A stretch of DNA of 36,026 bases from Lachnospiraceae bacterium. GTDB lineage: Bacteria > Bacillota > Clostridia > Lachnospirales > Lachnospiraceae. Both the position numbers and the translations under genes were made by a program. The stretch lies in assembly GCA_017521195.1 (NCBI GenBank), contig JAFXGP010000096.1:1-36026 (forward strand), given 5' to 3'. Below the pieces are notes generated by a model. That model searched no databases. It saw only the letters and a program-made list of their open reading frames with translations, and was not told the DNA's origin. Below, piece by piece: positions 1-36,026 of the stretch (position 1 is the first letter of the stretch; each line of letters opens with the position of its first letter).

Positions 1-1431
1 AAAATATCTGTCATGAGATACTGTAACTACAATTCCTTCATATCTGTCCAGATAATCTTCCAAAATAGTTAAGGTGGCAATATCAAGATTGTTGGTAGGC
101 TCGTCCAACAAAATAAAGTTCGGTGAAGATGCCAATACACGCAACAAGTTTAATCTCTTTTTCTCTCCACCGGATAATTTACCGATAGGACTGTACTGTT
201 TATCCGCCGGAAATAAGAATTTTTCCAACATGACAGATGCCGACAATACCCCATCCACCGTCTGTATATATTCCGCCGTATCTTTCACATAATCAATAAC
301 TCTTTGATTCGGGTCCATATAAGAAACATCGATTTCATTTTCTTGATTAGTCTGATTCTTCTCAGAAGCTATTTCCTGGGCATAGTAGCCCATTTTTATA
401 GTCTGTCCCACTATTACATTACCGGAATCCTGTGGAATAATTCCTGCTATGATTTTCATCAACGTAGATTTACCACATCCGTTTGGTCCGATAAATCCAA
501 TTCTGTCTCCTTTTAAGAAAATATAGGAAAAATCATCTATCAACTTTCTATCGCCATATCCCTTACAGATATGTTCCAATTCCACGGTAGTTCTCCCCAA
601 ACGTGAAGAAATAGAACTAAGCTCTACTTTAGAATCCTGTACAGGTGCTTCTTTATCCCTTAATTCCTCATATCTTTGAATGTGTGCCTTTTGCTTGGTA
701 GAACGGGCGCGGGCACCTCTTCTCATCCACTCCAATTCCACACGTAAAATAGACTGGCGTTTCCGTTCACTTGCCTGCTCCATTTCTTCCCGCTGTGTCT
801 TTAATTCCAAAAATCCAGAATAGTTAGTTTCATAACTATAAGTAGCACCTTTGTCAATTTCTACAATCCTATTGGTAACACTATCCAGGAAATAACGGTC
901 GTGAGTAATCATAATTAATGCTCCTCGCCATTTTTTCAGATACTCTTCCAGCCAGTCTGCCATATCATTGTCTAAATGGTTGGTAGGCTCATCCAGGAGA
1001 AGTACATCTGCCGGAGAAAGCAATACGGATATTAATGCCAGACGTTTTCTTTGTCCACCGGAAAGCTGTCCTGCAGGTTGCTCAAAATCTGTAATTCCAA
1101 GACGAGTCATCATAGCCTTGGCATCACTTTCAATACTCCACTGATTTTCTTCCGTGACGTTTCCTTCCAAAATGCATTGCAAACTGGATTTGTCTGCATC
1201 AAATTCCGGATGCTGTGGTAAATAACGCACTACAATATGATTGGCTCTCGTTATCTTTCCATCATCCGGCTCTTCCAATCCCGCTATCATCTTCAAAAGG
1301 GTTGTCTTTCCCGTACCATTGATTCCGATAATCCCTACTTTTTCACCTTCCTGCAAAGAAAAAGAAGCATGATCAAATAACTTCCGTTCAGTATATGATT
1401 TTGTAATTTTTTCTATATTAATTAAGTTCAT
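1..1431 (-). CDS. ABC-F family ATP-binding protein (partial, C-terminus outside window)
   Basis: A soluble duplicated ABC ATPase of the ABC-F class, which act on ribosomes rather than in membranes. I translated 477 codons from the ATG at 1429-1431; the frame is open to base 1, so only the C-terminal end is missing. The first ATPase domain has Walker A GINGTGKTT (residues 36-44), signature LSGGQRKRL and Walker B LLLDEPTNHLD. The linker carries the basic WMRRGARARSTKQKA block typical of the Uup/YfmR branch. The second domain has GPNGCGKST, LSGGEKKRL and ILLDEPTNNLD, and the window ends in the switch motif VSHDRYF. There are no membrane segments. Family membership is clear. Whether it is a housekeeping translation factor or gives antibiotic protection cannot be told from sequence; the Uup/YfmR-like linker favours housekeeping. 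Confidence 0.93.
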   Translation of the reverse strand, partial: MNLINIEKITKSYTERKLFDHASFSLQEGEKVGIIGINGTGKTTLLKMIAGLEEPDDGKITRANHIVVRYLPQHPEFDADKSSLQCILEGNVTEENQWSIESDAKAMMTRLGITDFEQPAGQLSGGQRKRLALISVLLSPADVLLLDEPTNHLDNDMADWLEEYLKKWRGALIMITHDRYFLDSVTNRIVEIDKGATYSYETNYSGFLELKTQREEMEQASERKRQSILRVELEWMRRGARARSTKQKAHIQRYEELRDKEAPVQDSKVELSSISSRLGRTTVELEHICKGYGDRKLIDDFSYIFLKGDRIGFIGPNGCGKSTLMKIIAGIIPQDSGNVIVGQTIKMGYYAQEIASEKNQTNQENEIDVSYMDPNQRVIDYVKDTAEYIQTVDGVLSASVMLEKFLFPADKQYSPIGKLSGGEKKRLNLLRVLASSPNFILLDEPTNNLDIATLTILEDYLDRYEGIVVTVSHDRYF

Positions 1432-1489
1432 TGAATTCCTCACTTATTTTTTAGAATTTTAGTAAATCTTCTACTATCATAATACAAAC

Positions 1490-1521
1490 AAAGGGTCACT
1501 ACAAGAACGTAGTAACCCTTT
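1490..1521 (-). terminator. Hairpin downstream of the hydrogenase gene
   Basis: A 13-bp stem (arms 1490-1502 and 1509-1521) with a 6-base loop begins 9 bases past the hydrogenase stop. Read on the minus strand the one mismatch becomes a U-G wobble, so the stem pairs fully only in that direction. The following U tract is short and broken (CTTTGTTTGTATT). It probably ends the membrane protein-hydrogenase transcript and insulates the ABC-F gene. Confidence 0.65.
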
Positions 1522-1530
1522 TCAACTTCT

Positions 1531-3036
1531 TTAATCAAGAGAATCAGAGAAATGCTTATATTCGCTTTCTGTAGCAGATTTCATAGGTGCATTTTTTTGA
1601 TACTCATTTATATTCTTTTTTGCCTGCTCTACAGATAAAATTGTTCCTGCGCCGGCCACGCATCCTCCCGGACATGCCATTCCTTCCAACAGATAACCAT
1701 TGTATCTTCCGGCTTTTGCCATAGCCATCATTTTTCGACATTCACTCAAACCTTCTGCTCTGGCTGTTTTTACTTCTACTTCCGGATGATCCAGTTTTAT
1801 ATAATCAACTACTGCAGATGCTACACCACCGGCTACGGCAAATCCTCGGCCATCTGCAGATGCCTCATATAATACGTCTGTTTCAGGTATGGTTTCAAAA
1901 TCAATTTCTTTTGCCTCAAACATACCTTGTAACTCTTCAAAAGTAAGAACAAAGTCTACATCTGAACGGATATCTTCCCTAATAGCCTCTAATTTTTTAG
2001 CAGCACATGGTCCTACAAATACAACTTTACATCCCGGATACTGTTTCTTAACCATTCGGGCTGTAAATACCATTGGTGTCAAAGTCATGGATAATTTTTC
2101 CACTTCACTTGGATATAACTTTTCAATCATGGAATGCCATGCAGGACAACAAGAAGTGGCCATATAATCCTGCTGAGCCGGAACTTTTTCCATAAAGTCC
2201 TTAGCTTCTTCAATGGTACAAAGGTCAGCACCAATAGCAACTTCCATTACTCGTGCAAATCCCAACTGTTTCATAGCTGTTACAAATTTACCCGGTGATA
2301 CTTTGTTACTAAACTGCCCTATAAAAGCAGGTGCCACAATAGCAATTACCTTATTTCCTTCCAATATGGACTGAATTACCTGGAAAATCTGTCCTTTATC
2401 TACAATCGCTCCAAAAGGACAACTTACAAGACATTGTCCGCAGGCAACACATTTATCCTGATCGATTACTGCTCTTCCGTTTTCATCACTGCCAATAGCA
2501 TTCATACCACAGGCAGAAGCACAAGGACGCTCCAAATGGATAATAGCATGGTAAGGACAGGCTTTCTCACATTTACCGCACTTAATACATTTTTCCTTAT
2601 CAATTACACTTCGACCATTTACAAAAGAAATAGCACCTCTTGGACAAACCTTCTGACAGGAAGCAGCCAGACAATTCTGACACTGTTCCGTTACAAGGTA
2701 CTGATTCTCTGTACACCCATGGCAGGCATAAGGAATAATATTAACCAATGGCGGTTCATAATACTGTTCTGCAATGGCTGCATTATCCATTCCTTCTGTT
2801 AAAAGCATTCTTGTCTGAACCGGACGTACCCCCAGCCCCATTGCAAGACGAACTCGCTCTCCTGCAATGGCTCTTTCCAAAAAGATAGATTCTCGATGCA
2901 GAGGTTGATCTCCCGGAACGATTCTGTATGGAAGTTCTTCTGCAGCAGCATAATTTCCCCCGTCGTAAGCCATACGGGCAACTTCTGTAAATACTTTTTT
3001 TCTAATATCTGTAATCAGCGATGGTATTCCTCGCAT
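1531..3036 (-). CDS. [FeFe] hydrogenase, group B-like, with N-terminal ferredoxin-type clusters
   Basis: A 501-residue iron-only hydrogenase for H2 production or uptake or H2-linked electron balance. The N-terminal 100 residues match no motif I can name. Then come Cys-rich 4Fe-4S segments: C105/C108/C119/C122/C127/C131, a ferredoxin motif at C150/C153/C156/C160, and another at C196/C199/C202/C206. The catalytic H-cluster domain has L1 TSCCPAW (294-300), L2 VGPCAAKK (341-348) and L3 EGMACPGGC (451-459). Predicted H-cluster ligands are C297, C344, C455 and C459, with C296 as the proton-transfer cysteine. L2 is GPC rather than the MPC of classical group A enzymes, and the whole layout matches group B (B1/B3-type) monomeric enzymes. 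No diaphorase or NuoE/F-like subunits are adjacent, so it probably uses ferredoxin alone. It lies 20 bases downstream of a membrane protein gene and is probably co-transcribed with it. Confidence 0.93.
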   Translation of the reverse strand: MRGIPSLITDIRKKVFTEVARMAYDGGNYAAAEELPYRIVPGDQPLHRESIFLERAIAGERVRLAMGLGVRPVQTRMLLTEGMDNAAIAEQYYEPPLVNIIPYACHGCTENQYLVTEQCQNCLAASCQKVCPRGAISFVNGRSVIDKEKCIKCGKCEKACPYHAIIHLERPCASACGMNAIGSDENGRAVIDQDKCVACGQCLVSCPFGAIVDKGQIFQVIQSILEGNKVIAIVAPAFIGQFSNKVSPGKFVTAMKQLGFARVMEVAIGADLCTIEEAKDFMEKVPAQQDYMATSCCPAWHSMIEKLYPSEVEKLSMTLTPMVFTARMVKKQYPGCKVVFVGPCAAKKLEAIREDIRSDVDFVLTFEELQGMFEAKEIDFETIPETDVLYEASADGRGFAVAGGVASAVVDYIKLDHPEVEVKTARAEGLSECRKMMAMAKAGRYNGYLLEGMACPGGCVAGAGTILSVEQAKKNINEYQKNAPMKSATESEYKHFSDSLD

Positions 3037-3056
3037 AATGTCCTCCTAATCGTTTA

Positions 3057-3599
3057 TTATTTATGTAAAACCTTATACAACAGTGGTGCAATCCATGTTG
3101 CTATAAGGCCACCAAGTAAGGCTGTAATCAACTGTGGCCATGCAAATGTGGTTGACAAAGCTTTTACCATTGGCGGCATAAGTGCACCACTTTGTAAAAA
3201 ATGCTCAGCAGCAACATTACAAATTAACTGAACTACTAAAATATACAATACTGCAAATTTTGCTACTGCGGCACACACACATCTCAGCAAAGCAATTCCT
3301 GTATTTTTCTGATTCTTTCTTCTCCAACCAAGCACTAACACGAGCACAAAATTTCCCACCATAATAGCCGGTACGGTTATAATTTGTGGTGCAATTCCTA
3401 ATAAAAACGCCATAATTGGCGAAATTAATGCTACCACGGCCCCACTACTAACACCGCATACCAATGCAGTAATTCCAAGCACTGCATTTACACAGGTACC
3501 CGTAACAATCTGTCCCAAAGGTTTTGTTACCATTTGCATCGTAATCAAAACAGCTAACATAACTGCTGTCTCTGTTAACCATAAAACATTTTTTTTCAT
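3057..3599 (-). CDS. Integral membrane protein, possible ECF transporter S component
   Basis: A 180-residue, very hydrophobic protein with about five to six membrane segments and a basic cytoplasmic loop (WRRKNQKN, about 92-99). The length, the N-terminal hydrophobic start, the small-residue-rich helices and the GNFVLVLVLGW segment resemble S components of energy-coupling-factor vitamin transporters, but I see no substrate-specific motif. Its gene is directly upstream of the hydrogenase with a 20-base gap, and the two probably share a transcript. Similar membrane proteins next to this hydrogenase type would suggest a functional link, such as cofactor or metal supply; that is inference. It could instead be an unrelated small membrane protein. 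Confidence 0.6.
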   Translation of the reverse strand: MKKNVLWLTETAVMLAVLITMQMVTKPLGQIVTGTCVNAVLGITALVCGVSSGAVVALISPIMAFLLGIAPQIITVPAIMVGNFVLVLVLGWRRKNQKNTGIALLRCVCAAVAKFAVLYILVVQLICNVAAEHFLQSGALMPPMVKALSTTFAWPQLITALLGGLIATWIAPLLYKVLHK

Positions 3600-3672
3600 A
3601 ACTTTTTCCTCTTTTCCTCTGGAATAATATCACAACCATTCCCAGACTTCAAGTCCGGTATTTTTAATAAAA

Positions 3673-3714
3673 AAGGTGTTACAAATAAAACTTTCGTAAA
3701 ATTTGTAACACCTT
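3673..3714 (-). terminator. Strong rho-independent terminator
   Basis: Perfect 14-bp inverted repeat (arms 3673-3686 and 3701-3714) with a 14-base loop, followed on the minus strand by TTTATTAAAAA. It lies 28 bases past the stop of the 134-residue protein gene and should end that transcript before the membrane protein-hydrogenase unit. Confidence 0.8.
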
Positions 3715-3742
3715 AACTATCTTAAATAAATTTTATACTAGT

Positions 3743-4147
3743 TTAGATATTTACTTCTTTCTTCAACCAGTCAAGCGCCTGTTCCACAGTTTCAAAATGC
3801 CCCTCTGCTACACCTGTCTGAGAACGTTGTGTATTTTTCTGTGCCTGAACTTTTAATAAAACAGATTTTCCTTCTGCAAAAGCAAATGCTTTACAACCCG
3901 CTTCTACAAATTTCTTAGTCATGGTAACCAATTCTCCACCTTCCGCCGGTGATACCGGTTCCATTTTCGAACAATCTGCTATGTAGGCCCACCCGGAAGA
4001 TTTCCACATTTTAGCACTGGATAAAACTGTCTCTGTAAGCCATTTCAATTCATCAACATTTGTTTTTCCTACCCCTGCTGAAAGAACAATCTTTCTTCCC
4101 GGAATTACTTCAACAGACTGTGCACCATTTTTCTTTGCCATACTCAT
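3743..4147 (-). CDS. Small soluble protein of unknown function
   Basis: 134 residues, no signal peptide and no membrane segment. It alternates short hydrophobic strands and helices: KIVLSAGVG near the N-terminus, GWAYIADCSKMEPVSP in the middle, then FVEAGCKAFAFAEG and a C-terminal helix HFETVEQALDWLKKEV. The pattern, including a C-terminal 'VEQALDWLKK' helix, resembles STAS/SpoIIAA-like alpha/beta folds in which a domain monitors partner proteins, but I cannot assign a family. It appears monocistronic: its own terminator follows and a roughly 160-base gap separates it from the HAD gene upstream. Translation is probably from the ATG at 4147, though M3 is also possible. Confidence 0.7.
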   Translation of the reverse strand: MSMAKKNGAQSVEVIPGRKIVLSAGVGKTNVDELKWLTETVLSSAKMWKSSGWAYIADCSKMEPVSPAEGGELVTMTKKFVEAGCKAFAFAEGKSVLLKVQAQKNTQRSQTGVAEGHFETVEQALDWLKKEVNI

Positions 4148-4308
4148 TCTCCTTCTCTCTATTTACTCAATAATTACACATATTTCAATACACATGTATT
4201 CCCCTGAAATATGCAATTATTTATAGTTAATTATATCAAGCATAAGTCAAAGATACAATACGAAATACTTTCATATTCAAAACAAACCCTTCGTTTCTGC
4301 CTAACTTA

Positions 4309-5022
4309 TTATAGTCTGCTTTCCAAAAATTTCTTCAATTCCTCAAACCCTCCCTGCGAAATCTCTGAGGTATCTTTATCCATTTTATTAATCAAACAAT
4401 TCGTTAATAAGAATCTCTCCATTCCAAGTTTTTCTGCCGGAACCATATCTTCTTCCATATCATTTCCAACCATAATACATTCTTCCGGTTTTAAATTCAG
4501 CTTTTCCAACAATTCCTCGTAATATCTTGGATTAGGTTTACAAAAATGACAGTTTTCATAAGTTGTATATTCTGCAAAATCTGCCGGTTCAAGTCCTGCC
4601 CATCTCATACGATTTTCAGTAGCAGTATGCGGAAACAAAGGATTGGTTGCAAGTACGGGAATTTTACCTTTTTCCCTTACCAATGTTATGATTTCCTTTG
4701 CTTCTTTGTAAAAACCACAAACTTCTTGCACCCGATTAAAATCATCTTTATAAAATGCATCAATATAAGGTTTATCCTCTATAGATGTTTCACCATAAGC
4801 ATTTGTAAACACTTTCCAAAATGCTTCTTTATTAGTAACTTCACCGGTATTTACAGTCATTGCATTTACTCCACTCCAAAATACCTTTAACAACTTGTCC
4901 GGTTCATATCCCCTTGGTGCAAGATGCTTTGCCAGATATTTAAAGTATGTTTTTACAAATTCATCCTGATCCATTTTTAATAAAGTGCCATCTAAATCAA
5001 ACAATACTGCTTTAATACTCAT
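4309..5022 (-). CDS. HAD-superfamily hydrolase (phosphatase-like)
   Basis: A 237-residue cytosolic HAD hydrolase. Motif I is LFDLDGTLL (about 7-15) with the nucleophile and acid/base aspartates, motif II is VLATNP with threonine, motif III is the lysine in CKPNPRYYEE, and motif IV is VGNDMEEDMVPA. A helical cap (about 18-100) is inserted after motif I, as in subclass I. The substrate cannot be inferred. The gene is 22 bases downstream of the LysR gene on the same strand, so the two may share a transcript. The last residues (FEELKKFLESRL) form an ordinary C-terminal helix, so the gene looks intact. Confidence 0.88.
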   Translation of the reverse strand: MSIKAVLFDLDGTLLKMDQDEFVKTYFKYLAKHLAPRGYEPDKLLKVFWSGVNAMTVNTGEVTNKEAFWKVFTNAYGETSIEDKPYIDAFYKDDFNRVQEVCGFYKEAKEIITLVREKGKIPVLATNPLFPHTATENRMRWAGLEPADFAEYTTYENCHFCKPNPRYYEELLEKLNLKPEECIMVGNDMEEDMVPAEKLGMERFLLTNCLINKMDKDTSEISQGGFEELKKFLESRL

Positions 5023-5043
5023 TTCTTTCTCCTGCTTCTTTTT

Positions 5044-5925
5044 TCATTTATTATAATATAACATCTTTTCTATCCATTCACCATACTGCATTCCATAAAC
5101 ACTATCCTTTTTCCATATGGCATTAAATTCATGAGAAATCTGAAATCCCGGAATATCTATTACTTTCATCTTTTTATTTTGAAGTTCTTCCTCAACTACA
5201 GTTTTATACAGAACACTGATTCCCAATCCTTCCAACAACATTTTTTTAATAATATGAGGACTCGTAAATTCACTGACACTGATAAAATTTTCAAAAGAAT
5301 AATTGTATTCATGCAGATAATTTCCAAAAATTTCGCGAGTTCCGGAACCATTTTCCCTGCATAACATGGGGTGTTTAAATAAGTCTTTTAACTCTTTAAT
5401 ATCATTACTGTCATACCCTACCGAACATGCAATGCACATTTCTTCCTTTTTTATCAACCTATATGCATACTGATTTTTTTCAAAGTAACCTTCACAGAGA
5501 ATAAAATCTACTTCGCCATTATCCAATTTCAAAAGTAAATCTCTGGTGTCTGCTATGGTCACCGATACATCTTGTTCGGGATTATTACGCATAAAAAGAG
5601 ATAGTTTTTCCGGAAGATAAAATTCTCCAATGGATAACGTTGCTCCCAATCGGATTCTTTTTCTTTTTCTTATATTCTGTACAGCCTCCTGCAAATTCTT
5701 AACATCATGTGAAATGGTTTCTAAATACTTTTTTAAATACTTTCCCTGTTCTGTTAATTCCAACTTTTTGTTTTTATAAGAAAAAAGTTTTGTTCCATAA
5801 AAATCTTCTAATCCTCGTATATGTTGTGATACCGCAGGCTGTGTCATATTCAGGTTTCCCGCCGTCTTTGTATAATTCATTGTTCTGCAAACATCTAAAA
5901 AAGTGTCTACTCTTGTGTCTATCAT
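5044..5925 (-). CDS. LysR-type transcriptional regulator, divergent from yeiH
   Basis: 293 residues. The N-terminal winged helix-turn-helix (about 1-60) has the classic TAGNLNMTQPAVSQHIRGLE recognition region. A linker helix follows (to about 90), then the two-lobed periplasmic-binding-like effector domain starting at RIRLGATLSIGEFYLP. The start ATG at 5925 is preceded by GGAAGAG. LysR regulators of the YeiE/CysL group are often divergent from YeiH-family transporters, and the gene order here is the same. The likely role is control of yeiH, and of itself, in response to a sulfur-related or other small ligand; the ligand is not visible. A dyad suited to a LysR dimer lies in the shared 225-base intergenic region. 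Confidence 0.92.
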   Translation of the reverse strand: MIDTRVDTFLDVCRTMNYTKTAGNLNMTQPAVSQHIRGLEDFYGTKLFSYKNKKLELTEQGKYLKKYLETISHDVKNLQEAVQNIRKRKRIRLGATLSIGEFYLPEKLSLFMRNNPEQDVSVTIADTRDLLLKLDNGEVDFILCEGYFEKNQYAYRLIKKEEMCIACSVGYDSNDIKELKDLFKHPMLCRENGSGTREIFGNYLHEYNYSFENFISVSEFTSPHIIKKMLLEGLGISVLYKTVVEEELQNKKMKVIDIPGFQISHEFNAIWKKDSVYGMQYGEWIEKMLYYNK

Positions 5926-6042
5926 AATTTTCTCTTCCTTTACTATAAAATAACATCTGCACTCTTTTTATCATATTTATTCACTTTAATCAATAAATTA
6001 TATTTATCGTTCAATAGCAATCTATTATTTTACATTATCAAA

Positions 6043-6062
6043 ATTGTATTTTATACTACAAT
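6043..6062. promoter_or_regulatory. Candidate LysR operator in the divergent promoter region
   Basis: ATTGTA-N8-TACAAT, an interrupted dyad with T-N11-A-like geometry, sits centrally between the LysR gene and yeiH. On the plus strand TTGTAA (6068-6073) with TAATAT 16 bases later could be the yeiH promoter just downstream. The region is so A+T-rich that short dyads arise by chance, so this is only a candidate. Confidence 0.4.
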
Positions 6063-6150
6063 ACGAGTTGTAAATATATCTATTTTAAGTAATATTTATC
6101 AAACATATTAAAACTCATGAATAAAACAAATAAACTATAGGAAAATACAT

Positions 6151-7209
6151 ATGTGGAGGTTTATAGAAACAAAAATGAAGACAATAATAAACAATACTAA
6201 AAACATTATCCCGGGTCTTGCTATTGCACTACTCATTGCTGCTATTTCCAAATGGTTGGAATCCTTACTTCCGATTCATCTCATCGGAGCATCCGTAATC
6301 GCCTTATTTATAGGTATGTTCATCAATCAAATTAAGAAGCCGGGAAAAGTTATGACCGTTGGTCTAAAATTCACCTCTAAGAAAATCTTAAAATTTGCTA
6401 TTATTTTATTAGGAGCTTCTTTAAGTATCGGCACCATTCTGGAAGTAGGAAAAATGTCATTGACAGTAATGGTCTTTACTTTATTAACCTGCTTTGGCGG
6501 TGGATATTTTGTTGGAAAAGCTTTAAAACTGGATTGGAAATTGTCAAATTTGATTTCTGCCGGAACCGGAATCTGTGGCGGTTCCGCCATTGCAGCCATT
6601 GCTCCTGTCATTGATGCCGATGATACGGATATTGCCTATGCCATGTCTGCAACCTTTTTATTTGATATGGTTATGATTCTTGCCTTTCCGTTAATGGGAC
6701 AAGCTTTGGGATTAAGCGATATGGCTTATGGTTTATGGGCCGGTACTGCTGTAAATGACACTTCCAGCGTGGTAGCTGCGGGATATGCTTACAGTGAGGC
6801 TGCCGGTGATTTTGCTACCATGGTAAAACTGACAAGAACACTTGCTATCATTCCAACTGTAATTATTTTTTCCTTAATTAACGGCCACCTAAAAACAAAG
6901 GCTCAGAACAAGGAAGGAAACTCCAACGCAAAAAGAGTAAAAATCGCAGGATTATTACCATGGTTTATTGTTGCCTTTCTTATTATGGCAGTCATTAACA
7001 GTCTGGGCTTTATCCCTACAGCCGTTTCTGCTTCTTTAAAATCTATTAGTAAATTCCTTATGGTAGCGGCTCTTGCAGCCATCGGCTTGAATACCGATTT
7101 TCGTGAAATGAAAAAGTCCGGTATTAATCCTATGATTCATGGTTTTATCATTTCTGCCTTGGTTGTAATTGTCGCCATTATGGTAGAATATTTTATCGGA
7201 TTAGTCTAA
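6151..7209 (+). CDS. yeiH: YeiH-family putative sulfate exporter / transporter
   Basis: A 352-residue integral membrane protein with about ten hydrophobic segments. Family features include GASVIALFIGMFIN near the N-terminus, LLGASLSIGTI, the glycine-rich GTGICGGSAIAAIAPV (about 145-160), and GLWAGTAVNDTSSVVAAGYAYS (about 195-216). All match the UPF0324/YeiH family, annotated as putative sulfate exporters without firm biochemical proof. The start at 6151 is favoured because AGGA (6139-6142) sits 8 bases upstream. A second ATG at 6175 is preceded by GGAGG but at a poor 16-base distance. Expression is probably controlled by the divergent LysR protein. The gene ends at a strong bidirectional hairpin. 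Confidence 0.92.
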   Translation: MWRFIETKMKTIINNTKNIIPGLAIALLIAAISKWLESLLPIHLIGASVIALFIGMFINQIKKPGKVMTVGLKFTSKKILKFAIILLGASLSIGTILEVGKMSLTVMVFTLLTCFGGGYFVGKALKLDWKLSNLISAGTGICGGSAIAAIAPVIDADDTDIAYAMSATFLFDMVMILAFPLMGQALGLSDMAYGLWAGTAVNDTSSVVAAGYAYSEAAGDFATMVKLTRTLAIIPTVIIFSLINGHLKTKAQNKEGNSNAKRVKIAGLLPWFIVAFLIMAVINSLGFIPTAVSASLKSISKFLMVAALAAIGLNTDFREMKKSGINPMIHGFIISALVVIVAIMVEYFIGLV

Positions 7210-7219
7210 TATACAGACA

Positions 7220-7259
7220 AAAACTCGTAGCCGGTTTTTAATTACCTGCTACGAGTTTT
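7220..7259. terminator. Bidirectional terminator between yeiH and the ATPase-nuclease unit
   Basis: Arms 7220-7234 and 7245-7259 pair over 12 perfect outer bases (AAAACTCGTAGC with its complement) plus an inner GG/CC, and the outer A/T ends supply a U tract on either strand. It lies 10 bases past the yeiH stop and 22 bases past the stop of the convergent gene. Confidence 0.85.
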
Positions 7260-7281
7260 AAACATTTATCTTAAATATAAT

Positions 7282-7857
7282 CTATTTAATTATTCCTTCC
7301 TCTTTCTCTCTTGCAAGAATAAAATGCTTTTCAAATAAGCTTTGGGTATAAGTATGTGTTTCATTAAATAAATATCCTTCTAACTTATCTACCTCAAAAA
7401 GCTTTTCTTCTTCTGCTGCTAATTCCATAAAATATCCATATGTCTGTTCTCTGGATAATGATTTCTGAATTTTCTCATGCTTTCCTTCATTATATACCAA
7501 AATATAATTTATATTTTTTCGAACAAATTCATAATCTGGTATTATTCCCCATTCAACAAGCATAATTATACTGTCATATATTTTTCTGACTACTTCATCT
7601 TTATAAACATTTCCATTTTTAAATTCGATAAAATGCCATATCCCTTTAATATCAATGTACAATGCATCATTTGATTTTGGAACTCCTCTCCAGCCCTTCC
7701 CTCTAGCAAATTCATTAGGTATTTTATCAAAATCTACTACTTTAATAGAGCTTTCACACATCGGCTCTTTATTGGTTGTATCCATAGAGGCTTTCTTCAA
7801 TGTACAAATATACTTTTTTAAAACTTCAGGCAGGGAACAAACTACTTCTTCCGTCAT
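7282..7857 (-). CDS. Unknown protein with PD-(D/E)XK-like nuclease signature, partner of the ATPase
   Basis: 191 residues, no signal peptide or membrane segment. The centre reads SNDALYID (62-69) then WHFIEFKNG (74-82). D64, E78 and K80 fit the D-Xn-ExK core of PD-(D/E)XK nucleases: an acidic residue on one strand, then a strand ending in E-F-K. A later lysine-rich helix (KDEVVRKIYDSIIML, 86-100) is suitable for DNA contact. The gene begins 10 bases after the stop of the AAA ATPase gene and must be co-transcribed with it. Both are much more A+T-rich than neighbours, suggesting transfer as a unit. By analogy with other ATPase-plus-nuclease pairs I infer the effector half of a defence system. 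The nuclease call rests on a short motif and may be wrong. Confidence 0.75.
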   Translation of the reverse strand: MTEEVVCSLPEVLKKYICTLKKASMDTTNKEPMCESSIKVVDFDKIPNEFARGKGWRGVPKSNDALYIDIKGIWHFIEFKNGNVYKDEVVRKIYDSIIMLVEWGIIPDYEFVRKNINYILVYNEGKHEKIQKSLSREQTYGYFMELAAEEEKLFEVDKLEGYLFNETHTYTQSLFEKHFILAREKEEGIIK

Positions 7858-7867
7858 ATCTAATCCT

Positions 7868-9187
7868 TTAATGATTGTTCAAATCATATCTTAATGTATT
7901 TAATATCTGAATAGGCGATGCCATCTTTTTATATATACTCTCTATATTATCTGTTACACATTCCATTTTAACAATATTATTAACATCAGAGGACATATAA
8001 TAATTCACCTTACTATCCGTATTATATTTACAAGAAAATAAATTTATTGCATCTACGAAATACGGACTATGAGTAGTTACAACTACTGATAAATCAAAAT
8101 GCTTTTGCAACAATACAATCAATTCTGCATAAGCAATTTGCCATTGTGGATGAAGATGTATTTCCGGCTCATCTAAAATTACTACGTCCTTATCTTTCAA
8201 ACATCCTTTTTCAAGTAACATTTTTAAGATAACAAAAGATTTCATTCCTGTAGAAAGATTGTGAAATGAAATTGGCTCACTAAATCCGGTGCTTTTTAAA
8301 TAAAATTCATCATTGCTTTGGTTAATAATAATTTCTCCATCTACTACATTCTGAAGTGTTTCGTATATATCGCTTAACTTTTCCTTACTACGTACTGACT
8401 CTATGACTCCATCCATCAAATTTTCTTTAGGCGTATCTGTTAGTAAATTTTTAAGAAATTCATTCATCGGATTCAAAAAATTATATTCTGATAATTCATC
8501 TACAATAAACGGATTATCAATATAAATAGCTTTATGCATGATATTTATTTCATCCACAATTTCTTTACATCCTTTTGTATCCCAAATAAAAGAATTCCGT
8601 TTCCCTTTTATTTCCAAATCAATTATTGTTTCATTATCGACGTTACTATTTAATGGTTTTACTTGTGTATAAAAAACATTATTAAAATATCTGGTTAAAA
8701 TTTCTGAAACAATCTTATCTTCCGGCATAGATAATATTTCACATATATTTTGTACAAGTTCATCCATCATCTTTTCTGAATCTTCAACATTCATCATTCG
8801 AACAAAAGATACTATTTCTTCAACTTCCGTTTCTAAAATAGAATGAATGTCTTCTTCCATTAAACTACTGTCATTATTATCTATATATTTTTTTAATTGC
8901 TGCCTTATTTTTGTTGATACATTCAAAATATTTTTAGCTATAATGCTTCTTGATAGTTCACTAACATTTACATAATTTTGCAAAATCATCCTGTTTGAAA
9001 CTTCCACTTCTTTCAAACGTTCTTTTAAAATTTTATCTTCAATGTTACATAATGAATTAAATATTGAGAACAATATTTTTCCAATTGTGCTTTTCCCTGT
9101 ATTATTTTCTCCAGCTATTACTGTTATACCATCAATGATAATATCTGCTTTTTCTATTTTTGCAAAATTATTAATATTTTGTCTCAT
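7868..9187 (-). CDS. OLD/AAA-type ABC ATPase (predicted sensor of a two-gene system)
   Basis: 439 residues. The N-terminal half-ATPase has Walker A GENNTGKST (26-34). A long, charged, largely helical insertion (about 50-290) replaces the coiled-coil arm of SMC/RecF relatives. The C-terminal half has the signature LSTGMKS (311-317), Walker B DVVILDEPEIHLHP (334-347) and the switch histidine in TTHSPYF (371-377). The HLHP after Walker B is characteristic of the AAA15/AAA21/OLD group found in many phage-defence systems. No TOPRIM domain follows, so it is not a complete OLD nuclease; catalysis is probably supplied by the downstream gene. GAAGGGG sits 7 bases before the ATG at 9187. A promoter is visible upstream. 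Strong A+T bias suggests horizontal gain. Confidence 0.9.
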   Translation of the reverse strand: MRQNINNFAKIEKADIIIDGITVIAGENNTGKSTIGKILFSIFNSLCNIEDKILKERLKEVEVSNRMILQNYVNVSELSRSIIAKNILNVSTKIRQQLKKYIDNNDSSLMEEDIHSILETEVEEIVSFVRMMNVEDSEKMMDELVQNICEILSMPEDKIVSEILTRYFNNVFYTQVKPLNSNVDNETIIDLEIKGKRNSFIWDTKGCKEIVDEINIMHKAIYIDNPFIVDELSEYNFLNPMNEFLKNLLTDTPKENLMDGVIESVRSKEKLSDIYETLQNVVDGEIIINQSNDEFYLKSTGFSEPISFHNLSTGMKSFVILKMLLEKGCLKDKDVVILDEPEIHLHPQWQIAYAELIVLLQKHFDLSVVVTTHSPYFVDAINLFSCKYNTDSKVNYYMSSDVNNIVKMECVTDNIESIYKKMASPIQILNTLRYDLNNH

Positions 9188-9230
9188 AGACTACCCCTTC
9201 TATAACAAATTATAAAATGAAATTAATATT

Positions 9231-9258
9231 ATTATATCTAATTCTATTTGTAAATCAA
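9231..9258 (-). promoter_or_regulatory. Promoter of the ATPase-nuclease operon
   Basis: On the minus strand TTGATT (9253-9258) is followed after 16 bases by a perfect TATAAT (9231-9236), about 44 bases before the ATPase start. It is the only good housekeeping-type promoter in the 130-base gap. The surroundings are very A+T-rich, which lowers certainty. Confidence 0.55.
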
Positions 9259-9318
9259 CACAAAATTTTCATTGTCATCTACAAAAGTCTTAACCTATCA
9301 CCTTCGTTTTTTTATATA

Positions 9319-10014
9319 TCATTTAAAATTAGTTACGATTTCAACAATCTTCTGCAAATCATCGATTTCATAATCAATTCTTAAATCCGTTTCATTTTTC
9401 ATTCTTTTAGGATTATACCAACAGCAAACAATTCCTGCATTATTCCCACCTCGGATATCACTGGTTAAAGAATCTCCTACAATCATGATTTCCTCTTTGT
9501 TATAATATCCTATCTGTTTCCGGACATGCTCAAAAAATTCTACTCCGGGTTTCTCACACCCTACGACTTCAGAAATAAAAATTCCGTCAAAAATATCTAT
9601 CAGACCGGATTTTTCTAACTTTCTGTCTTGCGCTGCTTTTGTTCCATTGGTAACGGCATATTGTTTTATGCGTCCTCTCAGACTCTTCATTAATTCATAG
9701 CTGTTATCGCAAAAACATACAGTTTCTCCCAGCCATTTCTGATACTGCTCATTAAATTCTTTTGCACAATCGGTCTTAATATTTTCTGCCTCAAAAAAAT
9801 CTACAAAACGATTTATCAATACTTCCTGTTTTGTAATTTCACCACGTTCCAGTTTTTCCCAATATTTTCTATTAATGATGGAATATCTTTCAATCATTTC
9901 ATCGGTACATTCCCCTAAGTCAAAAATTTCAAAACATTTTTTAATGGCTGCGTATTCTGCCTTTTTAAAATCTAATAAGGTACCGTCTACATCCCATAAG
10001 ATTACTTTTATCAT
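9319..10014 (-). CDS. HAD-family nucleotidase, YjjG/YfnB type
   Basis: A 231-residue cytosolic HAD hydrolase. Motif I is LWDVDGTLLDF (about 6-16), the cap contains the helical run RYSIINRKYWEKLERGEI, motif II is AVTNGT, motif III is the lysine in GCEKPGVEFFEHV, and motif IV is VGDSLTSDIRGGNNAG. This layout, with FISEVVGCEKPG and the terminal DSLTSDIRGG, matches the YjjG group, which remove phosphate from non-canonical pyrimidine nucleotides. Substrate assignment is by family only. The start ATG at 10014 overlaps the stop of the lipoprotein gene (ATGA), so the two are translationally coupled. Confidence 0.87.
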   Translation of the reverse strand: MIKVILWDVDGTLLDFKKAEYAAIKKCFEIFDLGECTDEMIERYSIINRKYWEKLERGEITKQEVLINRFVDFFEAENIKTDCAKEFNEQYQKWLGETVCFCDNSYELMKSLRGRIKQYAVTNGTKAAQDRKLEKSGLIDIFDGIFISEVVGCEKPGVEFFEHVRKQIGYYNKEEIMIVGDSLTSDIRGGNNAGIVCCWYNPKRMKNETDLRIDYEIDDLQKIVEIVTNFK

Positions 10015-11036
10015 TCCATTTTCTCCACTATTTCCATCAATTCATACACTCGTTTTTTTGTAAGTTCTGCACCTTTTTGTGATACCACCATGCCATACAT
10101 GCTTCCACCTTCAAATTCTGCTCCGGCTTCTTCCATGCTCGCCTCTTTCATGGCAATCCAATCTAATTGTTCTTTAGTTAAAGTTTTCATATCCTCAGAA
10201 CTTAAATTTCTTTTTAAAATTGCCCAAATCTCATTTAATGTAGTATCCCATATTTGATACATTAAATGTGATTTTTCATTCAAATCTGCCTGTGTAAGAT
10301 TCGGATCATTCATAAGTGACTCTTCCAACGCCGCTGCTTCGTCTTCTCTGTATTTCAAAGATTGCTTTAAATCATCCACAATATCATAGCTGGAAAATCC
10401 CTGTTCCTCACTCACATTATACAAACCATAAAAAGGAAGTGTAGTTTCTTTTGTTGAGAACTCAAAATCCATTCTCCAATTTGTCCTTACCCAGGATAAA
10501 TACTCTTCCGGTAACTCTTCAATAGGTATTCCCGGAAGATAAATCAAAATTTCCTTTGGATTATCCAATCCATAAGCATCACTGTAAATATATCTGGTTC
10601 CGTCTTTTATCTCTTCTGTACCTACAGGGTTATCATAAGAAATACTTTCTATAGTGGTAGAATACACATATTCATCCACCTTTACCGGCTCTGTGAATTT
10701 CCCATGAAAAGAACAATAATAATAGGTTCCGTTTGGATAACTTTCAGCAAAGGACCCCATATCACTGTCATGATAAATTCCTTGAAAAGTACCATCCCCA
10801 GCAACCGTCATTTCCGTACTCCATCCACCGGCACCGCTTAAAAAGGAAAAATTCTGATTTTGAAGTTCAGCAAAGGAAAATTCTTCTTTGCTTATATTTT
10901 CTTCCATTTCAGAGGTATTCTCCGCTGAACCTGCCTCATTTACCGGAATTTCCATATCAGAAGCAACTTTCCCACTGCCACAGCCTGTCAGTAATAGACA
11001 TATCATTATTAAAAGTAAACCTAATATTTTTTTCAT
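10011..11036 (-). CDS. Lipoprotein with C-terminal LprI/DUF1311-like domain
   Basis: 341 residues. A signal peptide (MKKILGLLLIMICLLL) ends in the lipobox LTGC, giving lipidation at C19. A low-complexity acidic linker follows (about 25-50), then a beta-rich middle domain (about 52-210) with NGTYYYCSFHGKF and similar strands. The C-terminal 130 residues are helical (DLNEKSHLMYQIWDTTLNEIW ... LTKEQLDWIAMKEASMEEAG) and match the lysozyme-inhibitor LprI/DUF1311 pattern, including the 'L..EQ..W...++' core. It is probably anchored to the outer face of the membrane. Whether it inhibits lysozyme is unknown. It is coupled by a 4-base overlap to the downstream HAD gene, although no biochemical link is evident. 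Confidence 0.82.
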   Translation of the reverse strand: MKKILGLLLIMICLLLTGCGSGKVASDMEIPVNEAGSAENTSEMEENISKEEFSFAELQNQNFSFLSGAGGWSTEMTVAGDGTFQGIYHDSDMGSFAESYPNGTYYYCSFHGKFTEPVKVDEYVYSTTIESISYDNPVGTEEIKDGTRYIYSDAYGLDNPKEILIYLPGIPIEELPEEYLSWVRTNWRMDFEFSTKETTLPFYGLYNVSEEQGFSSYDIVDDLKQSLKYREDEAAALEESLMNDPNLTQADLNEKSHLMYQIWDTTLNEIWAILKRNLSSEDMKTLTKEQLDWIAMKEASMEEAGAEFEGGSMYGMVVSQKGAELTKKRVYELMEIVEKME

Positions 11037-11084
11037 AATAACGTTTCCTCCTGTTTATACTCTTCTTTTTCGGTGAGAATAAGT

Positions 11085-11648
11085 CTATAAAGTAACCTCA
11101 ATCTTCTTCACCGTATCTTTCCGCAACTCTTCCCTTACTTCTTTTAAATACTCCGAAAACTCCACCTTATCCATTGCATACGTCTGATTCAATTCATACT
11201 CATTTGGAAGCCAGGTAGAAATGTCCGATATATTATGCTGCAATACCGCTTCCATCCCATCAATCGCCTTAAAAATTCTTGCTTCCTTAGTTTCTAATTT
11301 CTCCATTTCTTCGTAAAGAGACATCATTTCTTTAGAAAAATCTTCCGGTAAAGTTTTTACCCAGCCATATAACAATTTTTTTTCCTTTTCTTCATGTTCC
11401 TCTGTTTTATTAAATACGGGTACATCTCCTGTAAAACATTCTCCCAAATCATGAATCAAAATCATACGGATTACCTTATCCATATCCACATCCGGGAATT
11501 CATCTCTCATAAAATAAGCCATTAACCCTGCCAACCAGCAATGTTCCGCCACACTTTCCCGCCTGCCATTTGCCGTATAACAGTGTCGCATGGTATCTTT
11601 CAATTTTTCTGCCATTACTAAGGTATCAATTAATTTTCTTGCTTCCAT
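11085..11648 (-). CDS. HD-domain protein, YfbR/HDDC2-type 5'-deoxynucleotidase
   Basis: 187 residues, all-helical. Metal-binding HD motifs are RESVAEHCW with H36, the HD pair in IHDLGECFTGDVP (66-78), and a distal aspartate in KAIDGMEAVLQ. This order and the spacing AEH...HD(L)GE...GD match the small HD family of YfbR and HDDC2, which hydrolyse deoxynucleoside 5'-monophosphates with a divalent metal. The gene is 18 bases downstream of the second chromate transporter gene and may be read from the same transcript. Substrate is assigned by family only. Confidence 0.88.
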   Translation of the reverse strand: MEARKLIDTLVMAEKLKDTMRHCYTANGRRESVAEHCWLAGLMAYFMRDEFPDVDMDKVIRMILIHDLGECFTGDVPVFNKTEEHEEKEKKLLYGWVKTLPEDFSKEMMSLYEEMEKLETKEARIFKAIDGMEAVLQHNISDISTWLPNEYELNQTYAMDKVEFSEYLKEVREELRKDTVKKIEVTL

Positions 11649-11666
11649 TTTTTCCTCTTTCTCTTC

Positions 11667-12224
11667 TCAATATAACACTATTCCCAACAAGGCACTAATT
11701 AAAATAATGGTAATCGGTGATATATTCTTTTTTCTGACTTTTTTTAAAATAACCATACAGCCAGCCAAAGCCACTGTAATCCCAACAGCCCTGATATCTA
11801 ATTCCCAAATTCCATCTATACACAAACAATTTTTTACTACCATAAAGACGCCTGTTGCCAGAATAATTCCTGTCACACAGGGTTTTACTCCTTGTAATAT
11901 TGCCTGTACATATTTATTCTTTATAAAATTCTTCATCAATGCAGTAATCAAAAGTACAATCAGATATGCCGGAAGTATTACTCCCACAGTCGCTATGACT
12001 GCTCCCCAAAATCCGCCTTTTTCACTTCCTATATATGTTGCCAAATTCACCATAATCGGTCCCGGAGTACTTTCACTGACTGCAATCATATAAGTCAGAC
12101 TCTCATCATTCAGCCATCCATGAGACAATACCATTTCCCGAATCAGAGGAATCGCGCCATAAGCTCCTCCGAAAGCAAAACAACTGACTTTAAAAAAAGC
12201 AAAAAACAATTCCAAGTACATCAT
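11667..12224 (-). CDS. Chromate transporter family protein, second half of a pair
   Basis: 185 residues, about five to six membrane segments. It begins with FFAFFKVSCFAFGGAYGAIPLI and has the family core SESTPGPIMVNLATYIGSEKGG (about 50-71), conserved in CHR proteins. It is a single-domain (short-chain) member and overlaps the upstream homologue by four bases (ATGA), so the two are probably made together and form a heterodimer, as in other paired short CHR transporters. Family members export chromate, but in gut anaerobes the true anion is not known. AGGAGGAAAAGG lies before the start. Confidence 0.9.
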   Translation of the reverse strand: MMYLELFFAFFKVSCFAFGGAYGAIPLIREMVLSHGWLNDESLTYMIAVSESTPGPIMVNLATYIGSEKGGFWGAVIATVGVILPAYLIVLLITALMKNFIKNKYVQAILQGVKPCVTGIILATGVFMVVKNCLCIDGIWELDIRAVGITVALAGCMVILKKVRKKNISPITIILISALLGIVLY

Positions 12225-12820
12225 CTTCCTTTTCCTCCTTTGTCTGCCTCTTTTATCAGAAAAATACCCAGACCGACAACGGCTGCTGTCAGCATCAAAC
12301 TAATGGTTGAAACATTCCATGAAAAAATATTTACAACCAACATGATTCCAAAGGAACACCATATAATCACCTGAGGAATTTTCTTTTTTTTGTCCTTCAT
12401 TTTCTTTATCATATTTATTGCCGCATTTACTATAATAATACCTACCCCTGCTTTGATTCCCTGAAACGCACCAGAAACCACAGGCATATCCATAAAATGT
12501 ACTAAATACTTGGATATGAGAAAAATTAAAACAAAAGAAGGCAGTACCACACCAAAAGTTGCAACTACTGCCCCCATAACACCTGCCTGCTTATATCCAA
12601 CAAAAGTTGCACAGTTAATGGCTATAGGACCGGGAGTTGACTCTGCTATCACCGTAATATTCATCATATCCTCATGGGAAATCCATTTTTTTCTTTCCAC
12701 ACAGATATCTTCTATAATTCCAATCATGGCATAACCACCGCCAAAGGTAAATATCCCAATTCTGAAAAAAGTAAGAAATAAAGTAAGGCATTTGTTCATA
12801 ATTCGTTTTTCTCTCATCAT
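12221..12820 (-). CDS. Chromate transporter family protein, first half of a pair
   Basis: 199 residues, single CHR domain with about six membrane helices. It contains FFRIGIFTFGGGYAMIGIIED and VIAESTPGPIAINCATFVGYK (about 53-73), the signature of the family. A basic loop KKMKDKKKKIPQ lies near residue 140. It forms a translationally coupled pair with the downstream homologue. The ORF starts at 12820; M8 at 12799 is an alternative because neither ATG has a strong ribosome site. A plausible promoter lies directly upstream. The substrate is inferred from the family only. Confidence 0.88.
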   Translation of the reverse strand: MMREKRIMNKCLTLFLTFFRIGIFTFGGGYAMIGIIEDICVERKKWISHEDMMNITVIAESTPGPIAINCATFVGYKQAGVMGAVVATFGVVLPSFVLIFLISKYLVHFMDMPVVSGAFQGIKAGVGIIIVNAAINMIKKMKDKKKKIPQVIIWCSFGIMLVVNIFSWNVSTISLMLTAAVVGLGIFLIKEADKGGKGR

Positions 12821-12841
12821 AATTTATAATTTGACTACTTA

Positions 12842-12869
12842 ATTATACATGAAAAATTTTTATAAACAA
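12842..12869 (-). promoter_or_regulatory. Candidate promoter of the chromate transporter operon
   Basis: On the minus strand TTGTTT (12864-12869) and a perfect TATAAT (12842-12847) are separated by 16 bases and lie about 22 bases before the first start codon. The T-rich context makes chance possible. Confidence 0.45.
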
Positions 12870-12981
12870 GAATATAAAAAAGACACTCTAAGTTTTCTTC
12901 ATTTTCCTGTCTCTATCGACTTGAAAATTCCTTTCAAAATCTTAAAATGTCTTTCCTATTTAAACATTTACCTTAAAATCT

Positions 12982-14625
12982 CTACTTTTCAGCCATGGCA
13001 ATCTTCAGCATTTCACCGGAAATATTTAGTGCATGGTCACCAATTCTTTCAAAATCAGTAAGCATTTCTGAGAATAAAATGCTACCTTCATCAGAACATA
13101 CACCTCTTTGAATTCTCTCATACATATTATTTCTGTACTGCTCTGTCAAATCATCAATTTTTTGCTCCATAGCGGCTATATGTTCATGCCATTTTATAAC
13201 ATCTTCTTGTTTGTTCAAAAGAATTCCGAACATCTGATCACAAACTCTTTGCATTTCCATAATTTCTGTCTGTGCAAATTTGGAAAATACAATCTTTTTC
13301 TCTGTAATCATATTAGAATACTCTGCAATATTAATAGCATGGTCACTGATTCTTTCAATATTACTGGTAATTGTATAAAGGCAATTAAAAATTTTACTCC
13401 CTACTTTTGTATTTTCATGTGAAACAGCACTGGTAATATATTTGGAAATTTCCTTGTTCAGAAAATCTACATATCCTTCTCTGGCTTCCAATTCCTGATA
13501 CATCTTCTCATCACGTTTCGCAAATACACTAAATGCCTGATGTACATTCTCCTTAGCCATATCTAACATACGCATAGTTTCCTGTTTGATACCTTCTGTA
13601 CACACCATAGATGCGCTTAATTTTTCTGTATTAATGCGTTTAATATCCAATAAGTACAATACTCTGAGAGCCTCTTCGTCGCTTCCGCCTTTGTCTTTTA
13701 AAATAATTGTTGCTAATTTTGTTAAATATCCTCCTACCGGAAGTAATAACAATGTAGTTACAATATTAAAAATTGTATGAAGATTCGCAATCTGTGCCGG
13801 TGCATTTCCGGGAGTCAAATTTTCCATCAAGGAAATAATAGGTGTCATTAAACATAAAAATGTAAATATACAAGTTCCGACCACATTGAACATCACATGA
13901 ATTAATGTAGTTCTCTTGGCATTTTTATTGGTTCCCACGGACGCCAATAATGCAGTGACACATGTTCCTATGTTTTGTCCAAATAATACAAATGCCGCAC
14001 TCTTAAGTCCTATGACACCACTTCCGGCTAATGCCTGTAAAATACCTACTGATGCAGAGGATGATTGAATCAATGCCGTAAACACCGTACCTGCCAAAAT
14101 TCCTAAGATTGGATTTTCAAATTTTGTAAGCAAATTTACAAATCCCTCTACTTCTGCTAATGGTTTCATGGCACTTCCCATCATATCCATACCAATAAAT
14201 AAGATACCAAGACCAGCAAATATTTCACCAACATGACGTATTTTTTCATTTTTTAAAAATACCACTGCTGCCACACCGGCAAAAGCCATCAACGGAGCCA
14301 ACTCACCCACATCCAAAGCTATCAACTGCCCTGTAATTGTTGTACCGATATTGGCACCCATAATAATCCAAACCGCCTGATTTAAAGTCATCATACCGGA
14401 ATTAACAAATCCCACTACCATAACCGTTGTTGCGGAAGATGATTGAATAATTGCCGTAATCAAAGCCCCTACTAAAACCCCCACAAAACGGTTCGCAGTT
14501 AATTTTTCTAAAATAACCTTCATCTTATTACCTGCGGCTGATTCCAAACCGGAACTCATCATTTGCATACCATATAAAAACAATGCCAATCCGCCAAGCA
14601 ATCCCATAATATAATTTGTTGACAT
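12982..14625 (-). CDS. Na/Pi cotransporter family protein with C-terminal PhoU-like domain
   Basis: 547 residues. The N-terminal half (about 1-310) is a duplicated membrane domain with the two signature repeats LITAIIQSSSATTVMVVGF (about 56-74) and VFTALIQSSSASVGILQAL, the QSSS motifs of the NptA/SLC34 family. The C-terminal 200 residues are soluble and helical, with NIERISDHAINIAEY and a matching DFERIGDHALNISGEM, the duplicated ExxRxxDHxxNI metal-binding motif of PhoU proteins. The expected role is sodium-driven phosphate movement at the membrane, regulated by the PhoU-like tail. AGGAGAA lies just before the start ATG. No Pst genes are adjacent. Confidence 0.93.
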   Translation of the reverse strand: MSTNYIMGLLGGLALFLYGMQMMSSGLESAAGNKMKVILEKLTANRFVGVLVGALITAIIQSSSATTVMVVGFVNSGMMTLNQAVWIIMGANIGTTITGQLIALDVGELAPLMAFAGVAAVVFLKNEKIRHVGEIFAGLGILFIGMDMMGSAMKPLAEVEGFVNLLTKFENPILGILAGTVFTALIQSSSASVGILQALAGSGVIGLKSAAFVLFGQNIGTCVTALLASVGTNKNAKRTTLIHVMFNVVGTCIFTFLCLMTPIISLMENLTPGNAPAQIANLHTIFNIVTTLLLLPVGGYLTKLATIILKDKGGSDEEALRVLYLLDIKRINTEKLSASMVCTEGIKQETMRMLDMAKENVHQAFSVFAKRDEKMYQELEAREGYVDFLNKEISKYITSAVSHENTKVGSKIFNCLYTITSNIERISDHAINIAEYSNMITEKKIVFSKFAQTEIMEMQRVCDQMFGILLNKQEDVIKWHEHIAAMEQKIDDLTEQYRNNMYERIQRGVCSDEGSILFSEMLTDFERIGDHALNISGEMLKIAMAEK

Positions 14626-14639
14626 TTCATTTCTCCTTA

Positions 14640-14783
14640 TTAATTGTACAATGAAATTCCAAATTTACATTTTCTATATATTTTATATCCGATAGTTGCA
14701 AACAATGATACAAGTATATATAAACTGGATGCTAATCCTACAACTGCTTCAAGCAAGAAAAAAATAATCATAAAAATATCCAT
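14640..14783 (-). CDS. 47-residue membrane protein of unknown function
   Basis: A short gene, translated here by hand from the ATG at 14781-14783 to a TAA at 14640-14642. It begins MDIFMIIFFLLEAVVG and has one long or two short hydrophobic stretches (about 2-33), then a basic tail YKIYRKCKFGISLYN. A good ribosome site, TTGAGGAA, sits 7 bases before the start. The positive-inside tail and hydrophobic core are those of a small membrane peptide, perhaps a regulator of the neighbouring Na/Pi cotransporter or a type I toxin-like peptide; both are guesses. Its stop is 14 bases before the Na/Pi cotransporter start, so they may share a transcript. Confidence 0.55.
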   Translation of the reverse strand: MDIFMIIFFLLEAVVGLASSLYILVSLFATIGYKIYRKCKFGISLYN

Positions 14784-14891
14784 AACAAAATTCCTCAATC
14801 TTTCCATATAATTTATTCATAACTATTCAATATATTTATATTCATAGCTACAATTACTCTTACATTGATAAAAAATGCATACAAAAATAAA

Positions 14892-14908
14892 CCTGCGTTT
14901 TACCCAGG
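14892..14908 (-). terminator. Weak hairpin after the 133-residue protein gene
   Basis: CCTG/CAGG (14892-14895 and 14905-14908) is followed on the minus strand by TTTATTTTT. The stem is only four pairs but the U tract is good, and it falls 25 bases after the stop of the upstream gene. Confidence 0.35.
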
Positions 14909-14933
14909 CAATAACAATTATGAATAAGATATT

Positions 14934-15335
14934 TTATTTTTCTCCGTCTTGATTGTGAATATAGTTTAGAATCGCTGTTTTACTGCACTCTGTCGGCTGA
15001 CATACAAATAAAGCCGCAATGCAGACATAAGATAACATATGCAAAATTTCTTTGATATGCAAAAATTCTGCATAATTTTTAAGACTGATTCTTCCCTGTC
15101 CTCTCCGGACTCTCTGGAAAGTATTTTTCAGACCTGTAATTAATTTATTAGTACAATTACCAATATATAAAGTATCATTTTTAACTTCTTCTATGGTATC
15201 TATTTCTACCATGTGCTGTAAAGTCAACAAAGAGGAATCTGTTCTTTCTATTTCTGAACACATTCCTGTCAAAAGAACTATAAATGATAACATAATCCAT
15301 ATCAGACTGTTTTTTATGCTTTCTATACTTTTCAT
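14934..15335 (-). CDS. Small membrane-anchored or secreted protein of unknown function
   Basis: 133 residues. The N-terminus has a hydrophobic helix (SLIWIMLSFIVLLTGMC, about 10-26) that could be a signal anchor; LTGMC is not a proper lipobox. A polar middle (30-90) ends in a basic patch, FQRVRRGQGR. A second hydrophobic segment is ILHMLSYVCIAALFVC (about 97-112), and the tail is TECSKTAILNYIHNQDGEK. No family recognised. A near-consensus promoter lies about 90 bases upstream, so expression is probably independent and appreciable. The AILNYIHNQDGEK ending looks like a conserved tail and may be the functional part. Confidence 0.6.
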   Translation of the reverse strand: MKSIESIKNSLIWIMLSFIVLLTGMCSEIERTDSSLLTLQHMVEIDTIEEVKNDTLYIGNCTNKLITGLKNTFQRVRRGQGRISLKNYAEFLHIKEILHMLSYVCIAALFVCQPTECSKTAILNYIHNQDGEK

Positions 15336-15422
15336 AATTAACTCTATTGCTACACTTTCCTGTAAATATCCTTAACCAGCATCGGTCATTTAGATTTTTG
15401 TTAAAAATGAAACATCCAAATT

Positions 15423-15451
15423 ATTGTAGCAAACATTATAAAATTTTGCAA
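15423..15451 (-). promoter_or_regulatory. Near-consensus promoter for the 133-residue protein gene
   Basis: TTGCAA (15446-15451) and TACAAT (15423-15428) on the minus strand, separated by exactly 17 bases, with A/T tracts upstream. The leader would be about 80 bases. Confidence 0.6.
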
Positions 15452-15502
15452 ATAAAAGAATTCTTTCCTTATATACTTCAATATTTACCGCAAAATCATA
15501 TT

Positions 15503-16870
15503 TTATATTGTATCATTCAAAGTTTTATATATGGTCATCCTCATGGTAATATAACTTGCCAATCCACCAATCACATTAGAAATCGGTTCCGCCAAAAACA
15601 CTCCGTTTACTCCAAAGCCTATTATCGGAAGCACTAAAGTTAACGGTACCACTATAAAGGCCTTCCTAAGCAGTGAAAAAAAGATTGCATGTTTCGCATC
15701 TCCCAATGCCTGAAAGGTAGACTGTCCTGCAAACTGAAATGCCATAAACACAAATCCAAAGAAATAAATCTTTAAAGCACCAATTCCGGTGTCTATCATC
15801 TGTAAGTCATCAGAAAACACCCGGAAACAAAATCCCGGAAATGCAATTACAAAAAGCCAGGCAAGCATGGTATAAGAAGCACCCATAAAAGTATTAAATC
15901 TTATTCCATCTTTTACCCTCTTATACTCTTTTGCTCCATAATTAAAACTGATAACCGGTTGTGCTCCACTGATTAGTCCACTAATTGGAAGCATAAAAAT
16001 CTCACGAATGGAATTGGCAACCGTCATAATCCCTACATAAACATCTCCGCCATATCCCTGTAATGTAGAGTTACATACAATCTGCACCAGACAGTTAGTT
16101 CCCTGCATAATAAAGTTGGCGGTTCCAAGTTTAAAAATATCTAAAGAAATCTCTTTTTGAACTCTAATATTATGTACCCTTAAAGGCACTACTGCATTTT
16201 TCCCTGTTAAAAATTTTAACACCCATACTGCAGAACAAGCCTGACTGATAATGGTTGCCAATGCTGCTCCTGAAACACCCATATCTAATCCAAAAATGAA
16301 TACCGGGTCTAATATTATATTAATCACGGCACCAATAATAGTGGAAAACATTCCCACCTTAGGGAATCCCTGCGCATTGATATATCCGTTACATCCGGTA
16401 GCTATCATCGAAAACATTGTTCCCCAAAGATAGATTTTCAGATAAGCATCTGCATATATGTAAGATACTTCACTTGCCCCAAAAGCAAATAAAATAGGTT
16501 TACGGAACATCAAGCAGAAACCTGTTAAGAGAACTGACGTAATCACCAATAAAGCAAACGCATTTCCTAATATTTTAGATGCTTTCTCATCATCTTTATC
16601 TCCTCTTGCTATGGAAAATAACGGTACTCCACCCATTCCAAACAATGCCGTAAAGGCCATAATCAAGGTCACTATAGGAAATGTCAGCCCTACCCCTGTC
16701 AGAGCAATGCTGTTCCCATCTCCCAAATGTCCCAGATAAATTCTGTCTACCACATTATAAAGAAGCTGTACTAATTGTGCTATCGTAAGCGGCACTGCCT
16801 GAGCTATAATACATTTCCACACCGGACCTTGGGAAAAATCTATTTTGTGAGTCTTGCTGTTTGCTTTCAA
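15503..16870 (-). CDS. MATE family efflux transporter
   Basis: 455 residues with about twelve membrane helices in two homologous halves. It starts with a short polar tail, then GPVWKCIIAQAVPLTIAQLVQLLYNVVDRIYLGHLGDGNSIALTGVGLTFPI in pattern, the helix 1-2 region of MATE exporters. The second half begins LGTANFIMQGTNCLVQIVCN and contains PISGLISGAQPVISFNYGAK. The pattern fits the DinF/MepA-like branch common in Clostridia, which export cationic drugs or metabolites using Na+ or H+. No adjacent specific regulator. It is 20 bases downstream of the anti-sigma gene on the same strand, so it may belong to the sigma factor operon and be part of an envelope-stress response. Confidence 0.93.
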   Translation of the reverse strand: MKANSKTHKIDFSQGPVWKCIIAQAVPLTIAQLVQLLYNVVDRIYLGHLGDGNSIALTGVGLTFPIVTLIMAFTALFGMGGVPLFSIARGDKDDEKASKILGNAFALLVITSVLLTGFCLMFRKPILFAFGASEVSYIYADAYLKIYLWGTMFSMIATGCNGYINAQGFPKVGMFSTIIGAVINIILDPVFIFGLDMGVSGAALATIISQACSAVWVLKFLTGKNAVVPLRVHNIRVQKEISLDIFKLGTANFIMQGTNCLVQIVCNSTLQGYGGDVYVGIMTVANSIREIFMLPISGLISGAQPVISFNYGAKEYKRVKDGIRFNTFMGASYTMLAWLFVIAFPGFCFRVFSDDLQMIDTGIGALKIYFFGFVFMAFQFAGQSTFQALGDAKHAIFFSLLRKAFIVVPLTLVLPIIGFGVNGVFLAEPISNVIGGLASYITMRMTIYKTLNDTI

Positions 16871-16890
16871 AGTCTTACCCTCGTCTGTCT

Positions 16891-18015
16891 TTATTGACTA
16901 TCTTCCTTCGGTAAAATAGAGGTTCCTGACACCTGTTCATATTCTTTCAGCTGTCGTAAAATCTCTTTCTCATAAGCCGGAGATATCACTTTCTTCGCTC
17001 TCATTCTAATACTTTTGTGTTCAAATTTCAAACCTGTCTTTTCCAGCAGTTCCTGTAAAAGCTGCGCATCCTGATAACAATCTTTGATGTTTCTTCCCAT
17101 ATACTCCGAAGCTTCTTCTGATGTAATTGTTACAGAATATTCTTTTCCTTCGGACTCATATTCAAAAGTAACCAAACCGGCATTTTCCACAGAAGCTAAC
17201 ATCAGATAACCGCAAAATCGCATTTCCTGCTCTTTTTCTTCCCGTTTCCCAGATGGAATTTCTTCCTGCAATATTATCTTCCATTCATAAGGTTCTTCTG
17301 ACGTCTGCAATTCATTAGAAAATACTCCAAAGCGCTCTGTTATTTCCAACGCATCTGCTATCAGACTATTGGCAAATGCCTGCCCGATATAAGGATTTCG
17401 TACATCGTACAATTCTCCTGCTTCCATACTGATACTATTTCCTTCAAACCATATGGTTGGCTGTAATCTTCCTCCTACACAAACCTCCTCAAATTCTGTC
17501 GGTGCCATGTAAGAAAATTCTCTTTTTTCCTCATATAAAGGACTTCTTTTTACGGTTTTAAAAGCAACCTCTACCTCTTTATCATTAGGAATCCATCGAA
17601 AAGATGCCTTAGAAATCACATACTCCGGGTTTCTACATTCTGCGGATACCACTAACTTTCTTCCTTCTACAGATACTACTTCACATTTTATGTTATCATG
17701 TGCTGTGGCATAACCAATCACATAGGTTGCCAGAAAATAAACTATTACAATAAAAGCAATGGTTCCAATGATGCTTCCCCATATTTTCTTTTTATTTATT
17801 TTTTTAGTTTTTCTTAGAAAATCAATCTCCTTCTTTTCCTCAAAACGAATGATTCCTTCTGTAGTTTCCTGCATCCTTCCCAATATTTCACGACATTTTT
17901 CACACTCTTTTACATGCTCTTCCAAAAGTATATTGGTCACATCACTTGTCAAATCATCTATATAAGATGGAAATAAATCCCGAACCAATTCACAAGGTAA
18001 GCTATTTTTCATCAT
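16891..18015 (-). CDS. Zinc-finger (zf-HC2) anti-sigma factor, membrane-spanning
   Basis: 374 residues. The N-terminal cytosolic domain has the anti-sigma zinc finger: H34-x3-C38-x2-C41, with an earlier cysteine in SLPCELVRDLFPSYIDDLTSD. One membrane helix follows a basic stop (KINKKKIWGSIIGTIAFIVIV, about 70-98). The remaining 270 residues lie outside the cell and have no motif I recognise. The gene overlaps the sigma factor gene by 14 bases, the usual arrangement for a cognate pair. It is predicted to hold the sigma factor inactive until an envelope signal is sensed by the outer domain, which is unusually large. M2 at 18012 is an alternative start. Confidence 0.88.
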   Translation of the reverse strand: MMKNSLPCELVRDLFPSYIDDLTSDVTNILLEEHVKECEKCREILGRMQETTEGIIRFEEKKEIDFLRKTKKINKKKIWGSIIGTIAFIVIVYFLATYVIGYATAHDNIKCEVVSVEGRKLVVSAECRNPEYVISKASFRWIPNDKEVEVAFKTVKRSPLYEEKREFSYMAPTEFEEVCVGGRLQPTIWFEGNSISMEAGELYDVRNPYIGQAFANSLIADALEITERFGVFSNELQTSEEPYEWKIILQEEIPSGKREEKEQEMRFCGYLMLASVENAGLVTFEYESEGKEYSVTITSEEASEYMGRNIKDCYQDAQLLQELLEKTGLKFEHKSIRMRAKKVISPAYEKEILRQLKEYEQVSGTSILPKEDSQ

Positions 18016-18484
18016 CCTTCCACTCCTTTCTAAGTTTTTCTTTTCCTCTATAAAAATTTACTCTTGCCCAGTTTTCCGACCGTCCCATGATTTCACCGAT
18101 TTCCTTAAAGGATAAATCTCCAAACAATCTCATATACAAAATCTCTCGAAATGGTTCCGGGCACAAATGCAGTTTTTTCATCAGTTCTATCCGATTCATC
18201 GATTGCAGTGCATCTTCTTCTGCCGAATCACAGATCTTTGTATATTCTTCCAAAGTTACTACTTCCGGATGCTTTCTTTGCCATGTGTGATAAACATTCT
18301 TGGCAATGGCACATAGCCACGTAGATAACTGACAACTCTCATCAAATCTATCTATAGTTCTGATTGCCTGATAAAAAGTCTCCTGCGTCAATTCTTCCGC
18401 CAAATCCGGATTACAGGTTCTTGATAATAAAAACTTATATACCATCTGTGCATATTGCTGGTATATTTTATCCATCGACTGCAT
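18002..18484 (-). CDS. RNA polymerase ECF-type sigma factor
   Basis: 160 residues, the size of group IV sigma factors, which keep only regions 2 and 4. Region 2 includes DLAEELTQETFYQAIRTIDRF (about 27-47) and the -10-binding TWLCAIAKNVYHTWQR. Region 4 is PFREILYMRLFGDLSFKEIGEIMGRSENWARVNFYRGKEKLRK (about 112-154), a helix-turn-helix for -35 recognition. It directs transcription in response to an envelope signal relayed by the adjacent anti-sigma factor, whose gene overlaps the end of this one. AAGGGGGAAG lies before the start. A candidate autoregulated promoter is upstream. Confidence 0.92.
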   Translation of the reverse strand: MQSMDKIYQQYAQMVYKFLLSRTCNPDLAEELTQETFYQAIRTIDRFDESCQLSTWLCAIAKNVYHTWQRKHPEVVTLEEYTKICDSAEEDALQSMNRIELMKKLHLCPEPFREILYMRLFGDLSFKEIGEIMGRSENWARVNFYRGKEKLRKEWKDDEK

Positions 18485-18518
18485 TTTCTTCCCCCTTTCT
18501 GATGTTTTGTATATTAAT

Positions 18519-18542
18519 GTAGACTCCCTACAATTTGTTACA
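18519..18542 (-). promoter_or_regulatory. Candidate ECF-type autoregulated promoter
   Basis: On the minus strand TGTAAC (18537-18542) and GTCTAC (18519-18524) lie about 35 bases before the sigma factor start. AAC at -35 and GTC at -10 are typical of ECF promoters. The 12-base spacer is shorter than the usual 15-17, so the call is tentative. Confidence 0.35.
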
Positions 18543-18577
18543 AATAATATAAAAATATTTCTACCTATCTTACATAA

Positions 18578-19066
18578 TCAAATATTATCTTCAAGATATA
18601 CTTTTCCATTCCTATCGTATATCTCAATTTTGTTCACTTTAACAACCATTTGATTTTTTATATAATGATCTGTCGCATTATAAAAAAATGATTCTGCATA
18701 CCTCTTTTGTTGTGCATCCTTTGCAACACCTAAATAATTATATCCTTGAGACTTTTTCTTTTCAAACAATATGTAATCTCCTCGTAATCTGAAGTTAATT
18801 AATGATGCATTAAAATCCACAGCTGCATCCGTATATGTCAATGTAGGTAAATTTTCTTTTGAAAAATTTTGATATCTCTGCTCAATATCTGGGAAATATA
18901 CACTATTTTTTATAATACTTTCTGTTAATTGGGACTCTTTTTTTATCTTAGAAATGAGAAATTTTGCACTTACAGTGGGATTAGATACATCATTGAACTG
19001 ATCAATAATAGGAATATCAACTAACTTGTGTAAACCTATCAAATGTGGATCAAGTAATTCGTTCAT
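18578..19066 (-). CDS. Orphan protein of unknown function
   Basis: A protein of about 162 residues starting MNELLDPHLIGLHKLVDIPII. The start at 19066 is chosen because AGGAG lies 7 bases upstream; the longer frame to 19114 would run through a palindrome. There is no signal peptide or membrane segment. It is polar, with a middle YTDAAVDFNASLINFRLRGDYILFEKKKS, and a C-terminal region of alternating strands (QMVVKVNKIEIYDRNGKVYLEDNI). No family recognised. It is bounded by the sigma factor unit and a structured intergenic block, and its codon use is more A+T-rich than that of the neighbours, so it may be a mobile-element remnant. Confidence 0.65.
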   Translation of the reverse strand: MNELLDPHLIGLHKLVDIPIIDQFNDVSNPTVSAKFLISKIKKESQLTESIIKNSVYFPDIEQRYQNFSKENLPTLTYTDAAVDFNASLINFRLRGDYILFEKKKSQGYNYLGVAKDAQQKRYAESFFYNATDHYIKNQMVVKVNKIEIYDRNGKVYLEDNI

Positions 19067-19087
19067 TACAGTACTCCTATGTACAAT

Positions 19088-19116
19088 AAATGCTCCCGAC
19101 ATAGTCAGGAGCATTT
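19088..19116. promoter_or_regulatory. 29-base palindrome just upstream of the orphan gene
   Basis: Arms 19088-19100 and 19104-19116 (AAATGCTCC...GGAGCATTT) pair over 13 positions with one wobble, which is a U-G pair only in minus-strand RNA. It starts 22 bases before the gene and could be an attenuator or the terminator of a lost upstream gene; alternatively a dimeric repressor site, since TTGACA (19120-19125) lies just upstream. Confidence 0.55.
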
Positions 19117-19144
19117 AAATGTCAAAAAATGGTTCTCTTCTTTT

Positions 19145-19208
19145 CGGATAAACCTATTCGGGGTAAGCGAACCAAACTTACGGAAAAACCTCCATTTACA
19201 AACCCGAA
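19145..19208. other. Structured intergenic element, possible RNA or oriT-like remnant
   Basis: TTCGGG (19157-19162) pairs with CCCGAA (19203-19208) and encloses an inner hairpin GTAAG/CTTAC (19163-19167 and 19177-19181). On the plus strand CGGATA (19145-19150) could instead pair, with one G-U, with TATTCG (19155-19160). Nested stems and higher GC than the surrounding sequence set it apart. No known RNA family recognised; the role is unknown. The rest of 19115-19320 is A+T-rich with no gene seen. Confidence 0.4.
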
Positions 19209-19320
19209 AATTCGTAAATATCTTTGTTTAATTTTATCATATACATTTTAAATCAAAAAATATATTGGCAAAATGCACAATTTTTTATATTTATAGTAAA
19301 TATAATCTAAGATAGATAAT

Positions 19321-22095
19321 TTATTTCACCTTAAACTTCACACTCCGTGCCAGTTTCACAATTTCTTCTTTCTCAAAATATTCCTGATTCAGCATCAGTG
19401 TATATACATATTTGCTGTCTTCCTCCGCAAAAAATACAAACCAATATTTAGAATCCCACGGAAACTCTTCATATGCAATTCCATGCTCCTGCATATATTC
19501 CTCTGCTTCTGCTGCAGTAAACAAATCGCAAAAATATTCACAAAGAACTGCCTGCATATCACAGCCCTCTATAACTTCGAAGTCAGAAGCAATACCACTG
19601 TGATTCATAAGTACGGATACTTCTGTTAGCTTTCCATGTTCAAACCTGACTTCTCCGGGAAAATATTCTTTCCTAATAAACTCCAGTCCTCCCGGTGCAT
19701 ACCAATCTTCCGGTGTGCCATCTCCGTGGGTCTGTTCTTCATAATCTCCCTCGAACAAACATCCTTCCCCCAAGGTTAAATCCATTTGATAATTTCCCAG
19801 TTTCAAATTGTCCGGCAAATCCAGTTCTGCATTTAATGCTAAATCATAATCTTTCTCCAAAAAAGAACGAATATCTAAATCAGGAGTGAAACGTTCTTCC
19901 GATGCATACAAGAGCTGCATGTCTCTGGTTGCCGGGTAAGAAAGATATATTCCGTCCAGTTCATTTGGTTTATGTCCATATACTTCGGCCTCTTCCGGTT
20001 TCCAATAGGACACCTGCATTCTGTACTCTCTCCCTTCATATGACAGAGTACAAAAATACTCCCAGGTGAGAGAATATTCTGAAATACTTTTTTCAAAATT
20101 ACTATAAAGCAATTCTCCATCCGGTGAAAAATTCGTCATTGTACTTTCTAATGTTTCACTTCCCGCATGACAAAGAGCAATCAGATCCTCCATAGTAAAT
20201 TCTACTTTTACCTGCTGTGAAGTTCCTGCCCAGGTTTCGCTGTTACGAAACTCCATATCTAAAAATCTTGTTTTCCCCTGTGCATCATAATCAAAGTACA
20301 CATCCAATTCACCCCAGAAATCAAATTTATCATAGCCTTGAATTCCATGGGTTGCAATGAGACAAGGTTTTCCCTGATGTTCTCCCGACTTAATGTTCCA
20401 AATTCCCCAGGCACACACGGAACCAAAGGTATACCATTCCGATTCTTTTGGAAAGCCATACTTATAATCGTTAATTAATTTTGTCAAATAATCCCATTCT
20501 TCTCCGGAAACAGTTTCCCTTAATTCCAACAATTTTGAGTGGTAATATGCAATATCAAAAGATACCGTCTTATCCAATCCTTCACAGCTTATAACAGCTT
20601 CCCACTCGTTTTTACCTTTTGCAATGGATATAGGAAATGCATTCTGATATACTTCATCTCCTTGAATCATTTCCAATGTTTCCCAAGACGAATCTACTTT
20701 CTGTTTCAGCACAATATATTCCTGTAATGGCATGGAATTCACATGTGGCAAAAATGTCAGGAATATTTCCTTTTCCCCATCTCCATCCAAATCCAGATAT
20801 TCTGCCTCTCCCGGAGACATTCCATAGGAATTCTCATATTCGTAAATTACCTCCCCATTCCAGTAAAAAATGTAACGACAAATGTATTCCTGTTCGATAT
20901 TTCCCTGATATACTTTAGCATATTCTTCCACACCATTGTTATCTAAATCTTCATATTCATAAACATACACATCTCTTTCTCCCGTAAGCCAACGGTACCC
21001 CTGTTCATCCGGTTCAATATGATCATATCCGGTAAGAATGTCTGCTTCTTCCTCTCTCTCTGAATAGGATTCCGATATTTCCTCGTTCTCTTTTTTACTT
21101 TCCGGATTTGTCATAAAACAAACAGCTACTATACCACAAACTATACCTGCCCCCAAAATCACCCAAAAAGTTGGCTTTTTATAGTTTAAAATCTGCTTAA
21201 TTCTATCTTTAACCCCTACTTCCCCGAATGCCACCGGACACACATCTACTTTTTTGTGACTGACACTGCATGTAAGCAGCGCTTCACAATAATTAGCTCT
21301 TTGATTATTATCCATACTCTTCGTCGCTTTTTCATCACAAGCTAATTCCAAATCCTTACAGAACAAAATATATGCTATCCAAGATAATGGATTAAACCAA
21401 TAGATTACCAACAAAGCATATCCCAGTAATTTCCATATGTGATCGGCTCTTTCAATATGTGCATATTCATGTTTTAAAATACTGTCCCATGCTTCCTCAG
21501 GTATCTTAGAAGTCAGATAAACACAGGGCTTTAAAATCCCTATTACAAAAGGACTCTCAATATCATCACACAGATATATGTTGTCGTGTAAATGAATGGA
21601 TACCGCTATTTTCTGCTTTAATTTCAAATAACTTGAAGCTGCGTAAAACACCAACACTAGACTTCCAAGCAACCACACATACACAAACACTTGGATTCTG
21701 CTAATAGAAAAGCTTTTACCAACTGTTTCCATTCCATTTTCTACCATATCCGAATCATTTTGATTTTCCTGAACTATCTGTTGATTTTCATTTTGATATG
21801 AATTCTGCTGATTTTGAATGTACAACTCCTGCTCTTCATCCTTTGATTTCAATTCCAACGGTTCTGTTGATTTATCTTGACTCTTCTCTACCTGAAGCAG
21901 TGTAATATCCGGTAGCAGACTAAATCTGCTCTCTATTTCAAAAGGCATTACCAAACGAATCCCAACCATAGCCCAAAGCACACAAATACTCCACTTGGGT
22001 GCTCTTTTTAAAATTTTTCTAAGAACAATAACTGCTCCAATCAGGAAACTGGCTGTTATGCTGTTATTTACTATTTCAAAAAATATATTATGCAT
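19321..22095 (-). CDS. BlaR1-like M56 membrane metalloprotease with large atypical outer domain
   Basis: About 924 residues from the preferred start MHNIFFEIV at 22095, which has AAGGGAGAG 6 bases upstream; a longer frame begins at 22128 and overlaps blaI. Numbered from 22128, the membrane domain has four or more helices, the zinc site HEYAH (220-224) and ELACDEKA (261-268), typical of M56/BlaR1. A last helix (about 320-341) leads to an outer region of about 590 residues. That region has acidic calcium-loop-like motifs, DLDNNGVEE and LDLDGDGEKEIF, and no penicillin-binding SxxK/SxN signature I can see. It is predicted to cut the adjacent BlaI-type repressor on sensing an unknown outer signal. 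Confidence 0.85.
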   Translation of the reverse strand: MHNIFFEIVNNSITASFLIGAVIVLRKILKRAPKWSICVLWAMVGIRLVMPFEIESRFSLLPDITLLQVEKSQDKSTEPLELKSKDEEQELYIQNQQNSYQNENQQIVQENQNDSDMVENGMETVGKSFSISRIQVFVYVWLLGSLVLVFYAASSYLKLKQKIAVSIHLHDNIYLCDDIESPFVIGILKPCVYLTSKIPEEAWDSILKHEYAHIERADHIWKLLGYALLVIYWFNPLSWIAYILFCKDLELACDEKATKSMDNNQRANYCEALLTCSVSHKKVDVCPVAFGEVGVKDRIKQILNYKKPTFWVILGAGIVCGIVAVCFMTNPESKKENEEISESYSEREEEADILTGYDHIEPDEQGYRWLTGERDVYVYEYEDLDNNGVEEYAKVYQGNIEQEYICRYIFYWNGEVIYEYENSYGMSPGEAEYLDLDGDGEKEIFLTFLPHVNSMPLQEYIVLKQKVDSSWETLEMIQGDEVYQNAFPISIAKGKNEWEAVISCEGLDKTVSFDIAYYHSKLLELRETVSGEEWDYLTKLINDYKYGFPKESEWYTFGSVCAWGIWNIKSGEHQGKPCLIATHGIQGYDKFDFWGELDVYFDYDAQGKTRFLDMEFRNSETWAGTSQQVKVEFTMEDLIALCHAGSETLESTMTNFSPDGELLYSNFEKSISEYSLTWEYFCTLSYEGREYRMQVSYWKPEEAEVYGHKPNELDGIYLSYPATRDMQLLYASEERFTPDLDIRSFLEKDYDLALNAELDLPDNLKLGNYQMDLTLGEGCLFEGDYEEQTHGDGTPEDWYAPGGLEFIRKEYFPGEVRFEHGKLTEVSVLMNHSGIASDFEVIEGCDMQAVLCEYFCDLFTAAEAEEYMQEHGIAYEEFPWDSKYWFVFFAEEDSKYVYTLMLNQEYFEKEEIVKLARSVKFKVK

Positions 22096-22108
22096 AGATG
22101 ACTCTCCC

Positions 22109-22465
22109 TTACTTCTTAAATTCATCAATCATTTTTTGAATTTCTTCCACTTCCTGCTCTGTAAGCTTTTTCCCCGAAGTAAATGCCGCAATAAATGCAG
22201 GAAGGGAGCCGCCAAAGGTCTCTTCTACAAATTGTTCACTGGTAGCCGCATAAAATTCTGTTTTAGAAATTATAGAAGTAACCATACCTCCAATATTTTG
22301 AAAAATTCCCTTTTCACATAATTTTTTCAACACGGTATATGTAGTAGATTTCTTCCATCCAAATTTTTTATCACATATCTTAACTAACTCTCCGGAACCA
22401 ACTGGCTCTTTTTCCCATACTATTTCCGCAAACTGTTTTTGCACTTCTCCTAATTCATATTTCAT
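22109..22465 (-). CDS. BlaI/MecI/CopY-type repressor
   Basis: 118 residues. The N-terminal winged helix (about 5-75) begins LGEVQKQFAEIVWEKEPVGSGELVKIC and continues KKFGWKKSTTYTVLKKLCEKGIFQ, the typical DNA-recognition segment of this family. The C-terminal helices (AFTSGKKLTEQEVEEIQKMIDEFKK) form the dimer domain with the conserved LTEQEVEEIQ stretch. It is probably cut between the two domains by the downstream M56 protease, whose start lies 14 bases after this stop. AGAGGAG lies upstream. It should repress its own operon. Confidence 0.92.
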   Translation of the reverse strand: MKYELGEVQKQFAEIVWEKEPVGSGELVKICDKKFGWKKSTTYTVLKKLCEKGIFQNIGGMVTSIISKTEFYAATSEQFVEETFGGSLPAFIAAFTSGKKLTEQEVEEIQKMIDEFKK

Positions 22466-22488
22466 CTTTTTTTTTCTCCTCTCATTTT

Positions 22489-22544
22489 GGTCTATCCTTA
22501 ATAGTCCTTTCTTTTAGTCTATCCGCAATCGACCATTTTGTCAA
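22489..22544 (-). promoter_or_regulatory. blaI promoter with repeated operator-like sites
   Basis: Minus strand: TTGACA (22539-22544), 17-base spacer, TAGACT (22516-22521), about 50 bases before the start. GGATAGAC is present twice with starts 27 bases apart (22517-22524 and 22490-22497), the first covering the -10 box and the second downstream of the transcription start. This is suitable for repression by the BlaI-type protein. The usual TACA/TGTA Bla box is not evident, so the site would be non-standard. Confidence 0.6.
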
Positions 22545-22552
22545 TATAAATA

Positions 22553-22569
22553 GGCGCCTTATAGGCGCC
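22553..22569 (-). terminator. Terminator of the SDR gene
   Basis: GGCGCC (22553-22558) and GGCGCC (22564-22569) form a six-pair GC-only stem with a 5-base loop, followed on the minus strand by TATTTATATT. It lies 5 bases past the SDR stop. Confidence 0.7.
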
Positions 22570-22573
22570 CTGT

Positions 22574-23227
22574 TTAATCTTTCCAAATAAAATTATGTTT
22601 AATAGACTCTCCACCATCGATTACAATACTCTGACCGGTACAAAAAGTATTTGTCACAGTCATAAAATATGCCCACTGTGCAATTTCTTCCGGTGTTGCC
22701 CATTTTTTTAAAGGGGTCTCCTCCATAATCTCTGCCCAAAGCACAGGATCCTCAATCACACATGTATTCAACGGAGTCAGCACTCCACCCGGGTCTATAC
22801 TGTTGCAAGTGGCACCATACACAGCCACACGCATAGCCACATTTTTAGTATAAGCTAATACTCCGCCTTTGCTTGCACAGTATTCCGGAAATTCAGACCC
22901 GGTGTGAGCACTGGCCGAACCTACATTCAAAATAGATTTAATATGTGATTGAACTCCATAACGTTCCGTAATCCAAATCAATGCTTTCAAGTTAATATCA
23001 ATATCATCTTCATTCTGTGTTCCGGCATTATTGATTAATATCTCTACATCCTCAATAACGGGTAGATTTTCCTTGTCCCTTACATCACATTGGTAATGAA
23101 TATATTCTGAATGCTCAATACTTGATATCTGACGATCAATTCCTATTACAGTATGTCCGTTTTCAAGAAAAATCTCTGCAATGGCTTTTCCGATTCCCTG
23201 TGAAGTTCCGGTTACTAATACTTTCAT
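22574..23227 (-). CDS. Short-chain dehydrogenase/reductase (SDR)
   Basis: 217 residues, classical SDR. Cofactor-binding GTSQGIG (7-13), DV at 48-49, NNAG (66-69), SVGSAS-like strand (101-106), catalytic Y116 and K120 in EYCASKGG, and IDPGGVLTP (144-152). The IDR at 30-32 after the second strand suggests NAD(H) preference. It is short compared with typical 245-residue FabG-like enzymes, mainly because the 70-90 region is trimmed. The substrate is unknown. The upstream gene is the VUT-family transporter, about 70 bases away on the same strand; no functional link is obvious. Confidence 0.9.
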   Translation of the reverse strand: MKVLVTGTSQGIGKAIAEIFLENGHTVIGIDRQISSIEHSEYIHYQCDVRDKENLPVIEDVEILINNAGTQNEDDIDINLKALIWITERYGVQSHIKSILNVGSASAHTGSEFPEYCASKGGVLAYTKNVAMRVAVYGATCNSIDPGGVLTPLNTCVIEDPVLWAEIMEETPLKKWATPEEIAQWAYFMTVTNTFCTGQSIVIDGGESIKHNFIWKD

Positions 23228-23297
23228 TTTTTCTCATTCCTTTCATTTCTACCATTCTTTTTGCTGTGCTTAGACACAAAAAATATTGTGTTTCATG

Positions 23298-24053
23298 CTA
23301 TATATACTCTTGCTGTTCCTCGTCCATATATATCAAATATTCCTCTCCCACATTGTGTTCCTTCCATCGCATCAAAATCCGATAACCCAACGGCGAAAAT
23401 AAAATCTCCATAATCAATTCTGCCACCGCACCTGTTAACGCACAAGTTGCACATTGTAAAACCGTCCAATGAAAACCGTCCCAAAAAATAGGGGCGAAGA
23501 AAACAAATACAATCATTGAGAAAATAAAATTATCCATAAATTGCCCTACAAACGTTGAAACATAAGCACTGGCTGCGTAAGCCAGTCTTCCATCCAGATG
23601 ATTATGAAATACTTTTCCAATACTCCAGTTTAAAAAGTTATTAATCACAGCCGATGTCAAAAATGCTATAGTACTTCCCAACAAAATAAACCATGTTCCG
23701 CCAAAAATTTCATCAAAAGCGGTATAATCGCTGGCCTGCGATGGTATAACACTGGCAATATAAAAAATCAAACAAGTAAGTACATTTATAGCGGATGCCA
23801 GAATCGCAATTTTATTGGATGCCTTTGGTCCGAAATATTTGGTAATAATATCCATACACATGAAAGACAGCCATGATATTAAAATTCCACCATCTAATGC
23901 AATCCAAGGTGTCTGAACTAAGGTTTTATTAGCAAGTAAGTTCATACATATAACACTAACCACAAATAAGGAAACAACTGTCGCAGGAATACTGCGAAGC
24001 AAAACAATGGTTTCTTCTTTTTCTTTTCCAAACCAATTTTTAATTTTTTTCAT
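23298..24053 (-). CDS. VUT/YhhQ family transporter (putative queuosine precursor uptake)
   Basis: 251 residues with six membrane helices. It begins with a charged cytosolic segment (MKKIKNWFGKEKEE), then LLRSIPATVVSLFVVSVICMNLLANK. The family core has GGILISWLSFMCMDIITKYFGPK (about 55-77) and FVGQFMDNFIFSMIVFVF (about 167-184), matching COG1738. Characterised members import queuine precursors for tRNA modification. A preQ1 riboswitch was looked for upstream and not seen, so the substrate is inferred from family only. AGGAGAAGG lies before the start. Confidence 0.9.
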   Translation of the reverse strand: MKKIKNWFGKEKEETIVLLRSIPATVVSLFVVSVICMNLLANKTLVQTPWIALDGGILISWLSFMCMDIITKYFGPKASNKIAILASAINVLTCLIFYIASVIPSQASDYTAFDEIFGGTWFILLGSTIAFLTSAVINNFLNWSIGKVFHNHLDGRLAYAASAYVSTFVGQFMDNFIFSMIVFVFFAPIFWDGFHWTVLQCATCALTGAVAELIMEILFSPLGYRILMRWKEHNVGEEYLIYMDEEQQEYI

Positions 24054-24294
24054 AAACCTTCTCCTATAAGATAAAAAGACCTAATAAATTCACAATTTTT
24101 TATTTCCCTCACTCACAAATAAAAATTGAAATTTTGGAAATACTTCTTAATACATCATATTACAGAATTTTAAATAAATATAGCCATTTTTATATTTTAT
24201 ATCAGATCTTAGAAATTAATGCTGACAAATAATATTAACAACGTTGGCGATGATATAACTCTGAAAAACATTCTAAAAAAGAAAGGAAAAATCC

Positions 24295-24696
24295 ATGAAA
24301 ACAAGAACTTTTCTTTTTATTGCAACTCTCTCCACTCTTATTTTCACAGGATGTCAAAATGATAATTTATCTGCTGAAAACACAGATAATAATCCGGATA
24401 CTTACACTTTGGAAGAACTCTCTGCCATGGTAGATGATTTTGTTGTTTCTGTAGGAAGTGCTACGCCGGATGTAAACAATTCCGGTAATTTAGACCAGTT
24501 CTTTTCTCTTAAAAGAGAAGGCGACCAAATTGACCACGCCTTAGAAAACCATGAAAATTCTCTGGAAGACCAATACCGTGCCGGTACCATTTCCAGAGAA
24601 GAATACCGCACTTTGGATAAAAATATTGAACTGTTGGAAGACACTTTGGATTCTGCCTTGGACAGACTGGAAATTGCTTTTGGAATTGATGATTAG
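24295..24696 (+). CDS. Small lipoprotein of unknown function
   Basis: 133 residues on the plus strand, unlike almost all neighbours. The signal peptide MKTRTFLFIATLSTLI ends in the lipobox FTGC, giving lipidation at C20. A Ser/Asn/Asp-rich linker follows. The rest (about 38-130) is helical and acidic, with repeated LDQFFSLKREGDQIDHALENHENSLE and a heptad-like C-terminal helix DKNIELLEDTLDSALDRLEIAFG, so a coiled-coil hairpin is likely. Such a small exported helical protein could scaffold or chaperone at the membrane surface. AAAGAAAGGAAA precedes the start. Confidence 0.75.
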   Translation: MKTRTFLFIATLSTLIFTGCQNDNLSAENTDNNPDTYTLEELSAMVDDFVVSVGSATPDVNNSGNLDQFFSLKREGDQIDHALENHENSLEDQYRAGTISREEYRTLDKNIELLEDTLDSALDRLEIAFGIDD

Positions 24697-24706
24697 AAAT
24701 CATAAC

Positions 24707-24729
24707 CGGGGCTGTCAAAAACAGCCCCG
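24707..24729 (+). terminator. GC-rich hairpin after the lipoprotein gene
   Basis: CGGGGCTGT (24707-24715) pairs perfectly with ACAGCCCCG (24721-24729) around a 5-base loop, 11 bases past the lipoprotein stop. The U tract is lacking on the plus strand, so it is a strong hairpin but not a canonical terminator. It also separates the converging 481-residue protein gene. Confidence 0.6.
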
Positions 24730-24782
24730 TGCATATGAAAATCTTTACAATTTATTACTTCCAGAAAAAATATATTCTTACT

Positions 24783-26228
24783 TTACTCTCTCCACTGAAG
24801 CACAATCGGCTCCCATCCATATCCCTGACAATGATAATAATAACTATCTATATCATATCCTGTTTCCAAACTGTTTCGATACTCTCCATAATACTGCAAT
24901 CCTAAGGCATCACAAACTGCCAAAAACACATTACAGGTTTCCCGATAATTCTGTTCTTCTTCCTCTATAAATCCTGCCATAGCAAGCCTTGTTCCATCAA
25001 ACGCAAGGTACATTTGGGAGGTATTAAAACCAGGAATATTCTTATTCTGTATCTCACTGATAAAAGCTATTTCATATTCTCCTTTTTCATTTTCAGTGAT
25101 TACTGCCGCTTCAATCCGTCCTTCTTCCCGAGGTTTATGCACCACATTTACGAAATAGCTATCTTCCACATAAATCTGATTTCCATAATCTTCTTTCCAA
25201 TCCATAACCTCTATCTTTTGCAAGGTTTTCATTGTAGAAATATCAATTATAGTTACTATATACTTTTCATTTTCTATGGTATGAAGCACAAGTTTGTCTT
25301 TTCTTCCATTTAAATGCAAATGTATCACTTCAATCTGCGACTCCAAAGCATATACCATTTTAAGTCCATCCGCATCAATACTGATTCTGTCTGCATTTTC
25401 TTCACTTCCCTCAAGAGTACTGTCAAAAGGCAGCTGATAAATACCATAGCCTCCCGGAATCTGATTGGTATCTACAACTACACCGTCCCGGCTATGGGTA
25501 TCAAAGGTAAAATACAGCTCATTTTCCCCTATAGCATTAAAGATCTGCATATAAAAGAAATCACTTTCTCCTGTTCCACTGCCGATATGATGAATATTTC
25601 CCCGCTCATCTTTTCCAAGGGAAATACTATGGCGTTCTTCCTCTAAAACAGGAATCTTAAAAAAATCACTTAACTTTTCCATGGCATAATCTTCCTGCTT
25701 CTGTACAGTTCCTGTTTTGTACAAACTTTTCCAGCGATAGATATCCGTTCCCGGAACTTCCAGTCCAATAATATACTGATAATAATCTATATAATCTTTT
25801 AAATAAATTTCCGCTTCTGCCTCTTCCCCCGGACCAATAGTGTCTGCCAATTCCTGATAAGCCTTTGCTATACCATCTGCCTTTCCCTGCAATATTTTAT
25901 CCTGAACCATAGAGGTATCTATAGACAAATCCATACTTAACCCATTATACCTCTCCAAATCTGCATAAACCGGAGTGATAGAGCATTTATATTCTGTTAC
26001 TGCTTCTTTCGGATTTTCCATAGGAACGGTAGTTACCCAATGCAGTCTGTCCTGATACATGATATGCATCTGCATCGTCAAATCCTGCATAGACTCTTTA
26101 TTGCCCCAGACGGACATTTCGGTTAAAGTCACTTCATCACGGCTATCATATAGTTTTATTGCTGCCAAACGGGTACCGCCTAATGTTAGAATTAACATCA
26201 TCAACATTATCATAGTTGCTTTTCGCAT
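24783..26228 (-). CDS. Exported or membrane-anchored protein of the GntR-ABC operon
   Basis: 481 residues. A single N-terminal helix (MRKATMIMLMMLILTLGG) is an uncleaved anchor or a signal peptide without lipobox. The rest is outside the membrane: a helical part (about 30-190), then a beta-rich part from about 200 with regularly spaced strands such as MVYALESQIEVIHLHLNGRKDKLVLHTIENEKYIVTIIDISTMKTLQKIEV, suggestive of a beta-propeller or repeat sheet. No family recognised. It is the last gene of the GntR-regulated ABC operon, 33 bases after the ATPase, so it probably interacts with the transporter or senses the same signal. Confidence 0.75.
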   Translation of the reverse strand: MRKATMIMLMMLILTLGGTRLAAIKLYDSRDEVTLTEMSVWGNKESMQDLTMQMHIMYQDRLHWVTTVPMENPKEAVTEYKCSITPVYADLERYNGLSMDLSIDTSMVQDKILQGKADGIAKAYQELADTIGPGEEAEAEIYLKDYIDYYQYIIGLEVPGTDIYRWKSLYKTGTVQKQEDYAMEKLSDFFKIPVLEEERHSISLGKDERGNIHHIGSGTGESDFFYMQIFNAIGENELYFTFDTHSRDGVVVDTNQIPGGYGIYQLPFDSTLEGSEENADRISIDADGLKMVYALESQIEVIHLHLNGRKDKLVLHTIENEKYIVTIIDISTMKTLQKIEVMDWKEDYGNQIYVEDSYFVNVVHKPREEGRIEAAVITENEKGEYEIAFISEIQNKNIPGFNTSQMYLAFDGTRLAMAGFIEEEEQNYRETCNVFLAVCDALGLQYYGEYRNSLETGYDIDSYYYHCQGYGWEPIVLQWRE

Positions 26229-26261
26229 GGTATCTCACCTTCTTTCCCGCCTTTTGCCTTT

Positions 26262-26999
26262 TCAGCTTTCCTCTTCTCCTGTCATCTCTTCCAATGCTTT
26301 ACTGACACGATCGGAACGATACTGATAAGTTTCCTTAATGAAACTAACCAAATCCTTTCCTTCTTCCTCTAATTCCATTACAGAAACATCTCCGATAATT
26401 TCTCCCTTGTGAATCAGGATAGCTCTTCCAATAAAACCTGAAACTTCCTCTATTAAATGAGTAGAAAGAAATACGGTTTCATTAGGTTCCAAAATTCCCA
26501 AAAGCACCTTATAAAAATCTTCTCTGTTAAAAATATCGTTTCCGGCAAAAGGTTCATCCATCAGTATGTAATCTGCCCCTTGAGAAAGTGCCAGAATAAC
26601 TTCAAACTGATTCTTTTGTCCGGTAGAAAAAGAGCTTAAAACTTTATTCATGGGAAGGTCAAAAAATTTCATTAAACTGTCAAAACGCTTTTCGGAAAAC
26701 TTTTGAAAATGCTCTCCATAAAACTCTTTATGCCCTAATGCTGTCAACCCCGGAAAAAAGGAATGTTCACAGGTAGCAAAAGAAAGTCTTGTAATATTTT
26801 TATGGGTAATCGGTTCTCCATCCAAAGTAATTTTTCCACTATAACGAAGCAATCCCAAAATACATTTCATCATGGTAGTTTTTCCGGCACTGTTTTCTCC
26901 GAACAAACCTATGATTTCCCCCTGAGGTATCTGCAAATTTATATTTTTTAATGCTTTCTTTCCAACATAACTTTTGGAAACATTCTGTAATTCTAACAT
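26262..26999 (-). CDS. ABC transporter ATP-binding protein
   Basis: About 245 residues from the preferred start MLELQNVSKSY at 26999 (AAAGGATGG upstream); a longer frame starts at 27026. Walker A GENSAGKTT, Q-loop region CEHSFFPGL, signature FSTGQKNQ (a divergent LSGGQ), Walker B YILMDEPFAGND and the switch histidine in LSTHLIEE. It energises export through the two small membrane proteins encoded upstream in the same operon. The YtrB/YtrE-like organisation, with a GntR regulator at the head, suggests a cell-wall-active peptide or envelope-stress exporter. That is inference from gene order. Confidence 0.9.
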   Translation of the reverse strand: MLELQNVSKSYVGKKALKNINLQIPQGEIIGLFGENSAGKTTMMKCILGLLRYSGKITLDGEPITHKNITRLSFATCEHSFFPGLTALGHKEFYGEHFQKFSEKRFDSLMKFFDLPMNKVLSSFSTGQKNQFEVILALSQGADYILMDEPFAGNDIFNREDFYKVLLGILEPNETVFLSTHLIEEVSGFIGRAILIHKGEIIGDVSVMELEEEGKDLVSFIKETYQYRSDRVSKALEEMTGEEES

Positions 27000-27047
27000 A
27001 AACTTATTCCATCCTTTCAAAGACAATCCGTTTTTAGTTTCCCTGTC

Positions 27048-27551
27048 TTATAAAAACCAAACCAATATCTTCTGCCACTGTCCCGACATCAGGCATTCTT
27101 TTGGAGTCAATCCCACATAAAAACCATAGCAAATCAACAAAATCACAAATGCCGTCACTCTAGCGATTATCATTCCGCAAATTGGTAACGTCAGACATCG
27201 TCTATGTAATTCCCATCGTGAAGGCAATCTTCGCATTGTATAAATACTCTTGCTTTCCCAAGTATGGTATCCATAATGCATTACTATTACCGCTATCATA
27301 AGCGCAAAAATAATGTCAAATCCCAACAAAGAACCTCCAAGAATCACTGTAAAATCAGGCATAACAGCCCCCGGAATTACACACCTTTCAGCCCCATTCT
27401 TCCAATATAATTTTTCCAGGCAATTGGAAAATTCAATTCCAAAAATCCAAAAACTGAATATGGTTGACATCACCATTCCTATGATAAAAACCTTTTTTCC
27501 CTGCTCTAATTCCATCCCCGGCGGGGCATAATAGGATAAATCTTTTTTCAT
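27048..27551 (-). CDS. Membrane subunit of the GntR-regulated ABC transporter
   Basis: 167 residues with about four membrane segments. It starts with a soluble Pro/Gly stretch (YAPPGMELEQGKK), followed by VFIIGMVMSTIFSFWIFGIEF and a loop holding cysteines (FSNCLEKLYWKNGAERCVIPG). A charged loop SKSIYTMRRLPSRWELHRRCL is cytosolic; it resembles the 'TMRRL..R' coupling-helix motif seen in this type of ABC permease. No independent family is recognised. Position between the ATPase and the larger membrane gene supports a permease role. Confidence 0.8.
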   Translation of the reverse strand: MKKDLSYYAPPGMELEQGKKVFIIGMVMSTIFSFWIFGIEFSNCLEKLYWKNGAERCVIPGAVMPDFTVILGGSLLGFDIIFALMIAVIVMHYGYHTWESKSIYTMRRLPSRWELHRRCLTLPICGMIIARVTAFVILLICYGFYVGLTPKECLMSGQWQKILVWFL

Positions 27552-27567
27552 CGGCTTTTCCTCCCTC

Positions 27568-28356
27568 TTAATTTTCTGCTTTTCCTATTGTCTCTTCCTG
27601 TCTACTTTCCAGTTCCGCTTTTCGGATTGCGAATATCTTCCATAGGATATAAACAACACAGAAAATGATTAAAAAATTACAGTAAAAATAATCTCCAAAT
27701 TCCCCTAGAAACATTATCGGGATAAATACAAACGGAGTGAACTGATTGTTCCTGTTCTTTTGTTTCTTTGTTTTCCCTTCTTTTCCTTCTTTGGAACTGT
27801 ATTCTTTCGGATAGCAGGCAGAATACAGGGAAACTGCTACTAAAACCAAAATATTGCGTATCAGATATGGGAAATCGCCCAAAGGTAATAAAGAATGTAA
27901 CAAATCATATCTGTAACAAGCTAAAAATAACGTCTGCCCTGTGATATATTCTGCCGGAGCATATTTCATATATATCATTCCAAACATAACAATAGTCAAA
28001 ATCTGGACTGTGAAAAAAAGAAGATAATAGAGCACATTAGAAATAAAATGCCAATAATACACTTCTTTTCTCGTTACCGAAAGTCTCATTAAGGTATAAT
28101 GATGTTTTCCGTTGGAATCGTAACCTATGGATTCTCTTAGAAGCAAATCCATGGCAATAAATGCACCAAAGAAAACAAGTTCTATGTGACTTTTCTCAAA
28201 TATATATTCCAGCCCAAAGCTTTCCCCGGTAAATCCACGATTTAATGCGAACAAAAATAAACCACTCTGCAAACCTACCATCACCGTCAACAATACTAAA
28301 ACCGTATAAAAATTACTTCTGACCATTAATTCAAATACTGAAATGTGTTTTTTCAT
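27568..28356 (-). CDS. Larger membrane subunit (permease-like) of the GntR-regulated ABC transporter
   Basis: About 262 residues from MKKHISVFELM at 28356, preferred because GAGGTG sits close upstream; the ORF extends to 28368. Six hydrophobic segments, including VLVLLTVMVGLQSGLFLFA and VLYYLLFFTVQILTIVMF, and a cytosolic loop HHYTLMRLSVTRKEVYYWH that matches the 'TL.RL...R.E' coupling motif of ABC-2-type permeases. A low-complexity basic loop (KEGKEGKTKKQKNRNN) near residue 200 is typical of disordered cytosolic loops. It pairs with the smaller membrane gene 16 bases downstream. Confidence 0.8.
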   Translation of the reverse strand: MKKHISVFELMVRSNFYTVLVLLTVMVGLQSGLFLFALNRGFTGESFGLEYIFEKSHIELVFFGAFIAMDLLLRESIGYDSNGKHHYTLMRLSVTRKEVYYWHFISNVLYYLLFFTVQILTIVMFGMIYMKYAPAEYITGQTLFLACYRYDLLHSLLPLGDFPYLIRNILVLVAVSLYSACYPKEYSSKEGKEGKTKKQKNRNNQFTPFVFIPIMFLGEFGDYFYCNFLIIFCVVYILWKIFAIRKAELESRQEETIGKAEN

Positions 28357-28388
28357 GTGACACCTCATCCCCTTTATCCTTCTGATTT

Positions 28389-28760
28389 CTATAGCCAGTA
28401 TTTTTCAATTAAAGAATTTACTTCCTCTTTCGTAAGTCCCATTCCTTTGAATCGTTCCACGATACTGCGTGCCTCTTCTTCAATCAGCTGCCTGCGGGTT
28501 GCCTCTATTTTTTCCTCATTTAAAACCATATAACTCTTGCTTCCTAAGCGGGACTGTATAAATCCTTCTTCTTCCAGCATACGATATGCTTTTTGTACCG
28601 TATTAGGATTCACTCCCAAAAGTGCTGAAAGAACACGTCTGGAGGGTAGTTCATCATTATCTTTAATTACGCCTGACACAATTCCTCGTTTAATATAAAG
28701 TAAAATCTGTAGATAAATCGGTATTCCATTTTCCAGTTCAAAATTTTCAAAAGAAATCAT
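28389..28760 (-). CDS. GntR-family regulator, YtrA type
   Basis: About 123 residues from MISFENFELENGIPIYLQI (28760); a GTG at 28772 is the alternative. The N-terminal winged helix-turn-helix has LPSRRVLSALLGVNPNTVQKAYRMLEEEGFI, the classic GntR recognition region. The short C-terminal part (about 80-123) has two helices for dimerisation, as in the YtrA subfamily, which lacks a separate ligand domain. YtrA proteins repress adjacent ABC operons and release on cell-wall antibiotics. Two matching operators lie over its promoter, so autoregulation is predicted. Confidence 0.92.
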   Translation of the reverse strand: MISFENFELENGIPIYLQILLYIKRGIVSGVIKDNDELPSRRVLSALLGVNPNTVQKAYRMLEEEGFIQSRLGSKSYMVLNEEKIEATRRQLIEEEARSIVERFKGMGLTKEEVNSLIEKYWL

Positions 28761-28785
28761 ACTTCTTCTCACTTTTCTTTCTTTA

Positions 28786-28848
28786 ACTGTATTAGTTGTG
28801 TAGTACAGTTCTTAAGTGTATTATATGATTAATACAGTTTTGTGTCAA
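28786..28848 (-). promoter_or_regulatory. Consensus promoter and twin 24-bp GntR operators
   Basis: Minus strand: TTGACA (28843-28848), 17-base spacer, TATAAT (28820-28825), an exact consensus. Two 24-base dyads of the same type overlap it. Site 1 (28815-28838) has 9-base arms, AGTGTATTA with TAATACAGT, one mismatch, and spans the spacer and -10 box. Site 2 (28786-28809) is ACTGTA-N12-TACAGT and lies just after the start point. Their starts are 29 bases apart, close to three helix turns. This layout predicts tight repression by the GntR dimer. Confidence 0.8.
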
Positions 28849-28894
28849 TATAAAATCATATATTTTATATACATCATAAAATAACAATAAAAAT

Positions 28895-28931
28895 AGCAGA
28901 TAAAAAATGTGGTTCACACCCTTTATCTGCT
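28895..28931. terminator. Terminator after the cysteine-rich protein gene
   Basis: AGCAGATAAA (28895-28904) pairs perfectly with TTTATCTGCT (28922-28931), with U-rich flanks on both strands (TATTTTTATT on the minus). It lies 10 bases past the stop of the cysteine-rich gene and upstream of the GntR promoter. Confidence 0.8.
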
Positions 28932-28940
28932 TCTATTTTT

Positions 28941-29201
28941 TTACTTATTCCTTTTCTTTTCACTTCTCTTATAACACATCTCTACCACAATATCATAGTT
29001 CTCAGGTTTATGTGGAAATGTACAATTCGTACATACTTTTATTGTTCTTCCCTCTATCTCCTTATAAACCGGGTTCCCTGGACAATTCTGCAAATGATAC
29101 AGTGGACAATAACAAAACAAGCAATTAAAATCATCCTCTCTCTCATGGCATGGGAAATATTTACATTCTTTATTTTCAAAAAAACGATGTGAATTCTCCA
29201 T
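28941..29201 (-). CDS. Cysteine-rich small domain protein
   Basis: About 86 residues from MENSHRFFENKECKYFPCHE at 29201, chosen for the AAAGGAG upstream; the longer frame from 29258 has no such site. Nine cysteines occur in the sequence: EC-x4-PC-HE, then NCLFCYCPLY, NCPG, KVCTNC and a last EMC. This spacing matches the cysteine-rich small domain (PF04071-like), proposed to bind metal such as Fe or Zn. The protein is soluble. It sits 70 bases downstream of the DUF3021 gene. Function unknown beyond metal binding. Confidence 0.85.
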   Translation of the reverse strand: MENSHRFFENKECKYFPCHEREDDFNCLFCYCPLYHLQNCPGNPVYKEIEGRTIKVCTNCTFPHKPENYDIVVEMCYKRSEKKRNK

Positions 29202-29271
29202 TTTATAACTCCTTTCCCATCTTGTATTCTCTAACGTACAACTTTTTCCCCGAAGCAAGTCTTTTGTCTAC

Positions 29272-29712
29272 TTATCCGACCTCAATCTGCTGTTTTTTCT
29301 TCAATATTTCATTAAGATTCTCGGTTCGTTTTTTGATTATAGAATAAATAATACTCCAAATAATCAAATATCCCAACACAAAAATACCGGTAAACACTAA
29401 AATGGGCATCACTCCCCCTTCCAACCATCCATTTAACAAATACGTAGCAAGATAACTAACATATAAGATACTTCCATGAATCAATATTGCCACCATTAAT
29501 GGTAATCGCTCTATCTGATAAATTACATTCATGCCACCTGCAATAAAAGCAAGTGCAGATAAGGAAAATATCCCAACACAAAGTTGATTCACCGTCAAAG
29601 TCTCCACACCTGCCTGCTTCTGCAAAATCAAATACACAATCGCTAAAATTATGGGACCTAAACCACAGGCAATACTCCCACGGCGTAAAAAATCCAAAAT
29701 AACTCTTTTCAT
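29272..29712 (-). CDS. DUF3021 family membrane protein
   Basis: 146 residues with four membrane helices (about 10-30, 42-62, 68-90, 100-125) and a basic, amphipathic tail (KKRTENLNEILKKKQQ). It shares a TAATG junction with the LytTR gene upstream, so translation is coupled. In Firmicutes DUF3021 proteins are regularly paired with a LytTR DNA-binding protein and are thought to be membrane partners that sense or restrain it. That role is inferred from association; I see no ligand-binding motif. Confidence 0.87.
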   Translation of the reverse strand: MKRVILDFLRRGSIACGLGPIILAIVYLILQKQAGVETLTVNQLCVGIFSLSALAFIAGGMNVIYQIERLPLMVAILIHGSILYVSYLATYLLNGWLEGGVMPILVFTGIFVLGYLIIWSIIYSIIKKRTENLNEILKKKQQIEVG

Positions 29713-30152
29713 TATCCCTCATACCTCCTTCTGATTTCAGCAAAACAACGTCTGGAAACATATTCTTTATATCCACACCTGAATATAGCATCCACACCAC
29801 CGCTGACCACTGCCTCAAACCGCTCAATGCGATGTTCATTGGCAAGGCTGGATTTATTAATACGAATAAAATAAGAAGGCAAAATCTCTTCCAAATCCCG
29901 AAGACTATCTCTGAGACGATACTGATTTCCCTTGGTATCGACAGCAACTACTTTTCGTTCCAAAATGGTAATACACTCTATTTCACTAAAGATTAATTTT
30001 CGCATCTCGTCATTCCGATACCCTATAATACTGTCTGTTCCGGAAAAACTACAAACAAGATTTTCTATCTGCTGTGTCAGCAAAGAAGGAGCATGAACGG
30101 TTGCTATGATTTCTTCCTCTGCATTTTTATCTATAATAAGTTTGTATTTCAT
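29712..30152 (-). CDS. LytTR-domain DNA-binding regulator
   Basis: 146 residues. The first 45 residues form a short alpha/beta segment, and the LytTR domain covers about 46-140: IIGYRNDEMRKLIFSEIECITILERKVVAVDTKGNQYRLRDSLRDLEEILPSYFIRINKSSLAN in pattern, ending NEHRIERFEAVVSGG. No receiver domain is present, so it is not a classic response regulator; regulation probably comes from the coupled DUF3021 membrane protein. Likely targets are its own promoter and the ABC-2 exporter genes upstream. Confidence 0.9.
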   Translation of the reverse strand: MKYKLIIDKNAEEEIIATVHAPSLLTQQIENLVCSFSGTDSIIGYRNDEMRKLIFSEIECITILERKVVAVDTKGNQYRLRDSLRDLEEILPSYFIRINKSSLANEHRIERFEAVVSGGVDAIFRCGYKEYVSRRCFAEIRRRYEG

Positions 30153-30195
30153 GGTTTAAATCCTTATTCTTTTTATGATTCTTCAATACACCATA

Positions 30196-30204
30196 ATTAT
30201 AACA
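30196..30204 (-). promoter_or_regulatory. Extended -10 promoter of the LytTR gene
   Basis: Minus strand TGTTATAAT (TG-n-TATAAT, 30196-30204), about 45 bases before the LytTR start. The -35 region 17 bases upstream is poor (GTAATT), consistent with an extended -10 promoter or one that needs an activator. Confidence 0.5.
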
Positions 30205-30251
30205 AAAAATCCAGCCTTAATTACTTTGCAATAAATATTTTATCCTATCAT

Positions 30252-30983
30252 TTATTGTTTCTTCTTTTGTTGTAAAAAACAAAAGACCGCAATCCCTATT
30301 ACAAATATGCTGTATATTAAAATTGGCAGAATGTGAGATGATGCCAGTTTAAAATTTCCGCTAAACAGTGCCTTTTCCAGTTCTGCTGCATGAACAAAAG
30401 GTAGTACATTTGCCAGTTTTTCAAAAGCTCCTCCCACCAGTTCCAAATCAAACCATACACCGGAAAGCCATGCAGAAAGATTGGTAAGCAAGGCCCCACA
30501 AATGCCTCCCACCTGCTTCACACCCAAAATACTGCCGCATAAAAGTCCCAAGGATATATTAAACACTGCCATAGGGACAATTCCAAGGATTGCATAAATA
30601 ACATTTATACTAAAATCAAGTCCCAAAGGAATTGCAAAAAGGTAACAAATCACTGTCTGTCCCAAAGCAATCGGTAAAATTGGGAGCATATATCCTAAAA
30701 TAAAATCGAGCCCTGTAAGAGGTGTGGTGTACAATCTCTGCAAAAGGGCACTTTCCCTATCTTTAGCAATCAGTGTTGCGGAAAAAAGTGTCATAAACGA
30801 CAATCCAAATACCGTAATTCCCGGAGTCAATGTATTAATTTCAAACAAATTTACCGGGATATTTGCCTGCATAGCACTTAAAAGCAACAATAAAACCAAG
30901 GGAAATCCCAATCCAAAACCAAGATTAATAGGGTCCCGCAAAATCTCTTTTGCACATCTTTTTGCAAATGTCATCATTCTCAT
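30252..30983 (-). CDS. ABC-2 type transporter permease
   Basis: 243 residues with six membrane helices. It begins with a cytosolic coupling region (MRMMTFAKRCAKEILRDPINLGFGLGFPLVLLLLL), followed by GLSFMTLFSATLIAKDRESALLQRLYTTPLTGLDFILGY, the RxSxLLxRLxxTPL motif of ABC-2 permeases. A second signature is VKQVGGICGALLTNLSAWLSGVWF. It overlaps the ATPase gene by four bases (ATGA), and the pair forms a two-gene exporter. It was probably acquired or regulated together with the LytTR/DUF3021 pair immediately downstream. Confidence 0.92.
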   Translation of the reverse strand: MRMMTFAKRCAKEILRDPINLGFGLGFPLVLLLLLSAMQANIPVNLFEINTLTPGITVFGLSFMTLFSATLIAKDRESALLQRLYTTPLTGLDFILGYMLPILPIALGQTVICYLFAIPLGLDFSINVIYAILGIVPMAVFNISLGLLCGSILGVKQVGGICGALLTNLSAWLSGVWFDLELVGGAFEKLANVLPFVHAAELEKALFSGNFKLASSHILPILIYSIFVIGIAVFCFLQQKKKQ

Positions 30984-31708
30984 AACACATCCTCCTTGAC
31001 AATCGTAACAAAGGCCTTTTCAAAATCTTTTGTCCCGGCCATTTTGTTTAATTCTTCCGCTGTCCCTACTGCAAGAAGTTTTCCGCTTTTCATAATACCG
31101 ATACGGTCTGATAAGCTTTCCGCTTCTTCCATATAATGTGTTGTGAGAATTATAGTTATTCTTCCTTTTAAAGCACGAATCACTTCCCATAGTTCATGTC
31201 TTGCGATAACATCCAACCCAAGAGTAGGTTCATCCAAAAATAAAATCTCAGGTTCACTAATCAAAGCCATAGCAATGCTGACTCTACGCTGCCATCCTCC
31301 GGACAACTTCCCGGCCTTTCTTGGCAAAACAGATTCCATTGAAAATTGTTCGGAAAGTTCTTTTATTTTACTCTTAGTCTTTTCTTTGGAAAATCTGTGA
31401 ATTCCACAGATTAATTCCAGATTTTCTTTCACGGAAAGGTTCGGTGCAACTGCCGTCTCCTGGGGAGATACCCCAATCAATCGTTTCACCTTTTCCGCTT
31501 CCTTTGTAATACTATAACCACCTACAAAAGCCTCTCCATCGGTGGGTTTTGTTAAACCGGTTAACATTTTTATGGTTGTGGTCTTTCCGGCACCATTCAC
31601 TCCCAATAAGGAAAATAATTCTCCCTGTCTGATTTCCAAGTTAAGCTTATCTACGGCAGTTAAGTTTTTATACCGCTTAACAAGCTCCTTTGTTCTAATT
31701 TCTTTCAT
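30980..31708 (-). CDS. ABC-2 exporter ATP-binding protein
   Basis: About 242 residues from MKEIRTKELVKRY at 31708, chosen because GGAGGAGAA lies immediately upstream; the longer frame from 31789 adds 27 residues that do not resemble the family. Walker A GVNGAGKTT, Q-loop in VSPQETAVAP, signature LSGGWQRR, Walker B ILFLDEPTLGLD and the switch histidine in LTTHYMEEAE. The predicted role is to energise the adjacent ABC-2 permease. Family relatives export drugs, antimicrobial peptides or linearmycin-like compounds; the substrate here is not known. Confidence 0.93.
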   Translation of the reverse strand: MKEIRTKELVKRYKNLTAVDKLNLEIRQGELFSLLGVNGAGKTTTIKMLTGLTKPTDGEAFVGGYSITKEAEKVKRLIGVSPQETAVAPNLSVKENLELICGIHRFSKEKTKSKIKELSEQFSMESVLPRKAGKLSGGWQRRVSIAMALISEPEILFLDEPTLGLDVIARHELWEVIRALKGRITIILTTHYMEEAESLSDRIGIMKSGKLLAVGTAEELNKMAGTKDFEKAFVTIVKEDVL

Positions 31709-31906
31709 TAAATTCTCCTCCATTTTCTTTTGCAATTCCACTGTAGCAAATAAAAATGGAGGAGTGTTGATTTTTGTCTGTTCGGTCATTTCCCATGTCT
31801 TATCGGTTAATGATAAAATATAATGTCAGGAGTATTTTCCATACGCGTTTCCTCATTCTTCTATAACTTTTCAAAAAATTCTACATTGTTTACTTCACAC
31901 AGTAAA

Positions 31907-32023
31907 TTATACAGCATATCTTCTGACAAAACTCCCCGTTTCAAATCCATAGCTCCAATCAATAATTCCACCAAATTCTTTTACATTACAATATCCCATT
32001 AATGCCAGTCTTTCAGCCGCACC
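31907..32023 (-). pseudogene. Rhodanese-domain remnant (C-terminal fragment)
   Basis: In one frame the minus strand reads GAAERLALMGYCNVKEFGG then IIDW before a run to TAA at 31907-31909. This matches the end of rhodanese domains (AAxxLxxxGYxNVxxFGGIxxW). The part with the active-site Cys is absent. The fragment begins directly after the stop codon of the Gfo/Idh gene with no start codon of its own, so it is a remnant left by a deletion. The rest of 31710-32024 holds only the upstream region of the ABC exporter genes. A second overlapping frame (31861-31980) ends DMLYNLLCEVNNVEFFEKL and may be another remnant. Confidence 0.55.
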
Positions 32024-32024
32024 T

Positions 32025-32987
32025 TTACTTCTTCCGCTTCTGTACTGCTTCCACCACGCGGATAATCTCCACACTCATTTCTTCCGAAAGAACAGGACTC
32101 TCTAAAAGATCTTTTTCAATACATTCTATGGCATGGGTAATTTCACCCTCAAAATCACTTTCCATTTCTACTTCAATTTCTTCTATCACACCATCTTTAT
32201 GAAGATACGCCTTATTTCCTTTCCAATAAGCCGGTATTTCAAAATACCCTTTATCTCCTACTAAAACCGCATTTCCTTTATTTTCTGCCTGATAGAACCA
32301 GTTCGCTCTTACACATCCATAAATGCCATTTTTATAAAAAATATCTGCATCCATCCCAAAATCACATTTATATGCCGGATGTTTTACTGTCTCTGCCTGA
32401 AATTCTTTCATTTTTGAATCCGCATAAAAATGAGCCACACAAATAGGATAAACTCCAATATCGTAGGTGCATCCTCCAAATTCTTCTCCTAACACCCAGT
32501 GGTCATCCGGTAAGCCATCTAATCCGTCACTACAATACTGCGCACGGATGGTATGGAGTTTTCCTATCACACCTTCTGAAATCATCTCTTTTATCTTTTT
32601 ATTTAATGGTGTAAACATGGTTTTTTCTGCTTCCATAAGAAAACATCCCTTTTCTCTTGCCAAAGCAAAAAGCTCTCTTACCTGTTCTTCATTCTTTACC
32701 ATAGGTTTTTCACAAATCACATGCTTTCCATAAGATAAACACAATTTAATCTGTTCATAATGAAGTGTATTTGGTGTACAAATATATACCAAATCTACGT
32801 TAACATCCTTTAACATTTCTTCATAACTTCCATAAAAAACTTGTGAACCATATTTATCTGCAAAACTCTTCGCTTGCTCTAGTCTTCTTGATGCAACAGC
32901 ATAAAGATAAGCTTTTTTACTGCAAAGTACCCCTTTTGCCACACGTTTTGCTATATTTCCAAGGCCTAAAATTGCTATATTTTTCAT
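32025..32987 (-). CDS. Gfo/Idh/MocA family oxidoreductase
   Basis: 320 residues. The N-terminal Rossmann fold (about 1-120) starts MKNIAILGLGNIAKRVAKGV with GxGxxA, and carries VDLVYICTPNTLHYEQ and the hallmark CEKPM (about 93-97). The C-terminal alpha/beta domain (about 125-315) has GGCTYDIGVYPICVAHF, holding the usual D-x3-Y/H region. Members oxidise or reduce sugars, inositols or amino-sugar derivatives with NAD(P). The substrate cannot be inferred and no sugar-pathway neighbour is present. It is complete. Confidence 0.92.
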   Translation of the reverse strand: MKNIAILGLGNIAKRVAKGVLCSKKAYLYAVASRRLEQAKSFADKYGSQVFYGSYEEMLKDVNVDLVYICTPNTLHYEQIKLCLSYGKHVICEKPMVKNEEQVRELFALAREKGCFLMEAEKTMFTPLNKKIKEMISEGVIGKLHTIRAQYCSDGLDGLPDDHWVLGEEFGGCTYDIGVYPICVAHFYADSKMKEFQAETVKHPAYKCDFGMDADIFYKNGIYGCVRANWFYQAENKGNAVLVGDKGYFEIPAYWKGNKAYLHKDGVIEEIEVEMESDFEGEITHAIECIEKDLLESPVLSEEMSVEIIRVVEAVQKRKK

Positions 32988-33128
32988 TCCGATTATCCCT
33001 TCCTTCCCTTTTTGTTAATCATCCCGAATTTCCTCTCTCATCCGACTGTTCTTCACAATCTCTTTCTTTTACAGTTTCTACCCTGTACAATTTCTATTCT
33101 TTACATTCACAAAAAACTTGCCAATATT

Positions 33129-33779
33129 CTATATCTCCAATAAATCCTCTACTTCACATCCAAGTACCCTGGCCAATGCCAGTAGCGTAATTCCTGCCGC
33201 TTTATTAATATCCTTAGCCCTGGTTTCATACTGTTGTATCATCCTTTTATTCACACCGGAACGGCTGCCTAATTCTGCCTGAGAATAACCGCATCTTTTT
33301 CTTATTTTTTGAAGATTCGTTACCGTAATATTTTTTCCCAAAATCTTATCTGCAATTTCTGCAAATTTTTCTTCGGAAGCCTCATGCAAGGCTGGATATA
33401 ATCTTTGTATTTCTTTCATATCCATCCCTTTATATATATCCTGAAATCTTTTTCCTGTAAGCCACTGATAATAAGCTAAAATCCATCCACTCCAATATTC
33501 TTGGTTTCTATCGTATTCAATTTGTATGGGAAATTCTTTTTCTTCCATTCCCGCTTTGCGAAGCACCGCATATACCATTTCGATACCGGATAAACCGCAG
33601 ACAACTTTAGGAGTCCCTTTAGCAAACTCATCTGCCAGTCCACTGGATAAAAAAAGTTTCCAAAACTCATCTATATCTATATGGCAAACATTTACTGCAT
33701 AATCTACCATTTCACCCATATTTTCCATGGCATCTTCCAAATACATTTCATCGTAAGCATATTTCATTTTATTGCTCAC
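33129..33779 (-). CDS. HTH (XRE-like) protein, predicted antitoxin/autoregulator of the DUF3990 pair
   Basis: 216 residues in two parts. The N-terminal part (about 1-120) includes MVDYAVNVCHIDIDEFWKLF and GTPKVVCGLSGIEMVYAVL and resembles the domain that often accompanies DUF3990 genes (DUF3791-like). The C-terminal 62 residues are an XRE helix-turn-helix: NLQKIRKRCGYSQAELG then SRSGVNKRMIQQYETR. The gene overlaps the DUF3990 gene by 11 bases and is translated after it. It is predicted to bind and neutralise the toxin and to repress the operon at the palindromes upstream, as in type II modules. The order toxin-first is the less common one. Confidence 0.85.
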   Translation of the reverse strand: MSNKMKYAYDEMYLEDAMENMGEMVDYAVNVCHIDIDEFWKLFLSSGLADEFAKGTPKVVCGLSGIEMVYAVLRKAGMEEKEFPIQIEYDRNQEYWSGWILAYYQWLTGKRFQDIYKGMDMKEIQRLYPALHEASEEKFAEIADKILGKNITVTNLQKIRKRCGYSQAELGSRSGVNKRMIQQYETRAKDINKAAGITLLALARVLGCEVEDLLEI

Positions 33780-34416
33780 CTTCTTTCATCAAATCCCTTA
33801 TAAAAACACCATCCTCTACCTCATGCTCTAATTCTGACATATAAGTTCTGCGGGCATCTTCATCTCTTCGTTTTCTTTTTATATGGTAAACTTCTCTATC
33901 CACAACCTCATAGCCGGCAAACTTCAATATTTGAAAAGCCTTATCACTTTTCAATACATATTGAATTCCTAATTCTCCTAAATTCATGGCATATTCTAAC
34001 TGTTTTAAACTAATCTGATTATTTACAAAAGCCCTTGCAAAAGAAAAATAAGAATCATCTGCCCGATATCCTATTATAATGTCATATTCACTAATATCGA
34101 TGCCATAATGACTGATTAACCATTCTATTCCCCTTTTCATAATAGGTGATGTAATACGAATCCTGCGGTATTTTAATAAAATTGCAAGCCAATTTAACAC
34201 CGAATATTTTTCCGATGATAAATCTAATATTTTTATCCCGGTCATATCTAATTCATATTTATTCACATACGCAGATATTTCTTCCGTACAAGCCCATTCC
34301 TTTGCCAGTTCTATTTTATCAGTACAATAAAATCCCTGTCCATAATCATTATATATTTTTCCACCACCTAAAAAAGGCTGTCTTATAATATTGTTAGAAC
34401 CATGATACAAAATCAT
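33769..34416 (-). CDS. DUF3990 protein, ADP-ribosyltransferase-fold putative toxin
   Basis: About 215 residues from MILYHGSNN at 34416; AAGGAG lies 10 bases upstream of this ATG but only one base before the first ATG of the frame at 34425. Residues numbered from 34425: YHGS (7-10), DYGQGFYCT (27-35), W44, and the later IIGYRADDSYF (117-127) and GIQYVL (153-158). The H...GxGFY...Q order fits ADP-ribosyltransferase-type NAD-binding folds, with H8, Y33 and Q155 as candidate active residues. No signal peptide is present, so it is intracellular. Together with the overlapping HTH gene it forms a predicted toxin-antitoxin pair. Confidence 0.85.
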   Translation of the reverse strand: MILYHGSNNIIRQPFLGGGKIYNDYGQGFYCTDKIELAKEWACTEEISAYVNKYELDMTGIKILDLSSEKYSVLNWLAILLKYRRIRITSPIMKRGIEWLISHYGIDISEYDIIIGYRADDSYFSFARAFVNNQISLKQLEYAMNLGELGIQYVLKSDKAFQILKFAGYEVVDREVYHIKRKRRDEDARRTYMSELEHEVEDGVFIRDLMKEGEQ

Positions 34417-34477
34417 ACCAGCCATTCTCCTTAAAATATTGTTAAAAATGAATACTCAAATTTTTGCACTTCTTCTA

Positions 34478-34532
34478 TACATCTATAGATGTACTTTTCT
34501 TTCATTATACATCTATAGCTGTATAGTTTCAA
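34478..34532 (-). promoter_or_regulatory. Promoter with twin palindromic operators of the DUF3990-HTH operon
   Basis: Minus strand TTGAAA (34527-34532), 17-base spacer, TATAAT (34504-34509). Palindrome A (34478-34493) is a perfect 16-base TACATCTATAGATGTA just downstream of the start point. Palindrome B (34508-34523) is the same with one changed pair and fills the spacer. Their centres are 30 bases apart, about three helix turns. This is a typical autorepression layout. Confidence 0.8.
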
Positions 34533-34555
34533 CTATTTTAATCATTAAGTTAAAA

Positions 34556-34589
34556 GAGCCACTTCAACCCAGACTGATTGAAGTGACTC
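34556..34589. terminator. Terminator of the MerR gene
   Basis: Arms 34556-34567 and 34578-34589 form a 12-pair stem when read on the minus strand (one G-U), with a 10-base loop and TTTTAACTT after it. It is about 77 bases past the MerR stop and also isolates the DUF3990 promoter. The other strand also has a U-rich stretch (CTCTCTTTTGTT). Confidence 0.75.
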
Positions 34590-34665
34590 CTCTCTTTTGT
34601 TATGTATTTTAAGAACCGTATAAAACTGAACGTTATCATTGTATTCCTAACAATATAACTTTAAT

Positions 34666-35400
34666 TTATTCTGCATTATCGCAATATATTTCTATCGCAT
34701 TTGCTACAAAAACTGCAGTACCTTCCCCTCCATAAGCATCGATATTCGTTGTAAAATCTCCGCCGCCTGAATACATTTTTCCCAGTACACGCAGAATCTT
34801 ATTGGTACAAGTATAAAGATTTTCTGTAATATAGTCTTGTATTCTCTTTACAAGATTCTGTGCCTCATCGGATGCTGGGTCACTATCCTTTATTTCTCCA
34901 GCTTCCTTAAATAACAGCATAAATCTATCTGCTAAGATTTTTTCATCTTCCTCGGTGCGATTCTTCTGTTTTTCTTCCATTTCTTTGTATTCCGATGTGT
35001 TACCGTATAATTCCTTTGCTTGTCTGGAATATTCATCCAGCTTGCTTCTATCAAAAGCCTTAAAATCCATATGTTTTACTCCTAACATTTTTATTCCAAG
35101 TGCAAAGTTTATCAGGTTTTCAATATGTTCCTTCTTCAATCTAAGCAACTCAATCTGTTGTTCCAAAGCTTTACTTCTATTAAAGTCAGGACTACTTATA
35201 ATTACCTTGATATCTTTCAGAGAAAACTCCAATTCACGAAACAGTAGTATGTGTTGAAGGCGCTCCAAATCTGTATCGTCATACAGTCTGTAGCCTGCAT
35301 CTGTGTATCCCGACGGATGTAAAAGACCAATCTTGTCATAATACTGTAGAGTGCGTATACTCACTCCGGCAAGTTTGCTTACTTCATTTACTGTCATCAT
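34666..35400 (-). CDS. MerR-family regulator with TipA-type ligand domain
   Basis: 244 residues. The N-terminal MerR winged helix (about 1-70) reads MTVNEVSKLAGVSIRTLQYYDKIGLLHP, with the characteristic RTLQYYDKIGLL and YRLYDDTDLERLQHILLFRELEFSL. A dimer helix follows (about 75-110). The C-terminal part (about 120-244) resembles the TipAS antibiotic-binding domain: EEDEKILADRFMLLFKEAGE ... NLYTCTNKILRVLGKMYSGGGDFTTNID. Such proteins activate their own gene and export genes on binding peptide antibiotics. AAAGGAGG precedes the start. No exporter gene lies directly downstream. Confidence 0.93.
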   Translation of the reverse strand: MMTVNEVSKLAGVSIRTLQYYDKIGLLHPSGYTDAGYRLYDDTDLERLQHILLFRELEFSLKDIKVIISSPDFNRSKALEQQIELLRLKKEHIENLINFALGIKMLGVKHMDFKAFDRSKLDEYSRQAKELYGNTSEYKEMEEKQKNRTEEDEKILADRFMLLFKEAGEIKDSDPASDEAQNLVKRIQDYITENLYTCTNKILRVLGKMYSGGGDFTTNIDAYGGEGTAVFVANAIEIYCDNAE

Positions 35401-35430
35401 TATTATTTCCTCCTTTGACTTGGTAACTTT

Positions 35431-35461
35431 AGCATAAACTATTACGTAACGTCGGAGTCAA
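35431..35461 (-). promoter_or_regulatory. MerR-type promoter with 19-base spacer
   Basis: Minus strand TTGACT (35456-35461) and TATGCT (35431-35436) are separated by 19 bases. The spacer holds a dyad, ACT...ACGT-T-ACGT...AGT. A 19-base spacer is the hallmark of promoters that MerR activators realign. Confidence 0.75.
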
Positions 35462-35523
35462 TACTAATTCCCCAAAAATGTTAAAAATAAGGCTATGTTA
35501 AACCTGTGTGTTACTAATGAAAA

Positions 35524-35552
35524 GGTGCATATAATTTTCAGCTATATGCACC
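35524..35552 (-). terminator. Terminator after the superoxide reductase gene
   Basis: GGTGCATATA (35524-35533) and TATATGCACC (35543-35552) pair perfectly, with TTTTC on the minus strand. It is 80 bases past the stop. A second, weaker inverted repeat lies between (TTCAGTT/AACTGAA, 35567-35608). Confidence 0.7.
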
Positions 35553-35632
35553 CTCTCATATAAGTATTCAGTTCACCAAATTGGAATTTGTCGCTCCATT
35601 AAACTGAAATTTGTACCTCTATTTGCTATATC

Positions 35633-36001
35633 TTATTTCTTCCATAACCCATGTAAATTGCAGTACTCGTAGGCTGCCACAAATTCTTCTCCATCCACAA
35701 GTTTAAACTCTGCTCTTGGTTTATCTGTATATTCTAATTTAACTTTCTGACTACCTCTTGTTGTTTCAATAGCAATCCACTGAATATAATGTGCTTCTAC
35801 CATTGGATGCTCTACTTCACCAACTTCAACAGTCACCTTGTCTCCATCCACTATTACAACAGGTACATGCTTCTCATGTGCTCCATCACTGGTTCCCGGT
35901 ACAATCTCTGTCATCTTCTGACCACAGCACATAACTGGAACACCTGACTCCTTCACATATTCAATGATATTTCCACAATGCTCACAAATATAATATTTCA
36001 T
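35633..36001 (-). CDS. dfx: Desulfoferrodoxin (superoxide reductase, two-iron type)
   Basis: 122 residues, cytosolic. The N-terminal desulforedoxin domain binds a rubredoxin-like iron through C6, C9, C25 and C26. The catalytic domain has EKH (43-45), H65 in EHPM, H71 in HYIQW, and C114/H117 in CNLHG, the four-histidine, one-cysteine site that reduces superoxide to peroxide without making O2. K44 is the conserved residue that attracts superoxide. Length is typical for the two-iron class. GGGAGG sits 8 bases before the start. No rubredoxin gene is adjacent in the window. Confidence 0.96.
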   Translation of the reverse strand: MKYYICEHCGNIIEYVKESGVPVMCCGQKMTEIVPGTSDGAHEKHVPVVIVDGDKVTVEVGEVEHPMVEAHYIQWIAIETTRGSQKVKLEYTDKPRAEFKLVDGEEFVAAYEYCNLHGLWKK

Positions 36002-36026
36002 ATAAAAAACCTCCCTATTAATAATT

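Follow-up and report, generated by a model that had tools for sequence, protein, structure and literature searches.

An OLD-type ATPase and a predicted PD-(D/E)XK nuclease encoded side by side in a Lachnospiraceae bacterium: a candidate anti-phage pair of the WonAB kind

Two adjacent genes in a contig of a Lachnospiraceae bacterium raise the question of whether an ATPase and a small nuclease-like protein form an anti-phage system and, if so, whether the system is of a kind not described before. The window, that is, the whole stretch of DNA analysed, covers 36,026 nucleotides (assembly GCA_017521195.1, contig JAFXGP010000096.1). An earlier note made from its letters proposed an undescribed defence system with a different class of effector. 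The pair resembles two-gene anti-phage systems described in recent work and seems to be a further relative of theirs, not a new class. By analogy with one of them, WonAB, it probably encodes a defence module in which the ATPase gates the nuclease.

Gene pair and insertion site

The ATPase gene is followed after 10 bases by the nuclease gene (Table 1). The two genes and the gap of the earlier note are confirmed, with exact coordinates, strands and lengths, and the A+T-richness that it remarked on is confirmed by measurement. Among 37 mechanically chosen ORFs of the window (two cut by its ends were excluded) the ATPase gene has the lowest G+C content (26.7%) and the nuclease gene the third lowest (29.9%); the remaining 35 ORFs average 36.3% (sd 2.6%). 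This low G+C fits a foreign origin.

Table 1. Features of the window at and around the gene pair.
Feature	Position	Strand	Remarks
ATPase gene, 439 aa	7868-9187	minus	first gene of pair; OLD/ABC-type; no TOPRIM domain found
predicted nuclease gene, 191 aa	7282-7857	minus	second gene of pair; PD-(D/E)XK-type; D64/E78/K80
inserted segment with pair, ~2.08 kb	7260..9337		flanked by YeiH-family (Cons_hypoth698) gene and HAD-hydrolase gene
bidirectional terminator-like hairpin	~7219-7259		z -5.1; downstream of pair; between convergent genes
promoter-like site TTGATT-16-TATAAT	9258-9231	minus	best upstream of ATPase; 10/12 consensus

The two genes that flank the pair, identified with Pfam, lie side by side in another genome of the same genus, G787 (locus L063), where the pair is absent. 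The G787 flanks are 86% and 85% identical to those of the window; the alignment ends at 7259 and restarts at 9338, about 11 bases replacing the intervening segment. The pair thus sits on an insertion, at whose boundaries the comparison of window and G787 resolved no target-site duplication. G787 alone has the YeiH-HAD arrangement among the five same-genus loci examined; the other four (L064-L067) have the HAD gene without this arrangement and are hence uninformative on the insertion site. The nuclease had no match in any of six other same-genus genomes (72-89% complete). The empty site, this absence and the low G+C argue together for a defence module.

The hairpin downstream of the pair is kept in the empty site of G787. 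It therefore belongs to the insertion site itself, the pair having landed next to an existing terminator. The bidirectional terminator that the earlier note saw as a boundary of the pair is real, even if absent from the list of a simple terminator scan, but it is not dedicated to these genes. The dedicated promoter of the same proposal holds in part: a promoter-like site is present upstream of the ATPase gene, but such sites are no commoner in the region 7150-9400 than expected by chance (16 observed vs 16.1 in shuffles).

The ATPase and the predicted nuclease

The ATPase carries all the motifs that had led to its assignment: a Walker A motif (GENNTGKST, residues 26-34), an ABC signature (LSTGMKS, residues 311-317), a Walker B motif continued by HLHP (DEPEIHLHP, residues 339-347, in the context ILDEPEIHLHP) and an H-loop (THSPYF) with the switch histidine H373. 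It matches Pfam families AAA_21 (3.3e-19) and AAA_15 (2.1e-16). Foldseek places its AlphaFold2 model (pLDDT 86.2) nearest to retron I-A complex chains (E 4.1e-9), with Rad50, SMC heads and PtuA next. A TOPRIM or DUF4435 nuclease domain, a feature of OLD, Gabija and PARIS, gave no Pfam match at E <= 10 in either window protein, and the small protein has no Pfam or PADLOC match to an HNH domain of the Septu PtuB-like type.

The residues D64, E78 and K80 of the small protein, picked out in the earlier note, are the same in all 21 rows of an alignment of its family (A3, window row counted). Identity falls to 19% in this alignment and no more than six columns are fully conserved (D64, E78, F79, K80, I119 and F175), so the conservation of the three residues goes beyond a chance motif. 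The PD-(D/E)XK core is built as D-Xn-(D/E)XK in a core strand hairpin with flanking helices. The AlphaFold2 model of the small protein (pLDDT 87.9, pTM 0.83) has strands at 65-68, 74-80 and 116-122 and helices at 43-54 and 86-102; D64 immediately precedes strand 65-68, and E78 and K80 lie within strand 74-80. This strand and helix order is the one expected of a PD-(D/E)XK core and, with the invariance of the three residues, it argues for the defence module.

A Foldseek search of this model against the PDB yielded 246 matches at E <= 10, with a best probability of 0.57 and none significant at E <= 0.001, which weighs against the defence module. We take 47 of the best 50 of these 246 matches to be PD-(D/E)XK nucleases or proteins containing one, a classification made without sight of the aligned part of long chains; an OPRTase, EscJ and an ORC chain make up the remainder. 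This predominance speaks for the module, none of the matches being significant. Among the matches listed are EndoMS, XPF, Mus81, BamHI and LmuA, as well as RNA-cutting viral cap-snatching endonucleases. A non-nuclease fold, which the earlier note named as grounds for abandoning its proposal, did not come out on top, but neither did any fold match reach significance. A lack of conserved D, E and K in homologues, which the note would likewise have taken as refuting, was not observed, all three being conserved. Pfam, NCBIfam and PADLOC returned no significant match to the window nuclease, a sequence search of solved structures found no relative, and one PHROG of unknown function matched at 7.6e-5. 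Judged from its sequence pattern and modelled topology, the structural match not being significant, it is very probable that the 191-residue product belongs to the PD-(D/E)XK nucleases. Pfam, PADLOC, the alignment and both models agree with the initial description of an OLD/AAA15-type ATPase with a PD-(D/E)XK-like partner that lacks TOPRIM, UvrD and HNH.

Distribution and neighbourhoods of the pair

Relatives of the nuclease were found at 25 loci beyond the window. A match is present in 13 of 392 genomes at the level of the order (14 places) and in 9 of 398 at the level of the phylum (9 places), the window's genome being counted in both scans; three loci lie in genome contigs and one in a record of a phage collection. 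The latter (L022, MT835532.1, positions 6599-8525) holds the whole pair in an unannotated record from human faeces that is marked unverified. A scan of viral_contigs with the nuclease gave no relative, nor did a tblastn search of plasmids; profile comparison later revealed two plasmid relatives. These belong to pairs of Klebsiella (L036) and Acinetobacter (L038), whose nucleases match the window-family profile at 1.3e-9 and 6.8e-11, respectively, with D and ExK aligned, compared with 0.18 and 0.5 for two proteins of the window that are about as long but unrelated. The best PADLOC match of both their ATPases is HEC-02A. No two nucleases among 17 sequences compared (the window and 16 others) are more than 80% identical. 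A serine recombinase adjoins another copy (L025). The patchy presence, the copies in the phage-collection record and on plasmids, and the recombinase all argue for a defence module.

ATPase sequence lies directly upstream of the nuclease in 24 of the 25 non-window loci, and both ORFs are whole and adjacent in 20. All 23 complete pairs measured, among them the window pair and the two on plasmids, have their ORFs -89 to +21 bases apart (first start codon taken). This association and tight spacing favour a functional module for defence. A small two-gene cassette of overlapping or close ORFs with a patchy distribution would also suit a toxin-antitoxin-like addiction module, in which the nuclease would be toxic alone and restrained by the ATPase, defence being a side effect or absent. 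Such a role is unlikely. Against it stands WonAB, a precedent that may apply here, in which the toxicity of the nuclease required the ATPase and a simple antitoxin role was excluded (PMC12137116).

Incomplete copies also occur. In L026 the ATPase ORF is split in two and the nuclease is whole, L055 and L056 hold fragments of both genes, and for the nuclease fragment of L030 no ATPase was found. In L034 (genome G375, 4228-5860) the nuclease that follows a whole ATPase is represented by its C-terminal part only; the segment bearing D64, E78 and K80 was not found there, a pattern that would arise if the locus had lost its effector and kept its sensor.

Around 21 loci, 159 neighbour ORFs were compared. 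Sharing at more than 40% identity outside L050-L053 is limited to L003 and L023, whose common neighbour (64%) is presumably a manganese catalase-like protein, a name based on Pfam counts. As nearly no neighbours are shared between loci, the site of the pair is not fixed. Most of the neighbour genes that were identified at the other loci have housekeeping functions, which counts against the defence module; a defence-island context for the pair was rejected. The neighbourhood survey suggested in the earlier note therefore had a mixed outcome: defence islands did not appear, but neighbours vary outside one genus and the site is empty in G787, which is what a mobile accessory unit would show.

The exception is genus g197 (L050-L053), in which the pair occupies a fixed site, purH - pair - ylxM - ffh (genes named by Pfam in L051; L050, L052 and L053 share the same neighbours). 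This site, the housekeeping neighbours elsewhere and the resemblance of the ATPase model to Rad50 and SMC heads are the points in favour of a Rad50/SMC-like pair that would serve the chromosome in DNA repair or housekeeping and take no part in defence. The patchy presence of the pair, the variation of its neighbours among the other loci and the syntenic site without it in G787 make such a role highly improbable, and an ATPase-gated defence module is preferred.

PADLOC was run on 115 of the 159 neighbour ORFs (E <= 1e-20), the 44 left out including all those of L051 and L053. It returned 44 families, with one member each among the matches listed (25 of 44); the families listed include GajB, DRT, AbiLi, MzaA, PDC-S03 and PD-Lambda-1. 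When ten large neighbours were scanned singly, one protein matched, a DRT-like protein of L027 (3956-5731) hit by the RT_UG29/RTasDnaG-like models. Its gene stands beside rpoD, trmK and NIF3 and hence most likely codes for a normal DnaG primase; this match within a housekeeping operon is a further point against the defence module. Note that the RT_UG29/RTasDnaG-like models of PADLOC can match housekeeping genes. A TOPRIM-bearing neighbour in L033 proved to be gyrase B. As the tracing of PADLOC names to a locus covered the match in L027 and the scans covered the neighbourhoods of the pair itself, some true defence neighbours may exist.

Relation to known systems and proposed function

The closest description is that of WonAB, composed of an OLD-type ABC ATPase (WonA) and a PD-(D/E)xK nuclease (WonB) that are both required. 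In the text available from PMC12137116, a K71A change in WonB or a changed ATP site in WonA abolishes protection, infection is aborted, translation is halted with genomic DNA intact, and rRNA or tRNA is the suspected target. The need for both genes and for K71 of the nuclease lends weight to a defence module at the window. WonAB is related there to an operon named "OLD-ABC ATPase + Novel REase" and to PD-T4-4. As far as the available text goes (PMC12137116, PMC12409358), WonAB and the Novel REase operon share with the window pair the two-gene format, an OLD-type ABC ATPase, a PD-(D/E)xK nuclease and the lack of TOPRIM. WonA has the same set of Walker A, signature, Walker B and H-loop motifs, and both nucleases have a lysine assigned to catalysis, K71 in WonB and, by prediction, K80 in the window protein. 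The systems differ in the size of the nuclease (16.1 kDa for WonB, 191 residues in the window) and in the distance between ATPase motifs (266 residues from K34 to E300 in WonA, 308 from K32 to E340 in the window ATPase). WonAB homologues are described as mainly Gram-negative (PMC12137116, PMC12409358), unlike the loci found here, which belong mainly to the window's order and phylum, the groups most searched, and to two Gammaproteobacterial plasmids. The window nuclease may belong to the "Novel REase" family, to which, as to WonB, it is likened by description and not by sequence.

In PD-T4-4, too, the nuclease gene comes after the ATPase gene (L039; PMC9519451, PMC10952713), with AAA ATPase and PD(D/E)XK domains listed in Table 1 of PMC10952713 and nuclease residues named in a figure legend of PMC12137116. 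PD-T4-4_A is the best PADLOC model for the window ATPase, at 2.5e-24, compared with 1.1e-160 for L037 and 4.5e-233 for L039. The PD-T4-4 nuclease is of another family: PD-T4-4_B matched neither the window nuclease (E <= 10) nor any of 16 family members (E <= 1), and the hhalign comparison with the window-family profile gave E 0.48. Membership in PD-T4-4 through the nuclease was rejected on these grounds. The published pairs of an ATPase with a PD-(D/E)XK nuclease mean that this kind of system is already known, and the claims of an undescribed system and of a different effector class do not hold. No further pair of this composition was recognised among titles and abstracts in the literature.

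PADLOC also contains two candidate systems of similar build, HEC-02 and PDC-M47; a literature search on HEC-02 found no related paper. HEC-02 joins an ATPase to a small protein with a D...ExK-like motif (L068). The window ATPase matches HEC-02A at 1e-21, but the HEC-02A protein of L068 lacks HLHP (WDEPEANINP). Of 16 nuclease rows, 3 to 6 matched HEC-02B weakly (best 2.8e-5), the window protein not among them, and hhalign of the window family with two HEC-02B proteins gave probabilities of 9.0%, with alignment at motif level, and 0.1%. PDC-M47 pairs an ATPase with a protein bearing a D...ExM/ExK-like motif region (L037), and its PDC-M47B compares with the window family at 4.9% hhalign probability, at motif level only. 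The resemblance of the window nuclease to HEC-02B and PDC-M47B does not go beyond the motif.

PARIS, Septu, Gabija and retron I-A have OLD-type ATPases related to that of the window, but their partners (DUF4435, HNH or UvrD) were not found in the window pair; a TOPRIM, HNH or UvrD partner was rejected, as neither Pfam nor PADLOC gave such a match. Partners encoded downstream of similar plasmid and phage ATPases are PD-T4-4_B (L039, by PADLOC; L072, L073 and L077, by evident likeness to L039), PDC-M47B (L037, likewise by PADLOC) and, by annotation, DUF4435 (L075), HNH (L076) and PtuB (L079), those of L074 and L078 being left unclassified. The window-family profile, compared with 14 such partners (two HEC-02B included), matched only those of L036 and L038, and hhalign of the family with the L076 and L079 partners was not significant. 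In a tree of 34 ATPases, arbitrarily rooted and with several long branches, those paired with the window nuclease family group together with weak support (81/15 when both plasmid pairs are counted in). The ATPases of HEC-02 and those of PD-T4-4/PDC-M47 each form a separate group, at 100/100 in both cases. To the ATPase and PD-(D/E)XK kind of defence the pair adds a family for which Pfam and PADLOC have no model that fits well (16 nuclease rows scanned; the NCBIfam search covered the window nuclease). The association of related OLD-type ATPases with several partner families (more than one PD-(D/E)XK family, DUF4435, HNH) makes swapping between sensor and effector testable.

What is seen directly is that the two genes are paired on an accessory insertion, that the motifs of the ATPase are intact, that the nuclease residues do not vary and that the predicted fold resembles a nuclease. 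The mechanism proposed here is inferred wherever it goes further than sequence, gene order and predicted fold; the complex, abortive infection and, with less certainty, the RNA target are borrowed from WonAB. The OLD-type ABC ATPase would dimerise around ATP, hold the small nuclease in a complex and sense some consequence of phage infection. ATP-dependent activation would then allow the nuclease, through a metal site formed by D64, E78 and K80, to cut nucleic acid, and the infected cell would cease growth before phage production.

RNA (tRNA or rRNA) is a conceivable target on the model of WonAB, one that we favour only tentatively. Most structurally characterised PD-(D/E)XK enzymes cut DNA, and EndoMS, XPF, Mus81, BamHI and LmuA, already mentioned among the Foldseek matches listed, also speak for DNA. 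The same architecture may therefore cut DNA, of the phage or of the host genome, a reading held with similar reserve, whose odds overlap with those of the main one. It is in line with DUF4297-HerA, a two-component anti-phage complex of ATPase and nuclease that cleaves dsDNA and is likened to the window pair by description only, its ATPase being a HerA hexamer (available text of PMC11291478). The halted translation and intact genomic DNA of WonAB (PMC12137116) speak against DNA. So does, as a single case, L002, where an ORF for a KptA/Tpt1-family RNA 2'-phosphotransferase (Pfam 2.3e-48; 7598-8143, plus strand) starts 18 bases beyond the nuclease in the same orientation and hints at RNA damage as the target.

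The ATPases of genus g197 are degenerate, which together with the fixed site counts against the defence module. All four sampled whole pairs (L050-L053) have lost the serine of the ABC signature (APNG or SPNG) and the H-loop histidine (TCS), and HLHP is replaced by LSHP or LSHA; their nucleases keep D, E and K. A bolder reading, improbable as a whole, would see in the window nuclease a separate PD-(D/E)XK family, outside PD-T4-4_B, HEC-02B, PDC-M47B and WonB. Spread across the window's phylum and present also on Gammaproteobacterial plasmids and in a phage-like record, this family would halt translation by cutting RNA, and in L050-L053 it would be activated by ATP binding without normal hydrolysis. 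With its degenerate ATPase and intact nuclease residues, this subgroup offers a natural test of the need for hydrolysis.
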